Positions 1-64,000 of a stretch of DNA of 64,000 nt are shown here, piece after piece. Both the position numbers and the translations under genes were made by a program. Below the pieces are notes generated by a model that was not told the DNA's origin, searched no databases, and saw only the letters and a program-made list of their open reading frames with translations. The stretch is from Variovorax sp. J22G73 (GTDB lineage: Bacteria; Pseudomonadota; Gammaproteobacteria; Burkholderiales; Burkholderiaceae_C), in NCBI RefSeq assembly GCF_030317035.1, contig NZ_JASZYK010000007.1:1-64000 (forward strand). The letters are read 5' to 3'. How positions within the stretch are numbered: position 1 is the stretch's first letter; every line of letters starts with the position of its first letter.

Positions 1-495
1 CTTGTCGGCCTCGTCGAGCGCGGCGTCGATGCCCACGCCGTAGTAACCGACCGCGGCGTCCGAGTCGGTGCGGCAGGCTGCCAGATAGGCCAGCTTGCCG
101 CCGAGGCAGAAACCGAGCACGCCGACCTTCTTTTCTGGCACCTCGGCGCGGGCACGCAGCACATCGATGGCGCTCTGCATGTCCGCCATGCCCTTGGCCT
201 CGTCGAAGCCGCCGTAGAACGCGAAGGCGCGCTGCCAGTCGGCCTCGCTGTAGCCCAGTTCCACATCGGGCTCCTGGCGCCAGAACAGGTCGGGCACGAG
301 CGCGACGTAGCCTTCCTCGGCGTAGTAGTCGGCGATCTCGCGCATGGTGTGGTTCACGCCGAAGATCTCCTGCGCGATCACCAGGCCGGGGCCGCTGCCG
401 CTCTCGGGCAGGGCGAGGTAGCCGCTGAAACTGCCGCTGCCGTCCGCGGCGTCGATGCGAATGCGCTGTCCGCGACGCGCTGTCTTCTCTTGCAT
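1..495 (-). CDS. Dienelactone hydrolase family protein (3' end outside window)
   Basis: Probable alpha/beta-fold hydrolase acting on lactone or ester intermediates of aromatic breakdown in the cytoplasm. The 165 visible residues start at an ATG preceded by GGAGAG. The N-terminal part has the family pattern (LPESGSGPGLVIAQEIFGVN, then DLFWRQEP), and the nucleophile motif GFCLGG is present, with Cys as expected for dienelactone hydrolases. The catalytic Asp and His would lie in the part cut off by the window edge. It is the last gene of the reductase-oxygenase run, 44 nt downstream of the flavin reductase on the same strand, so it probably processes a product of that pathway. The substrate is not known. 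Confidence 0.85.
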   Translation of the reverse strand, partial: MQEKTARRGQRIRIDAADGSGSFSGYLALPESGSGPGLVIAQEIFGVNHTMREIADYYAEEGYVALVPDLFWRQEPDVELGYSEADWQRAFAFYGGFDEAKGMADMQSAIDVLRARAEVPEKKVGVLGFCLGGKLAYLAACRTDSDAAVGYYGVGIDAALDEADK

Positions 496-539
496 GTAGT
501 GCTCTCCGATCGATGGGTTGAATGGGGTCGCGCGTGTGC

Positions 540-1085
540 TCACTGCACGCATTCGGGGTGCCGCGCCGTCACCTGGTAGCGCCCGGCGTGGAACACCAGC
601 GGCTCGCCGTCGACGCGGTCGTAGCGCTCGACCTCGCCGATGAAGATCAGGTGGTCGCCGCCGTCGTACTGCCTCACGTTGCGGCAGACGAAGCGCGCGA
701 TGGCGCCGTCCAGCAGCGGCACGCCGGCCGTGCCTTCGCAGCAGTCCACGCCACCGAACTTGTCGGGCAGCGGCGTCGCGAACCGGCGCGACAGGTGGTG
801 CTGGTGCGCCGCCAGCACGTTGATGGCGAAGTGGCTCGCGCCGGTGAAGTCCGCCACGCTGGGCGCGTTGCGCGACAGGCTCCACAGCACCAGCGGCGGA
901 TCGAGCGAGACCGACGAGAACGAATTGGCCGTCATGCCCACGCGCCGCCCGTCACTCGCGCGCGTGGTGACGACGGTGACGCCGGTGCTGAACTGGCCGA
1001 GCGCCCTGCGGAAGTCCTGCCGGTCGAAGCGACAGGCATCGGCGATGGGCTCCTGCTGCACCTTCTGCTGAACCTCCCGCTGCAT
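540..1085 (-). CDS. Flavin reductase, small component of two-component monooxygenase (StyB/IndB-like)
   Basis: Predicted NAD(P)H:flavin oxidoreductase that supplies reduced FAD to the neighbouring oxygenase. The 181-residue product has the HpaC/StyB-type flavin_reduct pattern: FRRALGQFSTGVTVVTT near residue 25, MTANSFSSVSLDPPLVLWSL near 51-70, and HFAINVLA near 85. The start ATG overlaps the stop of the oxygenase gene as ATGA, which suggests translational coupling and a 1:1 pairing of the two components. Length is typical for this reductase class. It could in principle also serve another flavin-dependent oxygenase, but the overlap makes the adjacent one the obvious partner. Confidence 0.9.
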   Translation of the reverse strand: MQREVQQKVQQEPIADACRFDRQDFRRALGQFSTGVTVVTTRASDGRRVGMTANSFSSVSLDPPLVLWSLSRNAPSVADFTGASHFAINVLAAHQHHLSRRFATPLPDKFGGVDCCEGTAGVPLLDGAIARFVCRNVRQYDGGDHLIFIGEVERYDRVDGEPLVFHAGRYQVTARHPECVQ

Positions 1086-2323
1086 CACGCGGCCTCGACC
1101 GAGGTCTCGATGTAGCGGTCGGCCTCCACCGGGTCGGCGAACCACGGGAAGAAGGTGCGCGGGTCGTCGAAGCCGTTGGCAATCGCGCTGGCCAGCGGCG
1201 GCACCGCGCCCGCCGTGCCCAGCAGCTTCAGCACATGGTCCGGCGGCGGCATCAGCAACATGTTGGTCCACTGCGTGACCCATTGCGAATAGCCGAACCA
1301 GTAGCGGTCGAAGGTCTGCTGCATCCATGCGGCATCGGCCGCGCCCTCGCCGCGCGCGACGATGCTCTTCAGGTACACGTCGGCGCACTTGGCCGCGTTG
1401 TTGGAGCCCTGGCCGGTGATCGGGTCGTTGAGCACCACCACGTCGGCCAGGCCCAGCACCTTGCGGCCCGAGGGCAAAGTGGCCACCGGCTTGCGCACAG
1501 TCGGCGCGAAGCGCCCGGCGAGGATGCCGTTGTCGTCGGTGAGCGCGATGTCGCGGCAGCGCTCGGCCTCCCACGGCACGAAGGTGTCGAGCACCCACTT
1601 GCTGCGCGCGAGGTGCTCCTGCGGCGTCTTCACGTCGGCCCAGCAGTCCATCGGGCCGCCCGGCACGCCTTCGAACACCATGATCTCGCAGGGGCCAGAA
1701 GTGGTCAGCGCCGGGAACACGAAGTACTCGCCCACGCCCGGAATCAGGTTGAAGCTCACGCGCGAGAACGGCTCGGCGGGCTTCATGCCCTTCACGTAGG
1801 TGAGCGCGAGCGCGCGCTGCGGCGCGTCGAAGCGCGACTTGTGCGCGTCGCGCGCGAAGAGCTTCGAAATCTCGCCCTTGCCGCTTGCCACCAGCGTGAG
1901 GTCGTGGCTGCGGGTGCAGGCCTCCAGCTCGTCGATGCCCGCATCCTTGAACACCAGCTCGCCGCCCTGGCGCTGGAACTCGGCCATCCAGGCCGGCACC
2001 TTCACGCGCTGGTCGACCGACTGCGCGCTCGAATGGAGCCGCGCCGCCCAGTCGATGACCTTGGCGCCCTTCTGCTCGGGGTGCGGCACGGCCAGGCCGA
2101 TGCCGTCGACCGTGGGGCAGTCCTTGGCCCAATGGTCCAGCCCCAGCTCGCGCTCGATCTGCAGCGAGGTGTGGAACATGCACTGGCTGGACATCACCTT
2201 GCCCTGGCGGATGTCGTCCGCGGTGCGGTTGCTGTACATCGTGACCTCGTAGCCCGCGCGCAGCAGGCCGAGCCCGAGTTGCAGGCCCGACTGGCCCGCG
2301 CCGATGATGGCGATTCGTTTCAT
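1085..2323 (-). CDS. FAD-dependent monooxygenase of the StyA family, predicted indole monooxygenase
   Basis: Group E flavoprotein monooxygenase that would epoxidise an aromatic double bond using FADH2 from the adjacent reductase. The 412-residue protein has the N-terminal dinucleotide motif GAGQSG (residues 8-13) and a C-terminal GLADVVVLNDPITGQGSN block matching the second FAD motif. By hand alignment to Pseudomonas StyA, the positions said to separate indole from styrene enzymes read Ser45, Gln47, Met49, Val72, Ile75 and Ala100. As I recall the published fingerprint, these are the indole-type residues; styrene enzymes have Asn, Val, His, Tyr, His, Ser. Neighbours are an SDR upstream and an AraC regulator, as in described indole-oxidation clusters. 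Substrate remains inference. Confidence 0.85.
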   Translation of the reverse strand: MKRIAIIGAGQSGLQLGLGLLRAGYEVTMYSNRTADDIRQGKVMSSQCMFHTSLQIERELGLDHWAKDCPTVDGIGLAVPHPEQKGAKVIDWAARLHSSAQSVDQRVKVPAWMAEFQRQGGELVFKDAGIDELEACTRSHDLTLVASGKGEISKLFARDAHKSRFDAPQRALALTYVKGMKPAEPFSRVSFNLIPGVGEYFVFPALTTSGPCEIMVFEGVPGGPMDCWADVKTPQEHLARSKWVLDTFVPWEAERCRDIALTDDNGILAGRFAPTVRKPVATLPSGRKVLGLADVVVLNDPITGQGSNNAAKCADVYLKSIVARGEGAADAAWMQQTFDRYWFGYSQWVTQWTNMLLMPPPDHVLKLLGTAGAVPPLASAIANGFDDPRTFFPWFADPVEADRYIETSVEAA

Positions 2324-2369
2324 GGTGTTGCTCCGGGTAGGTTCGTGGGTTCGTGGGTTCGCGGCTTCG

Positions 2370-3161
2370 TCAGTCCATCAGCTTGGGAATGGCCGGCACC
2401 GCCTGCTCGGGGCCCATGGCGGAATAGCCGCCGTCCACCGCGTAGTCCGCGCCGGTCACGAAGCTCGCGTGGTCCGAGCACAGGAACAGCACCACCTGCG
2501 CCACCTCGTCGGGGTCGCCGACGCGCCCCAGCAGGTGGAAAGGCGCGGCCACGCGATCAGTCTTGGCACGGTCGCCGCCGCTCAGCTTGTCCATCACGGC
2601 CGACCACGTCCAGCCCGGCGACACGCTGTTCACGCGGATGCGGTCGCCCGCCAGGTCCATCGCCATGTTGCGCGTGAGCTGCGCCATCGCGGCCTTGCTC
2701 ACCGGGTACAGCCAGCGCCCGGTCTGCGCCACGCGCGACGAGATGCTCGTGAAGTTGACGACCGCCCCACCGCCCGCGGCCACCATGTGCGGATGCACCG
2801 CCTGCAGCATGGCCACGGCGCTGGCGACGTTCACGTTGAACGAGGTGAGCCAGTCGGCGCGCGGCGACTTGAAGCCGTCGTCCACGTACGAGCACGCCAG
2901 GTTCACCAGGAAGTGCACGCCGCCGTGGTGCCGCGCCGCCTGCGCCACGCAGGCCTGCACCTGCGCATCGTCGGTGATGTCGGTGCGCACGAAGCGCACG
3001 CCGGTGCCCAGTGCATCGGCCAGCGCCTGGCCGTTGGCTTCGTCGATGTCGGCGACGACGACCTTCACGCCGGCGGCGTGCAGGGCCCGCACCACGCCGG
3101 TGCCTAATAATGTGGCGCCGCCGGTGACGATGGCGCTGCGTCCTTCGAGTCCCTTGAACAT
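2370..3161 (-). CDS. Short-chain dehydrogenase/reductase of the oxygenase cluster
   Basis: NAD(P)-dependent classical SDR of 263 residues. The cofactor motif TGGATLLGTG lies near residue 13, the substrate-binding Ser is in NFTSISS, and the catalytic YPVSK (Tyr-x3-Lys) follows in the usual place. The start chosen (MFKGLEG) removes a low-complexity N-terminal extension and follows a purine-rich AGGAGAG. It is the first gene of the minus-strand run toward the oxygenase, reductase and hydrolase, so it probably acts on the epoxide or diol product of the oxygenase, as the SDRs in indole clusters are thought to do. The exact reaction cannot be read from sequence. Confidence 0.9.
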   Translation of the reverse strand: MFKGLEGRSAIVTGGATLLGTGVVRALHAAGVKVVVADIDEANGQALADALGTGVRFVRTDITDDAQVQACVAQAARHHGGVHFLVNLACSYVDDGFKSPRADWLTSFNVNVASAVAMLQAVHPHMVAAGGGAVVNFTSISSRVAQTGRWLYPVSKAAMAQLTRNMAMDLAGDRIRVNSVSPGWTWSAVMDKLSGGDRAKTDRVAAPFHLLGRVGDPDEVAQVVLFLCSDHASFVTGADYAVDGGYSAMGPEQAVPAIPKLMD

Positions 3162-3208
3162 GGGGCTGGCTCTCCTGGGTAGTGAACTGTGGGAACGGGG
3201 GGATGTCG

Positions 3209-3224
3209 CAGGCCGGTTGGCCTG
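3209..3224. promoter_or_regulatory. Inverted repeat in the divergent SDR-AraC gene region
   Basis: CAGGCC-GGTT-GGCCTG is a perfect 6-bp inverted repeat in the 208-nt gap between the two diverging genes, about 50 nt upstream of the SDR start. It could be an operator or a 5' UTR hairpin. AraC-type regulators more often bind direct repeats, so its role is open. Confidence 0.3.
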
Positions 3225-3369
3225 TGGGCGTACCTTAGGTGGGCAGGGGCCGCAGCTGCATCCCGCAAACGCAGGCGATGTCCCTGGCGCGCAGCTTTTT
3301 GCCGAGGGGCGATCCGAATTGTGGGCAGGGATGGTTTTTGCTACGGTGCCACTGCCCCACGCCATCCCC

Positions 3370-4383
3370 ATGGAAACCGCCGTCATCACCCCAGTGCTGC
3401 CGCTGCAGCGCTACCGCCTGTTCGAGAGCCACGACATGGACGAGGCGCGCGAGAGCGTGGCCCGCGTGTTCTGCCCGCACGGCCTGACCATGCTGCGCCC
3501 GCGCGTCGAGCTCGACGCCTGCCACCACAGCGCGCGCCTGCACCGCGACGTGAGCCTCAACTACGTGCAGTACGGCCCCGGCGTGCAGATCGACCCGGGC
3601 TACCTGCAGGACTTTTTCCTGCTGCAGATTCCGCTGCGCGGCGGCGCCGACATCCGTTGCGGCAGCCAGCAGGTCGACGCCACGCCCCGCATGGCTTCGC
3701 TGCCCTCGCCCACCGAGCCACTGTCGATGCGCTGGGCCGACGACAGCCCGCACCTCATCGTGCGGCTCGCGCGCGCGGCGCTGCTGTCGCGGCTCGAATC
3801 GCTGCTGCAGGCACCGCTGAAGCAGGCACTGGTGTTCGAGCTGGGCGTGCCGCTGGACAACCCCGCGCTCGCGCCGCTGGTGCACTTCATCGACTACCTG
3901 CGGCTCACGCTCGATGCCGGCAACGCGCTGCAGGCGGGCGGCCGCCTCGGCGAGCATGCCGAGGAATACCTGATGTCCAGCCTGCTGATGTCGGCGGGCC
4001 ACAACCATTCACGCGCGCTGGCAGGCGACACGCAGCGCCAGTTGCTGCCACGCGTGGTGCGCAGGGCGCAGGAGTACATGGCGGCGCACGCAGCGCAACC
4101 GCTGTCGCTGGCGGACGTGTGCGGCGAAGTGGGCTGCAGCGCGCGCGCGCTGCAGCAGGCGTTTCGCCAGCATGTGGGCCAGGGGCCGATGGAGTTCCTG
4201 CGCGAGCTGCGGCTCGACCGGGTGCGCGAGGAACTCAAGGCAACTGCCCATGGGGCGGACGCGGGGGTGCGCGAGGTGGCGCAGAAGTACGGCTTCCTGC
4301 ACCTGGGGCATTTCGCGGCGCAATACCGCGCACGCTTCGGCGAACGGCCGTCGGAGACGCGAGAGACACGCGACAGGCGCTGA
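3370..4383 (+). CDS. AraC-family transcriptional regulator
   Basis: Predicted activator of the divergent oxygenase cluster. The 337-residue product has an N-terminal sensing half (an AraC_binding_2-like block with LNYVQYGPGVQIDPG and FFLLQIPLRG) and a C-terminal double helix-turn-helix: SLADVCGEVGCSARALQQAF followed by REVAQKYGFLHLGHFAAQYR and the usual FGERPSE ending. Architecture resembles regulators of aromatic degradation (XylS/IndR type). The start is uncertain: an in-frame ATG at 3331 would add 13 residues, and neither ATG has a strong ribosome-binding site. Its ligand may be indole or a product, by position only. Confidence 0.88.
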   Translation: METAVITPVLPLQRYRLFESHDMDEARESVARVFCPHGLTMLRPRVELDACHHSARLHRDVSLNYVQYGPGVQIDPGYLQDFFLLQIPLRGGADIRCGSQQVDATPRMASLPSPTEPLSMRWADDSPHLIVRLARAALLSRLESLLQAPLKQALVFELGVPLDNPALAPLVHFIDYLRLTLDAGNALQAGGRLGEHAEEYLMSSLLMSAGHNHSRALAGDTQRQLLPRVVRRAQEYMAAHAAQPLSLADVCGEVGCSARALQQAFRQHVGQGPMEFLRELRLDRVREELKATAHGADAGVREVAQKYGFLHLGHFAAQYRARFGERPSETRETRDRR

Positions 4384-4508
4384 CTCGCTGAGGAGCGGTC
4401 GATGGATCGCCGGTCCGATGGCACCCGGCAAAGGCGCAACGCAATGTTCGCGCAATGCGGGTTCATAGCATCGCGGGTCTGGCACTCGGCCAGTCCACGC
4501 GTACCTCC

Positions 4509-5177
4509 ATGACCTTCGCTCCTGCCCCAACGCCGCGCGATTCGAGCGCCGGCCGTCTCCGTCGTCTTGAGCTGCTCGATGCGCTGCGCGGCTTCGCGCT
4601 GGCCGGCACGCTGATGCTCTGCCTGCAGCGCGTTCCGTTGCTCGACGTGCGATGGGTGCTGCTGGCGATGCTGCTGCTTGGAGGCAGCACGGCGGGGGTG
4701 TTGCGGGAATCGGTGGCGCATCGGCGCTTCTGGCGCGTGCTGGTGGTGGGAAGCCTTGTCGTCGCGGCGGGGCCTTTGCTGCAAGACGGCGGCGCCACTG
4801 CCTGGGCGCGCGCGCTGCTGCGGCAGGCCGCACCGCTCGCGCAGGGCCTGTTCTGTGTCGCCGCCTTCGTGTTGCTGTTCCAGCGCGCGGCTTGGCGCCG
4901 CAAGCTGTGCAAGCTCTCGCCAATGGGGCGCATGGCGTTCACCAACTGCGCGGTGCAAGGGCTCGTCGGCCTGGTGCTGCTTCCCCGGCTCGGGCTCGAT
5001 GTGGAAAGCGTCGTGGGTGCGGCAGTGCTCGGGGCCGCTGTCTTCGCGCTGCAGGCCATGGCCAGTTGCTGGTGGGTGACGCGCTTTCACCACGGGCCGC
5101 TCGAGTGGGCCTGGCAACGGCTGGTGCACGCCCGGCCGTCGGCGCAGACCAGGGTAAGGGCTGTTCGCGGCACCTGA
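4509..5177 (+). CDS. Short DUF418 / YeiB-like membrane protein
   Basis: Inner-membrane protein of unknown role. The 222-residue product starts with RRLELLDALRGFALAGTLML, which resembles the N-terminus of YeiB-family proteins, and ends with SPMGRMAFTN and HHGPLEWAWQRL, matching the DUF418 C-terminal signature. Typical family members are near 380 residues, so much of the middle is missing; about five hydrophobic segments remain. The reading frame is intact, so it is either a deletion derivative still expressed or a naturally compact variant. The start at MTFAPAPTPR was preferred over an upstream ATG at 4455. A long minus-strand frame covers the same DNA but has no family features. Confidence 0.6.
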   Translation: MTFAPAPTPRDSSAGRLRRLELLDALRGFALAGTLMLCLQRVPLLDVRWVLLAMLLLGGSTAGVLRESVAHRRFWRVLVVGSLVVAAGPLLQDGGATAWARALLRQAAPLAQGLFCVAAFVLLFQRAAWRRKLCKLSPMGRMAFTNCAVQGLVGLVLLPRLGLDVESVVGAAVLGAAVFALQAMASCWWVTRFHHGPLEWAWQRLVHARPSAQTRVRAVRGT

Positions 5178-5304
5178 CGCAGGCGCTGGCCCGTTGGCCT
5201 ACATCCAACGCCGCAGGCCGATGACCCCCGCGCCGGAGTGGGCTGAGTAAGCTGGGCTACAACCGAGTCTCGCAACCCCCCAACCCGAACCGAGGAGTGC
5301 ATTC

Positions 5305-5514
5305 ATGCCAGCCAACGCCAATGTCACCGGAGACGTCGAATACAGGGCCGGCGACGGCCCCCTGATCCTCATTCCCCAAGGCCCGATCGAGGTGGAACTC
5401 GCACCCGACAGCGCCGTGCTGAGCTGGGGTGACGCCGGCAACATCCAGACGGCCGCCATTCCCCTGGCCGAATACCAGCGCTACCTCGACGAAGGCGTGA
5501 TCGAGCCCCATTGA
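5305..5514 (+). CDS. Small hypothetical protein, 69 aa
   Basis: No family recognised. The protein is acidic, lacks cysteine, and has no signal peptide or membrane segment; it looks like a small soluble beta-rich domain (PLILIPQGPIEVELAPDSAVLSW) followed by a short helix (LAEYQRYLDEGVIEPH). The start is well supported by GAGGAG seven bases upstream, and a strong terminator follows 40 nt after the stop, so it is probably a single-gene transcription unit. Confidence 0.65.
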   Translation: MPANANVTGDVEYRAGDGPLILIPQGPIEVELAPDSAVLSWGDAGNIQTAAIPLAEYQRYLDEGVIEPH

Positions 5515-5554
5515 AGCGCTCGCCCGACGCACTTGCTTGTGCGTCGCCCATGAA

Positions 5555-5578
5555 AAAACGGCCCCGCGGGGCCGTTTT
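5555..5578. terminator. Bidirectional rho-independent terminator
   Basis: A perfect 12+12 palindrome (AAAACGGCCCCG and its complement) has A and T tracts at both ends. It sits between the convergent small plus-strand gene and the HU gene, so it can end both transcripts. Confidence 0.9.
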
Positions 5579-5618
5579 GCTTGGTGCATGCGCGGCCGCG
5601 AGGGCCGCAACGCATCAA

Positions 5619-6071
5619 TTACTTCTTCTTGGCAGGCGCGGCAGCCTTCTTGGCGGGTGCGGCGGCCTTCTTGGCTGCGGGCTTTGCAGCCGGCTTGGCG
5701 GCGGTCTTGGCAGCCTTGGCGGCCGGCTTTGCGACCACGGCCTTGTCAGCCTTGCGCTTGGCAGCCTTCGGGTCCACGGCGGCCTTGAAGGCAGCGCCCG
5801 GCACGAACTTCGGCACCTTCTGTGCAGCGATCTTGATCTTGGTACCGGCGCTGGGGTTGAAGCCCGAGCGTGCGGCGCGAGCGACTTGCTTGAAAGTGCC
5901 GAAACCGACGATCTGCACCGGGTCGCCCTTCTTCACTGCGGCAACGATCGAGCCGGTGATGGTCTCGAGGATGCGCGCGGCTTCTGCCTTGCTGACGTTG
6001 TGGGCGGTTGCGATTTTTTCGACGAGTTCGATGCGGTTCAACTGAGTTCCTAATAGGTTTGATTTCGCCAT
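5619..6071 (-). CDS. HU-family DNA-binding protein with lysine/alanine/proline-rich tail
   Basis: Histone-like nucleoid protein. The first ~90 residues are an HU/IHF fold (RIELVEKIATAHNVSKAEAARILE, VQIVGFGTFKQVARAARSG, then a PSAGTKIKI arm). The last ~55 residues form a disordered basic tail of PAAK and PAKKAAA units, resembling eukaryotic H1 tails and a type known in several betaproteobacteria. The tail DNA is itself repetitive. Start is debatable: ATG at 6071 gives 150 residues with a weak site, whereas TTG at 6041 gives 140 residues, is preceded by TTAGGA at good spacing, and begins right where the HU fold begins. The TTG may be the true start. Confidence 0.9.
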   Translation of the reverse strand: MAKSNLLGTQLNRIELVEKIATAHNVSKAEAARILETITGSIVAAVKKGDPVQIVGFGTFKQVARAARSGFNPSAGTKIKIAAQKVPKFVPGAAFKAAVDPKAAKRKADKAVVAKPAAKAAKTAAKPAAKPAAKKAAAPAKKAAAPAKKK

Positions 6072-6461
6072 GTTGCCTATGGCGGCGCAGCACAAATACA
6101 AGCTGCAAGCGGGGGGAGTTTATTCGACTGCGAGAAGGCCTATGTAACTCGGCCACTTAAAGTGATATCGCGAGGGCCGCGGCGGGGTGTTTTTCGAAGG
6201 TGCGGAGCGGAGAACGAAGGTCGATTGCTCCTCTGTGTGAGGAAGTCTTGTGCTCGATGCCTGTCGGTTTTTTGTTCTTCGCTATCGACGGGATTCATGC
6301 CGAGTTAAGCAAGGCGCAAAGTTGGGAGCAACGATCACGCATCGAACTTCGCTCATGCAATGCACGAGGGCGTTAGCGCATCGCTTGAGCGCGTTGCGGA
6401 GAAGCTGAAAAGAGGGATGTGATGCGAAGGCCCATCGTCGAAATGAACAGCATCGAGCTCC
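6072..6461. other. Gene-free gap upstream of HU
   Basis: About 390 bases without a supported gene. It should hold the HU promoter on the minus strand. An 11-bp palindrome CACTTAAAGTG lies at 6154-6164, about 85 nt upstream of the HU ATG, and could be an operator. The rest is less GC-rich than neighbouring DNA and shows no coding bias that I can see. Confidence 0.5.
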
Positions 6462-6501
6462 GAAAAGACAAAAGGGTTAGCAGACGAATCTGCTAACCCT
6501 T
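6462..6501 (-). terminator. Terminator of the gltX-tRNA transcript
   Basis: A 13-bp perfect stem (AAGGGTTAGCAGA with its complement) and a 4-nt loop lie just past tRNA-Asp, followed on the minus strand by a T-rich run (TTTTGTCTTTT). This fits a rho-independent terminator for the tRNA unit. Confidence 0.9.
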
Positions 6502-6509
6502 GTCGGAAC

Positions 6510-6586
6510 TGGCGGAGTGGACGGGACTCGAACCCGCGACCCCCGGCGTGACAGGCCGGTATTCTAACCAACTGAACTACCACTCC
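6510..6586 (-). tRNA. tRNA-Asp (anticodon GTC)
   Basis: The 77-nt cloverleaf has acceptor GGAGTGG pairing with CCACTCC, an anticodon loop reading GTC, a T-loop GTTCGAGTC, and an encoded CCA end. It is the last of three tRNAs downstream of gltX. Confidence 0.97.
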
Positions 6587-6655
6587 TGGTAGACAACGTT
6601 CACTTCTTGCGAAGCCGAGTGCTGACGACTCGTGCCGGCTTCACTTGCGTGAAAC

Positions 6656-6731
6656 TGGCGACCCTACGGGGATTCGAACCCCGGTAGCCACCGTGAAAGG
6701 GTGGTGTCCTAGGCCTCTAGACGATAGGGTC
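6656..6731 (-). tRNA. tRNA-Glu (anticodon TTC)
   Basis: The 76-nt cloverleaf starts GACCCTATCGTCTAGAGG, has anticodon TTC in CCTTTCACGG, a T-loop GTTCGAATC, and encoded CCA. It lies in the same unit as gltX, whose enzyme charges this tRNA. Confidence 0.97.
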
Positions 6732-6785
6732 AAAACCTTAGGAACCGTGCTGCGATCAGCACTTATCTCTTCTCTCGACACTTAA

Positions 6786-6861
<76 letters not shown>

Positions 6862-6895
6862 TGTGGGTGTCGAGCCTCGAATTATAGCCCGTTTA

Positions 6896-8284
6896 TCAGG
6901 CCTTTTTCAATCTTTCGATAACTTTTTCTTTCGAAAAGATCTCGAGGACTGAATCGAGGGACGGTGTCTGCGATGTTCCCATCACAAGCACACGTACTGG
7001 CATCGCTAACGCTGGCATTTTCATGCTGTGCGCTGCGAGCACTTCCTTGATCATAACTGAGATTGAGGCCTTATCCCAGGTCGCAGTTATCAATTTTTCG
7101 GCGAGTGTTGCAATCGCGGGCTTAACGGCCTCGGTGATGTGCTGTGCGCGGTCTTCTTCGGTCACCGTGATGTCCGCGTAGAACGCCGCCGCCCAGTTGG
7201 CCAGCGCCACCGTGGTGTCGCAACGGTCCTTGAAGAGCGCGCAGATTGCCGGCAGCCGCTCGTCGCTCACGATGCCGCGCTTTTGCAGTTGCGCTGCAAC
7301 CAGCGGCGCAAGCGCTTCACCGCTCTTTGCTTTGATGTATTGCGCGTTCACCCAGGCGAGCTTTGCAGCGTCCCACTGTGCGGGGCTCTTCGAGAGGTGC
7401 GTGCCGTCGAACCAGCTCACCATCTGTTCGCGCGTGAAGAGCTCGTCGTCGCCATGGCTCCAGCCCAGGCGCGCGAGGTAGTTCAGCATGGCCTCTGGCA
7501 GGTAGCCGTTCTCTTCATATGCAGTGACGCTCACCGCGCCGCGGCGTTTGGAGAGCTTCTGCCCGTCGTCGCCAAGAATCACCGGCACGTGGCCGAACTC
7601 GGGCAGCGGTGCGCCGAGCGCGCGGAAGATGTTGATCTGCCACGGCGTGTTGTTGATGTGCTCGTCGCCGCGGAACACATGCGTGATGTTCATGTCCCAG
7701 TCGTCGACCACCACCGCGAAGTTGTAGGTGGGCACACCTTCGGGCCGCAGGATGATCAGGTCGTCGATCTCGCGGTTGTTGATGGTGATCTCGCCCTTCA
7801 CCAGGTCGTTCCACGTCACGTCGCCTTCGGGCGGATTGCAGAAGCGCACCACCGGCGGCACGCCTTCGGGCACGGACGGCAGCACCTTGCCCGGCTCGGG
7901 GCGCCAGCGGCGGTCGTACAGGGTCTTTTCGCCGCGCTCGCGTTGCGCCTCGCGCATCGCGTCGAGTTCGGTGGGCGTGCAGTAGCAGTGATAGGCCGTG
8001 CCGGCCGCGAGCATCTGCGCGATCACCTCGCGGTAGCGCTCCAGGCGCTGCATCTGGTAGATCGGGCCTTCGTTGTAGTCCAGGCCGAGCCAGTGCATCG
8101 AAGCCAGGATCTGGTCGGTCGAGTCCTGCGTGGAGCGGGCCACGTCGGTGTCCTCGATGCGCAGCACGAACTCGCCGCCGTAGTGGCGCGCGTAGGCCCA
8201 CGAATACAGCGCGGTGCGCGCAGTACCCAGGTGAAGAAAACCCGTGGGGGACGGTGCGATGCGGGTGCGTACTTTGCCGGTCAT
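6896..8284 (-). CDS. gltX: Glutamyl-tRNA synthetase
   Basis: Charges tRNA-Glu with glutamate in the cytoplasm. The 462-residue class I synthetase has the HIGH-type motif at residues 18-21 ([12 protein letters not shown]), the IEDTD block near 43-47, and the KMSKS-type loop as KLSKRRGA near 245. Length matches bacterial GltX. No second GltX or GlnRS is in the window, so whether it is discriminating cannot be judged. It is followed directly by tRNA-Ala, tRNA-Glu and tRNA-Asp on the same strand, so enzyme and substrate tRNA are probably co-transcribed. Confidence 0.98.
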
Positions 8285-8288
8285 GTCT

Positions 8289-9524
8289 TTATCGTGGATT
8301 CAGGGTGCCCAGGCCGCGCGAAAGGTCGGCCTTGATGTCTTCGGCGTGCTCGAGGCCGACCGCGAGGCGGATCAGCCCCTGGCCGATGCCCGCAGCCTGG
8401 CGCTGCGCTTCGGTCAGGCGCCCGTGGGAGGTGGTGCCGGGGTGCGTGATGATGGTCTTCACATCGCCCAGGTTGGTGGCGACGCTCACCACGCGCGTGC
8501 TGTTGATGACGTGGAACGCATTGGCGCGGGCCGTCTCGGGCGTGTCGCCGACCACGTCGAACGACACCACCGCACCGCCCTGCCCCGACTGCTGCTGCAT
8601 GGCCAGCTCGTGCTGGGCGTGCGACGCAAGTCCGGGGTAGTACACGCGGGCGATGCCGGGCTGCTTCTCGAGCCACTGCGCAATGTCGAGCGCATTGGCG
8701 CAATGCGCCTTCATGCGCACGCCCAGCGTTTCGATGCCCTTGAGCACCACCCACGCATTGAACGGTGCCAGCGCCATACCGGCGGTGCGCACCACGGGGC
8801 CGAACACGTCGACGATGTACTTCGCGGGGCCGCAGATCGCGCCCGCCATCACCCGGCCCTGCCCGTCGAGGTGCTTGGTGCCCGAGTGGATGACCAGGTC
8901 GGCCCCCAGCGAGGCCGGGCGCTGCAGGATGGGCGTGCAGAAGCAGTTGTCCACCGCCAGCAGCGCACCCGCGGCATGCGCCACGTCGGCCAGGGCGCGG
9001 ATGTCGCACACCTCGGTCAGCGGGTTGGTCGGCGTTTCGGCGAACAGCAGCTTGGTGTTGGGCTTGACGGCCGCGCGCCACTCGGCCACATCGGTCTGCG
9101 AGACGAAGGTGGTCTCCACCCCGAACTTGGCGAACTCCTTGCCGAACAGGTTCAGCGTGGAGCCGAACACCGAGCGCGAGCAGATCACGTGGTCACCGGC
9201 CTTCAGCAGGCCCATGCACATCATGAGGATCGCGCCCATGCCGGTGGACGCGCCGATGGCCGCCTCGGTGCCTTCGAGCGCCGCGATGCGCTGCTCGAAG
9301 CTGGTCACCGTCGGGTTCGAGGTGCGCGAGTAGGTGAAGCCGGGCTCGGTGCCCGCGAAGCGGCGCATCGAGGTTTCGGCGTCGGGCTGCACGAAGCCGC
9401 TGGTGAGGAACAACGCGTCGGAGTGCTCGCCGTACTGGCTCGGCGCGAGGCCGGTGCGCAGCGCGAGCGTGTCGGGGTGCAGGCCGGGCGGCAGGGGGCG
9501 TTCGTCGGTCACTTCAGCTCTCAC
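8289..9524 (-). CDS. metZ: O-succinylhomoserine sulfhydrylase
   Basis: PLP enzyme of the Cys/Met metabolism family that would make homocysteine from O-succinylhomoserine and sulfide in methionine synthesis. The 411-residue protein has the PLP-lysine in [11 protein letters not shown] (Lys217), the TSNPT block at 68-72, and VDNCFCTP near 191-198. MetZ rather than MetB or MetY is favoured by length and by its usual place beside purF in beta- and gammaproteobacteria. Start is a GTG at 9524 that overlaps the purF stop; another in-frame GTG at 9512 would shorten the protein by four residues. Confidence 0.93.
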
Positions 9525-11023
9525 TCACTGAGGTTGGGCAGCGCGAGGCGCGAAGAGTCTTCCTCGGTCTCTTCGATGCGCGGGCGGTTGCCGTTCATGC
9601 GCGAGATGGCTTCGGTGTCGATGTCGCCGGTCACGTACACGCCGTCGAAGCACGAGGCATCGAAGCCGTCGAGCTTGCCGTTGAGCGAGCCGATGGCGCG
9701 CTTCATGGCATCGACGTCCTGGTAGATCAGCGCGTCGCAGCCGATGAGCTGGCGAATTTCCTCGATGGTGCGGTCGTGCGCCACCAGCTCGCCCTTGGTC
9801 GGCATGTCGATGCCGTAGACGTTGGGGTAGCGCACCGGCGGCGCGGCGCTGGCCAGGTAGACCTTGCGGGCGCCGGCGTCGCGTGCCATCTGCACGATTT
9901 CCTGGCTGGTGGTGCCGCGCACGATCGAGTCGTCGACCAGCAGCACGTTGCGGCCCTTGAACTCGCTGGCGATCACGTTGAGCTTCTGGCGAACCGACTT
10001 CTTGCGCACGCCCTGCCCCGGCATGATGAAGGTGCGGCCCACGTAGCGGTTCTTCACGAAGCCTTCGCGGTAGGGCACGCCCAGCAGGTGCGCGAGCTGC
10101 GTGGCGCTCGGGCGGCTCGACTCGGGAATCGGGATGATCACGTCGATCTGGTTGGGCGGCACGGTCGAGACCACGCGCTTGGCCAGCGTTTCGCCCAGGT
10201 TCAGGCGCGCCTGGTAGACCGAGATGCCGTCGAGCACCGAGTCCGGACGCGCGAGGTACACGAATTCGAAGATGCACGGGTTCAGCGACGGCGACTCGGC
10301 GCACTGCATCGAATGCACCTTGCCTTCGAGGTCGATGAACACGGCCTCGCCCGGCGCGATGTCGCGCTCGAACACATGGCCCGAGCCTTCGAGCGCGACC
10401 GACTCGCTGGCCACCATCACGGCGCCGTCGGCGCTGCGGCCCATGCACAGCGGGCGAATGCCGTACGGATCGCGGAAAGCAAGCAGGCCGTGCCCGGCGA
10501 TGAGCGACACCACGGCATACGAGCCGCGCAGGCGCTTGTGCATGTTTTTGACCGCGGCGAACACCTCGGCCGGGTGCAGCGGCACGCCGCGCGACGAGCG
10601 CTCCAGTTCGTGCGCCAGCACGTTGAGCAGCACTTCGGAGTCGCTCTCGGTGTTGGTGTGGCGGTGGTCGGTGGAGAACAGCTCCGAACGCAGCGCGTGA
10701 GCGTTGGTCAGGTTGCCGTTGTGCACCAGCACGATGCCGAAGGGCGCGTTCACGTAGAAGGGCTGCGCCTCTTCCTCGCTGTAGGCGTTGCCGGCGGTCG
10801 GGTAGCGCACCTGGCCCAGGCCCACGTTGCCCGGCAGCGCGCGCATGTTGCGCGTGCGGAACACGTCGCGCACCATGCCCTTGGCCTTGTGCATGAAGAA
10901 CTTGCGCTCGAGCAAGGTGACGATGCCAGCCGCGTCCTGTCCGCGATGCTGCAGCAGCAGCAGTGCGTCATAGAGCAGTTGATTGACGGGTGCGTTGCTG
11001 ACAACGCCGACGATTCCACACAT
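9521..11023 (-). CDS. purF: Amidophosphoribosyltransferase
   Basis: First committed enzyme of purine synthesis: transfers glutamine amide to PRPP to give phosphoribosylamine. The 500-residue protein begins MCGIVGVV, so Cys2 becomes the N-terminal nucleophile of the glutaminase domain after Met removal. LQHRGQDAAGI follows near residue 24. The phosphoribosyltransferase half carries the PRPP motif VLLVDDSIVRGTTS near residue 365. It lies between cvpA and metZ on one strand, and its stop overlaps the metZ start, as expected for a cvpA-purF-metZ operon. Confidence 0.98.
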   Translation of the reverse strand: MCGIVGVVSNAPVNQLLYDALLLLQHRGQDAAGIVTLLERKFFMHKAKGMVRDVFRTRNMRALPGNVGLGQVRYPTAGNAYSEEEAQPFYVNAPFGIVLVHNGNLTNAHALRSELFSTDHRHTNTESDSEVLLNVLAHELERSSRGVPLHPAEVFAAVKNMHKRLRGSYAVVSLIAGHGLLAFRDPYGIRPLCMGRSADGAVMVASESVALEGSGHVFERDIAPGEAVFIDLEGKVHSMQCAESPSLNPCIFEFVYLARPDSVLDGISVYQARLNLGETLAKRVVSTVPPNQIDVIIPIPESSRPSATQLAHLLGVPYREGFVKNRYVGRTFIMPGQGVRKKSVRQKLNVIASEFKGRNVLLVDDSIVRGTTSQEIVQMARDAGARKVYLASAAPPVRYPNVYGIDMPTKGELVAHDRTIEEIRQLIGCDALIYQDVDAMKRAIGSLNGKLDGFDASCFDGVYVTGDIDTEAISRMNGNRPRIEETEEDSSRLALPNLSE

Positions 11024-11035
11024 GAACGATTCCTC

Positions 11036-11521
11036 TCAGGGCAGGTAGCTTGCCAACTTTTCAGGCAGCGCAGGCTTCAGGCCCTGCAGTGCCGCATCGA
11101 GAACAATGGCGCTGCGCGATTCGTGCCACCAGGCACTGTCGCTCAACACCAGCAAATGAACAACGACGGCCAGCACGAGCAGGGCCACCGCACCCCGCGC
11201 CGCACCGAACGCTGCTCCCAAAATCCGGTCCACCGGCCGCAGACCCACGACCGTGATCAACTTGCGCGTCAGCGCGGCCACCAGGCCCACGCCGAACACC
11301 ACCGCCACGAACACCAGCACGAAGGCCAGCGGATAACGCCACGCCGCCTGCGGCTCGCCGAACGGCAACCATGCCGCCACACCGGAGGCCAGCCACTGGG
11401 CGGCGACGAAGGCGGCCACCCAGCCGATCAGCGAGATCACCTCGAACACCAGGCCGCGCATCAGGCCGAAGAGCATCGACACCCCGATGAGCGCGACGGC
11501 GGTCCAGTCGAGCATGGCCAC
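11036..11521 (-). CDS. cvpA: CvpA family membrane protein
   Basis: Small inner-membrane protein of the CvpA (colicin V production) family. The 161 residues have four hydrophobic segments. The sequence LDWTAVALIGVSMLFGLMRGLVFEVISLIGW and the later GLRPVDRILGAAFGAARG match the family. CvpA proteins have been linked to envelope stress and biofilm growth, but the molecular role is unclear. It sits 12 nt upstream of purF, the usual arrangement. A start two codons later (MLDWT) is equally possible. Confidence 0.93.
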   Translation of the reverse strand: MAMLDWTAVALIGVSMLFGLMRGLVFEVISLIGWVAAFVAAQWLASGVAAWLPFGEPQAAWRYPLAFVLVFVAVVFGVGLVAALTRKLITVVGLRPVDRILGAAFGAARGAVALLVLAVVVHLLVLSDSAWWHESRSAIVLDAALQGLKPALPEKLASYLP

Positions 11522-11539
11522 GGCGACAGGCGGCAGTGC

Positions 11540-12439
11540 TTACAACGTGAGGATCGCGGCCGACAAAGACAAGCCCTTGACCTTCTCCGCCGCGCGGTCG
11601 GCCTCGGCACGCGAGGCGAACGGGCCGACACGCACACGCGTGCGTTCGCCGTCGGCCGTCTTGGCCACGTGCACATAGGTCTTCAGGCCGGCGCGCTCGA
11701 GCTTCTGGCGCACTTCGCGCGCCTTGTCCGCATCGGCGAACGCACCGACCTGCACCACGAAGCGACCAGCGGCGGCCTCGTCGGCGAGCTTGGCCGCGGC
11801 GGTGGAGGCGGTCGAAGGCTTGCCTTCGAGCAGCGCACGGGCGCGCGCGCCGTCGTCCGCGGTGGCAGCCGGCTTGGGCTTCGGTTCAGGCTTTGTTTCG
11901 GGCTTGGCTTCCGCTTTCGGTTTCGGCTCCGGCTTGGGTTCGGGCTTGTGTTCCGGTTTTGGCTCGGGCTTGCGCTCAGGCTTCGGTTCCGGCTTGGGCT
12001 CGGGCTTGCGCTCCACGGGCGCGGCTGGCGCAACGGGGGCAACAGCCGCGGGCGTGCTGGCGACAGGCTTGCTGGAATCGATCTCGGTGCCGTCGGCGGT
12101 CTCGGTGATCATGCCGCCGGCGGAGGCCACGCGCGAGCCGTTGTCGGGCGCGGCCGGGGCGGTGCTCGCAGCAGGCGCGGGCGTGGCCGGCACGGGCAGC
12201 GGCTTGACCTTGTTGCGGTCGGGAATCTCGATGGGAATGTCGACCGACACGGGGCGCGGCTGCGTGTCGAACAGCAGCGGGAAACCGATCACGCCGAGCA
12301 GCACCAGCACCGCTGCGCCCAGCAGCCGGTGGCGCGCACGCCGACGCATGGATTCGACACTTTCCGCCGGCACGGCAGCCGGTGCGCTGCGTCCTTCGTT
12401 GCCTTGTGGGCCGCGCGTGCGGAACTTGAAAAACGCCAT
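11540..12439 (-). CDS. SPOR domain protein (DedD-like)
   Basis: Probable cell-division or septum-associated protein. The 299 residues comprise a short cytoplasmic N-terminus, one membrane helix (LLGAAVLVLLGVIGFPLLF, near residues 39-57), a long Pro/Lys/Glu linker made of EPKP-type repeats (roughly 135-185), and a C-terminal SPOR domain (FVVQVGAFADADKAREVRQKLE to RVRVGPF), which binds denuded peptidoglycan glycans. Start MAFFKFRTR follows CAGGGA. The position between folC and cvpA is the same as that of dedD in E. coli, so DedD-like is reasonable although the linker is not conserved. Confidence 0.92.
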   Translation of the reverse strand: MAFFKFRTRGPQGNEGRSAPAAVPAESVESMRRRARHRLLGAAVLVLLGVIGFPLLFDTQPRPVSVDIPIEIPDRNKVKPLPVPATPAPAASTAPAAPDNGSRVASAGGMITETADGTEIDSSKPVASTPAAVAPVAPAAPVERKPEPKPEPKPERKPEPKPEHKPEPKPEPKPKAEAKPETKPEPKPKPAATADDGARARALLEGKPSTASTAAAKLADEAAAGRFVVQVGAFADADKAREVRQKLERAGLKTYVHVAKTADGERTRVRVGPFASRAEADRAAEKVKGLSLSAAILTL

Positions 12440-12512
12440 GAAGTTCGATCCCTGAAGGAGTGCAGCGAGGTGTGCCCGATGGTGCCGGATGGGTGTTTGG
12501 ACAGCCCGACGG

Positions 12513-13820
12513 TCAGCCGCCTGGCAGCAGGTGTTTGGCTTGCAGCCGGGGGGTGCCGTTTTCAAGCACGCCACCCACGGTGAAGAACGATCCGAAGACG
12601 ACGATTCTATCAGCGGGGTCTGCGTGCTCGATGGCCGCGCGCAACGCGTCCATGGGGCCTGGATGCACGCTGCCCGAGGCGTCGGCGCGGGTGTTCTGCG
12701 CTTGCCAGGCGGCCAGCAAGTCGGCCCCCTTGGCCGCGCGCGGCGTGGGCAGGTCGGTGAAGTACCAGCGGTCGATCAGTGGGCCGATGCGCGCCAGGAT
12801 CGGTGCGAGGTCCTTGTCGGCCATCACGCCGAACACGCCGTGCGTGGTGGGGTAGAAACCCATCGCGTCGAGGTTCTCGGCCAGCGCGGCCACGGCGTGC
12901 GCGTTGTGCGCCACGTCGAGCACCAGCGCGGGCTCGCCCGGCACGATCTGGAAGCGCCCCGGCAGCTCGACCATGGCCAGCCCGTTGCGCACTGCCTGCG
13001 CGGTGATCGGCAGCTGCGGCCGCACCGCTTCCAGCGCCGCGAGCACGCCCGCGGCATTGATGAGCTGGTTGGCGCCGCGCAGCGCCGGATAGGCCAGCCC
13101 ACTGTAGCGCCGGCCGCGGCTCGACCAGCCCCACTGCTGCTTGTCGCCCGACACGTTGAAGTCGGTGCCGAAGCGCCACAAGTCGGCGCCGATGGCGTTG
13201 GCATGGTCGATCACGCTCTGCGGGGGCATCGGGTCGCTCACGATGGCGGGCTTGCCGGCGCGCAGGATGCCGGCCTTCTCGAAGCCGATGCTCTCGCGGT
13301 CGGGCCCGAGATACTCTATGTGGTCGAGGTCGATGCTGGTGATGACCGCGCAGTCGGCGTCGATGATGTTCACCGCGTCCAGCCGGCCGCCCAGGCCCAC
13401 TTCGAGGATCGCCACGTCGGGCTTTTCCTCGATCATGCGATGCAGGATGCCGAGCGTCGTGAACTCGAAGTAGGTCAGGCTCAGGTCGCCGCGCGCCTTT
13501 TCGACCACTTCGAAGCTTGCTATCAGTTTGGAAGCATCGACGGCTTCGCCCTTGAGCCGCAGCCGTTCCTCGAAGCGCACCAGGTGCGGCGAGGTGAACA
13601 CCGCGGTGCGGTAGCCCGCGTGCGTGAGGATCGACTCGAGCATGGCGCAGGTCGAGCCCTTGCCGTTGGTGCCCGCCACCGTGATGACGGGGCAGTCGAA
13701 GCGCAGCCCGAGGCGCTGCGCCATCTCTTTGGCACGATCGAGCCCGAGCTCGATGTTCTTGGGATGGAGTTGCTCGGCGCGCGCGAGCCAGTCGTTAAGG
13801 GTTTCCATGGAGGCCGGCAT
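12513..13820 (-). CDS. folC: Bifunctional folylpolyglutamate / dihydrofolate synthase
   Basis: Mur-ligase-type enzyme that adds glutamate to dihydropteroate and to folates. The 435 residues include the P-loop TVAGTNGKGST (near 46-56), TSPHL with the folate-loop Ser/His, and a C-terminal domain with LDVAHNAHA. Two in-frame starts exist: MPASMETL at 13820 and METL at 13808; neither has a clear ribosome-binding site. It is the first gene of the minus-strand run folC, SPOR protein, cvpA, purF, metZ. Confidence 0.96.
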   Translation of the reverse strand: MPASMETLNDWLARAEQLHPKNIELGLDRAKEMAQRLGLRFDCPVITVAGTNGKGSTCAMLESILTHAGYRTAVFTSPHLVRFEERLRLKGEAVDASKLIASFEVVEKARGDLSLTYFEFTTLGILHRMIEEKPDVAILEVGLGGRLDAVNIIDADCAVITSIDLDHIEYLGPDRESIGFEKAGILRAGKPAIVSDPMPPQSVIDHANAIGADLWRFGTDFNVSGDKQQWGWSSRGRRYSGLAYPALRGANQLINAAGVLAALEAVRPQLPITAQAVRNGLAMVELPGRFQIVPGEPALVLDVAHNAHAVAALAENLDAMGFYPTTHGVFGVMADKDLAPILARIGPLIDRWYFTDLPTPRAAKGADLLAAWQAQNTRADASGSVHPGPMDALRAAIEHADPADRIVVFGSFFTVGGVLENGTPRLQAKHLLPGG

Positions 13821-13856
13821 TGTCGCCGACCCGCCGATCGCGGCATCATCGTGGCC

Positions 13857-14210
13857 ATGACAACCCTATACGGCATCCCGAACTGCGACACCGTCAAGCG
13901 CGCGCGCACCTGGCTCGACGAACACGGCGTCGCCTACACCTTCCATGATTTCAAGAAACAGGGCGTGCCCGAGCCCGAGCTCGACCAGTGGCTGAAGCAG
14001 CCCGGCTGGGAGGCGCTGGTCAACCGCAAGGGCACCACCTGGCGCAAGCTCGACGAGGCCACCCGCAACGGCGTCGTCGATGCCGCGTCGGCCCGCCCGG
14101 TGCTGCTGGCCAACCCCAGCCTCATCAAGCGCCCCGTGGTCGACTGGGGCCCGAAAAAAGCTGTAACCACCGGATTCGACGCGCAGGCCTGGGCTGTCAA
14201 CGGCGTGTAA
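13857..14210 (+). CDS. ArsC/Spx-family reductase (YffB-like)
   Basis: Thioredoxin-fold protein of 117 residues. It keeps a single Cys in the N-terminal loop (LYGIPNCDTVKRARTWLDEHG) and the ArsC-family features FHDFKKQG and a late NPSLIKRPVV where the cis-Pro arm lies. Homologues such as YffB are thought to be glutathione-dependent reductases, and true arsenate reductase activity is not implied; no other arsenic genes are nearby. It diverges from folC with a 36-nt gap. Confidence 0.88.
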   Translation: MTTLYGIPNCDTVKRARTWLDEHGVAYTFHDFKKQGVPEPELDQWLKQPGWEALVNRKGTTWRKLDEATRNGVVDAASARPVLLANPSLIKRPVVDWGPKKAVTTGFDAQAWAVNGV

Positions 14211-14268
14211 ACCCCGGAACCCGCCCGGCGCGGGCGCCTCCAACCGGCATCTGCAGGAGAGACACACC

Positions 14269-14877
14269 ATGAACAAACTTGCTTTTCGCACCCTTGCCGG
14301 CCTTTCGGTGGCCGGCGCCCTGGCGGCGGGCACCGGCCTCGTGCACGCCCAGCAACAGGGGCAGGTGGTGCAGGCCCGCGTGGTCTCGGCCACGCCGGTG
14401 CGTGAAACCACCGGCAGCGACGTCAGCTACAACGTCACCTACGAATACAACGGCCAGCGCTACACCACCCGCATGAACAGCCGGCCCGGCGCCACCATCC
14501 CCATCCAGGCGAGCGGTTACGGCGTGACGACCTCGGCGGTAGCGCCGCAGGCGCAGGTTCAGACCTACCCGGTGGAAGCCAGCGGCAGCGGCTACCAGCA
14601 GCAACAGTCCGGCGGCTCGCCGTGGGACAACGTGGTGCCCGAACCCGGCGTGGTGGTCGGCGCCGGCGGCCCGGCGCCCGTGTATGCGCAGCCGGCGCCC
14701 GTTTACGCACCGGCCCCGGTGTACGTCGACCCGGGCTATGCCTACGGCTACCCCTACGCCTACCCGCCGGTGGGCATCTCGCTGAACCTGGGCTATTCGC
14801 GGGGTTGGGGCGGCGGCTACTACGGCCACGGCTACCGCGGCTGGGGTGGCGGCTACCGCGGCGGCTGGCACCGCTGA
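14269..14877 (+). CDS. Secreted Gly/Tyr/Pro-rich protein
   Basis: Exported protein of unknown role, 202 residues. It has a clear signal peptide (basic start, LAGLSVAGALAAGTGLVHA cleavage near residue 26-27). The middle, about residues 32-75, looks like a small beta-rich domain (VVQARVVSATPVRETTGSDV, YNGQRYTTRM, RPGATIPIQ) similar to outer-membrane glycine-zipper lipoproteins. The rest is disordered: PAPVYAQPAPVYAPAPVY repeats, then a Gly/Tyr/Trp tail. Start follows AGGAGAG. No neighbour suggests a function. Confidence 0.8.
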   Translation: MNKLAFRTLAGLSVAGALAAGTGLVHAQQQGQVVQARVVSATPVRETTGSDVSYNVTYEYNGQRYTTRMNSRPGATIPIQASGYGVTTSAVAPQAQVQTYPVEASGSGYQQQQSGGSPWDNVVPEPGVVVGAGGPAPVYAQPAPVYAPAPVYVDPGYAYGYPYAYPPVGISLNLGYSRGWGGGYYGHGYRGWGGGYRGGWHR

Positions 14878-15002
14878 GCCACGGGCCGTCGGCGCCGACC
14901 GGCCAAGCCCCTAAAATCGAGGACTTTTCCAACCCTTGACGGGTGCGCCGCTGGTGCGGTGCGTCCTCGATTCGCCGACCGCCATGGCGCCGGCGCCACC
15001 CA

Positions 15003-15329
15003 ATGACGACGACTACCGACACTATCAACAGCGCCGCAGTGGCCACCAAGGCCAATGTGTACTTCGACGGCAAGTGCGTGAGCCACAACCTCACGCTGGC
15101 GGACGGCACCAAGAAATCGGTCGGCGTGATCCTGCCGTCCACCCTCACCTTCAACACCGGCGCCCCTGAAATCATGGAAGGCGCCGGCGGCAGCTGCGAA
15201 TACCAGCTCGCGGGCACCACCGAGTGGCTCGCCTCGGGCCCCGGCCAGAAGTTCAGCATTCCCGGCAACTCCAGCTTCCAGATCCGCGTGACTGGCGAGC
15301 CCTACAGCTACATCTGCCACTTCGGCTGA
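15003..15329 (+). CDS. ppnP: Pyrimidine/purine nucleoside phosphorylase
   Basis: Small cupin (DUF1255) enzyme that splits several nucleosides with phosphate. The 108 residues match the family along their length: ANVYFDGKCVSHNLTLADGTKKSVGVILP, FNTGAPEIMEGAGGSCEYQL, and FSIPGNSSFQIRV ending near YICHFG. The ATG gives the family's normal length plus a short N-terminal extension. It precedes argG by 30 nt on the same strand, so the two may be co-transcribed. Confidence 0.93.
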   Translation: MTTTTDTINSAAVATKANVYFDGKCVSHNLTLADGTKKSVGVILPSTLTFNTGAPEIMEGAGGSCEYQLAGTTEWLASGPGQKFSIPGNSSFQIRVTGEPYSYICHFG

Positions 15330-16700
<1,371 letters not shown>

Positions 16701-16739
16701 TCGTGCGCTGACCCCGGGGCTGACCGCAGCCCCAAAGAC

Positions 16740-16764
16740 AACGGGCCCCTCGGGGCCCGTTTGT
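16740..16764 (+). terminator. Rho-independent terminator after argG
   Basis: A 9-bp stem (ACGGGCCCC with its complement) has a 2-nt loop and ends in TTTGT. It lies between the convergent argG and the minus-strand Gly-rich gene and may serve both. Confidence 0.85.
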
Positions 16765-16786
16765 CATTGCACCGCCGGCGGACGGC

Positions 16787-17644
16787 TCAGTCCCCGCCGC
16801 CTCCCCCGCCGCAACCGCCCCCGCAGCTGCTGCCGCCGCCACAGCCGGACGAATCGCCGCTCGCGCCGCCGCCATCGCTCGACCCACCGCCGTCGCTGCT
16901 GCTCGACTCGCTGCCGCCGAAGCCGCCCGCATCACCCGAGCTGCCGCCGTCGGACGACGAGTCACCGAAGCTGGTGCCGCACTGCGTGTCCGAGCCGATG
17001 TAGCGCTCCACCGCCCGGCAGTCGGGCACGTAGGTAAAACCGCCTGCGATCGCGAACTTGACGTCCAGCGCGAACAGCAGCGGCAGCCGCGCCGGGTTGC
17101 GCGGGTCGATGCTTTCCTCCTTGCAGGCCCAGTACCAGGTGCGGCGCAGGCCGTCGTTGCGCTTGGGGTCGCGCCCCAGCACTTCGGCGGGGCTGTGGTG
17201 CAGCATGCCGCCGAAGGCCGCCTTGCACCAGTTCTGGTAGCCCTGCGTGTGCAGGATGAACTCGTGCCACGCCGTGTCGACCACCTTCGAGGGCATGGCA
17301 ACGAACTTGCGGTCGCTGCGCAGGTGCGACATGAAGAACTGGCGCAGGCCGCGCAGCACCAGTTCGGCATCGCGACGGCTCAGCTGCGGGTGCGCCTCGC
17401 GCAGCTTGCCGATGAGAAACGGGGGCAGCCGCGCTTCGCGAATGAACTGCCGGCGCAGGCTGGTCTCCAGGAACTTCAGCACCGCCGAGAACAGCACCGC
17501 CACCAAAATCACCGAGACCACCACGCCCCAGCGGCGCGAGCCCAGGAACAAAGACAGCAACGCGAGCAACGGCACCGCACGCCGGGCCCACACCAGGGCG
17601 CCGATGCGGCGCCGGAAATTCAGGTGCAGGAAGTCGAGATCCAT
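16787..17644 (-). CDS. Membrane protein with glycine-rich-domain (DUF1399-like) region and Cys/Gly tail
   Basis: Unknown function, 285 residues. Two hydrophobic helices lie near residues 22-60. The centre has the pattern of the glycine-rich-domain family: [34 protein letters not shown], with conserved His and Cys residues. The last ~60 residues are almost only Gly, Ser and Asp, ending with three spaced cysteines in [16 protein letters not shown]. The tail resembles that of other bacterial membrane proteins of this type and could bind metal or be disordered. It is followed by murB on the same strand, 17 nt upstream. Confidence 0.75.
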
Positions 17645-17661
17645 GCCGGCCGGTCAGCAGC

Positions 17662-18714
17662 TCAGACGACCACCGGCTCCGGCTCCAGCCGGATGCCGAA
17701 GCGCTCGTACACGCTGGTCTGGATGGCCTTGGCCAGGGTCATCACCTCGCCGCCGGTTACCGGGTTCTCGTTGCCGCCGCGGTTCACCAGCACCAGCGCC
17801 TGGCGCTCGTACACGCCGGCATTGCCGACCGACTTGCCCTTCCAGCCGCAGGCGTCGATGAGCCAGCCCGCCGCCAGCTTGATGCTGCCGTCGTCCATGG
17901 GGTAGTGAACGATCTTGGGGTCGCGCGCGATGATGTCGGCGCACTGCTCGGGCGTGACCGTCGGGTTCTTGAAGAAGCTGCCGGCGTTGCCCAGCACGCG
18001 CCAGTCGGGCAGCTTGGCGCGGCGGATGGCGCAGATCCAATCGAACACGTCCTGCGCGCTCGGGGTGAAGTTGCCGCTTTCTTCCATCTTGCGTTCCAGG
18101 TCGAGGTAGCCGACCACGGCCTTCCACGGCTTGGGCAGGCGAAAACGCACCCGGGTGATCACCGCGCGGCCGGCCAGCCCGAAGTCGTTCGGGCCGCTGC
18201 GCACGTGCTTGAACACCGAGTCGCGGTAGCCGAAGGCGCACTGCGCGGCGTCGAGCGTGAAGCTGCGGCCGGTTTCCAGGTCGTAGGCGTCCAGCGACTC
18301 GAAGCGGTCCTGCAGCTCGACCCCGTAGGCGCCGATGTTCTGCACCGGCGAGCCGCCCACCGTGCCCGGAATGAGGGCCAGGTTCTCGAGCCCCGGGTAG
18401 CCGTTGCGCACCATCCATTCCACCGCGTCATGCCAGACCTCGCCGGCACCGGCCTCGACGATCCAGGCGCGCTCGGTCTCCTCGACCAGCCGCAGGCCCT
18501 TGATCTCGACCTTCAGCACCAGCTGCTTCACGTCGCCGGTAATGACGATGTTGCTGCCGCCGCCCAGCACGAAACGCGACGCGTCGCGCCATTGCGCGTC
18601 GGCATGCAGCGCGACCAGGTCGGCTTCATCGGCAATGCGCAGCAGGTGCTGCGCACGCGCGACGATGCCGAAGCTGTTGTAGGGCTGCAGCGGGACGTTG
18701 GACTCCACGATCAT
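17662..18714 (-). CDS. murB: UDP-N-acetylenolpyruvoylglucosamine reductase
   Basis: FAD-dependent reduction of enolpyruvyl-UDP-GlcNAc in peptidoglycan synthesis. The 350-residue (type I, E. coli-like) enzyme has PLQPYNSFG at the start, the FAD-binding [24 protein letters not shown], the catalytic Ser region [11 protein letters not shown], and [11 protein letters not shown] near the end with the active-site Glu. The ATG at 18714 gives standard length. It diverges from yajQ with only 45 nt between. Confidence 0.97.
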
Positions 18715-18759
18715 GGGAGAATTGTCGCATCCAGCACCAGTGAATTCAGGAGAGAGTCC

Positions 18760-19245
18760 ATGCCGTCTTTCGATACCGTCTGCGAGCCCAACCTGCCCGA
18801 AGTGAAGAACGCGGTCGAGAACACCGCCAAGGAGATCGCGACGCGCTTCGACTTCAAGGGCACCGCCGCCGCCGTCGACCTCAAGGACAAGGAGATCACC
18901 ATGATCGGTGACGCCGAGTTCCAGCTCGTCCAGGTCGAAGACATCTTGCGCAGCAAGCTCACCAAGCGCAGCGTCGACGTGCGCTTCCTCGACAAGGGCG
19001 ACGTCCAGAAAATGGGCGGCGACAAGGTCAAGCAGGTCATCAAGATCAAGAGCGGCATCGAGAGCGAGCAGGCCAAGAAAATCACCCGCATCGTCAAGGA
19101 CAGCAAGCTCAAGGTGCAGGCCGCGATCCAGGGCGACGCGGTGCGCATCACCGGCGCCAAGCGCGACGACCTGCAGGCCGCCATGGCCCTCATCAAGAAG
19201 GACGTGCCCGACATGCCGGTGTCCTTCAACAACTTCCGCGACTGA
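18760..19245 (+). CDS. yajQ: YajQ family nucleotide-binding protein
   Basis: UPF0234/DUF520 protein of 161 residues, family members of which bind cyclic di-GMP and act with transcription factors. The start [19 protein letters not shown], the [10 protein letters not shown] block and the C-terminal [11 protein letters not shown] type ending are characteristic. Start is preceded by AGGAGAGAG. Function here is inferred from family only. Confidence 0.93.
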
Positions 19246-19255
19246 CCGGCGCTTC

Positions 19256-19942
19256 ATGAAAGCGCTTGCGGCGGCCGCACGGCTGCTCGTGCTCGCCGCC
19301 GCGGTCCAGCTGGTGGCCGCCGCCGGCGTGGCGCACGCCGCCAGCTCGGTCACCCTCACCGGCAGCATCGGCAGCCGCGCGATCCTCATCGTGAACGGCA
19401 ACCCGCCCAAGACCGTGGCGGTCGGCGAGAGCTACCAGGGCGTGAAGCTGGTGTCGCTGCAGGCCGAGCAGGCCGTGGTCGAGCTCGAGGGCAAGCGCGT
19501 CAACCTGCGCATGGACACGCCCGTCAGCATCGGTGGCGGGGGTGGGGGTGGAGGGGATGGGGGTTCAGGCGGCGGCAACCGCGTGGTGCTGTCGGCCGAC
19601 AGCCGCGGCCACTTCATGACACAGGGCGCCATCAACGGACGCCCCGTGACCTTCATGCTGGACACCGGCGCCACCACCGTCGCCCTGTCGATGGCCGACG
19701 CCCAGCGCATCGGGCTCGACTACAGCAAGGGCCAGCCCGTGCAGATCAACACCGCCAACGGCGTGGCGCCGGGTTTCAGGCTCCGGCTCAATTCGGTGCG
19801 GGTGGGCGACGTCGAGGTCTACGACATCGACGCCATCGTGTCGCAGCAGGGCATGCCCTTCGTGCTGCTGGGCAACAGCTTCATCAACCGCTTCTCGATG
19901 CGCCGCGACGCGGACCAGATGGTCCTCGAGAAGCGGTTCTAG
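19256..19942 (+). CDS. Retropepsin-like aspartic protease, exported
   Basis: The 228-residue protein has a signal peptide (cleavage near AHA-AS, about residue 27), a small beta-rich N-terminal part, a poly-glycine linker (residues about 97-110), and a C-terminal clan AA aspartic protease domain with the single catalytic motif MLDTGATTVALS and a later FVLLGNSFINRF. This is the TIGR02281 type, thought to act as a dimer in the periplasm. Substrate unknown. It follows yajQ by 10 nt. Confidence 0.88.
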   Translation: MKALAAAARLLVLAAAVQLVAAAGVAHAASSVTLTGSIGSRAILIVNGNPPKTVAVGESYQGVKLVSLQAEQAVVELEGKRVNLRMDTPVSIGGGGGGGGDGGSGGGNRVVLSADSRGHFMTQGAINGRPVTFMLDTGATTVALSMADAQRIGLDYSKGQPVQINTANGVAPGFRLRLNSVRVGDVEVYDIDAIVSQQGMPFVLLGNSFINRFSMRRDADQMVLEKRF

Positions 19943-19964
19943 CGCTTCCGACCCCGTCGAAGCC

Positions 19965-20318
19965 TCAGGCCTGCGCGGCCGTGACGACGATCTCGATCTT
20001 GTAGGCCGCATTGGCCATCTTGGCCTGCACGGTGGCGCGCGGCGGCGTGTTGCCGGCTGGAATCCACGCGTCCCACACCTCGTTCATGGCCGTGATGTCG
20101 CCGATGTCGGCCAGAAAGATCTGCGTCATGAGAATGCGCGACTTGTCGCTGCCCACTTCGCCCAGCAGGCGATCGACCATCGCCAGCACCTGCGCGGTCT
20201 GGCCGCGGATGTCTTGCGCGGTGTCGTCGGGCACCTGGCCGGCGAGGTAGACGGTGCCGTTGTGAACGGCGGTTTCAGAAAGGCGGGGGCCGACGTGGTG
20301 GCGGGTGATGGTGGCCAT
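19965..20318 (-). CDS. RidA family protein
   Basis: Trimeric YjgF/YER057c/UK114 fold of 117 residues; family members hydrolyse reactive enamines and imines. The C-terminal IEIVVTAA and the central MTQIFLADI block match. The conserved Arg of RidA enzymes appears in PPRATVQA. This gene is of the subgroup often found in catabolic contexts; the exact substrate is unclear. It lies 13 nt downstream of plsY on the same strand. Confidence 0.88.
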   Translation of the reverse strand: MATITRHHVGPRLSETAVHNGTVYLAGQVPDDTAQDIRGQTAQVLAMVDRLLGEVGSDKSRILMTQIFLADIGDITAMNEVWDAWIPAGNTPPRATVQAKMANAAYKIEIVVTAAQA

Positions 20319-20331
20319 GGTGTGTGTTCCT

Positions 20332-20979
20332 TCAGTTCGTTTTCTTCTTGGCGCCGAGCTTCGACTCCGTGCCGGCCGCGAGCCGGCGGATGTTTTCGCG
20401 GTGCCGCCAGATCAGCAGCAGGCTCATGATGATGAGCGCAATCAGCACCGTGCGGTCCAGAGGCCATGCGATGTTGCCGCCTATCAGGTAATAGGCCGGC
20501 GCAAAAAAGGCCGCCACCAGCGACGACAGCGACGAGTAGCGGAAGAACACCGCGATGATCAGCCAGGTCGCGCCCGTGGCGAGCCCCAGCCAGGGCGCGA
20601 TGCCCACCAGCACACCGGCGGCCGTGGCCACGCCCTTGCCGCCCTGGAAGCCGAAGAACACCGGGTACAGGTGCCCGAGGAACGCGGCCAGCCCCGCCAG
20701 CGCGGCCACGCCGGCGCCCAGGCCCCACTGCGCGCCGAACTGGTGGATGACGAACACCGGCACCCAGCCCTTGACCGCGTCGAGCAGCAGCGTGGCCAGC
20801 GCCGCGCCCTTGTTGCCCGAGCGCAGCACGTTGGTGGCGCCGGGGTTCTTGCTGCCGTAGCTGCGCGGGTCGGCCATGCCGAGCGCCTTGCTCACGATGA
20901 CCGCGAACGACAGCGAGCCGATCAGGTAGGACGCCACGACGGCCACGATGGCGGCGAGGGAAGGCAAGGTGAAGCTCAA
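20332..20979 (-). CDS. plsY: Glycerol-3-phosphate acyltransferase
   Basis: Integral membrane enzyme that moves the acyl group of acyl phosphate to glycerol-3-phosphate, the first step of phospholipid synthesis. The 215 residues contain the three family motifs: SYGSKNPGATNVLR, FLGHLYPVFFGFQGGKGVAT and the later WRHRENIRRL. There are five to six membrane helices and a basic C-terminus. Function is secure. Confidence 0.96.
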   Translation of the reverse strand: MSFTLPSLAAIVAVVASYLIGSLSFAVIVSKALGMADPRSYGSKNPGATNVLRSGNKGAALATLLLDAVKGWVPVFVIHQFGAQWGLGAGVAALAGLAAFLGHLYPVFFGFQGGKGVATAAGVLVGIAPWLGLATGATWLIIAVFFRYSSLSSLVAAFFAPAYYLIGGNIAWPLDRTVLIALIIMSLLLIWRHRENIRRLAAGTESKLGAKKKTN

Positions 20980-21033
20980 GACGGCACTCCGCGGGAAAGG
21001 TTGTTCTTATTCGGCGACGACCGCCTGGGGCGG

Positions 21034-21525
21034 CTATTCTGCCAGCGCACATTGCACCGGCGTGGCGCCCAGCAGGTCCACGCACACCCGCGGATCGATG
21101 CCGATCAGGTAACCGCGGCGCCCGCCGTTGAGCACGATCCGCGGCAGCGCCAGCACCGTGGCCTCCACGTACACCGGCATCTCGCGCCGCGTGCCGAAGG
21201 GCGAGGTGCCGCCCACCATGTAGCCGCTGTGGCGCTGCGCCACCTCGGGCTTGCACGGTTCGACCGACTTGGCACCGATCTGCCGCGCCAGGTTCTTGGT
21301 CGACACCGTGCGGTTGCCGTGCATCAGCACGATGAGCGGCTTGGCGTCCTGGTCCTGCATGACCAGCGTCTTGATGACCATGAACGGGTCGAGCCCCAGC
21401 ATCTCGGCGCCGCGCTGGGCGCCGCCGTGCTCCATGTACTCGTACGGGTGCTCGGTGAAAGCGACCTTGTGCGCCCGCAACAGCTGGGTTGCGGGCGTTT
21501 CTGACACATGGACCTTCTTGCTCAT
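21034..21525 (-). CDS. ybaK: Cys-tRNA(Pro)/Cys-tRNA(Cys) deacylase (YbaK/EbsC family)
   Basis: Editing enzyme that clears mischarged Cys-tRNA-Pro in trans. The 163 residues match YbaK: TPATQLLRAHKVAFTEHPYEY, VIKTLVMQ with the conserved Lys, and the GYMVGGTSPFGTR loop. Start at MSKKVHVSE is preferred over an ATG 11 codons upstream on the basis of family length. Confidence 0.93.
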   Translation of the reverse strand: MSKKVHVSETPATQLLRAHKVAFTEHPYEYMEHGGAQRGAEMLGLDPFMVIKTLVMQDQDAKPLIVLMHGNRTVSTKNLARQIGAKSVEPCKPEVAQRHSGYMVGGTSPFGTRREMPVYVEATVLALPRIVLNGGRRGYLIGIDPRVCVDLLGATPVQCALAE

Positions 21526-21586
21526 CGAAGTACCTTCGTGCTTTGCACTGCGGCACACGCTTGCCTGGGGCGGCCCGGCGCTGCGC

Positions 21587-22648
21587 TCACGCCGCCGGGT
21601 CGCGGATTTCCAGGCGGATCTTGTCGATTTCCGCCAGCACTTCCGGCGACAGCGTGGTGCCGTACACGTCCAGGTCTTCTTCCAGTTGCGCCACCGAGGT
21701 CACGCCGATGATCGTGCTCGCCACCTGCCACTTGGTGTAGCAGAAGGCCAGCGCCAGCTGCGCGGGCGTCAGGCCGTTGTCACGCGCCAGCTGGTTGTAG
21801 CGGCGGGCGGCGCGCAGCGCGTCGGGCTTGCCCCAGCGCTGCTTGCGCACCGACTCGTAGCTGGAAATGCGCGCGCCCTTCGGTGCGTCGGGGCCGTCGA
21901 TGCCGCTCTGGTCGTACTTGCCGGTGAGCAGGCCGAAGGCCAGCGGCGAATACGCCAGCAGCGACACGTTCAGCCGGTGCATCGTCTCGTCCAGGCCGTT
22001 TTCGTGCGCGCGGCTGATCAGGCTGTACACGTTCTGCACCGTGGCCACGCGCGGCAGGCCGTGCTGCTCGGCCAGGCGCACGAACTCGTGCACGCCGTAC
22101 GGGGTTTCGTTCGACAGGCCGATGGCGCGCACCTTGCCCGCCTTCACCAGCTTGCCCAGCGCGTCGAGCTGGTCGTGGATCGGCGTCTTCGACGTTTCCT
22201 TGGCCGGGTCGTAGTACATGGCGCCGAACACCGGCACGTGGCGCTCGGGCCAGTGGATCTGGTACAGGTCGATGACGTCGGTCTTCAGGCGCTTCAGGCT
22301 GGCGTTGCACGAGGCCTCGATGTCCGCCGCCGTCATGCCGCTGCCTTCGCGCACCCAGGGCATGTTGCGCGAGGGGCCCGCCACCTTGGTGGCCACCACC
22401 AGCTTCTCGCGCGCGCCGGGGTTCTTGCTGAACCAGTTGCCGATGATGGTCTCGGTGATGCTGAAGGTTTCCTTGCGCGTGGGCACCGAGTACATCTCGG
22501 CGGTGTCGATGAAGTCGACGCCGCGCTCCAGCGAGCGGCTCAGGATGGCATGGGAGGTGGGCTCGTCCACCTGTTCGCCGAAGGTCATCGTGCCGAGGCA
22601 GATGGGTGTGACATGCAGGTCGCTTTGACCGAGTTGGATCTTTTTCAT
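21587..22648 (-). CDS. Aldo/keto reductase (Tas-like)
   Basis: NADP(H)-dependent TIM-barrel oxidoreductase of 353 residues. The catalytic tetrad can be placed at Asp48, Tyr53, Lys88 and His132 (GVDFIDTAEMYS, VVATKVAG, LYQIHWPER). The C-terminal cofactor region (IIGVTSVAQLEEDLD) is present. Overall it resembles E. coli Tas. The physiological carbonyl substrate is unknown and the neighbours do not help. Confidence 0.92.
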   Translation of the reverse strand: MKKIQLGQSDLHVTPICLGTMTFGEQVDEPTSHAILSRSLERGVDFIDTAEMYSVPTRKETFSITETIIGNWFSKNPGAREKLVVATKVAGPSRNMPWVREGSGMTAADIEASCNASLKRLKTDVIDLYQIHWPERHVPVFGAMYYDPAKETSKTPIHDQLDALGKLVKAGKVRAIGLSNETPYGVHEFVRLAEQHGLPRVATVQNVYSLISRAHENGLDETMHRLNVSLLAYSPLAFGLLTGKYDQSGIDGPDAPKGARISSYESVRKQRWGKPDALRAARRYNQLARDNGLTPAQLALAFCYTKWQVASTIIGVTSVAQLEEDLDVYGTTLSPEVLAEIDKIRLEIRDPAA

Positions 22649-22812
22649 GCGCGGGATGCTACCGTCCCCGCCCGCACCCTGCTCGCGGCGGGCGCAAAAC
22701 CCGAGCGACCGCGCCTTGCCGCGCCTTCCCTCGCCTCGCTTCGCTTTTTCGCCCTGCCACCTGTCCTGTGGCGGACTGCGCCGTCACGAAGGCCTCCTTA
22801 TCATCGGTCGCC

Positions 22813-23772
22813 ATGTACCAAGCCCTTCGCCCCTCCCGCAGTGAATTCGTGCCCGTGCGCAACCTCAGCTACCACGTGCGCCTCTGGGGCCAGCCCTCAG
22901 ACACGCGCCCTCCCCTGGTGCTGGTGCACGGCTGGATGGACGTGGCGGCCTCCTGGCAGTTCGTGGTCGACGCCATGGCGCAGGACCGCTTCATCATCGC
23001 GCCCGACTGGCGCGGCTTCGGCCTCACCGACGGCGGCGGCGTCGACAACTACTGGCTGGCCGACTACCTGGCCGACCTCGAATGGCTGCTCGACCACTAC
23101 GTGGGCGAGCCCAGCGAAGGCGAAAGCCCCCGGCAGGTCGACCTGGTCGGCCACAGCATGGGCGGCAACGTTGCCATGCACTACGCCGGCGTGCGGCCCG
23201 AGCGCATTCGCCGCCTGGTCAACCTCGAAGGCTTCGGCATGCCCGCGCGCAAGCCCGAGGAAGCGCCCGCGCGCTACGGCCAGTGGATCGACGAGCTCAA
23301 GCGCCTGCACCGCGGCGAGATGGCGCTGGCCGGCTACTCGGCGGTCGAGGGCGTGGCCCGCCGCCTGATGAAGACCAACCCGCGCCTCACGCCCGACAAG
23401 GCCAACTGGCTGGCCAGCCACTGGTCGGTGAACCACGGGCAGCCCGACGGCGCCGAGCGCTGGCAGATCCTGGGCGACGCGGCGCACAAGATCGTCAACG
23501 CCCACATCTTCCGTGTCGACGAAACGCTGGCGCTCTACGCACGCATCACCGCGCCGCTGCTGATGGTCGAGGCCTCCGACGACAGCCTGCACGGCTGGTG
23601 GAAGAACCGCTACACGCTCGAAGAATTCCACGAGCGGTTGAAGTCCGTGCCCGTGGCGCGCATCGAGCGGCTCGACGACGCGGGCCACATGCTGCACCAC
23701 GACCAGCCGCAGCGCGTGGCGCAGATGATCGAAGAATTCATCGGGGAGCCGATCAGGAACACCGCGGGCTGA
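22813..23772 (+). CDS. Alpha/beta hydrolase
   Basis: The 319-residue protein has the oxyanion motif VLVHGWMD (near residue 37), PDWRGFG, the nucleophile elbow GHSMGG with Ser115, and the catalytic His in DAGHMLHHDQP near residue 300. This is a standard esterase/lipase-like hydrolase. The ATG at 22813 was preferred over an upstream ATG at 22768 because the fold begins there. A LysR gene follows 21 nt later on the same strand. Substrate unknown. Confidence 0.9.
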   Translation: MYQALRPSRSEFVPVRNLSYHVRLWGQPSDTRPPLVLVHGWMDVAASWQFVVDAMAQDRFIIAPDWRGFGLTDGGGVDNYWLADYLADLEWLLDHYVGEPSEGESPRQVDLVGHSMGGNVAMHYAGVRPERIRRLVNLEGFGMPARKPEEAPARYGQWIDELKRLHRGEMALAGYSAVEGVARRLMKTNPRLTPDKANWLASHWSVNHGQPDGAERWQILGDAAHKIVNAHIFRVDETLALYARITAPLLMVEASDDSLHGWWKNRYTLEEFHERLKSVPVARIERLDDAGHMLHHDQPQRVAQMIEEFIGEPIRNTAG

Positions 23773-23793
23773 GTCGCATCGGGACATTGCTTC

Positions 23794-24687
23794 ATGGCCG
23801 ACCCCGACCTCTCCGACCTCGGCGCCTTCGTGGCGGTGACACGGGCGCGCGGCTTTCGCGGGGCGGCCGCGCTGCGCGGCGTGTCGCCCTCCTCGCTGAG
23901 CGAGGCCATGCGCCGGCTGGAGGCGCAACTGGGCGTGCGCCTGCTCAACCGCACCACGCGCAGCGTGACGCCCACCGAGGCCGGCCAGCGGCTGCTGGAG
24001 CGCATCGGGCCCGCGCTCGACGACATTGCCGGCGCGCTCGACACCCTCAACAGCTTTCGCGACAGCCCCACCGGCACGCTGCGGCTGAACGTGCCGATCA
24101 TCGTGGCGCAGCGCGTGCTGCCGGCGCTGGCCAGCCGCTTCCTGGCGGCGCATCCGGGCATCACGCTCGAAGTGACGACCAACGACGCCTTCGTCGATGT
24201 GCTCGCCGAAGGCTTCGATGCCGGCGTTCGTTATGACGAGAGCATCGCGCGCGACATGATCGCCGTGCCGCTGGGCCCGCGCACCCAGCGCTTCGTGGCA
24301 GCCGCCGCGCCCTCTTACCTGGCAACGCACGGCACACCGAAACACCCGACCGACCTGCTGCAGCACGCCTGCATCGGCCACCGGTTTTCCAGCGGCGTGC
24401 TCGCGGCCTGGGGCTTCGTGCGCAAGGGCAAGGTCGTGAAGATCACGCCGAGCGGACCGTTGTTCGCCTCCATGCCCGACCTGGAAGTGCACGCCGCCGA
24501 ATCGGGCCTGGGGCTGATCTACACCTTCGACGAATACGTGCGCCCCGGCATCGACCAGGGCAAGCTGGTGCCGGTGCTCGAGGAGTGGTGGCAGAGCTTT
24601 TCGGGCCCGTTCCTGTACTACCCGAGCCGCACGCACATGCCGGCGCCGCTGCGTGCGTTTGTCGATTTCCTGAAGCGCGAGGGTTGA
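23794..24687 (+). CDS. LysR-family transcriptional regulator
   Basis: The 297 residues show a winged helix at the N-terminus (GFRGAAALRGVSPSSLSEAMRRLEAQLGVRLLNRTTRSVTPTEAG, near 18-65) and a periplasmic-binding-like effector domain. It is in the same direction as the downstream binding-protein and monooxygenase genes, 141 nt away, so it may control them; equally, it may control the hydrolase upstream. No operator is proven. Confidence 0.93.
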   Translation: MADPDLSDLGAFVAVTRARGFRGAAALRGVSPSSLSEAMRRLEAQLGVRLLNRTTRSVTPTEAGQRLLERIGPALDDIAGALDTLNSFRDSPTGTLRLNVPIIVAQRVLPALASRFLAAHPGITLEVTTNDAFVDVLAEGFDAGVRYDESIARDMIAVPLGPRTQRFVAAAAPSYLATHGTPKHPTDLLQHACIGHRFSSGVLAAWGFVRKGKVVKITPSGPLFASMPDLEVHAAESGLGLIYTFDEYVRPGIDQGKLVPVLEEWWQSFSGPFLYYPSRTHMPAPLRAFVDFLKREG

Positions 24688-24751
24688 CGCGCTCGGTCTC
24701 TCGCGGCCCCTCCCCGACCTCTCGCGATATTCGCCCAGCGGATAACCAAGC

Positions 24752-24771
24752 GCGCGAATCTTCGTTCGCGC
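24752..24771. promoter_or_regulatory. Inverted repeat upstream of the binding-protein gene
   Basis: GCGCGAA-N6-TTCGCGC is a 7-bp perfect inverted repeat 57 nt before the start of the NlpA-type gene, in the gap after the LysR gene. It could be an operator for the LysR or another regulator. Confidence 0.35.
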
Positions 24772-24828
24772 CGCCGGCACCGCACCCTAGAGTGCGCAGC
24801 TCCCCTTGCCTCCCCGGAGTTGCCCGTC

Positions 24829-25662
24829 ATGCGCTTTTCTTCGCGCGCGCCCTTGCTGGCGCGCTGGTCCGTGCCCTTGCTGGGCGGCCTGGCCCTGAGC
24901 CTGCTTGTTCATGTGTCCGCCCAGGCGGCCGACCTGCGCGTGGGCTTCATGCCCGGCCCGTACCGCGACGCCTTCACCAACGGCATCGAACCGCAGCTGA
25001 AGAAGCTGGGCTACACCGTGAAGTACGTGGAGTTCAGCCAGGGCGTGCAGCCCAACGACGCGGTCGAGCGCGGGCAGATCGACGCCAACATCTTCCAGCA
25101 CACGCTGTACCTCAACGCCACCAACAAGCAGCAGGGCTTCGACCTGGTGCCCATCGTGCACGTGCCGACGCCGCCCATGGGCCTGTACTCGCAGCGCCAC
25201 AAGTCGCTGGACGCGGTGCCCGACGGCGCCACCGTCACCTTGCCGGCCGACCCGGTGAACGCGGCGCGCGCGCTCAACATCCTCGCGGCCGTGGGCTGGG
25301 TCACGCTGAAACAGGGCGTGAGCCCGCTGGCCGTGTCGGAGCGCGACGTGGTCAACAACCCCAAGCGCCTGAAGCTCGTGCCACTGGACGCCGCGCAGGC
25401 CCCGCGCTCGCTGGCCGACAGCGACATCGCCGCCGTGCAGGGCAACTTCGCCGTGGCCTCGGGCCTGAAGCTCACCGAGGCGCTGAAGCTGGAAGACATG
25501 ACGCTGCCCTACGTGAACGTGGTGGCCGTCAAGCGCAGCAACGAGAACGCAAAGTTCGCCAAGGACATCGCCGCGGCCTACCAGTCGCCCGAGTTCCAGC
25601 GCTTCTTCAAGGCCAACCCGACCTGGGCCGGCTACCGCCTGCCCGACTACTTCGCCCAATGA
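24829..25662 (+). CDS. NlpA/MetQ-type ABC transporter substrate-binding protein
   Basis: Periplasmic binding protein of the lipoprotein-9 family, 277 residues, related to MetQ. It has a signal peptide ending near AQA-AD and the family features VKYVEFSQGVQPNDAVERGQIDANIFQHTLYL, LPADPVNAARALNIL and VNNPKRLKLVPLDAAQAPRSL. No lipobox Cys is seen, so it is probably soluble. GGAG precedes the ATG by nine bases. Its stop overlaps the start of the downstream monooxygenase (ATGA), so the two are coupled. The ligand may be an organosulfur compound rather than methionine; this is inference from the partner enzyme. Confidence 0.88.
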   Translation: MRFSSRAPLLARWSVPLLGGLALSLLVHVSAQAADLRVGFMPGPYRDAFTNGIEPQLKKLGYTVKYVEFSQGVQPNDAVERGQIDANIFQHTLYLNATNKQQGFDLVPIVHVPTPPMGLYSQRHKSLDAVPDGATVTLPADPVNAARALNILAAVGWVTLKQGVSPLAVSERDVVNNPKRLKLVPLDAAQAPRSLADSDIAAVQGNFAVASGLKLTEALKLEDMTLPYVNVVAVKRSNENAKFAKDIAAAYQSPEFQRFFKANPTWAGYRLPDYFAQ

Positions 25663-27041
25663 GCGCCTCGAACCACAACCCCCACAGCCCCCACAGCCCA
25701 CGCTCCCCCCGGCCCAGGCAGCTGCACCTCAACGTCAACATCCTGCACTCGGGCTTCGTGCCCTCGGCCTGGCGCCTGCCCGAGGCCGACCCCTGGGCCT
25801 TCGCCGACATCCAGCACTACATCCGCACGGCGCAGATCGCCGAGGCGGGCAAGCTCGATGCGGTGTTCCTGGCGGACAACGCGGCCATCGTCGACCAGAT
25901 CCACTTTCGCCCGATCACCGCGCTGGAGCCGACCATCCTGCTGGCCTGCGTGGCCGCGGCCACGACGCACATCGGGCTGATCGCCACGGCCTCGACCAGC
26001 TACAACGAGCCCTACAACATCGCGCGGCGCTTCGCCACGCTCGACCACGTGAGCAACGGGCGCGCGGGCTGGAACGTGGTGACCACGGCCGACCTGCCCT
26101 CGGCGCGCAACTTCGGCCTGGATGCCACGCCCGACCATGCGAAGCGCTACGCGCGCGCCTCGGAGTTCACCGACATCGTGAAGGCGCTGTGGGACAGCTG
26201 GGAAGACGACGCCTTCGTCGGCGACAAGGCCAGCGGCAGCTTCATCGACGCGACCAAGGTGCACCCGATTGCGCACCGCGGCGAGCACTTCGTGGTGCAG
26301 GGCCCGCTGAACCTGCCGCGTGCGCCGCAGGGCCATCCGGTGCTGGTGCAGGCGGGTGCGTCGGCCGACGGGCGCGAGCTGGCGTCGCGCCATGCGGAGG
26401 CGGTGTTCTCGGCCTCGCAGTCGTTCGACGAATCGCTGGCGTACGCCCGCGCGCTGAAGACCCGCGCGGCCGAACTGGGCCGCGGCCCCGACGCGGTGAA
26501 GGTGCTCGCGGGCCTGACGACCATCGTCGGCAGCACGGAGGCCGAGGCGCGCCGCCGTCGCGACGAGCTGGTCGACCTGATTCCGTGGGACTACAGCCTC
26601 ACGCGCATCGCCGGCACGCTGGGCATCACGCCCGACCGCCTGAAGCTCGACGAGCGCCTGCCCGAAGACCTGCCCCTGCCCGGCAATGGCAACGGCAACC
26701 ACACCTTCTTCAACGCGGTGGTGGCGGCAGGCCGCACCCACGGCTACACGGTGCGCCAGCTGATTCGCGAACTCGCGGGCGGCGGCGGTCACCGCGTGAT
26801 CGTCGGCACGCCCGAGCAGATCGCGGACGACATCGAACACTGGTTCAAGGCGGGTGCGGCCGATGGCTTCAACCTGATGCCCGATGCGCTGCCGCACGGG
26901 CTGCAAGACTTCGTGGACGGCGTGGTGCCGATCCTGCAGAAGCGCGGGATCTTCCGCACGGACTACGAGGGGCGCACCTTGCGCGATCACCTCGGGTTGG
27001 CGCGGCCTGGCGGACGGGTGGCGCAGCGGTTGGCTGCGTAA
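25659..27041 (+). CDS. LLM-class flavin-dependent monooxygenase (NtaA/SnaA/DszA family)
   Basis: FMNH2-dependent oxygenase of 460 residues. The luciferase-like barrel is clear: LDAVFLADN, ALEPTILLACVAAATTHIGLIATAST, YNEPYNIARRFATLDHVSNGRAGWNVVT, and VLVQAGASADGRELA. Relatives desulfurise or oxidise sulfones, sulfonates, nitrilotriacetate and similar compounds. An N-terminal His/Pro/Ser-rich leader (about 18 residues) is unusual. It overlaps the upstream binding-protein gene by 4 nt, suggesting that the imported compound is its substrate. No flavin reductase is adjacent, so reduced flavin must come from elsewhere. Confidence 0.92.
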   Translation: MSASNHNPHSPHSPRSPRPRQLHLNVNILHSGFVPSAWRLPEADPWAFADIQHYIRTAQIAEAGKLDAVFLADNAAIVDQIHFRPITALEPTILLACVAAATTHIGLIATASTSYNEPYNIARRFATLDHVSNGRAGWNVVTTADLPSARNFGLDATPDHAKRYARASEFTDIVKALWDSWEDDAFVGDKASGSFIDATKVHPIAHRGEHFVVQGPLNLPRAPQGHPVLVQAGASADGRELASRHAEAVFSASQSFDESLAYARALKTRAAELGRGPDAVKVLAGLTTIVGSTEAEARRRRDELVDLIPWDYSLTRIAGTLGITPDRLKLDERLPEDLPLPGNGNGNHTFFNAVVAAGRTHGYTVRQLIRELAGGGGHRVIVGTPEQIADDIEHWFKAGAADGFNLMPDALPHGLQDFVDGVVPILQKRGIFRTDYEGRTLRDHLGLARPGGRVAQRLAA

Positions 27042-27225
27042 GTTCGGCTGTTCAGGGCGGTCGTTGATCGGCCGCAAGCCAGCAACGTGCCCAGTTGAAC
27101 AGGGCGTCGGGTGCTTCCCGCAGCGAAACAAAGGAGGAAGCGAAGCCGGGGGACATTCGCGGAGGGAAGTACCCGGCGGCCTGTTCACACGCCCTGAAGA
27201 AGAGCGCGAACAGAGCGAAAAAAGG

Positions 27226-27576
27226 TCACTCGTCTTCGGCGTCGTTCCCGGTCAACGACAGGACTTCTTCGACAAACGCCTCGAACAAAGGCAACGCAGC
27301 AGGCAGGGCCTCGAAAGACTCCGCCTCGCCCGCGTCGAAGAAATGCGGTTTGCCAGCCGGCACCGACACCCATTCGCCGGCCTCGACCAGCAGGCCCAGG
27401 TAGCCGTCGGTCACCGGCAGGTAGAACAGGCCGGCGCTGTCGAGCACCTGCTGCCCCTTCTTCTTGCCTCGCCCCCAGCTCACGCCCTGCCCGGCCAGGT
27501 GTTCGGTGATCCAGCCGTCGCACACGTGGGTGTCGCGCCAGCTTCCTTGGGCATCGAATACGGCCAGAACGGGCAT
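27226..27576 (-). CDS. Cupin-like protein resembling acireductone dioxygenase, metal ligands missing
   Basis: The 116-residue product resembles the central part of acireductone dioxygenase: a hydrophobic strand pair then GEWVSVPAGKPHFFDAGEAESF, which is like the GDLIxVPAGTxHWFD signature. However, the HxH...E metal-binding motif expected earlier is absent and the protein is shorter than the usual ~180 residues. It may be a degenerate or repurposed cupin. It lies downstream of metQ on the same strand, in a sulfur-related region, which fits a link to methionine salvage. Function should not be assumed. Confidence 0.6.
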   Translation of the reverse strand: MPVLAVFDAQGSWRDTHVCDGWITEHLAGQGVSWGRGKKKGQQVLDSAGLFYLPVTDGYLGLLVEAGEWVSVPAGKPHFFDAGEAESFEALPAALPLFEAFVEEVLSLTGNDAEDE

Positions 27577-27592
27577 GAGGGCGTCCTTTGTC

Positions 27593-27623
27593 GGGAAGAA
27601 AAGGGGGAAAGGGGAAAGGGGGG
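27593..27623 (+). other. Candidate G-quadruplex tract
   Basis: Four G runs of 3, 5, 4 and 6 bases are separated by 7, 3 and 3 adenine-rich bases on the plus strand, in the 64-nt gap between metQ and the cupin-like gene. This fits the simple G3+N1-7 rule. Since the genes run on the minus strand, the G-rich strand is the template strand. Confidence 0.55.
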
Positions 27624-27640
27624 CAGCGAGAAAGACTTGC

Positions 27641-28468
27641 TTACTGCAGGAAGCTGGGCTTGGCGTAGCCCTGGAACTTGCTGTCGACCACGGCCTTGAA
27701 TTCCTTCGAGCGGTAGATCTCGCTCAGGTCCTTGGCCCACTGCGTGTTCTTGTCGGCCGTTTTCACGGCGACCACATTCAGGTAGTAGTCGGGCGTCTTC
27801 TCGAGCACCACGGCCTCGGTGAGCTTCAGGCCCGACGAGATCGCGAAGTTGCCGTTGACGATGGCGTACTCGGTGTCGCCCAGCGAGCGCGGCAGCTGCG
27901 CGGCTTCCAGCGGAATGAACTTCAGCTTCTTCGGGTTCTCGGCCACGTCCTTCTCGGTGGAGCGCAGCGGATCGATGCCCGTCTTCAGCGTGATCAGCTT
28001 GTTCTGCTCCAGCAGCACCAGCGCACGCGCCAGGTTGCTCGGGTCGTTCGGCAGCGTCACGCGGTCGCCTTCCTTGGCTTCGGCCAGGGTCTTGCGCTTG
28101 GTCGAGTACACGCCCATGGGCGCGATCGGGCCTTGCACCAGCTCGGTGATGTCCAGCTTCTGGTCGGCGGCGAACTTCTTCAGGTAGACCTGGTGCTGGA
28201 AGAAGTTGGCGTCCAGCGAACCCTGGGCCAGCGCGAGGTTGGGCTGCACGTAGTCGTTGAACTCCACAACCTTCACGGTGTAGCCCTTCTTCTCGAGCAG
28301 GGGCACGATGCCTTGCTTGAGCTGGTCGGTGTTGGAGCCGGCGGTGCCGCCGATCACCAGGTTCTTCTTGGCGGGGTCTTGCGCATGAGCCTGCAGCGAG
28401 AGGCCGCCGAGCGACAGCGCGGCCAGCGAGAGGGCAAGAACGGAACGGCGCAGGAAAACGGTCTTCAT
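27641..28468 (-). CDS. metQ: Methionine-type ABC transporter substrate-binding protein
   Basis: Periplasmic binding protein of the MetNIQ system, 275 residues. Signal peptide ends near AHA-QD; no lipobox is seen, so it is likely soluble rather than a lipoprotein. Family blocks: VKVVEFNDYVQPNLALAQGSLDANFFQHQVYL, LPNDPSNLARALVLLEQ, and NPKKLKFIPLEAAQLPRSL. It lies 46 nt after metI on the same strand, so it is the natural partner of the transporter. Methionine is the default ligand, not proven. Confidence 0.93.
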   Translation of the reverse strand: MKTVFLRRSVLALSLAALSLGGLSLQAHAQDPAKKNLVIGGTAGSNTDQLKQGIVPLLEKKGYTVKVVEFNDYVQPNLALAQGSLDANFFQHQVYLKKFAADQKLDITELVQGPIAPMGVYSTKRKTLAEAKEGDRVTLPNDPSNLARALVLLEQNKLITLKTGIDPLRSTEKDVAENPKKLKFIPLEAAQLPRSLGDTEYAIVNGNFAISSGLKLTEAVVLEKTPDYYLNVVAVKTADKNTQWAKDLSEIYRSKEFKAVVDSKFQGYAKPSFLQ

Positions 28469-28514
28469 TTTTTGATTGAGCAAAAAGCTAGAGAGAAAAC
28501 AGAGAACAAAAAGA

Positions 28515-29177
28515 TCAACGCTTGTCGAGCCTGCTTGCCGTGGTGTTGCCCACGAATTGCAGGATCTGTACCAGCACCACGAGCAGCGCCACGGTGAGCA
28601 CCATCACGTCGGTCTGGAAACGGTAGTAGCCGTAGCGGATGGCCAGGTCGCCGATGCCGCCGCCGCCCACCACGCCGGCCACCGCCGAGTAAGAGAGAAA
28701 GCTCACGGCCAGCACCGTCAGCGCCAGCACCAGACCCGAGCGGGCTTCCACCAGCAGCACGCGCCAGACGATCTGCAGCTCCGACGCGCCCATGGCGTGT
28801 GCCGCCTCGATCACGCCGCGCGGCACTTCGCGCAGGCACTGGTCGACCAGGCGCGCCAGGTACGGAATGGCCGCGAAAGACAGCGGCACCGCCGCGGCCA
28901 GCGGCCCGATCGAGGTGCCCGCAATCACCCGCGTGAACGGCACCAGCGCCACCAGCAGGATGATGAAAGGGAACGAGCGCACGGTGTTCACGATCCAGTT
29001 CAGCACCAGGAACGCCGGCTTGTTCTCCAGCGACTGGCCCGGCCCCAGCAGGAACAGCAGGATGCCCAGCGGCCCGCCGATGAGCACCGCGGCCGTCAGG
29101 CCGATGGCCAGCATCATGAAGGTCTGGCCCGTGGCAACCCACAGCTCGGGGAGGATGGGGGCGATGTTCTCAAACAT
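28515..29177 (-). CDS. metI: Methionine-type ABC transporter permease
   Basis: Inner-membrane permease of 220 residues with five predicted helices and the EAA-type loop GVIEAAHAMGASELQIVWRVLL. VVGGGGIGDLAIRYGYYRF is a hallmark of MetI. The ATG overlaps the metN stop by 8 nt, so the pair is translationally coupled. Confidence 0.95.
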   Translation of the reverse strand: MFENIAPILPELWVATGQTFMMLAIGLTAAVLIGGPLGILLFLLGPGQSLENKPAFLVLNWIVNTVRSFPFIILLVALVPFTRVIAGTSIGPLAAAVPLSFAAIPYLARLVDQCLREVPRGVIEAAHAMGASELQIVWRVLLVEARSGLVLALTVLAVSFLSYSAVAGVVGGGGIGDLAIRYGYYRFQTDVMVLTVALLVVLVQILQFVGNTTASRLDKR

Positions 29178-30048
29178 AGGCGGGCTCCTTGGCGTTCAGG
29201 CTGGGCGCGGCGCCCAGGGCGCCGGCTGCCAGTGCTTCGCGCGCATCGCGCTCGCGGCGGCGCACCAGTTCGTCGATTTCGCGGCCCAGCGCCGTCTTGC
29301 GCTCGGCCTTGGGCGCGTCTTCGACGGCGAACTGCTCCACCAGCCGGCCCTTTTCCAGGATGGCGACGTTGCGGCACAGCACCTCGACCACCGACAGCTC
29401 GTGCGTCACGATGACGATGGTCACGCCGATCTTCTGGTTGATGTCGCGCAGCGTTTCCAGCAGCGAGCGCGTGGTTTCGGAGTCGAGCGCCGAGGTGGGC
29501 TCGTCGCACAGAAGCACCTGCGGGCGCGGCGCCAGCGCGCGGGCAATGGCCACGCGCTGCTTCTGGCCGCCGGAGAGCTGCGCGGGGTAGGTGTCGATCT
29601 TCTCGGCCAGGCCCACCAGGGCCAGGCATTCGCGCACCCGGGCGTTGATCTCGGCCTTGGAGTGGCGGCCATGGATCTTCAGCGGGAAGGCCACGTTGTC
29701 GAACACGGTGGCGTTCTGCAGCAGGTTGAACTGCTGAAAGATCATGCCGATGTTCTGGCGCGTGTCGCGCAGCTCGCGGCGCGACAGCGTGGTCAGGTCG
29801 CGCCCGCCCACCAGCACCTGGCCCGAATCGGGCCGCTCCAGCAGGTTGATGAGGCGCAGCAGCGTCGACTTGCCAGCGCCGCTCTTGCCGATCAGGCCGA
29901 ACACGTCGCCCTGCTGGATCTCGAGCGACAGCGATTGCACGGCGTCGAACACCTCGCCGCTGGGCAGTGCGAATGACTTCTGCACGGATTGAAGACGGAT
30001 GACGGGCGTCGCGGCGTCGCGGCCCGCATCGGGCGAAGGATGGCTCAT
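29170..30048 (-). CDS. metN: Methionine-type ABC transporter ATPase, short form
   Basis: Nucleotide-binding subunit, 292 residues. Walker A GKSGAGKST, Q-loop FQQFNLL, signature LSGGQKQRVAIARAL, Walker B VLLCDEPTSALD and the H-loop VTHE are all present. E. coli MetN is about 343 residues because of a C-terminal NIL domain that binds methionine and blocks transport. Here only ~45 residues follow the ATPase core, with no NIL-like pattern, so this regulation is probably absent. It is the first gene of metN-metI-metQ. Confidence 0.93.
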   Translation of the reverse strand: MSHPSPDAGRDAATPVIRLQSVQKSFALPSGEVFDAVQSLSLEIQQGDVFGLIGKSGAGKSTLLRLINLLERPDSGQVLVGGRDLTTLSRRELRDTRQNIGMIFQQFNLLQNATVFDNVAFPLKIHGRHSKAEINARVRECLALVGLAEKIDTYPAQLSGGQKQRVAIARALAPRPQVLLCDEPTSALDSETTRSLLETLRDINQKIGVTIVIVTHELSVVEVLCRNVAILEKGRLVEQFAVEDAPKAERKTALGREIDELVRRRERDAREALAAGALGAAPSLNAKEPAYV

Positions 30049-30285
30049 TGGGAAGAAGCGCGCCCGGCCAGAAAGCCGAACACGAAGGTTCGCGAAAAAG
30101 GTGCCGAGTATGAAAACAAAAGCGGCAAAAGGAAACGAAGAAAAAGGAGGGTGTTTATATCGCAATGTGCATATCAAAACCCGAGGGCGGGCAATGAACG
30201 CCATATCGATATGCCTATTGGTTCGTTCCCAAAGGCGACACGCCCTGTCACATTCGCGCCTTCTTTTTTTGCTTTCCGCGTCACC
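30049..30285. promoter_or_regulatory. Divergent promoter region between metN and second metQ-like gene
   Basis: 237 nt between diverging genes, markedly AT-richer than the surroundings. It holds the perfect 12-bp palindrome CATATCGATATG at 30202-30213 and, about 30 nt earlier, the related TGCATATC and TTATATCG. These could be binding sites for a shared regulator of both transcripts. No SAM riboswitch was seen. Confidence 0.45.
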
Positions 30286-31107
30286 ATGAATACCTTTTTC
30301 CGCCGCCGTACCGCCCTTGGCGCCCTTTCCGTCACGCTGGCGGCCGCTCTTTTCTGCGGCAGCGCCGCCTTCGCGCAAGACAAGAACAGCCTGAAGGTGG
30401 GCGTCTCGGTCGGCAGCGCCGAGCAGATCTTCGAGGTGGTCAAGAAGGTTGCCGCCAAGGACGGCCTGAACATCCAGCTCGTCGTGTTCAACGACTACCA
30501 GCTGCCCAACGCCGCGCTGGCCTCCGGCGACCTGGACGCCAACGCCTTCCAGCACCAGCCCTTCCTGGACAACCAGAACAAGTCGCGCGGCTTCGACATC
30601 GTGCCCGTGGGCCTGACCATTACCGCCCCGCTGGGCTTCTACTCGCGCAAGATCAAGTCGATCGACCAGCTGCCCGACGGCGCGGCGGTCGGCATCCAGA
30701 ACGACCCGTCGAACGGCAACCGCGCCCTGCTGCTGCTGCAGGCGGCCGGCCTCATCACGCTCAAGCCCGAGGCGGTGAAGAACAACACCGCCACCCCGCT
30801 GGACGTGGTGACCAACCCGAAGAAGCTCAAGCTGGTGGCGCTCGACGCCGCCCAGCTGCCGCGCTCGCTGGACGACCTGACCATTGCCGCCATCAACAAC
30901 GACTACGCGGGCAAGGCCGGCCTGTCGCTGGACAAGGACGCCGTGATCAAGGAAGCCGCCAAGAGCCCGTACGCCAACATCATTGCCGTGCGTCGTGCCG
31001 ACAAGGACAAGCCGTGGGCCAAGCGCCTGGTGGCGGCATACCAGTCGCCGGAGGTGAAGAGCTTCATCGAGACCCAGTTCAAGGGCTCGCTCGTTCCGGC
31101 GTTCTGA
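30286..31107 (+). CDS. Second MetQ/NlpA-type substrate-binding protein
   Basis: The 273-residue exported protein has a signal peptide ending near AFA-QD. Blocks typical of the family are present: IQLVVFNDYQLPNAALASGDLDANAFQHQPFLDNQ, IQNDPSNGNRALLLLQ, NPKKLKLVALDAAQLPRSL. It diverges from metNIQ and has no transporter of its own nearby, so it may feed the MetNI complex with another ligand. It is the third binding protein of this family within 7 kb. Confidence 0.92.
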   Translation: MNTFFRRRTALGALSVTLAAALFCGSAAFAQDKNSLKVGVSVGSAEQIFEVVKKVAAKDGLNIQLVVFNDYQLPNAALASGDLDANAFQHQPFLDNQNKSRGFDIVPVGLTITAPLGFYSRKIKSIDQLPDGAAVGIQNDPSNGNRALLLLQAAGLITLKPEAVKNNTATPLDVVTNPKKLKLVALDAAQLPRSLDDLTIAAINNDYAGKAGLSLDKDAVIKEAAKSPYANIIAVRRADKDKPWAKRLVAAYQSPEVKSFIETQFKGSLVPAF

Positions 31108-31233
31108 GTTCGCTCTTCAGCCTTCCCCCAGAGGGGGAAGGCGCAATACAGGGGCGCTGCCTGGCGGGTTCGCGGACCGTGAGAAAATGTCGGGTTCCGC
31201 CCGAACACCAACCCTCCACAGTCAGGACACCCC

Positions 31234-32338
31234 ATGGACGCAGAACAAATCAACCAAATCGGCGCAATGCTCGCGGACCTGAGCGTCCGTACGGTCGATT
31301 TACGGAGGTATCTTTGACTACGATGCCAAAGCTGAACGACTGAGGACAGTCAACGCATCGCTCGAAGACCCGAACGTCTGGAACGACCCGAAGAAGGCCC
31401 AGGAACTGGGCAAGGAAAAGAAGTCGCTCGACGACGTGGTCGTCACGCTCGACCGCCTCACCAACGGCCTGTCGGATAACACCGAGCTCTTCGAAATGTC
31501 GAAGGCCGACGGCGACATGGACGGCCTGCAGGCCATTGCTGATGACGCCGCCACGCTCGAAACCGACATCAAGCAGCTCGAATTCCGCCGGATGTTCAAC
31601 AACCCGGCAGACCCGCTGAACGCCTTCGTCGACATCCAGGCCGGCGCCGGCGGCACCGAGGCCTGCGACTGGGCCAGCATGCTGCTGCGCCAATACCTGA
31701 AGTACGCCGAGCGCAAGGGCTTCAAGACGCAGATCGAAGACGAAACGCCGGGCGACACTGCCGGCATCAAGGGCGCCACCATCAAGGTGGAAGGCGACTA
31801 CGCCTTCGGCCTGCTGCGCACCGAAACCGGCGTGCACCGCCTGGTGCGCAAGTCGCCGTTCGACTCGTCGGGCGGGCGCCACACCAGCTTTGCCAGCATC
31901 TTCGTGTACCCGGAAATCGACGACTCGATCGAAATCGAGATCAACCCTTCCGACGTGCGCACCGACACCTTCCGCGCATCGGGCGCGGGCGGCCAGCACA
32001 TCAACAAGACCGACTCGGCCGTGCGCCTCACGCACATTCCGACCGGCATCGTCGTGCAGTGCCAGGACGGCCGGAGCCAGCACAGCAACCGCGACGTGGC
32101 GTGGAAGCGCCTGCGCTCGCGCCTGTACGACTTCGAGATGCGCAAGCGCCAGGAAGAACAGCAGAAGCTCGAAGACAGCAAGACCGACGTGGGCTGGGGC
32201 CACCAGATTCGCAGCTACGTGCTGGACAACAGCCGCATCAAGGACTTGCGCACCAACGTCGAAGTCTCGGCCACCCAGAAGGTGCTCGACGGCGATCTCG
32301 ACGTGTTCATCGAAGCTTCGCTGAAGCAGGGCGTGTAA
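31234..32338 (+). CDS. prfB: Peptide chain release factor 2, with programmed +1 frameshift
   Basis: Releases peptides at UGA and UAA codons. Translation starts at ATG 31234 and runs 27 codons to CTT (31312-31314), followed by an in-frame TGA at 31315. Ribosomes must slip +1 over T31315 and continue with GAC at 31316, so the product is 31234..31314 joined to 31316..32338, 367 residues. The slip site TATCTTTGAC with GGAGG just upstream matches the classical RF2 autoregulatory site. The anticodon-like SPF motif ([11 protein letters not shown], near 206) and the catalytic GGQ ([12 protein letters not shown], near 252) confirm RF2. Annotators who ignore the shift would start too late, at 31436. 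Confidence 0.97.
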
Positions 32339-32341
32339 CCG

Positions 32342-33028
32342 ATGACGCTGACACACGGCAAGGTCGAAGCCTTCATCTTCGACATGGACGGCACCATGAT
32401 CGACTCCATGCCCTGGCATGCGCGGTCGTGGGTCGAATTCGTGGAGCGCCACGGCCTCGCGCTCGACGTGAGCGACATCCTGGCGCGCACCACGGGCCGC
32501 ACCGGCGCGGAGAGCATGCGCGAGCTGTTCGAGCGCGAGCTGTCCGACGCCGAGTGCCAGGCCATGGTGCACGAGAAGGAAGAGATCTACCGCGCCCTCT
32601 TCCACGACAACTTCACCGAGGTGGCCGGCTTCACCGCCTTCGCCAAGGCCGCCGTCGCGCGCGGCCTGAAGGTGGCCGTGGGCACCGCGGGCGACAAGGG
32701 CAACATCGAGTTCGCCATGTCGCGCCTGAAGATGAGCCCGCTGCCCCTGGCCATCGTGGGCGGCGACGAAGGCTTCAGCGGCAAGCCCACGCCCGCCATC
32801 TTCCTGGAAGCCGCGCGGCGCATCGGCATCGCGCCCGAGCGCTGCATCGTCTTCGAAGACGCGCCCTTCGGCATCGAGGCCGCGCGCCGCGGCGGCATGC
32901 GCGCCGTGGCCGTGTGCAGCACCCATACCGCCGCCGAGCTTGCCGGCCCCCATGTGATTGCCGCGGTTCGCGACTACAACGAACTCGCCCACTCGAACTT
33001 TCTGGAGACACTCGATGCTGCTACGTGA
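32342..33028 (+). CDS. HAD-superfamily phosphatase/phosphomutase-like protein
   Basis: The 228-residue HAD-IA protein has motif I DMDGT (Asp14 nucleophile, Asp16), a cap domain, motif II near VAVGTAG, motif III Lys in SGKPTPAIF, and motif IV VFEDAPFGIEAA. It resembles beta-phosphoglucomutase-like and sugar-phosphate phosphatases. It begins 3 nt after prfB and its end overlaps pepN by 14 nt, so prfB, this gene and pepN are probably one transcript. The substrate is unknown. Confidence 0.9.
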   Translation: MTLTHGKVEAFIFDMDGTMIDSMPWHARSWVEFVERHGLALDVSDILARTTGRTGAESMRELFERELSDAECQAMVHEKEEIYRALFHDNFTEVAGFTAFAKAAVARGLKVAVGTAGDKGNIEFAMSRLKMSPLPLAIVGGDEGFSGKPTPAIFLEAARRIGIAPERCIVFEDAPFGIEAARRGGMRAVAVCSTHTAAELAGPHVIAAVRDYNELAHSNFLETLDAAT

Positions 33029-35708
33029 CGCTCAAGGGCAACCCATTGCCATCCGCCGCGAAGACTACGCCGCCCCGGCGTACTGGATCGACACCGTCGA
33101 CCTCACCTTCGACCTCGACCCCGCCAAGACCCGCGTGCTCAACCGCATGCAGATGCGCCGCAACCCCGAGGTGCCGGTGCAGCCGCTGCGCCTGGACGGC
33201 GACGAGCTGAACCTGGCGCGCGTGCTGGTCAACGGCCAGGGCGCGTCCTTCCGCATGGAAGGCGACCAGCTCGTCATCGACGGCCTGCCCGACGCGTTCG
33301 AGCTCGAACTCTTCACCACCTGCTGCCCCATCAAGAACACCAAGCTGATGGGCCTGTTCGTGAGCGAAGACACCTTCTTCACGCAGTGCGAGGCCGAGGG
33401 CTTTCGCCGCATCACCTACTTCCTGGACCGCCCGGACGTGATGGCCATGTACACCGTGACGCTGCGCGCCGCCAAGGCCGCGTACCCGGTGCTGCTGTCC
33501 AACGGCAACCTGGTCGAGCAAGGCGAGCTGCCCGAGGGCCGCCACTTCGCCAAGTGGGTCGACCCGTTCAAGAAGCCCGCCTACCTGTTCGCCCTGGTGG
33601 CGGGCAAGCTGGTGGCGCGCGAGCAGCGCATCAAGGCGCGCAACGGCCGCGACCACCTGCTGCAGGTGTACGTGCGCGCCGGCGACCTAGACAAGACCGA
33701 GCACGCGATGAACTCGCTCATCAACTCCGTGCTGTGGGACGAGGCGCGCTTCGGCCTGCCGCTGGACCTGGACCGCTTCATGATCGTCGCGACCAGCGAC
33801 TTCAACATGGGCGCCATGGAGAACAAGGGCCTGAACATCTTCAACACGAAGTACGTTCTGGCCAACCAGGCCACCGCCACCGACGCCGACTACAGCAACA
33901 TCGAAAGCGTGGTCGGCCACGAGTACTTCCACAACTGGAGCGGCGACCGCGTGACCTGCCGCGACTGGTTCCAGCTGTCGCTGAAGGAAGGCCTCACCGT
34001 CTTCCGCGACCAGGAGTTCAGCCAGGACCTGTGCGCCGACGCCTCGGCGCGCGCCGTGAAGCGCATCGAAGACGTGCGCGTGCTGCGCACCGCCCAGTTC
34101 CCCGAAGACGCCGGCCCCATGGCCCACCCCGTGCGGCCCGACAGCTACATCGAGATCAGCAACTTCTACACCGTCACCATCTACGAGAAGGGTGCCGAGG
34201 TCGTGCGCATGATGCAGACGCTGGTCGGTCGCAAGGGCTTCGAAAAGGGCATCACCCTGTACTTCGAACGCTTCGACGGCCAGGCCGTGACCTGCGACGA
34301 CTTCGCGCAGGCCATTGCCGACGCCAACCCCGAATCGGAACTGGCGCGCCTGCTGCCCCAGTTCAAGCGCTGGTACAGCCAGGCCGGCACGCCCCGACTG
34401 GCCGCGCACGGCGTGTACGACGCGCAGAACCGCAGCTACACCCTCAGCGTGGTGCAAAGCTGCCCGCCCACGCCCGGCCAACCGACCAAGGAACCCTTCG
34501 TCATTCCGCTGAACGTGGGCCTGCTCGACGCCAACGGCCGCGAGCTGCCGCTGCAGCTCGAAGGCGAAAGCGAAGTCACGCGCGGCACACGCACCCTGGT
34601 GCTTTCGCGCGCCGGCGAGCAGCTGACCTTCGTGGGCCTCGACGCCGAGCCCGTGCCTTCCATCCTGCGTGGCTTCAGCGCGCCGGTGATCCTGGACTTC
34701 GACTACACCGACGCCCAGCTGCTGACCCTGCTGGCCAACGACCCCGACCCGTTCAACCGCTGGGAAGCCGGCCAGCGCCTGGGCCTGCGCGCCGCGCTGC
34801 AGGGCATTGCCGCCCTGGCCACCGACACCACCCCGGTGCTGAACGACGCCTACATCGACGCCATGCGCAGCGTGCTGCGCAACCCGCAGCTCGACGCCGC
34901 CTTCAAGGAGCTGGTGCTCACCCTGCCCTCGGAAACCTACATCGCCGAGCAGCTCGACGTGGTCGACCCGCAGCGCGTGCACCTGGTGCGCGAAGCCATG
35001 CGCGCCCAGCTGGCCACCGCCCTCTTCAGCGACTGGCAGCAGGTGTACGAGGACAACAAGGACACCGGCGCCTACAGCCCCGACCCCACCTCGTCGGGCC
35101 GCCGTGCGCTGGCCGGCATGGCGCTGAACTTCCTGTGCCTTGCAGCGCGCGCCTCGGGCGACGTGGTGTGGCCGGGCAAGACGCTGCAGCGCTTCAAGGA
35201 CGCGGGCAATATGACCGACCGCTTCAACGCGCTCAACGCCCTCGTGTCGTCGGGCCACACCCTGGCCGCGCAGGCGCTCGCGCGCTTCCACGCCATCTTC
35301 AAGGACGAGGCGCTGGTCATCGACAAGTGGTTCTCGCTGCAAGCCGGCGCCAGCGACCGCGGCGGCGACATCCTGCCGCTGGTGAAGCAGCTCATGAAGC
35401 ACCCCGACTTCTCGCTGAAGAACCCCAACCGCGCGCGCAGCGTGATCTTTGCCTTCTGCAGCGCCAACCCCGGCGCCTTCCACCGGCCCGACGCGGCAGG
35501 CTATGTGTTCTGGAGCGAGCGCGTGACCGAGCTCGACGCCATCAACCCGCAAGTGGCCGCCCGCCTGGCGCGCGCCCTCGACCGCTGGAGCAAGCTGGCC
35601 GAGCCCTACCGCAGCGCCGCGCGCGAAGCCATCGCCCGCGTGGCCGCCAAGCCCGACCTGAGCAAGGACACGCACGAAGTCGTAACCCGCGCCCTGGCAG
35701 GTAACTAA
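33015..35708 (+). CDS. pepN: Aminopeptidase N
   Basis: Zinc metallopeptidase (M1) of 897 residues that trims N-terminal residues from peptides. It has the substrate-binding GAMEN motif near residue 265, the zinc motif HEYFHNW at about 302-308 with the third ligand in [13 protein letters not shown], and the C-terminal helical M1 (alanyl aminopeptidase) domains. Length is that of E. coli PepN. ATG at 33015 overlaps the end of the HAD gene. Confidence 0.97.
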
Positions 35709-35731
35709 GCAAGAGACTGAACAGAGAAACC

Positions 35732-36745
35732 ATGGCTCAACAAAAGATTTCCCTCACCCGCTACCTCGTCGAACAACAGCGCGCCGGCGGCCTCATTCCG
35801 GGCCAGCTGCGCCTGCTGCTCGAAGTGGTGGCCCGCGCCTGCAAGAGCATCAGCCAGGCCGTGAACAAGGGCGCGCTGGGCGGCGTGCTGGGCACCGCCG
35901 AGAGCGAGAACGTGCAGGGCGAGATCCAGAAGAAGCTGGACATCATCGCCAACGAAGTGCTCATCGAGGCCAACGAATGGGGCGGCCACCTGGCGGCCAT
36001 GGCCAGCGAGGAGATGGAAACCATCCACGTCGTGCCCAACCGCTACCCGCAGGGCGAATACCTGCTGATGTTCGACCCGCTGGACGGCAGCAGCAACATC
36101 GACGTGAACGTGAGCATCGGCACCATCTTCAGCGTGCTGAAGAAGCCCGACGACCACCCCGGCGTGCAGGAAAACGACTTCCTGCAGCCTGGCACCCAGC
36201 AGGTGGCGGCCGGCTACTGCATCTACGGCCCGCAGACCACCCTGGTGCTCACCGTGGGCAACGGCGTGGCCATGTTCACGCTCGACCGCGAGCAGGGCAG
36301 CTTCGTGCTCACGCAGGAAGACATCCAGATTCCGGCCGACACCAAGGAATTTGCCATCAACATGAGCAACATGCGCCACTGGGACGAGCCCGTGAAGCGC
36401 TACATCGACGAGTGCCTGGCCGGCAAGGAAGGCCCGCGCGGCAAGGACTTCAACATGCGCTGGATTGCCAGCATGGTGGCCGACGTGCACCGCATCCTGA
36501 TGCGCGGCGGCGTGTTCATGTACCCGTGGGACAAGCGCGAGCCCGAGAAGGCCGGCAAGCTGCGCCTGATGTACGAGGCCAACCCCATGAGCTGGCTGAT
36601 CGAGCAGGCCGGCGGCGCCGCCACCAACGGCAAGCAGCGCATTCTGGAGCTGCAGCCGACCAAGCTGCACGAGCGCGTGAGCGTGCTGTTGGGTTCGCGA
36701 AACGAAGTTGAGCGTTTGACGCAGTACCACGCCGAGAAGGCATAA
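35732..36745 (+). CDS. fbp: Fructose-1,6-bisphosphatase class I
   Basis: Gluconeogenic (and, if present, Calvin cycle) enzyme of 337 residues. The metal and phosphate site [19 protein letters not shown] is near residue 115, and [19 protein letters not shown] near the C-terminus also matches. It follows pepN by 23 nt. The promoter of the downstream tRNA-Thr lies right at its end. Confidence 0.97.
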
Positions 36746-36754
36746 AACTGTGGG

Positions 36755-36760
36755 TATAAT
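36755..36760 (+). promoter_or_regulatory. -10 element of tRNA-Thr promoter
   Basis: A perfect TATAAT hexamer ends 10 nt before the tRNA-Thr 5' end, which is a normal spacing to a start a few bases upstream of the mature tRNA. A -35 box is not obvious. Confidence 0.6.
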
Positions 36761-36770
36761 CTGAGGCTTC

Positions 36771-36846
36771 GCCGGTGTAGCTCAGTCGGTAGAGCAGCTC
36801 ATTCGTAATGAGAAGGTCGGGTGTTCGATTCATCTCTCCGGCACCA
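36771..36846 (+). tRNA. tRNA-Thr (anticodon CGT), integration target
   Basis: 76-nt cloverleaf with acceptor GCCGGTG, anticodon loop TTCGTAA (CGT), T-loop TTCGATT and encoded CCA. The acceptor has one U-U mismatch (T6 with T67) and the T-stem uses two G-U pairs, because the 3' part reads CATCTCTCCGGC. The last 15 nt recur 2.77 kb downstream at 39603-39617, which marks it as an attachment site of a mobile element. Confidence 0.95.
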
Positions 36847-36847
36847 A
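36833..36847. repeat. Putative attL (tRNA-Thr 3' end)
   Basis: TCTCTCCGGCACCAA, identical to 39603-39617. It covers the tRNA acceptor 3' strand, discriminator base and CCA, a typical integrase crossover segment. Confidence 0.7.
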
Positions 36848-36998
36848 CAACCCAGTATCCATGCGGGTTGCAGGAGGGTTGGTGTATTTTTGGTGTAGCG
36901 CCCAGCCGGGACGATACCTCATAACCACGCTAGCCCACCTCAGTTTCCGCTGGGAAACTCAAAGCGTTGTGCATGTTTAGTGCACAAACGCGGAAGAC

Positions 36999-37021
36999 AG
37001 CCACCGAAAGGTGGCTTTTTT
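36999..37021 (+). terminator. Phage-like intrinsic terminator
   Basis: AGCCACC-GAAA-GGTGGCT followed by TTTTTT. It has a 7-bp stem with a GAAA tetraloop, of the compact type common in phages. A short hairpin (GTGCA-N7-TGCAC) lies 25 nt upstream at 36969-36985. Confidence 0.85.
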
Positions 37022-37102
37022 CTGCCCGTCGCTTGCTGCCTCCCGCTCCGACCAGCGAAGGCCTTAGCTATTGCATTTTTCGCATGGCAATCCTTGGCGC
37101 AT

Positions 37103-37810
37103 TCAAACCCGGGCGATCTTGTCGGTGACAGGATCGTTGGGCATGTAGCCAACGACGAAGCTCCAATTGGCATGCAGTTCCCAAAGAAATTGGCAGATGT
37201 ACTTCACTGGGTCTGCGGTGTAGTTCGGGTCATATTTCATGCGGTAGACCCGTTCTGTCAGTTGCTTGAAGAGTCCATGGACTTCAACATCTTGGATCAC
37301 GACGTTGTTCAAGATGTACGTGAGTTCGTCAGCCAGCAATTGCATTTCAAGCAATAGGCCGTCCACATAGTCTTGATTGGCCTCTAGCCCATTCGCCACG
37401 TCATACCAACGCTGCCTGTGGAAGTAGTCTTTGAACTTCGACTTTTCCGTTAGCTCATCGACATCCATCGTCGATAGTTGGAGGTTCCCTGCCCATGAGC
37501 AAATCTGAATCGTGTTGTGCTTGAAGTCTGCGTACCGGCGCGACAGGCTTTCCCGCAACAGTTTCCGCCGTTGACGCTCAGGGACGTGCACGACCAACAG
37601 CCAGAAAAAAACGCTGGTGAGGTAGCCTAGACACAGGTTGAATGCAATCGTGTTGGTCCATCCAAGCGCAAGCAGCAGCGGCTCGATATTAGTACCCCGA
37701 ATCGGCCCGAAAACTTTTTCGCCGCTGGTCACAAACATGCCAATCAGCGCCACCATCGAAAGGACGGATAGGGCGAATCCAACCCGGTGCTTCTCCAACC
37801 ACTGCAGCAT
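37103..37810 (-). CDS. Two-TM membrane protein of unknown function
   Basis: Not recognised. 235 residues: two hydrophobic helices (residues about 12-30 and 48-75), then a ~150-residue soluble, mostly helical part rich in charged and aromatic residues (SRRYADFKHNTIQICSW, DELTYILNNVVIQDVEVHGL, WELHANWSFVVGYMPND). GGAGA lies upstream of the ATG. Base composition is clearly less GC-rich than the core genes, as expected for island cargo. A membrane-anchored effector of a defence system is possible, but nothing in the sequence proves it. Confidence 0.7.
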   Translation of the reverse strand: MLQWLEKHRVGFALSVLSMVALIGMFVTSGEKVFGPIRGTNIEPLLLALGWTNTIAFNLCLGYLTSVFFWLLVVHVPERQRRKLLRESLSRRYADFKHNTIQICSWAGNLQLSTMDVDELTEKSKFKDYFHRQRWYDVANGLEANQDYVDGLLLEMQLLADELTYILNNVVIQDVEVHGLFKQLTERVYRMKYDPNYTADPVKYICQFLWELHANWSFVVGYMPNDPVTDKIARV

Positions 37811-37945
37811 TGCGTCTCCGAGATTTGTAACAGCATCGTAGCTCAGGCGAATGACTTGGCGTCAGCGTCTCTAGGCTTGAACTAATCTGGATGGAGGCCA
37901 GTAGATGGAACCAGCCCGTGAGACTTCGGCTTTCCTTGAAGGAAT

Positions 37946-38158
37946 ATGATTCGCACATACACGAACGAAGGTGACACTGTTCTCGGCAACTGCATGGGCA
38001 GCGGCACCACGGGCGTGGCTTGCATGAACACGGGTCGCCGGTTCATCGGCATGGAGCGACTGCCCGAATATTTCGAAATTGCCTGCGTGCGCATCGAGCG
38101 CGCGGTCACAGCGACCCTGCGCGCGCAACCCGACCTTATGAAGCTGGCTGAGGCTTAG
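37946..38158 (+). pseudogene. 3' remnant of a phage-type DNA methyltransferase
   Basis: Seventy codons matching only the C-terminal end of a DNA adenine/cytosine-N4 methylase: [52 protein letters not shown]. The SAM-binding GSGTTG motif is kept, the catalytic (D/N)PPY region is missing, and a stop lies three codons before the first ATG. Its last part and the hairpin after it are repeated at 38647-38773. Confidence 0.8.
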
Positions 38159-38204
38159 GAGCAGCCAAGGCCACGGCGTCGTTGCACTTCGACGCCATGG
38201 ACTG
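38078..38204 (+). repeat. Methyltransferase-tail repeat, copy 1
   Basis: 127 nt covering the end of the methylase remnant, its stop, and a hairpin (GGCGTCG with CGACGCC) ending in ATGGACTG. It aligns without gaps to 38647-38773; by hand count about 29 of 127 bases differ. Confidence 0.8.
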
Positions 38205-38227
38205 TCTAGGCCTTGCCTCTGGGCGCG

Positions 38228-38533
38228 TCAGTCCCTTGACATCAGGCCGCGACAGATATTGCAGCCGTCTTCGCCGTAGTCGCTGTCCTCCGACGTGGCC
38301 TTGATGATGTCGGTCATCTCGCGCCGGTCTTTGAACACGTCTTTCAATCCGCCGTTCCACTGGATGTTGCCAAGCTTGTACGCTTCAGTCACTTCCTCAT
38401 CGCCACCAACTGTGTAGGTGATCTCATCGTGGCTTTCACAGGTTTCCAGGAAGCCGCTCTTGACCAACAAATCGACGGCTGCTCGTTGTTTGCCTTCGTA
38501 CTCTGCCATCTCACGTTTGACAAGGCTCATCAT
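38228..38533 (-). CDS. Small acidic hypothetical protein
   Basis: Not recognised. 101 residues with predicted helices at the start (MMSLVKREMAEYEGKQRAAVDLLVKSGFL) and a Cys pair in the C-terminal DSDYGEDGCNICRGLMSRD. The start is chosen for the GGAGA eight bases upstream; an upstream ATG would add 16 residues. It lies between the two methyltransferase-tail copies, opposite in direction to them. Confidence 0.6.
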   Translation of the reverse strand: MMSLVKREMAEYEGKQRAAVDLLVKSGFLETCESHDEITYTVGGDEEVTEAYKLGNIQWNGGLKDVFKDRREMTDIIKATSEDSDYGEDGCNICRGLMSRD

Positions 38534-38625
38534 TTGTCTCCAGGTTATTGGTGATCCGCGAACATGCGGGCGGCTGAACACATTTCAACCCCTTGTCTTT
38601 CCAAGTAAGGCTAGTGGCGGTACGG

Positions 38626-38650
38626 GGGTCGGATATTGGTGTAGCAGTTG
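38626..38650. repeat. 25-bp imperfect direct repeat, left copy
   Basis: GGGTCGGATATTGGTGTAG plus six bases; 19 of 25 positions match 39442-39466. With the right copy it brackets the second methyltransferase-tail repeat and the TM-HEPN-like gene, so the block may be a unit that moved on its own. The TTGGTGTA core also recurs at 36879-36898. Confidence 0.45.
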
Positions 38651-38773
38651 CCTGCGAGCGCATCGAGCGTGCACTGGCACCTATCCCGACCGCGCAGCCA
38701 GACCTTCTGGAGTTGGCCGAAGCTTAGAAGCAGCCAAGCCCACGGCGCCGGTACATTCCGGCGCCATGGATTG
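38647..38773 (+). repeat. Methyltransferase-tail repeat, copy 2
   Basis: 127 nt, same extent as copy 1: ACERIERA-like codons, stop, then a GGCGCCGG-N6-CCGGCGCC hairpin that ends exactly at the ATG of the next gene. No further methylase sequence precedes it; the upstream joint coincides with the 25-bp repeat. Confidence 0.8.
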
Positions 38774-39395
38774 GCTCACCTTCATCGTCGAGATCTTCAA
38801 GGCACTGGCCTGGCCAGCAGTCGTACTGTACGTGATCATCCACTACCGAGACAAGTTCGCAGCGCTGCTGCCAAATCTACAGAAGCTTGAGGCAGGGCCG
38901 CTGAAGGCCGAGTTCGGCGCCGAGGCTGCCAAGGTCTTAGAGGAAGCGGAGACGATCCGGATTCAAGAGGGCGTGCCGGACAACATGATCGTGCTATCAG
39001 CGGATGAAAACGGCGCTCCATTAGAGATCGACCACATCCTCCCCGAGAAGCGGCCCGAAAGAGTGAACAAGCTGTTCGCTCTTACCCAGCCGACGGCCGC
39101 AATTCTGCTCGCGTGGGACAACATCGAAACCGCGATGAAGATGGCGATTGAGAGGCATGGCGTGTACGTATCCGAGCGCCACACTCAGCATCCGCACATG
39201 TGGCTGAATGCTCTGGCTAAACAAGGGCTCGTGACTGAAGAGACTTACACGCTGGTGAACGAGCTGCGAGACCTTCGGAATCGCGTTGCTCACGTCAAGC
39301 TAGAGCCAACACCTGAGGCCGCATGGGACTACGTTCAGGCTTCAGACCGCCTCGTCCCAACGATCCTGAAACAGGCCGAGCGGTCATCGAAGTAG
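38766..39395 (+). CDS. Membrane-anchored protein with HEPN-like RxxxxH motif
   Basis: Not assigned to a family. 209 residues: one N-terminal membrane helix (residues about 4-26, WLTFIVEIFKALAWPAVVLYVII), a charged linker, and a helical domain ending in LVNELRDLRNRVAHVKLEPTPEAAW. The RNRVAH sequence fits the R-x4-H motif of HEPN ribonucleases and follows a long helix, as in DUF4145-like proteins. The ATG lies directly after a strong hairpin of repeat copy 2, which could limit translation. A TM-HEPN design is seen in abortive-infection effectors; that role is inference. Confidence 0.7.
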   Translation: MDWLTFIVEIFKALAWPAVVLYVIIHYRDKFAALLPNLQKLEAGPLKAEFGAEAAKVLEEAETIRIQEGVPDNMIVLSADENGAPLEIDHILPEKRPERVNKLFALTQPTAAILLAWDNIETAMKMAIERHGVYVSERHTQHPHMWLNALAKQGLVTEETYTLVNELRDLRNRVAHVKLEPTPEAAWDYVQASDRLVPTILKQAERSSK

Positions 39396-39441
39396 CTTGC
39401 ATCCCGAAGGCATTTTGTCTGGTGTTCAACCGGCGATCTGA

Positions 39442-39466
39442 GGGTCGAAATTTGGTGCAGCAACTG
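39442..39466. repeat. 25-bp imperfect direct repeat, right copy
   Basis: GGGTCGAAATTTGGTGCAG plus six bases, matching 38626-38650 at 19 of 25 positions. It lies 46 nt after the TM-HEPN-like gene. Confidence 0.45.
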
Positions 39467-39602
39467 GTGTAGAACGCGACGGTTTGATATGTCGATAGGT
39501 GGGGATTCACGGTTTCTGACTGAGCAGAACCTGCCTGTTTTCCATCTGAAATGGGCCATTTATGGCGATAGGCGTACAAAGATGGGAGAGGTGCATTTTT
39601 CG

Positions 39603-39617
39603 TCTCTCCGGCACCAA
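39603..39617. repeat. Putative attR (tRNA-Thr 3' end copy)
   Basis: TCTCTCCGGCACCAA, identical to the tRNA-Thr end at 36833-36847, followed five bases later by an intrinsic terminator. Confidence 0.7.
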
Positions 39618-39621
39618 ATAG

Positions 39622-39655
39622 AAAGCCCCTGATTCGCAAGAGTCAGGGGCTTTTT
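39622..39655 (+). terminator. Strong intrinsic terminator, probably the original tRNA-Thr terminator
   Basis: AAAGCCCCTGA and its complement flank a short loop, followed by a run of five T. It sits right after the attR copy, where the tRNA's own terminator would be before insertion. Confidence 0.85.
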
Positions 39656-39688
39656 GCATGTCGGCCTGCAATCAGGCTATGTGCGAAA

Positions 39689-40576
39689 TCAGCTCGGGTC
39701 AGACAACTCTAGAACCTGCAGCCTGTCTTTCAGAGCCGAGTTCTTTTCATGTGCGTGCTCACCGTAATGCACCTCGCGATGGCAAGACGGGCAAAGTGCA
39801 GCAACAAACTGCGGGTGATCGGGCCCTCCGTCAGACAGCCGCGTGGTGTGGTGAGGTTCTAGATACAACAAGCCGCCCTTTCTGCGAAACGGCGCCGGCT
39901 GCTCGCAAAGCTCGCATTTCCCCGCCGCGCGTCGCAGCACATAGTCGCGCACTGCACGACTGCGTTCATAAATCGTGCGACTGCCCTTCTTGCTGTCACC
40001 CGATCCGTCGACCTTCGACGCGGCAATTGCTCGACTTCTAAATTCTTGAAGCGTCATGCCCTCATCCGGCTCAACTGCCGGGGAAAGCTCAAGCCGCTCC
40101 AAACGCGCAACGGGCGCCAAATGAAAAATAATCGCCTGCCGCAAATTGCCCTTGAGATCAGGCGCGGTGACCCATTCGTGATCTTGATAAATGAACTCGC
40201 CAAGATACTTTTGGAGCTTACGCTTGGCCTTCCCTTTTCCTTCCACAACAGTGCGGAATAGATGTAGCGCTTTGCCTCTGCTCGAGTGGCTCTTAATCGC
40301 AAGATTGCCCCGCTCAAACCTCATATCGCCTTCTTGTCCTTCGCCAAAGAATAAGAAGGTGCCTTCATCGTCATATCGGTCGTGGTAACCATAGCGCTCA
40401 CCACTTTCGCCAGTAAACAAGAACGTAACAGGCGATCTTGCCGAATCAGAAATTCCGCCTTGTCTCCCACCTCCATACGGGATATTTAGATTTGGCCATC
40501 GGTCATAAACGTGGCCCAGATCAAACGAAGGGAGATCGGGGTCAGCTATCGGAGGTGAAGCGCTTTTTTCTTTCAT
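39689..40576 (-). CDS. HNH endonuclease, McrA-like
   Basis: 295 residues. The C-terminal HNH domain is complete: CELC (about 221), LEPHHTTRLSDGGPDHPQFVAALCPSCHREVHYG (about 239-272), with the zinc cysteines and catalytic His. The N-terminal ~190 residues (YGYHDRYDDEGTFLFFGEGQEGDMRFERGNLAI and FRTVVEGKGKAKRKLQKYLGEF) resemble the modified-base-reading part of ScoMcrA/SRA-type type IV restriction enzymes. It may therefore cut methylated or otherwise modified phage DNA. Start MKEKSASPP is preferred over an ATG 12 codons upstream. It diverges from the MazG-DUF2075 pair. Confidence 0.82.
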   Translation of the reverse strand: MKEKSASPPIADPDLPSFDLGHVYDRWPNLNIPYGGGRQGGISDSARSPVTFLFTGESGERYGYHDRYDDEGTFLFFGEGQEGDMRFERGNLAIKSHSSRGKALHLFRTVVEGKGKAKRKLQKYLGEFIYQDHEWVTAPDLKGNLRQAIIFHLAPVARLERLELSPAVEPDEGMTLQEFRSRAIAASKVDGSGDSKKGSRTIYERSRAVRDYVLRRAAGKCELCEQPAPFRRKGGLLYLEPHHTTRLSDGGPDHPQFVAALCPSCHREVHYGEHAHEKNSALKDRLQVLELSDPS

Positions 40577-40972
40577 CCTCAACCTGCCGAGGAATTGAAT
40601 GCCGACTCGCAAATCGACATCGATCTTTTCGCTTGAAAGCTATCGCGCTGAGACCGCATTGCACGACCTGCGTAGGAGTTACCGTTCATCACCCGCCCTG
40701 AATTAACGATTCGTGACACACTTTAACGTCAATCGTTCGAGCTAGCTAACTATTGGTTCGCGAACGATCGGCGCGCGGGTTCGATGAGGCGACGATCTAC
40801 AGGGAAGAAGTGCGGTTGTGGCGTCTGCCGTCCTGCACGACTGTAAAGTCCCTCTGTCTCGACCGATACACTTGTTTCATGATCAGGGCCTGCCGGCGAC
40901 GTCCACCCCTCCGACGCGAGCACAGCCCGAATCAGCAATTTCCTTGGCAATGGGCAATAGGAGAGCCTCAAC
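40577..40972. promoter_or_regulatory. Divergent control region between HNH and MazG-like genes
   Basis: 396 bases with no supported gene and lower GC. It contains an 8-bp inverted repeat with wide spacing, ATCGTTCG (40732-40739) and CGAACGAT (40761-40768), with an inner palindrome TTCGCGAA at 40757-40764. Promoters for both directions should lie here, and the repeats could bind a repressor. Confidence 0.4.
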
Positions 40973-41386
40973 ATGACCGATGCGACTGACGCAACGTCAG
41001 GCACCGCGCTTGTCGACTTCGCGCAACTTGCAGCCCATTTGGAGCAATTCGCCACGGAGCGCGACTGGGCCCAGTTCCATTCCCCCAAGAACTTGGTCAT
41101 GGCGCTGACCGGAGAAGTTGGCGAACTGAACGAAATCTTCCAGTGGATGCCCGAAGAAGCGTCCAAGGAAGCCGGCCGCAATCCGCAAACGGCCCAAGCC
41201 GTTAAAGACGAACTTGCAGACGTTTTGCTCTACCTCGTTCGCCTGTCTTCCGTGCTCGGCGTGGACCTTGATGCCGCCGTTCAACAGAAGCTGAAGGCCA
41301 ACGCCCTGCGCTACCCCGCAGACAAGGTGCGTGGCAGCAGCCAAAAGCACAGCCGGTCCGAAGCTGGCGAATCCGGGAAGGACTGA
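40973..41386 (+). CDS. MazG-like nucleotide pyrophosphohydrolase
   Basis: 137 residues of the all-alpha NTP pyrophosphohydrolase class (MazG/RS21-C6-like). The metal-binding pattern is LTGEVGELNEIFQW (Glu48, Glu51) and KDELADVLLYLVRL (Glu80, Asp83). Proteins of this size clean up or deplete NTPs or dNTPs. Start has AGGAGAG upstream. The next gene begins one base after its stop, so they form a tight two-gene operon. In this position a role in depleting nucleotides during phage attack, or in making a signal, is possible but unproven. Confidence 0.85.
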   Translation: MTDATDATSGTALVDFAQLAAHLEQFATERDWAQFHSPKNLVMALTGEVGELNEIFQWMPEEASKEAGRNPQTAQAVKDELADVLLYLVRLSSVLGVDLDAAVQQKLKANALRYPADKVRGSSQKHSRSEAGESGKD

Positions 41387-41387
41387 T

Positions 41388-43271
41388 GTGATCGTCTACG
41401 AGGCCGACAAGAAGCAATTTCTCAGCGACAACAACGACCGCGACATCGAAGACGTCATCCTTGCCAAGTACTTCAGCGCCACGGGCCGCAAAGTGCCGGC
41501 GGCGGAGATGAGGGCGTGGCGCGATTCGCTCGGGTACATGTCGAAGGTGCTCAGCGACTCCGAGATTCCGAATGACGTTGGGGTGGCTGTCGAGCTTCAC
41601 ATTCCGCAAAGCTCCAAGCGCATCGACATCAGCCTGACCGGGCGAGGTCACGACAACACCAAGAACGTCGTCATCGTCGAACTCAAGCAATGGGACAAGG
41701 TGAAGTCTTCGATGAAAGACGCGCTGGTCAGCACCTACCTCGGCGGCGGGCACCGCGAGGTGGTGCACCCTTCGTACCAAGCGTGGTCCTATGCGTCGCT
41801 GATGGAGGGGTTCAACGAAGCCGTTTACTCCGGCGGCATCGCCGTCCAGGCTTGCGCCTACCTGCACAACTACGAGCGCGATGGCGTCATCGACTCGCCC
41901 CACTACGCCGACTACATCGCAAAGGCCCCGCTATTTTTGCGCGGTGAGACCGAGCGCGGCATGCTGCGCAATTTCATCAAGCAGCACATCAAGTTCGGTG
42001 ACCCGAGCGTGCTCTACGAACTGGCCAACGGCCGCATCCGGCCATCGAAAGCACTCAGTGACAGCCTTGCAGGGCTGCTCAAGGGCAATGCCGAGTTCAT
42101 CTTGATCGATGACCAGAAAGAGGTCTACGAGCACATCTTGGCCGCCGGCCGGTCCGCATCGAGCACGAACCCAAAAGTGGTGATCGTCGAAGGCGGCCCC
42201 GGAACGGGCAAGACAGTTCTTGCCATCAACGCACTCGTTACCTTGATGGGGGCCGGACTGAACTGCAAGTACGTTTCGAAGAACGCTGCGCCCCGGCGTG
42301 TCTACGAGACCAAGCTCGTCGGGACGATGAAGCGCACGCACTACGTCAACCTGTTCACTGGCTCGGGCGGCTTCATCAATACACCCGCCGACCAATTCGA
42401 TGTGCTGATCGTGGACGAGGCGCACCGCCTGAACGAAAAGAGCGGGCTGTACGGCAACCTGGGCGAGAACCAAGTCAAAGAGCTCATAGCTGCCGCGAAG
42501 TGCACCGTGTTCTTCATCGACGAAGACCAGCGCGTGGCGCTGAGCGACATCGGCACCAAGCAGACCATTCGCGACTTCGGTGTCGGCAAAGGCGCGGAGG
42601 TGTCGCAGCACGAACTGGCCTCGCAGTTCAGGTGCAGCGGGTCAGACGGCTACATCGCGTGGCTGGACGACACGCTCGGTGTGCGAGAAACCGCCAACAA
42701 GATGCTGACGCCCGCAGAGTTCGATTTTCAGGTCTTCAGCACGCCCGACCAGCTGCACGCCTCGATCGCCGCCAAGAACACGACCGGTACCGCGCGCGTG
42801 GTCGCCGGTTACTGCTGGCCATGGACCAGCAAGAAAGATCCGAAGGCCTTCGACATCGTCATCGGCAGCTACCGGAAGCGCTGGAACCTCGACGTCGACG
42901 GCAGCTTGTGGATCATTGCGCCGAACTCGATCAACGAAGTGGGCTGCATTCACACCTGCCAGGGCCTGGAGGTGGACTACATCGGCGTCATCATCGGGCC
43001 GGACCTGATCGTGCGAGACGGCCACGTTCGCACCGAGCCAACGGCACGAGACCGCTTCGACAAAACCCTGCGCGGCCACAAGACCCGCGCCAAAACCAAC
43101 CCAAAAAACGCCGCTGCAGCAGCCGACCTCATCATCAAGAACACCTACCGCACGCTCATGACGCGCGGCATGAAAGGGTGTTACGTCTACTGCAGCGACG
43201 AAGAGACCGCGCTCTACTTTCGCGACCGGCTGTCACCCGGTGCGCTTGCCGCGGTCTTCACCAAACCTTGA
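41388..43271 (+). CDS. DUF2075 nuclease-helicase protein
   Basis: 627 residues from a GTG start with AAGGA upstream. The N-terminal ~200 residues contain a PD-(D/E)xK-like set: Asp80 in KRIDISL, then VVIVELKQW (Glu98, Lys100) and a later Gln131. The DUF2075 ATPase core follows: Walker A GGPGTGKT at 269-276, Walker B DVLIVDEAH at 338-346, FFIDEDQRV near 376, and the C-terminal helicase motifs TCQGLEVDYIG and YRTLMTRGMKG. This is an SF1-type engine fused to a likely nuclease, as seen in Schlafen-like and other antiviral ATPases. Its coupling to a MazG gene suggests one system. Confidence 0.85.
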   Translation: MIVYEADKKQFLSDNNDRDIEDVILAKYFSATGRKVPAAEMRAWRDSLGYMSKVLSDSEIPNDVGVAVELHIPQSSKRIDISLTGRGHDNTKNVVIVELKQWDKVKSSMKDALVSTYLGGGHREVVHPSYQAWSYASLMEGFNEAVYSGGIAVQACAYLHNYERDGVIDSPHYADYIAKAPLFLRGETERGMLRNFIKQHIKFGDPSVLYELANGRIRPSKALSDSLAGLLKGNAEFILIDDQKEVYEHILAAGRSASSTNPKVVIVEGGPGTGKTVLAINALVTLMGAGLNCKYVSKNAAPRRVYETKLVGTMKRTHYVNLFTGSGGFINTPADQFDVLIVDEAHRLNEKSGLYGNLGENQVKELIAAAKCTVFFIDEDQRVALSDIGTKQTIRDFGVGKGAEVSQHELASQFRCSGSDGYIAWLDDTLGVRETANKMLTPAEFDFQVFSTPDQLHASIAAKNTTGTARVVAGYCWPWTSKKDPKAFDIVIGSYRKRWNLDVDGSLWIIAPNSINEVGCIHTCQGLEVDYIGVIIGPDLIVRDGHVRTEPTARDRFDKTLRGHKTRAKTNPKNAAAAADLIIKNTYRTLMTRGMKGCYVYCSDEETALYFRDRLSPGALAAVFTKP

Positions 43272-43286
43272 AAGCGATCCGTCAGA

Positions 43287-43604
43287 TCAGCGGCGGGCGC
43301 TGGCGCTCGCCGGCTGAGGGGCTCCTTCAGGCTTGGCTTGTGGCCGATCCATCGCGTTGAGCCGCTTCAACAGCTCCTGGGCGAGCCGGGCAACATCGTC
43401 CGCTAGGTCGGACGCGATCCACATGATGTTGTCCCGGTGCCGCTCCCCTATTCCCTCGAACCACTCGCTCCAGTCGCCGTAGCAGCAACTCAGCAGAGAT
43501 TGCATTTGGGTCAACTTGTTCTCAAGAATGTCCAACGCGTCCGGGCCCTCGGCGGGGTCGGTGGGGGTGGGCGAGTTTTGCCCGGCGATAATTTGATCAG
43601 CCAT
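43287..43604 (-). CDS. Small hypothetical protein, convergent with DUF2075 gene
   Basis: 105 residues, not confidently assigned. The centre (ALDILENKLTQMQSLLSCCYGDW, then NIMWIASDLADDVARLAQEL) is two amphipathic helices and resembles small Pseudomonas-type DUF3077 proteins. Pro-rich, disordered ends flank it. AAGGAG upstream supports MADQII as start. It ends 15 nt from the DUF2075 stop on the other strand. Confidence 0.6.
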   Translation of the reverse strand: MADQIIAGQNSPTPTDPAEGPDALDILENKLTQMQSLLSCCYGDWSEWFEGIGERHRDNIMWIASDLADDVARLAQELLKRLNAMDRPQAKPEGAPQPASASARR

Positions 43605-43647
43605 TTGATGTGCACTCCTTCGAAAGATTGGCACGTTGATTGGTCAG

Positions 43648-43743
43648 ACGGCCATGGTGTTAGCGCACCTTGGCCGTCGCCTCTTCTCTCTTTTGCCTCA
43701 CATCGACACCGCTGCGGTGTGCATCGGTGTCACGCCGTGAGGC
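43648..43743. other. Cluster of imperfect hairpins at the right edge of the accessory block
   Basis: GACGGCCA...TGGCCGTC (43648-43679) is followed by a nested structure with outer GCCTCAC/GTGAGGC arms (43695-43701, 43737-43743) and an inner ACACCGC-T-GCGGTGT stem (43706-43720). It could be the control region of the minus-strand gene, a terminator, or a recombination joint. Confidence 0.4.
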
Positions 43744-43877
43744 GCGGCGGTCATCAAATGTAGGGAGAGAAACGCTGCATTGGAAGCCTGGTGCTGCGAA
43801 CAAATGCGCTTCTGCGCAACTTTGCCCGCATCCGCAAAGCCAAACAAAATAGCCGTCTGCGGCGACGAGAAATCGAC

Positions 43878-44510
43878 ATGCAAGACCCGCTCATCAGATC
43901 CGGCATCGGGCTACCGATCGCTTCATCGATCACGCCTTCGATGGCCTCTTCGCTCGGCCCTGCGCTCAGGCGCTGGCGCCTGCTCCACCGCGTGAAGCAA
44001 TCGCACGCGGCGCAGCTCTTCAACGTGAACCAATCGACCATCTCCCGCTGGGAGTCCGGCGCGCAGGCGATGGAGCCGGCCGAGCGCGCGCGGGCCGAGC
44101 AGCTGCTGTCGGCCCGGCTCGACGCGGCTGCCGACCACGCGCTGGCCCGGCTGGTGGGCGAGAGCCCGCGCGCGGTGCACCTGGTGTGCGACATCACGCA
44201 CCGCCTGCTGGCCTGCTCGGCGCGCAGGCAGGCCGAGTTCGGCGCGCCGCTGTCCACGCTGCTGGGCCGCTCGCTGTGGCGCTACGCCACGGCCGAGATC
44301 GCGGGCAAGGAGGCGCTGCTCGAGCGCATCGGCTGGCGCGACGCGCTGGCGCCGCCCTCGCTGGAGTTCGCCACGGGCACCAACGGATCGGCGCTGGTGC
44401 CCATCGTGCCCAGCGTGTGCCGGTGGACGCGCATGACGCTGTCCGATGGCACGTCGGCGCGGCTGGTCGAAACGCTGGACGAAACGCTGCCCGCGCCCTC
44501 GCTTCAATGA
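43878..44510 (+). CDS. Helix-turn-helix transcriptional regulator
   Basis: 210 residues. An XRE-like helix-turn-helix lies near residues 29-62 (RRWRLLHRVKQSHAAQLFNVNQSTISRWESG), followed by a ~130-residue domain (AVHLVCDITHRLLACSARRQAEFG, LGRSLWRYAT) that looks like a PAS-type sensor. Several starts are possible; MQDPLIRSG was taken. Its stop overlaps the next start as ATGA. Ligand and targets unknown. Confidence 0.8.
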   Translation: MQDPLIRSGIGLPIASSITPSMASSLGPALRRWRLLHRVKQSHAAQLFNVNQSTISRWESGAQAMEPAERARAEQLLSARLDAAADHALARLVGESPRAVHLVCDITHRLLACSARRQAEFGAPLSTLLGRSLWRYATAEIAGKEALLERIGWRDALAPPSLEFATGTNGSALVPIVPSVCRWTRMTLSDGTSARLVETLDETLPAPSLQ

Positions 44511-44944
44511 CCCGCGCACCCGTCGCGCTCGCTGCGCGCATCGCCTTGGACATGGCCTTCGCCCTGGCGTTTGCGCTCGCCCTGGCCTTCGGGTTCCCGC
44601 CCGCTGCCGTGGCGGCCAGGCCCCTTCCCTATGACCCCACCATCGTCACGCTGCAGGGCACGCTGCTTTCCGCCGACGGCATGACGCCCGATGGCGTGAA
44701 GCTCAAGTTTCCGGCGATACGGCTGGCCGAGCCCATCGCCGTTGCCGAAGACGCGCCGCGCGACTGGCCCGCCGAACAAGGCGTGGTGCTGCTGCACATG
44801 GCGCTGGACCCCGCGAACATGGCCGCGTTCAAGCGCCTGAAGGGCCAGCGGGTGCAGGTGCGGGGCAAGCTCTTTCATGCGGACAACGGCAACCACCAGA
44901 CGAACGTGCTGGTCTTTGCCGTGTCGATCGCACCCGCGAAGTAG
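44507..44944 (+). CDS. DUF4431 domain protein, exported
   Basis: 145 residues with an N-terminal hydrophobic signal segment (residues about 8-35, cleavage near AVA-AR). The mature part fits DUF4431: VTLQGTLLSADG, LAEPIAVAED, FKRLKGQRVQVRGKLFHADNGNHQTNVLVFAVS. An OB-like fold is likely. Translationally coupled to the regulator upstream, though no shared function is known. Confidence 0.75.
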   Translation: MTRAPVALAARIALDMAFALAFALALAFGFPPAAVAARPLPYDPTIVTLQGTLLSADGMTPDGVKLKFPAIRLAEPIAVAEDAPRDWPAEQGVVLLHMALDPANMAAFKRLKGQRVQVRGKLFHADNGNHQTNVLVFAVSIAPAK

Positions 44945-45053
44945 CCGCCCGGTCAGTGACCATGTAGCGGGCCTTGTAACGGGCCATGTAGCGCACCAGC
45001 ACGCATATCTCATGCGTGGACATCGCCACCCCGCCTGCCTACGATGCCCGGCG

Positions 45054-45662
45054 ATGAACACCGAGACACTCAAGGGCAAGCTCGCCTTCCTGCGCGAAGC
45101 GGAAAAACTCAAGGACGTGCTGCGCAGCGGCCACACCTCTTCAGGCCGCGCCGAGAGCACGGCCGAGCACAGCTGGCGGTTGTGCCTGATGGCGATGGCC
45201 TTCGCCGAAGAGCTGGCGCCGCTCGACCTGCTGAAGGTGCTCAAGCTGTGCGTGGTGCACGACCTGGGCGAGGCGATCAACGGTGACATTCCGGCCATCA
45301 GCCAGGCCGCGCACCCCGACAAGAGCGCGCGCGAGCGCCACGACCTGCTCACGCTGATGGCGCCGCTGCAGCCACGCGGCGAGCCATCGCTCGGCCTGCA
45401 CGGCGAGCTGCTCGCGCTGTGGGATGAGTACGACGCCGCCGCCACCCCCGAGGCCCAAGCGGTGAAGGCGCTCGACAAGCTGGAGACGATGCTGCAGCAC
45501 AACCAGGGCGCGAACCCCGCGGATTTCGACTACGCCTTCAACCTGGGCTACGGCCGCAAGCACACGGGGACCACACCGCTGTTCAGCGCGCTGCGCGAGC
45601 TGGTCGATGCGGACACGCGGCGGCGCATGGCGCCCCTGCACGGCCAGCAGGCCGGTCCATAG
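45054..45662 (+). CDS. HD-domain nucleotidase (YfbR/HDDC2-like)
   Basis: 202 residues. HD metal motif: H in TAEHSWRLCLMAMAF, then VVHDLGEAINGDIP, and a later Asp in KALDKLETMLQHNQ. Members such as YfbR are 5'-deoxynucleotidases. Length and motif spacing agree. Substrate not determined from sequence. Confidence 0.87.
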   Translation: MNTETLKGKLAFLREAEKLKDVLRSGHTSSGRAESTAEHSWRLCLMAMAFAEELAPLDLLKVLKLCVVHDLGEAINGDIPAISQAAHPDKSARERHDLLTLMAPLQPRGEPSLGLHGELLALWDEYDAAATPEAQAVKALDKLETMLQHNQGANPADFDYAFNLGYGRKHTGTTPLFSALRELVDADTRRRMAPLHGQQAGP

Positions 45663-45674
45663 CCGGTCGGCAAC

Positions 45675-46001
45675 TCAGTCGCAGAACGCCGCAAGCCCCA
45701 TGCCCCGGTCCGCGGCGCGCGAGAGCATGTCGTGCATGGCCTTGAAGGCGGCGGCCTGCCCGCGGTGGCTGGCCAGCGTGTCGGCCTTGGCGATGAACAT
45801 CTCCAGCATCCTCACGACCTGCGCGGGGCTCAGCAGCGAGTCGTCGAAGTAGCGCAGGTTCAAGCCCGCTTGGCTGCATGCATCGAACAGCGCGGCCAGC
45901 GAGCCGTGCGCGTCGAAGTCGATGGCGCCCGCGCGCTCCAGGCCGCGCGGGTCCTTGGGCATGTGCGTGCGCGAGGGGTCGATGAAGTAGATGTCGAGCA
46001 T
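45675..46001 (-). CDS. Hypothetical protein at the end of the T6SS island
   Basis: Not recognised. 108 residues beginning MLDIYFIDPSRTHMPKDP, with a helical remainder (LAALFDACSQAGLNLRYFDDSLLSPAQVVRMLEMFIAKAD). It lies 153 nt downstream of the double-domain immunity-like gene on the same strand, so it may be a further immunity protein. An upstream in-frame ATG at 46121 lacks a ribosome-binding site. Confidence 0.6.
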   Translation of the reverse strand: MLDIYFIDPSRTHMPKDPRGLERAGAIDFDAHGSLAALFDACSQAGLNLRYFDDSLLSPAQVVRMLEMFIAKADTLASHRGQAAAFKAMHDMLSRAADRGMGLAAFCD

Positions 46002-46154
46002 GGCGCGCCGCCGCTCAGCAGCATGTTCGAGGGGAATGGGGGCCGGGTCCAGCGGCTGCCATCGCAATGCCACCCGCAGCCCCGGCCCGCGACTGCGTAC
46101 AGGTCGATGGCACTGGGGCATGCATAAAAAATCAGCGCTCGCGCTGCGCCCGGG

Positions 46155-47162
46155 CTACTCGTAGCAACCGCGTGCCAGCAGCGTGACGCGGTAGATGCGG
46201 TCTTCAAGAAAGCTGTGCAGCACATGCACGTCGCACAGGTCGGTGCGCCACAACTGGTAGCCGTCGTCCTCGTCCAACACCTGCCTGACCAGTTGCCCCG
46301 CAGCCTTCGCGGTTGCCACGTCGAGGGGGTCGCTCATCTGCAGGCCCCAAGGCAAGGGGCCCGCATAGCCGCTGCTCTGAAAATCCAGGTCGGCTCTGTA
46401 GCGCACGCCGCTCAGGCAGGGTTGGCGGGTGCGCGGTGCTTCGGGTATGAAGTCCGCCATGTCGGCACCGGGCTTGAAATAGAGCTCCATGCCGAGCTGC
46501 TCGGAGTAGTCGGCCTCGCCGTACTCGGCAATCTCGCGCGCTTTCTTGCCGAGCGAAAAGATGTCGAACCGCGCATCGCCTCGCAGCTCGTCGAGCGGCC
46601 GGCCGAAGTGTTCTGCGAACTGCTCTGGCGATGGCACCGCGCTTGCCAGCACCGGCGTCACGCGGGGCGGAGTCAATGTCACCAGCTTGAGCCGGCCGGT
46701 GCCCTGCTCAAAGCTCGCGTCCACTTCGGCATCCGCCAGAGGCCATCGCGCCTTCGAGACCTTCAAGCCCACGCGCCACATTTCCGCGGGCGAGCCCAGT
46801 CGCTGCAACACATCGCCCACCATCTCGTCCGCTCGGAACGACAGAGGCAAGGCGCCCGCGTACGGGGACCATTGCGCATTGAAATGCAGCATCAGCGTGA
46901 CCCGGCTGAGTATCAAACTGCCCTGGCTGCGAGGCGGGCCGTATCGCGCCTCGTAGTGATCGGCATCGGTGAAGAACAAGTAGATGCCCAACCCCGGATT
47001 CACGAGCGAAAGGCGATGGTCGGCACGGGCCTTCTTCAACGCCTCCTGGTCCAGCCATTCGAGTTGCTCCCAGCCCTCGATCAGTGCTTGCACCGGCGCA
47101 CTCTCCCAGGCGTGCCCCAGCAGATGGTTGCTTGCCTGCAAGGCGTGAGCCTGGTTGTTCAT
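46155..47162 (-). CDS. Immunity-like protein with internal duplication
   Basis: 335 residues, no named family. The first half has GIYLFFTDADHYEARYG, WSPYAGALPLSFRADEMVGDVLQRLGSPAEMW and a strand-rich ending GRLKLVTLTPP. The second half repeats the layout: GMELYFKPGADMADF, YAGPLPWGLQMSDPLDVATA and IYRVTLLARG. The upstream 160-residue protein has the same layout once. So this looks like a fused pair of the same immunity-type domain. Cytoplasmic, no signal peptide. Proposed role: protection against the toxin encoded upstream. Confidence 0.7.
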   Translation of the reverse strand: MNNQAHALQASNHLLGHAWESAPVQALIEGWEQLEWLDQEALKKARADHRLSLVNPGLGIYLFFTDADHYEARYGPPRSQGSLILSRVTLMLHFNAQWSPYAGALPLSFRADEMVGDVLQRLGSPAEMWRVGLKVSKARWPLADAEVDASFEQGTGRLKLVTLTPPRVTPVLASAVPSPEQFAEHFGRPLDELRGDARFDIFSLGKKAREIAEYGEADYSEQLGMELYFKPGADMADFIPEAPRTRQPCLSGVRYRADLDFQSSGYAGPLPWGLQMSDPLDVATAKAAGQLVRQVLDEDDGYQLWRTDLCDVHVLHSFLEDRIYRVTLLARGCYE

Positions 47163-47187
47163 TTGCGACGCCGGGGCATGCACGCCT

Positions 47188-47670
47188 TCACTTGAACGGG
47201 AGGGTGATCGACACGATCTTCACCGCGCCGTCGTCCCTGTACCTGGCACGCATCTGAAAGCCGTCCTTGAGCCATTGGTCCCACTCGATGACATCGTCCT
47301 CTTCTTCGGTGCGCGCGGGCGTGCCGAACTCTCGAAGTGCGTCTTCGCGGGTCGCGACGGGGCCGGTGCTGAACGGAATCGGCCCGGTGTAGGGCGTGAA
47401 GGTCTTGCTGCCGGCGACATAGGCAAACACGGCCACCAGAATGGCTTCGCCGGCGTCCTTGGGTTCGGCATAGGTCCTGATGTAGTCCTCTCGCTCGTTG
47501 AAGGTCAAGGACAGGCCCTGCGCATGAAACTCCATGCCCTCCACACCTTGCGAGCGAAGCTTTTTCATGGAAAGAGAAGAGATGCTCCCGCCGGCGGACT
47601 TCATCAGTTCCGCGAGTCCGGCGTTCAGCTCGGAGCATCCAATGAAGGGCAACAGTTCGGTCAATGTCAT
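47188..47670 (-). CDS. Immunity-like protein of the T6SS toxin
   Basis: 160 residues starting MTLTELLPF, chosen because AGGAAA lies eight bases upstream; an ATG at 47694 overlaps the toxin's end. The pattern GLSLTFNEREDYI, FTPYTGPIPFSTGPVATREDALREFGTPART, and IVSITLPFK is shared with each half of the next protein. This arrangement (a short acidic protein directly after a toxin) is typical of cognate immunity proteins, similar to the DUF6392 style. Direct evidence is lacking. Confidence 0.72.
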   Translation of the reverse strand: MTLTELLPFIGCSELNAGLAELMKSAGGSISSLSMKKLRSQGVEGMEFHAQGLSLTFNEREDYIRTYAEPKDAGEAILVAVFAYVAGSKTFTPYTGPIPFSTGPVATREDALREFGTPARTEEEDDVIEWDQWLKDGFQMRARYRDDGAVKIVSITLPFK

Positions 47671-47686
47671 GGTGTGTTTCCTGTTT

Positions 47687-48904
47687 TCATTCATCGACGG
47701 ATTTCATGATTTTCTTCAACCATTTCTTCCATTCGCCGTGCGTCATTTTCGTGATCTCGTCGGCCGCTTTTTTGTAAGCCCCTTTGCAGCCGGGGTCGTA
47801 CTTGTCGATGGACTCGAGAATCTTGTCCGTGTTCTCCTTGGCCGCTCGCTGCAGGTCTTGCATGTCCCTGTCGGGGCGCTTGAGGCCGTCGATCTTCTGG
47901 TGCTGCCGACCACCGTAGGTTTCGCTGTGCTTCTGGTGGAGCTCGCCCGGGATCGCAATGGTCGGCGCATTTTCGACGATGGCCGCGATCTCAAGGGCAT
48001 TCAGGGCTTCGCCCTTGACCTCGCGAGCAGCCCTGAGCAGCGCCTCCTTGGAAGGCACATGATCCCAGTTCACGCCGGCGTTGTCGTGGTTGTTGCGGTC
48101 CTTGTAGGGGCCTTTCTGTCCGCACTTGGGCTTTGGCTTGGGCTTCTTCTTGACCTGGGTGTCCTTCTTCTTGGAGCCACCCGACTCGGCCTTTGAAGCG
48201 GCCTTCTTTTCCGCCGCTTCCTGCGCCGCTTCCTGCGCCGCTTTTTCGGCCGCGGCCTCCGCGGCTTCCTTCTCGAGCTTCTCTTTCGCAATGCGCTCCG
48301 CGAGCAGCTTCTCGGCCTGCTTGATCCCGGCGCGCTCGCCGCCTTTCAACGCCCCCTTGATCGCCACCTTGCCCGCCTTGGCGGCGATGCCGCCGCCGGG
48401 CACCAGGTTGGCCGCCGCCGACGCGCCGGAGATCGCGGCATTCGCGTAGTCGCCTTCGGCCGCGTAGATGGCCGCGTTGGCACCATCCGAAAAAATACCC
48501 ACCACCGGAATGACGCCGCCGATGTCGAGCACCGTGTGCGTGACCGAGCTGCCCCAGCTGCTCCACCAGCTCTCTTCCTTCGGCGTCTCGGGCTTCACCT
48601 CGGGGTTGGCCTGCTGCGCCTTGGCGGCGGTCGAAGGGGTTTCGCCGACCACGGTGCCCAGGGTGTTGCCGTTGGCGTTGGTGCCGGGCTTGCGTGGCTT
48701 GAGCTCGGGCAGCTCGAGCGTGGGCTTTTCTTGCCGCAGCGCCGCGTACTGCTCGTGCGACATGTTCCAGGTGTTCTGCGCCGGCCCCAGGTCGGACGGA
48801 AAGTACAGCAGCGACACCGAGTCGGCGTAGTTGTAGCCCACCAGCCGCCCGCCATTGCCGACCGACCTGCTGAACGCGGGAGCGATGTCCACCGTGACGG
48901 CCAT
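47687..48904 (-). CDS. Polymorphic toxin effector of the T6SS island
   Basis: 405 residues. N-terminal ~120 residues contain VGYNYADSVSLLYFPSDLGP. A pretoxin-type hydrophobic stretch follows at about 135-185 (GGVIPVVGIFSDGANAAIYAAEGDYANAAISGASAAA), then a coiled-coil Ala/Glu/Lys linker (about 200-255), then a ~145-residue C-terminal toxin with GVNWDHVPSKEAL and AIPGELHQKHSETYGG. The Asp-His and His-x2-His-Ser residues suggest a metal-dependent nuclease, but I cannot assign a family. It follows the PAAR-like protein by 5 nt and overlaps the first immunity start region. Confidence 0.75.
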   Translation of the reverse strand: MAVTVDIAPAFSRSVGNGGRLVGYNYADSVSLLYFPSDLGPAQNTWNMSHEQYAALRQEKPTLELPELKPRKPGTNANGNTLGTVVGETPSTAAKAQQANPEVKPETPKEESWWSSWGSSVTHTVLDIGGVIPVVGIFSDGANAAIYAAEGDYANAAISGASAAANLVPGGGIAAKAGKVAIKGALKGGERAGIKQAEKLLAERIAKEKLEKEAAEAAAEKAAQEAAQEAAEKKAASKAESGGSKKKDTQVKKKPKPKPKCGQKGPYKDRNNHDNAGVNWDHVPSKEALLRAAREVKGEALNALEIAAIVENAPTIAIPGELHQKHSETYGGRQHQKIDGLKRPDRDMQDLQRAAKENTDKILESIDKYDPGCKGAYKKAADEITKMTHGEWKKWLKKIMKSVDE

Positions 48905-48909
48905 GCGCG

Positions 48910-49266
48910 CTACTTTCCGTTCATCCAGAACAGGTCGTCGTGGCGCACGAGCAGCTTGCCCTCGGCGCGCACGGTGCGGCTGTGGTCCTTGGGGTAGCAC
49001 TTGCCCTGCACGGTGCCGCTCTTCACGCCCTTGGCGGCACCGGCCGCGTCGCCGATGGTGGTGGGCACCACGCTCATGTCGTAGACCACCACCGGGTGCC
49101 CGTTGGCGCGCACGCTGCTGGCCACCGCGGTGGTGCTCGCCAGCTGCGCGGTGACCGGATACGGCACAGGCGGAATGGCGCTCCCCATCGGGGTCTTGCA
49201 CACATCAGGCGCCAGGCTCACGACGCGCCAGCTGCCCTGCTTGCGGGCGGCGACGTTGGCGGTCAT
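48910..49266 (-). CDS. PAAR-like protein (DUF4150), T6SS spike tip
   Basis: 118 residues, DUF4150 type: SLAPDVCKTPMGSAIPPVPYPV near the start, TTIGDAAGAAKGVKSGTVQGKCYPKDHSRTVRAEGKLLVRHDDLFWMNGK to the end. Such proteins cap VgrG and carry the toxin. The ATG overlaps the stop of the DUF2169 gene (ATGA), and the toxin follows, so it links spike and effector. Confidence 0.88.
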   Translation of the reverse strand: MTANVAARKQGSWRVVSLAPDVCKTPMGSAIPPVPYPVTAQLASTTAVASSVRANGHPVVVYDMSVVPTTIGDAAGAAKGVKSGTVQGKCYPKDHSRTVRAEGKLLVRHDDLFWMNGK

Positions 49267-50609
49267 GCCACGGGCTCCATCGCGCCCGGTGCGGGGGCCG
49301 CGTGCGGCGCGGGGCGAACCAATGGCGCGGCGGGGTCGGTCTCGAAGCGCGCCTCGACGACCCGCACGGGCGCGTCCGACGGAATCCACACCCGGTGCAC
49401 CAGCGACAGCGTCATGGCCTGCGCATCGACGAGCAGCGTGTCGGTCACCATGGGCAGGGGCAGGAGCGCGCCGTTTTCCAGCCGCAGCAGCACCAGCGCG
49501 CGGTGCCCAGGCAGCGTGACGCGCAAGTGGCCGTCGGGCGTCGATGCCGGCTCGCTCAGGTTCCACAGCTCGATGCATGCATCGGGCGGCAGGTAGGGCA
49601 CCTGCTGGTCGGCGGGCGCGGCGTTCCAGTAGCCGAAGTCGAGGTCGTGCGGCGGCCAGGGGTGGCGCTGCGCGAGCCAGGCATCGTCGTAGGTGCCGGC
49701 CAGCGCCAGCCGCGGCGCCCAGGCCCGGCCCACCACGCCCAGGCCGGCCGGCGCGCGCCCGTAGCCCCTGGCGGTTTCTGCCATGGCCTGCGCGTCCAGG
49801 CCGGTGCCGGCATGTGTGGCGAGCAGGGGCTGGTGCATGCGCTCGTGCGCGAATTCGATGCGCGGCGCCGGCATGCGCTCGATGTCGGGCAGGCCGGCGT
49901 GGCGCGCCTGCTCGATGGCGCGCCGGTCCAGCCACCCCTGGCCGAGGGGGTTCGAAAAGCACACCTCGTTCAGCAGCGGCGGCGCGTCGTCGCGCGCACC
50001 GGGCTTGCGCAGCAAGGTACGGCCGCCAAACGCGTGCTCCCATCGCATGTCCAGGCTCAGCATGGGCTCGCTGGCGGTGCGCGCCCATTCGCGCCCGTTG
50101 CGCAGGTAGAAGAGCGACGGACCGCTCACGCGCAAGCGCTTGTCGAGCACGGCGCGCGGCGCGGCTTGCGCGCTGGCACGCTGGCGCTCGTCGTCCCACG
50201 CGGCTTGCTGCTGCGAGGTGAGCCGTGCGCCCGGGTGCAGGGGCCGGGGCGGCTCGGGGGCCCGCACCCACTGGCGGCCGGCCGTCACCTTCACGCGCAC
50301 TTCCCATTCGCTTGCCGCCACGCCGTGGGGCGCATGGGCGGTGGCATTCACGATCACGTCGCAGCGCGGCTTGCAGGGTGCGAGGTCGCTCTCTTCGCGC
50401 GGGCTCGACGCGCCCTCCTCGCCCCAGTAGGCGTCGGCCATTGCCAGCGGCACGGGGTCGTCGTCGTTCACTTCGGCCGCCCACCCGCCACGCGCACCCT
50501 GCATGAGCCGGTAGCCCACCTTCATCGCGACCACCCGGTACTCGCGGTCGCTGGGCGTGGCCGCGCGAAAGCACAGGGCGTCGAAGGGCGTGAGATTGCG
50601 GAACTCCAC
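49263..50609 (-). CDS. DUF2169 protein, T6SS adaptor/chaperone
   Basis: 448 residues matching DUF2169 (MEFRNLTPFDALCFRA, VAMKVGYRLMQGARGGW, SFHW-free beta-rich body with AFGG and YWNAAPADQQ). Proteins with this domain occur between VgrG and DUF4150/PAAR-toxin genes and are thought to load the effector. Length is typical for the longer members. It starts 22 nt after the end of vgrG. Confidence 0.85.
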   Translation of the reverse strand: MEFRNLTPFDALCFRAATPSDREYRVVAMKVGYRLMQGARGGWAAEVNDDDPVPLAMADAYWGEEGASSPREESDLAPCKPRCDVIVNATAHAPHGVAASEWEVRVKVTAGRQWVRAPEPPRPLHPGARLTSQQQAAWDDERQRASAQAAPRAVLDKRLRVSGPSLFYLRNGREWARTASEPMLSLDMRWEHAFGGRTLLRKPGARDDAPPLLNEVCFSNPLGQGWLDRRAIEQARHAGLPDIERMPAPRIEFAHERMHQPLLATHAGTGLDAQAMAETARGYGRAPAGLGVVGRAWAPRLALAGTYDDAWLAQRHPWPPHDLDFGYWNAAPADQQVPYLPPDACIELWNLSEPASTPDGHLRVTLPGHRALVLLRLENGALLPLPMVTDTLLVDAQAMTLSLVHRVWIPSDAPVRVVEARFETDPAAPLVRPAPHAAPAPGAMEPVA

Positions 50610-50631
50610 GGTGCGTGTTTTCTTCGTGGGG

Positions 50632-52892
50632 TCAGTTGAGGTCGATGTCCTTGCCGCTCACCTGCACAGGCCCGCTCGCGGAGAAATCGAACGAGGAGCC
50701 GTTGATGGTCACCACGCCCTGCGAGGTCATGACCAGCGAGCTCTTGCCACACACCAGCTCGATGCGCTCGCCGGCCTGCAGCGTCAGCGTCTTGCCTACA
50801 TCGACCCGCTTCGACAACCCCACTGCTCCGTCTGCATCAACGCCACCGTGGTGTTCATCGCCGCGCCCACCGACACCTGGTAGCCCAGCCCGATGGTCAG
50901 CGCCTTGGCCAGCCCGATGGTTTCGGCCTTGGCCAGCGCCACGGTTTCCATCTTCGCTCCGCCCACGGTCACGCTGCGGTGCTCGCCGATGTGGATGGTT
51001 TCGTTCAGCCCCACGGTCTCGGTGCGGTTCATGCCGATGCCGATGGTCTCGTTCAGGTCGACGCGCTCGGTGCGGTTCTTGTGCACCGTGATGCGCTCGT
51101 CGAGGTCCACGGTCTCGGTGCGGTTCTTGTGGATGGTGATGGTCTCGTTGCCGTCCACGGTCTCGGTGCGGTCGTTGTGCACCGTGATGGTTTCGTCGTG
51201 GTCCACGGTTTCGGTGCGGTCGTGCTTCACGTGCACGGTCTCGTCGTGGTCCACCGTCTTGCTGCGGTCGTGGCCCACCCAGTGGGTCTCGTCGTTCTCG
51301 ACCTCGATGTCCTGGTTGCGCTCGGCGTGCAGCCACAGCTGCTCGGCGCCCTTCTTGTCCTCGAAGCGCAGGGCGTTGGCGTTGGCGTCGCTCGCGCCTT
51401 CGCTGCTGCGCGTGAGCAGGCCGCTTTGCGTGGCGTTGGCCGGCAGCGCCCACGGCGGCATGTTGTCGGCGTTGTAGACGCGGCCGGTGACGATGGGGCG
51501 GTCGGGGTCGCCATGCTCGAAGTCGACGATCACCTCCTGCCCGATGCGGGGTATCTGGATGCCGCCGAAGTTGGTGCCGGCCCAGGGCGACGACACGCGC
51601 ACCCAGCAGGAGCTGTTCTCGTCCTTGCTGCAGTAGCGGTTCCAGTGAAAGCTGAGCTTCACGCGGCCGTACTCGTCGGTCCATATCTCGCGGCCCGCGG
51701 GCCCGGTGACGATGGCGGTCTGCGGGCCGGTGGTGCGCGGGCGCGGCACGGCGGGCGCGGCGCAGCGGATCACCTTGCTGCTGGGAATGACCTCGAAGTC
51801 GACCCGGCACTCGAAGGCCTGCTGCCCGCTGGCGTCGCCGATGTCCTGCACCCGCAGGTGCGCGTCGGTCACCAGGTACTCGCGGTTGGACTCGTTCTGC
51901 GGATGCCGCTCCAGCGTGAGCAGGCAGCCCGGCACCACGGCGCGCAGGTTGCCCGAGCCGCTGGCGCGCTCGCCCTGGCTGCCCTGCTCTTCCATACGCG
52001 TGCGCGCCAGCTGCTCGCCCTCGGACTCGACCCCGTAGTCGCCCGGCCATCCGTAGCGCTCCTGCGTGTTCTGCGCGGTCTTGCGCGGCATGGCGCTCAC
52101 CTGCTGCAGGCGCGCCTTGGGCCGCTTGAAGTCGAAGTCGTCGGTCACCCAGCGGCCGCTCTGCAGCGTTTCGCAGGCGTTGAAGCGGTCGCAGTGCTCT
52201 TCGCGCACGGTGTCTTCGGCGCCGTGGAAGGGCACCTTCTGGTACGCGGCGTTGGCGTAGGGCTGGTGCGCGGCCATGTCGTCGACGATCACCATCCGGT
52301 GGCTGCCGTCGGCGTGCGCGAAGAAGTAGTACAGGCCCCACTCGTGCAGCAGCCGCGCGATGAAGTCGTGGTCGCTCTCGCCGTACTGCACCTGGAACTC
52401 GCGCGTCGGGTAGCTGCGCGAGGCCTTGATCTCGTGCGCGAAGTCGTAGTCGCCCAGCACCTCGGCCACGATGTCGAGCACGCTCTTGTTCTGGAAGATG
52501 CGGTAGTCGCTCGTGCGCGTGGCCAGCGTGAGCCAGGGCTCGATGACGGCCTCGTACAGCGCGCGCCGGCCCTCCAGCCGCAGGAAGCGCACGCGCGTGA
52601 CCAGGCCCGAGATGTGGCGCTTCTCTTCCCCCGCGCCGGGGCGCCCGTCGAGCACCAGGTGCACGGTGAACGCCTGGCCCACCAGCTGCTTGATGTCGAC
52701 ATTGGCCGCCTGCCGCTCGTTGAAGCCGGCCTGGTCGGGCGTGCCCAGGGTGACGGTGTAGCGAAACAGGCTGCCCAGGCCTTCGTCGCCCTCGATGGCG
52801 ATGGGCTCCAGCGCCGGTTGGCCGCCCAAGGTCGGCATCGCGGCCGACGACGCGGTCAGGACGCGAACGGACTGCGCGGCGCCTGGTGGCAT
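50632..52892 (-). pseudogene. vgrG: VgrG (TssI) spike gene interrupted by a frameshift near its 3' end
   Basis: Spike protein of type VI secretion. The main frame from ATG 52892 encodes the gp27-like head (SLFRYTVTLGTPDQAGFNERQ), the gp5-like OB region (SFHWNRYCSKDENSSCWVRVSSPWAG, PRIGQEVIVDFEHGDPDRPIVTGRVYN) and a beta-spike of about seven 15-residue HNRTETVDLDETI repeats. This frame then ends early at TAG 50796 after MQTEQWGCRSGSM. The other frame continues with VGLSKRVDVGKTLTLQAGERIELVCG to 50632. Restoring one G in CAGTGGGG near 50825 would give EQVGLSKR. So one base is missing: a real mutation, or a sequencing error in a G-run. The truncated product would lose ~60 residues of the needle tip. 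Confidence 0.88.
51000..51300 (-). repeat. Beta-helix coding repeats in vgrG
   Basis: About seven tandem 45-nt units, coding NRTETVDLDETITVHK-like 15-residue repeats. They explain the apparent DNA repeats here. Such repeats are slippage-prone, but the frameshift lies beyond them. Confidence 0.8.
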
Positions 52893-53193
52893 GACACTCT
52901 CCCTGGTATTCGAATCGACTTGCGAATGGCACAGGCGCGCGCAGCAAGCGACGCCTGCGGCGTTGCCATGCAAAGTGCCTGTGCGGTTGCGTGAATGCGC
53001 GGCTGGGAGGCGCGCGCGTGTGTGTTTGCGCGCTCCCCGTTGTTGTCGTTCTTGCCGCGCTGCGCGCGCCTTCCCTCTTCTGCCGTTCCCTGTGGCCTCT
53101 TTGGCCTCTTTGGCCTCTTGGGCCCTTTGGCCTCTTCGGCTCCTTTGGCCCTGCGCGTCCTCTTGCGCGTGCAAGAGGACCGCCGCAGCGGGG
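52893..53193. other. hcp-vgrG gap with short tandem repeats and a hairpin
   Basis: 301 bases without a gene. At 53093-53150 there are about six imperfect 9-nt repeats of the type TGGCCTCTT. At 53157-53180 a perfect 10-bp stem with a 4-nt loop (GTCCTCTTGC and its complement) lies 13 nt after the hcp stop, without a T-run. This may be an RNA hairpin that stabilises the hcp message or lowers read-through to vgrG. Confidence 0.6.
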
Positions 53194-53676
53194 TCAGGCT
53201 TCCTTGTTTTCCTTCAGGTTCCAGCCCAGCACCGTCTCGGCGCCCTTGCCGCCCTTGTCGGTCTGTTCCCAGTACTGCTGCTTCACCTTCGCGGCCTGGA
53301 AGGCGTACTGCACGAACACCGCGTCGGAGCCCTGCTCGGCGGTGTACTGCACCGAAGTGACCAGCACTTCTTCGAGGGTGACGCGGGTGTATTCGATCTG
53401 CGAGCCGCCGGCCTTGCACACCGACACCTCGACCTTGGCCAGGTGCTTGCCGCTGGCGCAGTTCTTCAGCACGGAAGGCGCGGCCTTGTCGATGCGCGCG
53501 AGCACTTGCAGGTCGTTGAAGCTGGCCTTGCCCACGCCGCCTCCGCCGCCGCTCACCATGTTGCCGGGTTGGGTCGCGCCCCAGGCGAAGGACTTGATGT
53601 CGCTCCACTCCTTGTGGTTCGCGTCCTTCGATTCGCCGCCTGCGCCTTCGACGCGCATGAACATGTCTACTGCCAT
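53194..53676 (-). CDS. hcp: Hcp, T6SS tube protein
   Basis: 160 residues of the Hcp1 family: MAVDMFMRVEGAGGESKDANHKEWSDIKSFAWGA, VTLEEVLVTSVQYTAEQGSDAVFVQYAFQAAKVKQQYWEQ. Hexameric rings form the inner tube and can carry effectors. It is the first gene of the minus-strand T6SS run. The other core T6SS genes (sheath, baseplate, membrane complex) are not in this window, so this is an auxiliary island. Confidence 0.95.
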   Translation of the reverse strand: MAVDMFMRVEGAGGESKDANHKEWSDIKSFAWGATQPGNMVSGGGGGVGKASFNDLQVLARIDKAAPSVLKNCASGKHLAKVEVSVCKAGGSQIEYTRVTLEEVLVTSVQYTAEQGSDAVFVQYAFQAAKVKQQYWEQTDKGGKGAETVLGWNLKENKEA

Positions 53677-54147
53677 GAAATCAACTCCCTCAGTTGTTGC
53701 GTGTCCGTTCGGACACTGTGAAAACCAGCCATCAACCAACCACGTTTGCCTGCAGGATGACGGCCGCGAAATAAACTTTGATGACACCCGGGCGCTGGTG
53801 ACACAGCGGGGCCGGGATATTTCTCAAGAGCAACGCTTTCGCGCTACATCGCACCTTCGAATCCATTCTTGCCCACTGTGCGTTCGATCAAACGTCGACA
53901 CAGTGTTTGCAAGGCGCCCGATTTTTAACAAACTTTTTGCAATTGATCGACAGCTTTCGCAGATCTTTTTTGTCGATCTCTTCACGTCGCGCGCCAAACA
54001 AAACAATAAGTTTTAAGTTGATGCATCGCCCGATGAGGCAATGAGACAAAGGCTTCTTTGGCGATGACTTCGGCGCGGGTCTCCGGGCGCGCGAGGCTCG
54101 AACCTTAGGCGAGGGGTATTCGCGCAGCCAGTGCCGAAGGTCATGCG
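53677..54147. promoter_or_regulatory. Region upstream of hcp, AT-rich, with palindrome
   Basis: About 470 bases with no convincing gene and lower GC than the flanks. A perfect 16-bp palindrome, GTGTCCGTTCGGACAC, at 53701-53716 lies 24 nt before the hcp ATG and could be an operator or 5' UTR hairpin. The hcp promoter must lie here. Confidence 0.5.
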
Positions 54148-54186
54148 CAAAAAGCACTACAGGCCCCGCGCGGGGGCCTGCAGTGC
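54148..54186 (-). terminator. Terminator after the Tat-exported hydrolase
   Basis: GCACTGCAGGCCCC and its near-complement form a long GC-rich stem, followed on the minus strand by TTTTT. It starts 22 nt after the hydrolase stop. Confidence 0.85.
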
Positions 54187-54207
54187 GACAAAAAAAAAGC
54201 AAGAACC

Positions 54208-55251
54208 TCAGCGGCGCGCCACGTCCACCACGGCCTTGGCGAACACCTCGGGCGCTTCCTGCGGCAGGTTGTGGCCGATGCCGCCGGTGGCCGTGCGGTG
54301 CTCGTAGGGGCCCGAGAACTTCTTCGCGTAGGCGGCGGGCTCGGGGTGCGGCGCGCCGTTGGCATCGCCTTCGAGCGTGATGGTGGGCACGCCGATCACC
54401 GGGGCCTTGGCGAGCCTGTCTTCCAGCGGCTGGTACCTGGCCTCGCCCTCGGCCAGGCCAAGGCGCCAGCGGTAGTTGTGCACGGTGATGGCCACGTGGT
54501 CGGGGTTGTCGAGCGCGGCGGCGCTGCGATCGAAGGTGGCGTCGTCGAGCGCCCACTTGGGCGACGCGGTCTGCCAGATGAGCTTGGCGAAGTCGTGCCG
54601 GTTCTTCTCGTAGCCCGCGCGGCCGCGCTCGGTGGCGAAGTAGTACTGGTACCACCACTGCAGCTCGGCGGCGGGCGGTAGCGGCGTCTTGCCTGCCTCC
54701 TGGCTGCCGATGAGGTAGCCGCTGACCGACACCAGCGCCTTCACGCGCTCGGGCCACAGCGCGGCCATGATGCAGGCCGTGCGCGCGCCCCAGTCGCAGC
54801 CGGCGACGGTGGCGGTCTTGATCTTCAGCGCGTCCATCAGGGCAATGATGTCGACCGCCACCACCGACTGCTGGCCGTTGCGCGCCGTGTCGACCGACAG
54901 GAAACGCGTGCTGCCGTAGCCGCGCAGGTACGGCACGATCACCCGAAAGCCCGCGGCGGCCAGCAGTGGCGCCACGTCGACGAACATGTGGATGTCGTAG
55001 GGCCAGCCGTGCAGCAGGAACACGGGCTCGCCGGTGGCGGGGCCGGCCTCGTAATAGCCGACGTTGAGCGAGCCGGCATCGATGCTCTTCAAGGGCTCGA
55101 GGCGGCGCAGCGGGACTTGCGCGTTCTTCGGTGCGGAGGCACCCGACGACTGGGCGAAGGCAGGCAGGGCCACCGCGAGCTGGGCGGCGGCCACGCCGAG
55201 CGCGGCGGTGCCGAGGAACGAGCGGCGGGGAAGCTGGAAGGGAGCGGACAT
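54208..55251 (-). CDS. Tat-exported alpha/beta hydrolase, epoxide-hydrolase-like
   Basis: 347 residues. A twin-arginine signal (PRRSFLGTAALGVAAAQLAVALPAFAQ) marks export of a folded protein. The mature part has HGWPYDIHMF (oxyanion, 81-90) and the nucleophile elbow GCDWGART with Asp153 instead of Ser, which points to epoxide hydrolase or dehalogenase chemistry. The catalytic His is in GGIGHNLPQEAPEVF. Start MSAPFQLPRR fits the signal. No neighbours suggest the substrate. Confidence 0.88.
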   Translation of the reverse strand: MSAPFQLPRRSFLGTAALGVAAAQLAVALPAFAQSSGASAPKNAQVPLRRLEPLKSIDAGSLNVGYYEAGPATGEPVFLLHGWPYDIHMFVDVAPLLAAAGFRVIVPYLRGYGSTRFLSVDTARNGQQSVVAVDIIALMDALKIKTATVAGCDWGARTACIMAALWPERVKALVSVSGYLIGSQEAGKTPLPPAAELQWWYQYYFATERGRAGYEKNRHDFAKLIWQTASPKWALDDATFDRSAAALDNPDHVAITVHNYRWRLGLAEGEARYQPLEDRLAKAPVIGVPTITLEGDANGAPHPEPAAYAKKFSGPYEHRTATGGIGHNLPQEAPEVFAKAVVDVARR

Positions 55252-55570
55252 GGGGATCTCCTTTTTGCGTAGCAAGAGTTAGCGGTTGAACAGCGTCGAA
55301 TAGGGTTGAAGGGCGGTCGATGCCTTGCTCGTGAGTGACACGTGCAAGCGTTGCAGCGACTGACGGCCGCGATCTTCTTCCCCTGGCCGCGGAAGAACCG
55401 GCGTTTCGTATCGCTGTGTATCGACGGGGGTTTTGCAGACACTAAATTTCATTCGGCAGGACCGAGGCGGCCCGGCCGCGCGCAGTTCATCGGTGGCCCG
55501 CTGCATGCATCCACGTCTTTCGCCGCAACGAGAATGCGGCCTTCCGCAGCATCGACAGACGTTCACACCC
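55252..55570. other. Divergent intergenic region
   Basis: 319 bases between the Tat hydrolase and the DUF2314 gene. Promoters in both directions are expected. I see no gene, clear repeat or terminator in it. Confidence 0.4.
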
Positions 55571-57031
55571 ATGCCCCTGCCAAAGACCTTCATCCATCGC
55601 ATCGCCTTCGCGGCGCTGGTTCTCTGCGCGGGCACGCCGTGCCTTGCCGCGAATCCCACGGCGCAACAACAGCAGCAACAACAGCAACAGCAACCCCAGG
55701 CAGCAACGCCCGGCATGGCCAAGGCAGCGCCCGGCACGCCCGTGCCCGCCGGCTCGCCGCGGGCCGGGCCCATTTACTTCCAGTTCGCCATCTACTACGC
55801 CAAGCCCCCGGCCACCGACCCGATGGCCGCGTTGCGCAGCCGGCTCGCCAAGCTGGGCAGCCCCAAGCTGCTGGGCGCCATGCCCACGCCCGCGCAGGCG
55901 ACCGAGCCCGTGGTCTTCGCGAACTGGAACACCACCACCGTGCTGCAGGACTACCGCGCGCCCAGCCTGGAGATGCTGCAGCGCTTCGGCCGTGGCCTCT
56001 CGCGCGAGCAGGCCGAAGCCCTGCAGAAGGCCGACCGCGCGCTGGTGCTCGACTTCGCGCACCCCGCGCAGCAGTCGTCCGCCGCCATGCTGAAGGCGCT
56101 GCAGCTCGCGCAACAGGTGGCGCGCGACACCAACGGCCTGCTCTGGGACGAGGAAACGCGCGAGGTCTTCACGCCCGACGCGTGGCAGGCGCGGCGCATC
56201 GACTCGTGGTCGGGCAACGTGCCCGACATGGCGAAGCAGACCGTCATTCACGCCTACCGCAGCGACTCGCTGGTGCGGGCCATCACGCTGGGCATGTCGA
56301 AGTTCGGGCTGCCCGACGTGGTGGTGAGCGACTTCGCATGGTCGAGCAACCGCGCCATGGGCAACCTGGTGAACACCTTCGCGCAGGCGCTGGGCGAAGG
56401 CGCCACGCTGCCGCGCGCCGGCCAGTACGACCTGGACGTGCGCGCGCTGCGCCACGCCGCCGCGCGCGACCCGCTGCTGGCCAACCTGAAGCCCAACGCC
56501 AGCGCCACGGCGAAGCTCTCCCTGGTTACCGGCAAGTGGGAAGACGGCGACCCGCGCAACTGGCTGTACGAGATTCGCTTCGACCGTTACGCCGGCCCCG
56601 ACCGCTACGCGCAGCAGACGGCCATGCTGGTCGCGGCCTTCGGCGCCGACGAAGACGCGGTCACGCGGCTGAAGCACAACGACGAGCTGCGCGCGGCCAG
56701 CAAGGCGGCCAATGCGCAGCTGCCCCAGCTGCGCGAGGCCTTCGCCAAGGGCTTGCAGCCCGGCGAATACATCCTGGTGAAGGCGCCCTTCGCCACGCGC
56801 GACGGCGGCAACGAATGGATGTGGGTGGAGGTCGCGAAGTGGAACGGCGACACCATCGAAGGGCTGCTGAAGAACGAGCCGGTCGACGTGCCCAGCCTGC
56901 ACGCGGGTCAGATGGTGAAGGTGTCGCAGGCCAAGGTCTTCGACTACGCGCGCAGGCACCCTGACGGGCGTGAAGAAGGCAACGAGACGAGCAAGATCAT
57001 CCAGCGCATGCAAGGAGGAGCGAAGAAGTGA
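55571..57031 (+). CDS. Exported DUF2314 domain protein with polyglutamine stretch
   Basis: 486 residues. Signal peptide ends near CLA-AN; it is directly followed by about ten Gln residues and a Pro/Ala linker. A large central domain (about 65-370) is not recognised. The C-terminal ~100 residues fit DUF2314: LVKAPFATRDGGNEWMWVEVAKWNGDTIEGLLKNEPVDVPSLHAGQMVKVSQAKVFDY. The Gln run is encoded by CAA/CAG and may vary in length. Its end overlaps the next start (GTGA), so the two products probably work together at the envelope. Confidence 0.8.
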   Translation: MPLPKTFIHRIAFAALVLCAGTPCLAANPTAQQQQQQQQQQPQAATPGMAKAAPGTPVPAGSPRAGPIYFQFAIYYAKPPATDPMAALRSRLAKLGSPKLLGAMPTPAQATEPVVFANWNTTTVLQDYRAPSLEMLQRFGRGLSREQAEALQKADRALVLDFAHPAQQSSAAMLKALQLAQQVARDTNGLLWDEETREVFTPDAWQARRIDSWSGNVPDMAKQTVIHAYRSDSLVRAITLGMSKFGLPDVVVSDFAWSSNRAMGNLVNTFAQALGEGATLPRAGQYDLDVRALRHAAARDPLLANLKPNASATAKLSLVTGKWEDGDPRNWLYEIRFDRYAGPDRYAQQTAMLVAAFGADEDAVTRLKHNDELRAASKAANAQLPQLREAFAKGLQPGEYILVKAPFATRDGGNEWMWVEVAKWNGDTIEGLLKNEPVDVPSLHAGQMVKVSQAKVFDYARRHPDGREEGNETSKIIQRMQGGAKK

Positions 57032-57876
57032 GCACCGTGAACAACCCCCTGCCGCAACGCACGTTGCAACGCATCTACCTGCTGCTGGTGGCCGTGGTGG
57101 TGCTGGTGGGTTGCTGGGTCGCGCCCATCGACACGCCCGCGCGCGAGCAGGTCAACGACGGGCTGAAGCGCGCGCTGACCACCTTCGCCGCGGCGCGCGC
57201 GCTGGGCGCGGTGGTGTCGGTGGCGCAGGGCACGCAGGTCGATGCCACGCCCGGCGGCGTGGGCGTGAGCTTTGCGCCGGGCCAGGCGCTGAAGCCGCTG
57301 AACGAGCTCATCGAGCAGTTCGCGGCCATCATGCTGGCGGCCAGCGTGTCTTTCGGCATCCAGCTGATGCTGCTGAACATCGGCGCGCACCATCTCATGT
57401 CGTGGCTGGTGAGCGGCGTGGCGCTGGCGTGGGTGGCATGGCGCTGGCAGCGCGGGCGTTCGCCGCGCTGGCTGCAGTCGCTGCTCATCGGGCTGCTGCT
57501 GGTGCGCTTCGCGGTGCCGCTGAGCGCCGTGGCCAATGAAGGCCTCTACCGCGCCTTCATGGCGAACGACTACCAGACGGCGTTGTCGGGCATCGAGAAA
57601 TCGCCCACCGCCGTGGTCGACGCCACGCAGGAGGCGCCCGTCGCGCAAGAGGGTTGGCGCGACCGCGTCGAGCGCTGGCTGCCCAAGCTGCCCAACCTGA
57701 AAGCGACCTACGAGCAGATCCTGAAGTCCGCCTCCGACTGGGCCGAGCGCATCGTGAAGCTCATCGCCCTCTTCGTGCTGCAGACCATCGTGCTGCCGCT
57801 GGTGTTCCTGTTCGCGGCGTGGCGACTGGCGCGGGCCGCGATACGGGAGCCGGTGGTTCGCACGGCAGTCGCTTAA
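57028..57876 (+). CDS. Multi-pass membrane protein paired with the DUF2314 protein
   Basis: Not recognised. 282 residues from a GTG with AAGGAGGAG upstream. Hydrophobic helices lie near residues 15-35, 95-120, 125-140, 155-175 and 245-270, with a periplasmic or cytoplasmic stretch (180-240) containing RVERWLPKLPNLKATYEQILKSASDW. Translational coupling implies a complex with the upstream exported protein. Confidence 0.75.
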   Translation: MSTVNNPLPQRTLQRIYLLLVAVVVLVGCWVAPIDTPAREQVNDGLKRALTTFAAARALGAVVSVAQGTQVDATPGGVGVSFAPGQALKPLNELIEQFAAIMLAASVSFGIQLMLLNIGAHHLMSWLVSGVALAWVAWRWQRGRSPRWLQSLLIGLLLVRFAVPLSAVANEGLYRAFMANDYQTALSGIEKSPTAVVDATQEAPVAQEGWRDRVERWLPKLPNLKATYEQILKSASDWAERIVKLIALFVLQTIVLPLVFLFAAWRLARAAIREPVVRTAVA

Positions 57877-57921
57877 CGGCCCGCGGCGCACGCAAACAAA
57901 CGGGCAATCAAGCAGCAGGCA

Positions 57922-58341
57922 TCAGCCGCACACGTTGCGCCCTTCCGGCGAGCCGCGCAGCCGGTTCAGGAAGGCCAGCTGCACCTTCGCGGTTTCGCTG
58001 CCCTGCACGGCCGCGCGGTGCATCCACTCGCGCGCCTCGCAGCGGTCGGCCCGCACAGCCGGACCATACAGCGTGGGACCGCTCAGCAGCACCATGCCGA
58101 GCATTTCCTGCGCCTCGGCGTTGCCCTCTTCGGCAGCCTGCCGAAGCAGTTCGAGCATGCCGCGGTAGTCGCGATCGGCCTGCGCCTCGAGCGCCATCTG
58201 AAAGCGCTGCTCCGCCTGGATCTGCGCGCTGGCGTCGGACAGGTTGGCCGCGAACAGCGCCGCCACCAGGCACAGCAGGCCCGAGAGGCAGATGCGCCAG
58301 CGCAGCGACCAGCTGGCGATCTGGTTGAGTTCGGATGACAT
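57922..58341 (-). CDS. Sel1-repeat-like exported protein
   Basis: 139 residues. One N-terminal hydrophobic segment (about 17-40), then helical repeats of the Sel1/TPR type: RDYRGMLELLRQAAEEGNAEAQEMLGMVLL and AREWMHRAAVQGSETAKVQLAFL. Probably a periplasmic protein-binding module. Two Cys residues near the end could pair. No partner is evident. Confidence 0.75.
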   Translation of the reverse strand: MSSELNQIASWSLRWRICLSGLLCLVAALFAANLSDASAQIQAEQRFQMALEAQADRDYRGMLELLRQAAEEGNAEAQEMLGMVLLSGPTLYGPAVRADRCEAREWMHRAAVQGSETAKVQLAFLNRLRGSPEGRNVCG

Positions 58342-58465
58342 CGTCGGTTCTCCACGAATGAGGTGAACGACATGGTCTCGCGAGCGCGTGCTTCGCGGAA
58401 GCTGGAATTGGCGCAGCCTGCCTCAGCGGCTGGCTGAGGCCCGGCCTGCTGTGTTCATGCAATGC

Positions 58466-59557
58466 TCAGAACAGCGACAGCACCGCCGCGTTCACCGCGT
58501 AGCCGCCCACTGTCAGGAACACGAACAGCAGCGCCCCCAGCTTCAGCGGCTGCACCCCAGCGCGGCGCAGGCTCGCGACGCTGGTGCGCAGGCCCATCGC
58601 GGCCATGGCGGTGGCCAGCAGCAGGGTGTCGAGCTGCACCAGCCGCGCCACCAGTTCATGCGGCAGCACGCCCAGCGAATGCACCGCGCTCACCGCGATG
58701 AACAGCACCGCGAACCACGGCACGCGCACCTGGCTGCAGCATTGGCGGAAGCCGGCCGCGCCCTGCGTGGCCGCGCCCTTGAACGATGCGGCGGCCTGGA
58801 ACGACAGCACCATCAGGAACGGCGCCAGCATCATCACGCGCAGCATCTTCTCGACCACCGCCGCGTTGGCCGCCGCGGGCCCGATGGCATCGCCCACCGC
58901 CACCACCTGCGCCACCTCGTGGATGGTCGAGCCCGCGAACAGGCCGAAGGCATGCTCCGACAGCCCCAGGTACGGGAACACCAGCGGGTAGGCCACCATC
59001 GACAGCGTGCCGAACACCACCACCGTGGCCACCGCGACGGACACCTTGTGCTCTTCACCACGCACCACCGGTTGCGTGGCCATGACGGCCGCGGCGCCGC
59101 AGATGGCGCTGCCCGCGCCGATGAGCGCGGCCGTCTGCCGGTCGAGCCCCAGCCAGCGCGTGCCCACGTACAGCGCCACGCAGAAGGTGAGCGCCACCAT
59201 GGCCGCGGCGATCAGCAGGCCGGGCCAGCCGACCGCGCCGATGTCGTGCAGCGAAATGCGAAAGCCGTACAGCACGATGCCCGCGCGCAGCAGCGTGCTG
59301 CGCGCGAAGTCCACGCCCGGCCCGGCCCGCTCGGCCACCGGCGCGAACACGGTGTTGCCCACCACCATGCCCAGCGCGATGGCCAACGTGAGCGCGCTCA
59401 GGCCCATCCGCAGCATCGGCCCCCACTGCGCGAGCAGCGCCGCCACGCCCGCGAGCAGCAGGGCCAGCAGCACGCCGGGCCAGCGGGTGCGAAGAAAGCT
59501 GAAGCCCTGAAAGGTCAAGCCCGAAAGCCCGGACAGCGAAGCGACGAATGACTGCAT
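58466..59557 (-). CDS. YeiH/UPF0324 family membrane protein
   Basis: 363 residues, about ten membrane helices. Family blocks are clear: GIVLYGFRISLHDIG, GAGSAICGAAAVMATQPVVRG, FAGSTIHEVAQVVAVG and MAAMGLRTS. E. coli YeiH is of unclear function, and relatives have been proposed as sulfate or taurine-related exporters. It diverges from a LysR gene, as yeiH does from yeiE, so that regulator probably controls it. Confidence 0.9.
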   Translation of the reverse strand: MQSFVASLSGLSGLTFQGFSFLRTRWPGVLLALLLAGVAALLAQWGPMLRMGLSALTLAIALGMVVGNTVFAPVAERAGPGVDFARSTLLRAGIVLYGFRISLHDIGAVGWPGLLIAAAMVALTFCVALYVGTRWLGLDRQTAALIGAGSAICGAAAVMATQPVVRGEEHKVSVAVATVVVFGTLSMVAYPLVFPYLGLSEHAFGLFAGSTIHEVAQVVAVGDAIGPAAANAAVVEKMLRVMMLAPFLMVLSFQAAASFKGAATQGAAGFRQCCSQVRVPWFAVLFIAVSAVHSLGVLPHELVARLVQLDTLLLATAMAAMGLRTSVASLRRAGVQPLKLGALLFVFLTVGGYAVNAAVLSLF

Positions 59558-59627
59558 GGGCCCAAGGTTAGAAACTGGCACCCCATGAGTCAAAGACATA
59601 AACTTCACCGATGCATGAACTGAAGTT

Positions 59628-60590
59628 ATGGCAATGAACCTGCACCTGCTGCGCCTCTTCGTCGCCGTGGCGGAGTCGGGCAGCTTTTCTCGCGCGGCCG
59701 AGAGCCTGTGGATCAGCCAGCCCGCGGTGTCCAAGGGCATCCGGGAGCTGGAGCACCAGCTCGACCTGACGCTGATCGAACGCGGCACCGGCAAGGGCTT
59801 CAGGCTGAGCGAAGCGGGGGCCTCGCTGCTCACGCATGCGCGCGGCATCTTCGCGATGGAGCGCGCCGCGCTCGAAGACGTGCGCGCCCGCGTGGGCGTG
59901 CAGCGCGGCAGCCTCACCATCGGCGCGAGCACCACGGTGGCGAGCTACTGGCTGCCGCCGTATGTGGCCGCCTTCTGCGCCGCCTACCCGGCGGTGGTGC
60001 CGCGCGTGACGGTGGGCAACACGCAGAGGGTGTGCGAGCAGCTGCTCGAATGCCGCATCGACATGGCGCTGGTGGAAGGCCGCGTGGACGACGAGCGCAT
60101 CGAGGTGAACGAATGGCAGGCCGACCCGCTCACGCTGGTGGTCGCGCCCGATTCAGCGCTGCCGCGGCGCACCGTGTCGGCCGAGCTGCTGGGCCGGCAG
60201 AACTGGATCCTGCGCGAGGCGGGCTCGGGCACGCGCCAGGCCACCGAGGCGCTGTGCGCGGCCCACGGCATCGCCGCCCTGCCCTGGATGGAAATGGCCA
60301 GCAACGAGGCCATCGCGCGCACCGTGGCCAGCGGCGTCGGCATCTCGATGCTGCCGCGCGTGGTGGTGGCCGACATGCTGGCGCTGGGCACGCTGCGCGA
60401 GCTGAAGCTGGCGGGTGACGCGAGGCTGTCCCGGCCGCTCTACCGGCTGGCGCTGAAGAGCCGGCCGCTGGCACCTGCGGCGCTGAAGATGGCCGAGCTG
60501 CTGGACGCGGCGAAGCCCGGGCCCAGGCCCGCCTCCGCCCCTGCCCCTGCCCCTGCCCCTCAACGCACCCGCGCGCGCGTGAGCAAATAG
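59628..60590 (+). CDS. LysR-family regulator (YeiE-like) divergent from yeiH
   Basis: 320 residues. N-terminal winged helix LRLFVAVAESGSFSRAAESLWISQPAVSKGIRELEHQLDLTLIER, then a substrate-binding-like domain (SLTIGASTTVASYWLPPYVAAFCAAYP). It is 70 nt from the divergent yeiH start, the classical arrangement for a LysR and its target. The C-terminal end has an Ala-Pro run coded by a four-fold GCCCCT repeat (60537-60560), and its last 31 nt overlap the convergent methyltransferase gene. Confidence 0.93.
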   Translation: MAMNLHLLRLFVAVAESGSFSRAAESLWISQPAVSKGIRELEHQLDLTLIERGTGKGFRLSEAGASLLTHARGIFAMERAALEDVRARVGVQRGSLTIGASTTVASYWLPPYVAAFCAAYPAVVPRVTVGNTQRVCEQLLECRIDMALVEGRVDDERIEVNEWQADPLTLVVAPDSALPRRTVSAELLGRQNWILREAGSGTRQATEALCAAHGIAALPWMEMASNEAIARTVASGVGISMLPRVVVADMLALGTLRELKLAGDARLSRPLYRLALKSRPLAPAALKMAELLDAAKPGPRPASAPAPAPAPQRTRARVSK

Positions 60591-61363
60591 TTCTGGTGCA
60601 TCACGTTGCCCGAGAAATACGGTGCGGCCATCGCATCGAACTCGTCGCGCAGCGCGGCCAGCTTCTGCGGGTCGGCGGCCAGGCTTTCGACCAGCTTCTG
60701 CATCGGGCCGATCGAGCGCTCCATGAACATGCGGAAGTGGTCGATGCTCAACGCCGGGTAGTGCATGGTGCCGCGCTCGAAGAAGGGCGCGCCGAAGTGC
60801 GGCGCCAGCCGCTCGGTGACGGTGGCCGGGTTGCCCCATTGCGGCGGCGGCGAGGCCCCGGCCGGCGGGGGCGGCGAGTTGCGCCCGACAAAGGCGAACA
60901 TGCGGCCCACGAAGTGCTCCGGCGGCCAGGTCGCGAAGGCCACGCGCCCGCCGGGCCTGAGCACGCGGCGCATCTCGGCAATGGCCACCTCGGCACGCGG
61001 CGCGAACATGTGGCCGAACTGGCTGAGCACGACGTCGAAGGAGGCATCGGGGTACGGCAGCTGCTCGGCGTCGCCCTCGGTCCACTCGATGTCCTCGTGG
61101 CGCGAGATGTGGGCGTTGTCGCGCGCCAGCGCCAGCAGCTCGGGCGTCAGGTCGAGCCCCGTCACCTTGGCACCGCGGCGCGCGGCCGTGATGGCGACCA
61201 CGCCGGTGCCCGTGCCCACGTCGAGCACCGCCTCGCCGGGCTCGACCTGCGCGAAGCGCACCAGGTGGCCGGCCACCGGCGGCGTGAACATGGCGGTGGG
61301 CGCGAAGGTCGACCACATCTGCCGCTGGCGCTGCTTGAACTCCGCGAATGGATCCTGGCTCAT
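60560..61363 (-). CDS. SAM-dependent methyltransferase (class I, UbiE-like)
   Basis: 267 residues. SAM motif VLDVGTGTGVVAITAARRGAKVTGLDLTPE (near 50-80), the acidic GDAEQLPYPDASFDVVLSQFGHMF, and LRPGGRVAFATW. Methyltransf_11/25 type. Substrate unknown. It overlaps the end of the LysR gene tail-to-tail. Confidence 0.88.
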   Translation of the reverse strand: MSQDPFAEFKQRQRQMWSTFAPTAMFTPPVAGHLVRFAQVEPGEAVLDVGTGTGVVAITAARRGAKVTGLDLTPELLALARDNAHISRHEDIEWTEGDAEQLPYPDASFDVVLSQFGHMFAPRAEVAIAEMRRVLRPGGRVAFATWPPEHFVGRMFAFVGRNSPPPPAGASPPPQWGNPATVTERLAPHFGAPFFERGTMHYPALSIDHFRMFMERSIGPMQKLVESLAADPQKLAALRDEFDAMAAPYFSGNVMHQNYLLTRARVR

Positions 61364-61502
61364 GTCGCCCTCCGTGCCGGCCGCGAGGCTGCGGACGTGG
61401 GCAAACTCTAGGCCCGGCACCGGCGCGCGCATAGGCACGGCGCGAAAGAAGCGTAACGCGATGCCTGCGCGGCGGGTGCCATGGGCACCACCGGCACCGC
61501 GC

Positions 61503-61733
61503 TCAGCAGCAGCGGCCCTTGCCCGCGCCGTACCGCGCCTCGAGCCGCTCGCGGAAGAAGGCCTCGTAGCTCATCGGCGGCTGGTCGGGGTGGGTGGCCG
61601 CCATGTGCGTCAGGTACACGTCGTAGTCGGGCAGCCCGACCATGAGCCGCAACGATTGCCTGAGCGTGCGCGCAATGTAGCGCCCAGCTTCACGGCCGGT
61701 TTCGAGCCCGGCCTTCGGCAGTGCGAGCCCCAT
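61503..61733 (-). CDS. YbdD/YjiX family protein
   Basis: 76 residues: [49 protein letters not shown], ending in GKGRCC. This small family nearly always follows cstA, and here it begins 4 nt after the cstA stop. Thought to assist the peptide/pyruvate carrier. Confidence 0.92.
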
Positions 61734-61737
61734 GGCC

Positions 61738-63810
61738 TCAGTGCGCCGCCGACGACACGGCACCCATCGGCTCGAACGGCGTCTCGTGCGTGGTCGGCCG
61801 GTTGGCGGCGCGGGCTGCCAGGCAGGCCTTGATGCTGTACACCAGCACGCTCAGCACCACGAACATGAAGAGCGCGCACAGCGCGGCGTCGAGCCGGTCG
61901 TTGAACACGATGCGCGACATGGCCTCGGGCGTCTTGGCCGGCGCCACCAGCACGCCGTTGGCGATGCCTTCGGTGTATTTGGCCGCATGCGACAGGAAAC
62001 CGATCTTCGGGTCGGCCGAGAAAATCTTCTGCCAGCCCGCGGTGAGCGTGCAGGCCAGCAGCCACGCCGCCGGTGCCGCGGCCACCCACGCGTAGCGCTC
62101 GCGCTTCATGCGGAACAGCACCACCACGCCCAGCAGCAGCGCCACCGCGGCCAGCATCTGGTTGGAGATGCCGAACAGCGGCCACAGCGTGTTGATGCCG
62201 CCCAGCGGATCGACCACGCCCTGGTACAGAAAGTAGCCCCACGCCGCCACGCACAGCGCCGTGGCCACGAGGTTGGCCGGCAGCGAGTCGGTGCGCTTCA
62301 GTGCGGGCACGAAGCTGCCGAGCAGGTCTTGCAGCATGAAGCGCCCGGCGCGGGTGCCGGCATCGACCGCCGTGAGAATGAACAGCGCCTCGAACAGGAT
62401 GGCGAAGTGGTACCAGAAGGCCATCATGGCCTGCCCGCCGATCACCTGGTGCAGGATGTGCGCCATGCCCACCGCCAGCGTGGGCGCGCCGCCCGCGCGG
62501 CCCAGGATGGTGGTCTCGCCCACGTCCTTGGCGGTCTGCAGCAGCATCTCGGGCGTGATGACGAAGCCCCAGCCCGACACCGTGGCCGCCACCTGCTGCG
62601 CGGTGGTGCCCACCAGCGCGCCCGGGCTGTTCATTGCGAAGTACACGCCCGGCTCGATGCACGACGCCGCCACCAGCGCCATCACCGCCACGAAAGACTC
62701 GGCCAGCATGCCACCGTAGCCGATGAAGCGCGCGTGGCGCTCGTTGTCCAGCATCTTGGGCGTGGTGCCCGAGGAAATGAGCGCATGAAAGCCCGACACC
62801 GCCCCGCACGCGATGGTGATGAACAGGAACGGGAACAGGCTGCCCGACCACACCGGCCCGTTGCCCTGCGCGAACTGCGTCACCGCGGGCATCTGCAGCG
62901 TGGGCATCACGAACACGATGCCGATGGCCAGCGCGATGATGGTGCCGATCTTCAGGAAGGTCGACAGGTAGTCGCGCGGCGCCAGCAGCAGCCACACCGG
63001 CAGGCTCGCGGCCACGAAGCCGTAGCCCACCAGCATCCAGGTGAGCGCCTTGCCGTCGAAGGTGAACAGCGGCGCCCACTCGGCGCTCTGGCTCACGGCC
63101 TGGCCGCCGAAGATGGCCAGCATCAACAGCACGAAGCCGATGAGCGACACCTCGCCGATGCGCCCCGGGCGAATGAACCGCAGGTACACGCCCATGAACA
63201 GCGCCACCGGAATCGTCGCGGCCACCGTGAAGGTGCCCCACGGCGACTCGGCCAGCGCCTTGACCACGATGAGCGCCAGCACCGCCAGGATGATGATCAT
63301 GATCATGAACGTGCCGAACAGCGCGATCATGCCGGGCACCACGCCCATCTCCTGCTTCACCAGGTCGCCCAGCGAGCGGCCGTCGCGCCGCGTGGAAATG
63401 AACAGGATGATGAAGTCCTGCACCGCCCCCGCGAACACCACGCCCGCCAGCACCCACAGCAGGCCGGGCAGGTAGCCCATCTGCGCCGCCAGCACCGGGC
63501 CCACCAGCGGACCCGCGCCCGCGATGGCCGCGAAGTGGTGGCCGAACAGCACGTTCTTGTCGGTGGGCACGTAGTCCAGCCCGTCGTTGTGGCGGTGCGC
63601 CGGCGTCTTGCGGTTGCCGTCGAGCCCCAGCACCTTGTCGGCGATGAACAGGCTGTAGTAGCGGTAGGCGATGAGGTAGGTGCAGATCGCGGCGGCCACC
63701 ACCCAGAGGGCGTTGACGCTTTCACCACGGGTCAGGGCCACGGTGCCCAGCGCAAACGCGCCGACCACGGCCACGACCAGCCACACCAGGTGGCGGCGGA
63801 TGCTGTGCAT
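61738..63810 (-). CDS. cstA: Carbon starvation protein CstA (peptide/pyruvate transporter)
   Basis: 690 residues, about 16-18 membrane helices. CstA blocks: [85 protein letters not shown], and [12 protein letters not shown]. coli CstA and BtsT import peptides and pyruvate under starvation. ATG has GGAGA upstream; an earlier ATG would add 19 unlikely residues. The 190-nt upstream region holds the promoter. Confidence 0.95.
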
Positions 63811-63909
63811 GGGGATGTCTCCAGTATTGAACCCGCCGAGTCTTCCCGCGCGGGCGCCGCCGCGCATCCGTCGGACTGCGTGGGCGGGGTGCGTGGCTTT
63901 GCTTAATGG

Positions 63910-63937
63910 AAAACCCGGATAAGTAAAAACCCGAATA
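63910..63937. promoter_or_regulatory. Direct repeat upstream of cstA
   Basis: AAAACCCGGATA and AAAACCCGAATA are 12-nt copies with one difference and a 16-nt period, about 100-130 nt upstream of the cstA start. Paired direct repeats of this kind are typical binding sites of LytTR response regulators, which control btsT-type genes in E. coli. Confidence 0.5.
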
Positions 63938-64000
63938 CTTCAGACGCACGCCCGCTGTTCAATGCCTGCGGGCCTACACGCATGAAGCGCGCCAGGCGCC

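What the first reader, a model, noticed from the sequence alone, without database searches (positions are those of the whole stretch)
39689..43271. Candidate defence module: HNH/McrA-like + MazG-like + DUF2075 nuclease-helicase
A MazG-like pyrophosphohydrolase and a nuclease-helicase (PD-(D/E)xK-like N-terminus plus DUF2075 ATPase) are coupled with one base between them. They diverge from an HNH enzyme with a modified-base-reading N-terminus, directly next to a tRNA-borne island. Nucleotide depletion plus DNA or RNA unwinding and cutting is a plausible antiviral combination. I do not know of an experimentally characterised system with exactly this pair.
Basis: partly seen in the sequence, partly recalled or inferred. 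Interest (0 to 1): 0.72.

Follow-up and report, generated by a model that had tools for sequence, protein, structure and literature searches.

The report
MazG plus nuclease-helicase defence gene pair
Two genes that often stay side by side across distant bacteria, one predicted to destroy DNA building blocks and one predicted to unwind and cut DNA, sit among anti-virus genes and often next to enzymes that may cut chemically modified DNA, which suggests an undescribed anti-phage system.

Summary
The genes are real and the pairing is more than chance. A MazG homologue lies beside the helicase in 64 of 80 relatives held, 62 directly upstream, 11 with a 4-base overlap. The helicase is accessory: full-length in 10 of 101 genus genomes, matched in 22 of 399 order genomes. 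Its neighbours (400 proteins) match 69, 118 and 44 PADLOC families in three batches; 118 control proteins near fbp in some of the same genomes match one.

MazG resembles dCTP pyrophosphatase DCTPP1. The second protein has four invariant PD-(D/E)xK-type residues and a Schlafen-group SF1 motor.

The HNH gene is separable, but its slot is telling. At the fbp/tRNA-Thr hotspot all seven pairs found share the site with a predicted modification-dependent restriction enzyme: McrA-like in three, AspBHI-family in four. Elsewhere restriction-type nucleases lie within 600 bp in 27 of 80 loci.

Best reading: a defence module joining nucleotide-pool attack to a nuclease-helicase, often beside an exchangeable restriction enzyme. 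Defence is well supported; mechanism is inferred. I found no description of the pair in the library searched.

The parts
40973..41386 (+). MazG-like NTP pyrophosphohydrolase, 137 aa, DCTPP1/RS21-C6-like
   Evidence: Pfam PF12643 4.3e-11 and PF03819 4.4e-6; PDB 6sqw DCTPP1 8e-26; E48, E51, D83, W32 invariant, E80 and W58 nearly so in 30 sequences
41388..43271 (+). Nuclease-helicase, 627 aa, GTG start
   Evidence: PF09848 SLFN-g3_helicase 326 bits, cut-off 24; model pLDDT 87.4
41388..42077 (+). N-terminal domain with PD-(D/E)xK-type residues E69, D80, E98, K100 (codons at 41592, 41625, 41679, 41685)
   Evidence: invariant in 60 relatives; fold of this part not tested alone; weak NERD match E 0.0034 in one archaeal homologue
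42174..43199 (+). SF1 helicase domain; Walker A GGPGTGK at 42192-42212
39689..40576 (-). McrA-like HNH enzyme, probable start ATG 40576 (ORF from TTG 40612); likely exchangeable partner or hotspot neighbour
   Evidence: EcoKMcrA 6ghc 8.5e-17, ScoMcrA 5zmm 8.6e-12; PF01844; PADLOC mREase_IV 2.9e-17; homologues
36771..36846 (+). tRNA-Thr (CGT), left edge of the variable site
   Evidence: also next to fbp in 20 of 20 fetched genus loci
36848..39617 (.). Separate 2.8 kb insert ended by a 15-nt tRNA 3'-end repeat (36833-36847 and 39603-39617); not part of the module
43287..43634 (-). 115-aa ORF, right edge of the variable site
   Evidence: matched in 14 of 20 fetched genus loci

Best explanation
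The MazG and nuclease-helicase genes form one mobile anti-phage defence module. Inferred mechanism: MazG, a dCTP-pyrophosphatase-like enzyme, removes dCTP or C5-modified dCTP that a phage needs. The second protein loads on foreign DNA, often DNA already recognised or cut by a neighbouring modification-dependent restriction enzyme (here the McrA-like HNH protein), and unwinds it with its SF1 motor while its N-terminal PD-(D/E)xK-like domain cuts it. Shown: conserved linkage, conserved catalytic residues, residence among defence genes, patchy distribution, recurrent restriction-type neighbours. Inferred: substrates, order of events, phage protection. Separate estimates: defence module 0.85; functional link with an adjacent restriction enzyme 0.45; this detailed mechanism 0.3. 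The figure below is for the statement as a whole.
For: Pair in 64 of 80 loci, 62 directly upstream on the same strand, 11 with 4-base overlap; downstream in L057 and convergent in L077. Of 17 further fetched loci 12 have MazG; without five repeats of earlier loci, 9 of 12. Matched distances r 0.80. Accessory: 10 of 101 full-length, 22 of 399. PADLOC at 1e-20: 69, 118 and 44 families in 400 neighbours, with components of Wadjet, Zorya, Kiwa, Ssp, Druantia, Shedu and type IV enzymes, against 1 family in 118 control proteins. Restriction-type nucleases within 600 bp in 27 of 80 loci, none among 373 control ORFs. AspBHI-family protein beside L002 (4oc8 5.4e-101). MrcB_N proteins beside MazG in a Priestia plasmid and in G222. 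Conserved residues. DCTPP1 hydrolyses dCTP and 5-methyl, 5-formyl and 5-halogenated forms (PMC7162842, passages).
Against: 16 of 80 helicases have no MazG by tblastn or profile search; 11 of these have over 1 kb of upstream sequence held, so MazG is not obligatory. 53 of 80 loci show none of the tested nuclease types within 600 bp. Of the 13 representatives in that count 11 came from the 80 loci, so it partly describes its own source; in the 12 new loci only 2 have one. No substrate is known; the MazG fold also serves housekeeping, and this genome holds a second MazG-like protein. The nuclease fold was not tested alone. PADLOC gives MazG no match and the helicase weak ones. No protection data exist.
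Confidence: 0.5

Rival explanations
1. MazG is a self-protection enzyme: it keeps salvaged or phage-made 5-modified dCTP out of host DNA, so that a neighbouring modification-dependent restriction enzyme does not cut the host, while the nuclease-helicase clears foreign DNA.
For: DCTPP1 likeness with W32 and W58 conserved; restriction-type enzymes of several kinds beside the pair; MutT homologues beside SauUSI homologues noted in a figure legend of PMC7641849.
Against: 53 of 80 loci show no tested restriction-type enzyme within 600 bp. Whether the host can make 5-methyl-dCTP is unknown.
Confidence: 0.2
2. Abortive infection: on infection MazG drains nucleotides and the nuclease-helicase damages host as well as phage nucleic acid, so the infected cell dies or stops before phage release.
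For: Nuclease plus nucleotide hydrolase in one operon among defence genes; S24 (LexA-type) extension in 18 of 80 helicases, a possible link to DNA damage.
Against: No trigger, no toxicity data; the window protein lacks the S24 extension.
Confidence: 0.15
3. A DNA-repair or nucleotide-sanitation pair that is merely carried in islands.
For: UvrD-like motor; MazG and DCTPP1 relatives are house-cleaning enzymes (PMC7162842, passages).
Against: Present in about a tenth of the genus and a twentieth of the order; strong excess of defence neighbours over control.
Confidence: 0.1
4. The HNH gene has no functional tie to the pair: the fbp/tRNA-Thr site simply collects defence genes.
For: HNH and pair occur apart at this site; no HNH homologue in 80 loci.
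Against: In all seven pairs at the site a predicted modification-dependent enzyme of one of two kinds lies between tRNA and MazG; in two genomes a MazG remnant lies next to the HNH gene.
Confidence: 0.4

Closest known systems
DCTPP1 / RS21-C6 dCTP pyrophosphatase (MazG superfamily)
   Same: Gap-free alignment over 105 residues, 8e-26; DCTPP1 positions E63, E66, E95, D98, W47, W73 present (their roles are recalled)
   Different: DCTPP1 is known as a nucleotide-pool enzyme; here the gene is coupled to a nuclease-helicase among defence genes
Schlafen group 3 helicases (PF09848; human SLFN11)
   Different: No Schlafen RNase domain hit; N-terminus carries PD-(D/E)xK-type residues instead
Nuclease-helicase defence proteins Nhi, AbiO, PDC-S41, NERD-helicase
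   Same: Weak PADLOC matches, 38 to 46 bits, in the helicase; nuclease plus SF1 motor layout (recalled)
   Different: Partial coverage; no MazG partner named in those models
Modification-dependent restriction enzymes: EcoKMcrA, ScoMcrA, AspBHI/LpnPI/MspJI, MrcB_N-HNH, SauUSI-like
   Same: Lie beside the pair at the hotspot or elsewhere
   Different: They are neighbours, not the pair; none is constant
SauUSI homologues with MutT neighbours (PMC7641849, figure legend)
   Same: A nucleoside-triphosphate pyrophosphohydrolase next to a modification-dependent enzyme
   Different: MutT is Nudix, not MazG; no PF09848 helicase mentioned in the passages seen

Membership tests
MazG-like all-alpha NTP pyrophosphohydrolase | acidic metal-binding residues of the site | tested here: met
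   E48, E51, D83 invariant and E80 in at least 90% of 30 sequences; two Pfam models over cut-off
DCTPP1-type dCTP pyrophosphatase | hydrolysis of dCTP and C5-modified dCTP | not testable with these tools
   sequence likeness only
SLFN-g3 helicase (PF09848) | profile match over cut-off with Walker A and DEAH-type box | tested here: met
   326 bits; motifs conserved
Schlafen proteins with RNase core | Schlafen RNase domain | tested here: not met
   no such Pfam match at E up to 1
PD-(D/E)xK nuclease | D and ExK residues conserved | tested here: met
   D80, E98, K100 and E69 invariant in 60 sequences
PD-(D/E)xK nuclease | restriction-endonuclease-like fold | tested here: inconclusive
   strand order in the model is compatible; N-terminal part barely covered by the structure rows; no PDB profile hit
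McrA-like modification-dependent restriction enzyme (HNH protein) | HNH domain of McrA type | tested here: met
   6ghc 8.5e-17; PF01844 over cut-off
McrA-like modification-dependent restriction enzyme (HNH protein) | modified-base reader at the N-terminus | tested here: inconclusive
   ScoMcrA match from residue 44; SAD_SRA E 0.12, under cut-off; AspBHI N-domain resemblance E 0.002 and 0.005, probability 7%
Nhi / AbiO defence proteins | match over most of the model | tested here: not met
   38 and 42 bits, helicase part only, residues 234-391
Anti-phage defence system | patchy distribution among defence genes | tested here: met
Anti-phage defence system | reduces phage plating | not testable with these tools

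The most novel reading that the evidence does not exclude
A conserved effector pair that serves many different modification-dependent restriction enzymes: the neighbour (McrA-like, AspBHI-like, MrcB_N-HNH, SauUSI-like and others) supplies recognition of modified cytosine, the nuclease-helicase destroys the marked DNA, and MazG destroys the modified dCTP before it can be built into phage DNA or salvaged into the host. Base-modified phages would then be attacked at both the precursor and the polymer level.
Probability: 0.25. Interest if true: 0.82.

Novelty: new variant of a known kind. Interest (0 to 1): 0.64.

Why it matters
If right, it adds a widespread undescribed defence module that joins nucleotide-pool attack to a restriction-like nuclease-helicase, offers a reason why a dCTP-pyrophosphatase-like gene sits next to enzymes of the kind that cut modified cytosine, and makes testable whether bacteria fight base-modified phages by destroying the modified precursors as well as the DNA.

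Tried and rejected
Considered and rejected. (1) HNH, MazG and helicase as one fixed three-gene module: no HNH homologue in the 80 loci at E 1e-4 and separate occurrence at the hotspot. (2) A tRNA-borne island carrying the module: the insert ends at 39617 and the module lies outside it. (3) Schlafen-type RNase: no domain hit. (4) Core housekeeping pair: against its prevalence. (6) E. coli carriage: no DNA match in 20,395 records (DNA-level search only).

Led nowhere. A PDB profile search with the N-terminal domain found nothing. The N-terminal domain alone could not be folded, and the Foldseek search of the whole model was never accepted, so the VIA second look stands alone. Profile comparison of the HNH and AspBHI N-termini gave E 0.005 at 7% probability, against 0.28 to 0.46 for four unrelated pairings: suggestive only. 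Paper searches: searches listed no papers, one, five (titles only), longer lists; passages were seen of PMC13092281, PMC7641849 (section 9 whole), PMC7162842, PMC11090510 and PMC12839542. Preprints are not held.

Limits of the counts. PADLOC neighbours: of 407 selected, 401 after removing repeats, 400 given; the one left out is a remainder of the broken helicase in L012. Control: 118 of 174 selected proteins given because of the residue cap, from 20 loci, 19 at fbp and one (L135) at a place I mistyped; L155 was excluded because it holds the pair. Immediate neighbours: 146 selected, 137 after removing near-duplicates, 133 given, within the residue cap. ORFs were called by a longest-ORF rule and include spurious ones. 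One protein can match many PADLOC families, so family counts exceed gene counts, and only the first 25 families of each batch were shown.
Full report

The pair is a unit. A scan of one genome per species gave 80 loci held, 53 to 92% identical. MazG is adjacent in 64 of 80; in 62 of these it is directly upstream on the same strand, gap -4 to 51 bp, 11 with a 4-base overlap; in L057 it lies downstream and in L077 it is convergent. A profile search of the other 16 found none; five of these have under 1 kb of upstream sequence. Record titles include Proteobacteria, Bacteroidota, Peribacteria and Falkowbacteria. On plasmids a haloarchaeon and a Priestia have both genes; Methanosphaera, Hymenobacter and Streptomyces records show the helicase with no annotated MazG within the stretch read (that gene table is incomplete). 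Phage record Mwe-JY31 carries both. MazG and helicase distances correlate (r 0.80, 63 pairs, 0 of 2000 permutations); vertical descent contributes.

It is accessory and lives with defence genes. In the genus 13 of 101 genomes match; 10 are full-length, 10 of 10 with MazG beside, and three hold only C-terminal fragments. In the order 22 of 399 match at E 1e-60, some of them partial or under 40% identical. Up to three ORFs on each side of the loci (400 proteins) matched 69, 118 and 44 PADLOC families at 1e-20, among those shown components of Wadjet, Zorya, Kiwa, Shosta, PsyrTA, Ssp, Olokun, DISARM, Druantia, Shedu, SIR2 and type IV enzymes. The same test on 118 proteins from 20 control loci in genomes that carry the pair matched one family, mad3, with 3 members. 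GC is lower in the HNH (0.54), MazG (0.60) and helicase (0.61) genes than in the window (0.66).

The hotspot. fbp is in 97 of 101 genus genomes and is followed by tRNA-Thr in 20 of 20 loci fetched; a 115-aa ORF marks the right edge in 14 of the 20. The window, G044 and G026 have the HNH gene divergent from MazG-helicase. G023, G091, G072 and G063 have the HNH gene without an intact pair; in G072 and G063 a MazG remnant lies next to it. G008, G009, G034 and G062 have the pair without that HNH but with an AspBHI-family protein on the opposite strand: 128 and 149 bp upstream of MazG in L001 and L002, which are the G008 and G009 loci by coordinates, and somewhere between tRNA and MazG in G034 and G062. 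The L002 protein matches AspBHI 4oc8 at 5.4e-101. G061 keeps only a helicase fragment there and G035 helicase and MazG fragments. G022, G016 and G021 carry the pair on contigs other than that of fbp. So seven of seven pairs found at this site share it with a predicted modification-dependent restriction enzyme of one of two kinds; these are strains of one genus, not seven independent events.

Partners elsewhere. Pfam on 133 immediate neighbours put restriction-type domains on top: DUF3427 in 6, HNH_2 in 6, Mrr_cat in 5, NOV_C in 5, HNH_4 in 4, PLDc_2 and ResIII in 4 each, AspBHI_N in 2. Four loci (L059, L064, L075, L077) have a relative of the PLD-ResIII-DUF3427 protein next to the pair, an arrangement I recall for SauUSI; PADLOC finds four mREase_IV proteins in that batch. 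A protein with MrcB_N and a sub-threshold HNH match overlaps MazG in Priestia, and an MrcB_N protein lies beside MazG in G222. With 13 representatives 27 of 80 loci have one within 600 bp and none of 373 control ORFs matches. Eleven representatives came from the 80 loci, one from the window and one from Priestia, so this describes rather than tests. In the 17-locus sample 4 have one, 2 of them repeats, so 2 of 12 new loci. Most loci therefore show no such neighbour.

Mechanism. The best-supported reading is a defence module in which a nuclease-helicase destroys foreign DNA and MazG removes nucleotides. DCTPP1 hydrolyses dCTP and 5-methyl, 5-formyl and 5-halogenated forms (PMC7162842, abstract and passages), which makes C5-modified dCTP an attractive but untested substrate, in keeping with neighbours of AspBHI, McrA and MrcB_N type. 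A precedent for a pyrophosphohydrolase next to a modification-dependent enzyme is the MutT homologue beside SauUSI homologues in PMC7641849 (figure legend; section 9 read). DefensePredictor lists MazG among uncharacterised predicted defence domains (PMC13092281, passages).

Standing. My searches of the open library found no paper describing this pair (preprints and most subscription papers are not held). I file it as a new variant of a known kind: a defence module of known enzyme families in a combination not found described, with an unproven but testable link to restriction of modified DNA.

Noticed in passing
Helicase C-termini in L028, L029, L032, L036, L037, L039, L042, L044-L048, L054, L071, L072, L075, L076, L080: 21 of 80 helicase relatives carry a C-terminal extension; 18 have GESMN (those listed), three (L038, L041, L055) do not. 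The one tested, L036, matches Peptidase_S24 (LexA/UmuD type) over cut-off. MazG is present in 14 of the 21 and in 50 of the 59 without extension.
   Followed up: partly
36848-39617: Insert between tRNA 3'-end repeats with the C-terminal tail of an N6/N4 DNA methylase (37946-38158), a lambda ea8.5-like ORF (38228-38581), a weakly DUF4145-like ORF (38766-39395) and a 129-nt repeat (38079 and 38648, 78%). No integrase among the ORFs scanned.
   Followed up: partly
G000:C33:97470-97769 (outside the window): A second MazG-like protein, 45% identical over residues 16-117, on the same contig.
   Followed up: no
47687-50609: ORFs that by eye resemble a type VI secretion effector cluster (PAAR-like and DUF2169-like, recalled); not scanned.
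   Followed up: no
L212:8485-13830 and L214:9180-14327: ORFs of about 1,700 aa upstream of MazG in two genus genomes where the pair lies away from fbp; the L212 one has DEAD and UvrD helicase domains.
   Followed up: no
L160 (PP438423.1): Microcystis phage Mwe-JY31, a 22 kb record, carries MazG and helicase; whether it is a true phage genome is unclear.
   Followed up: no
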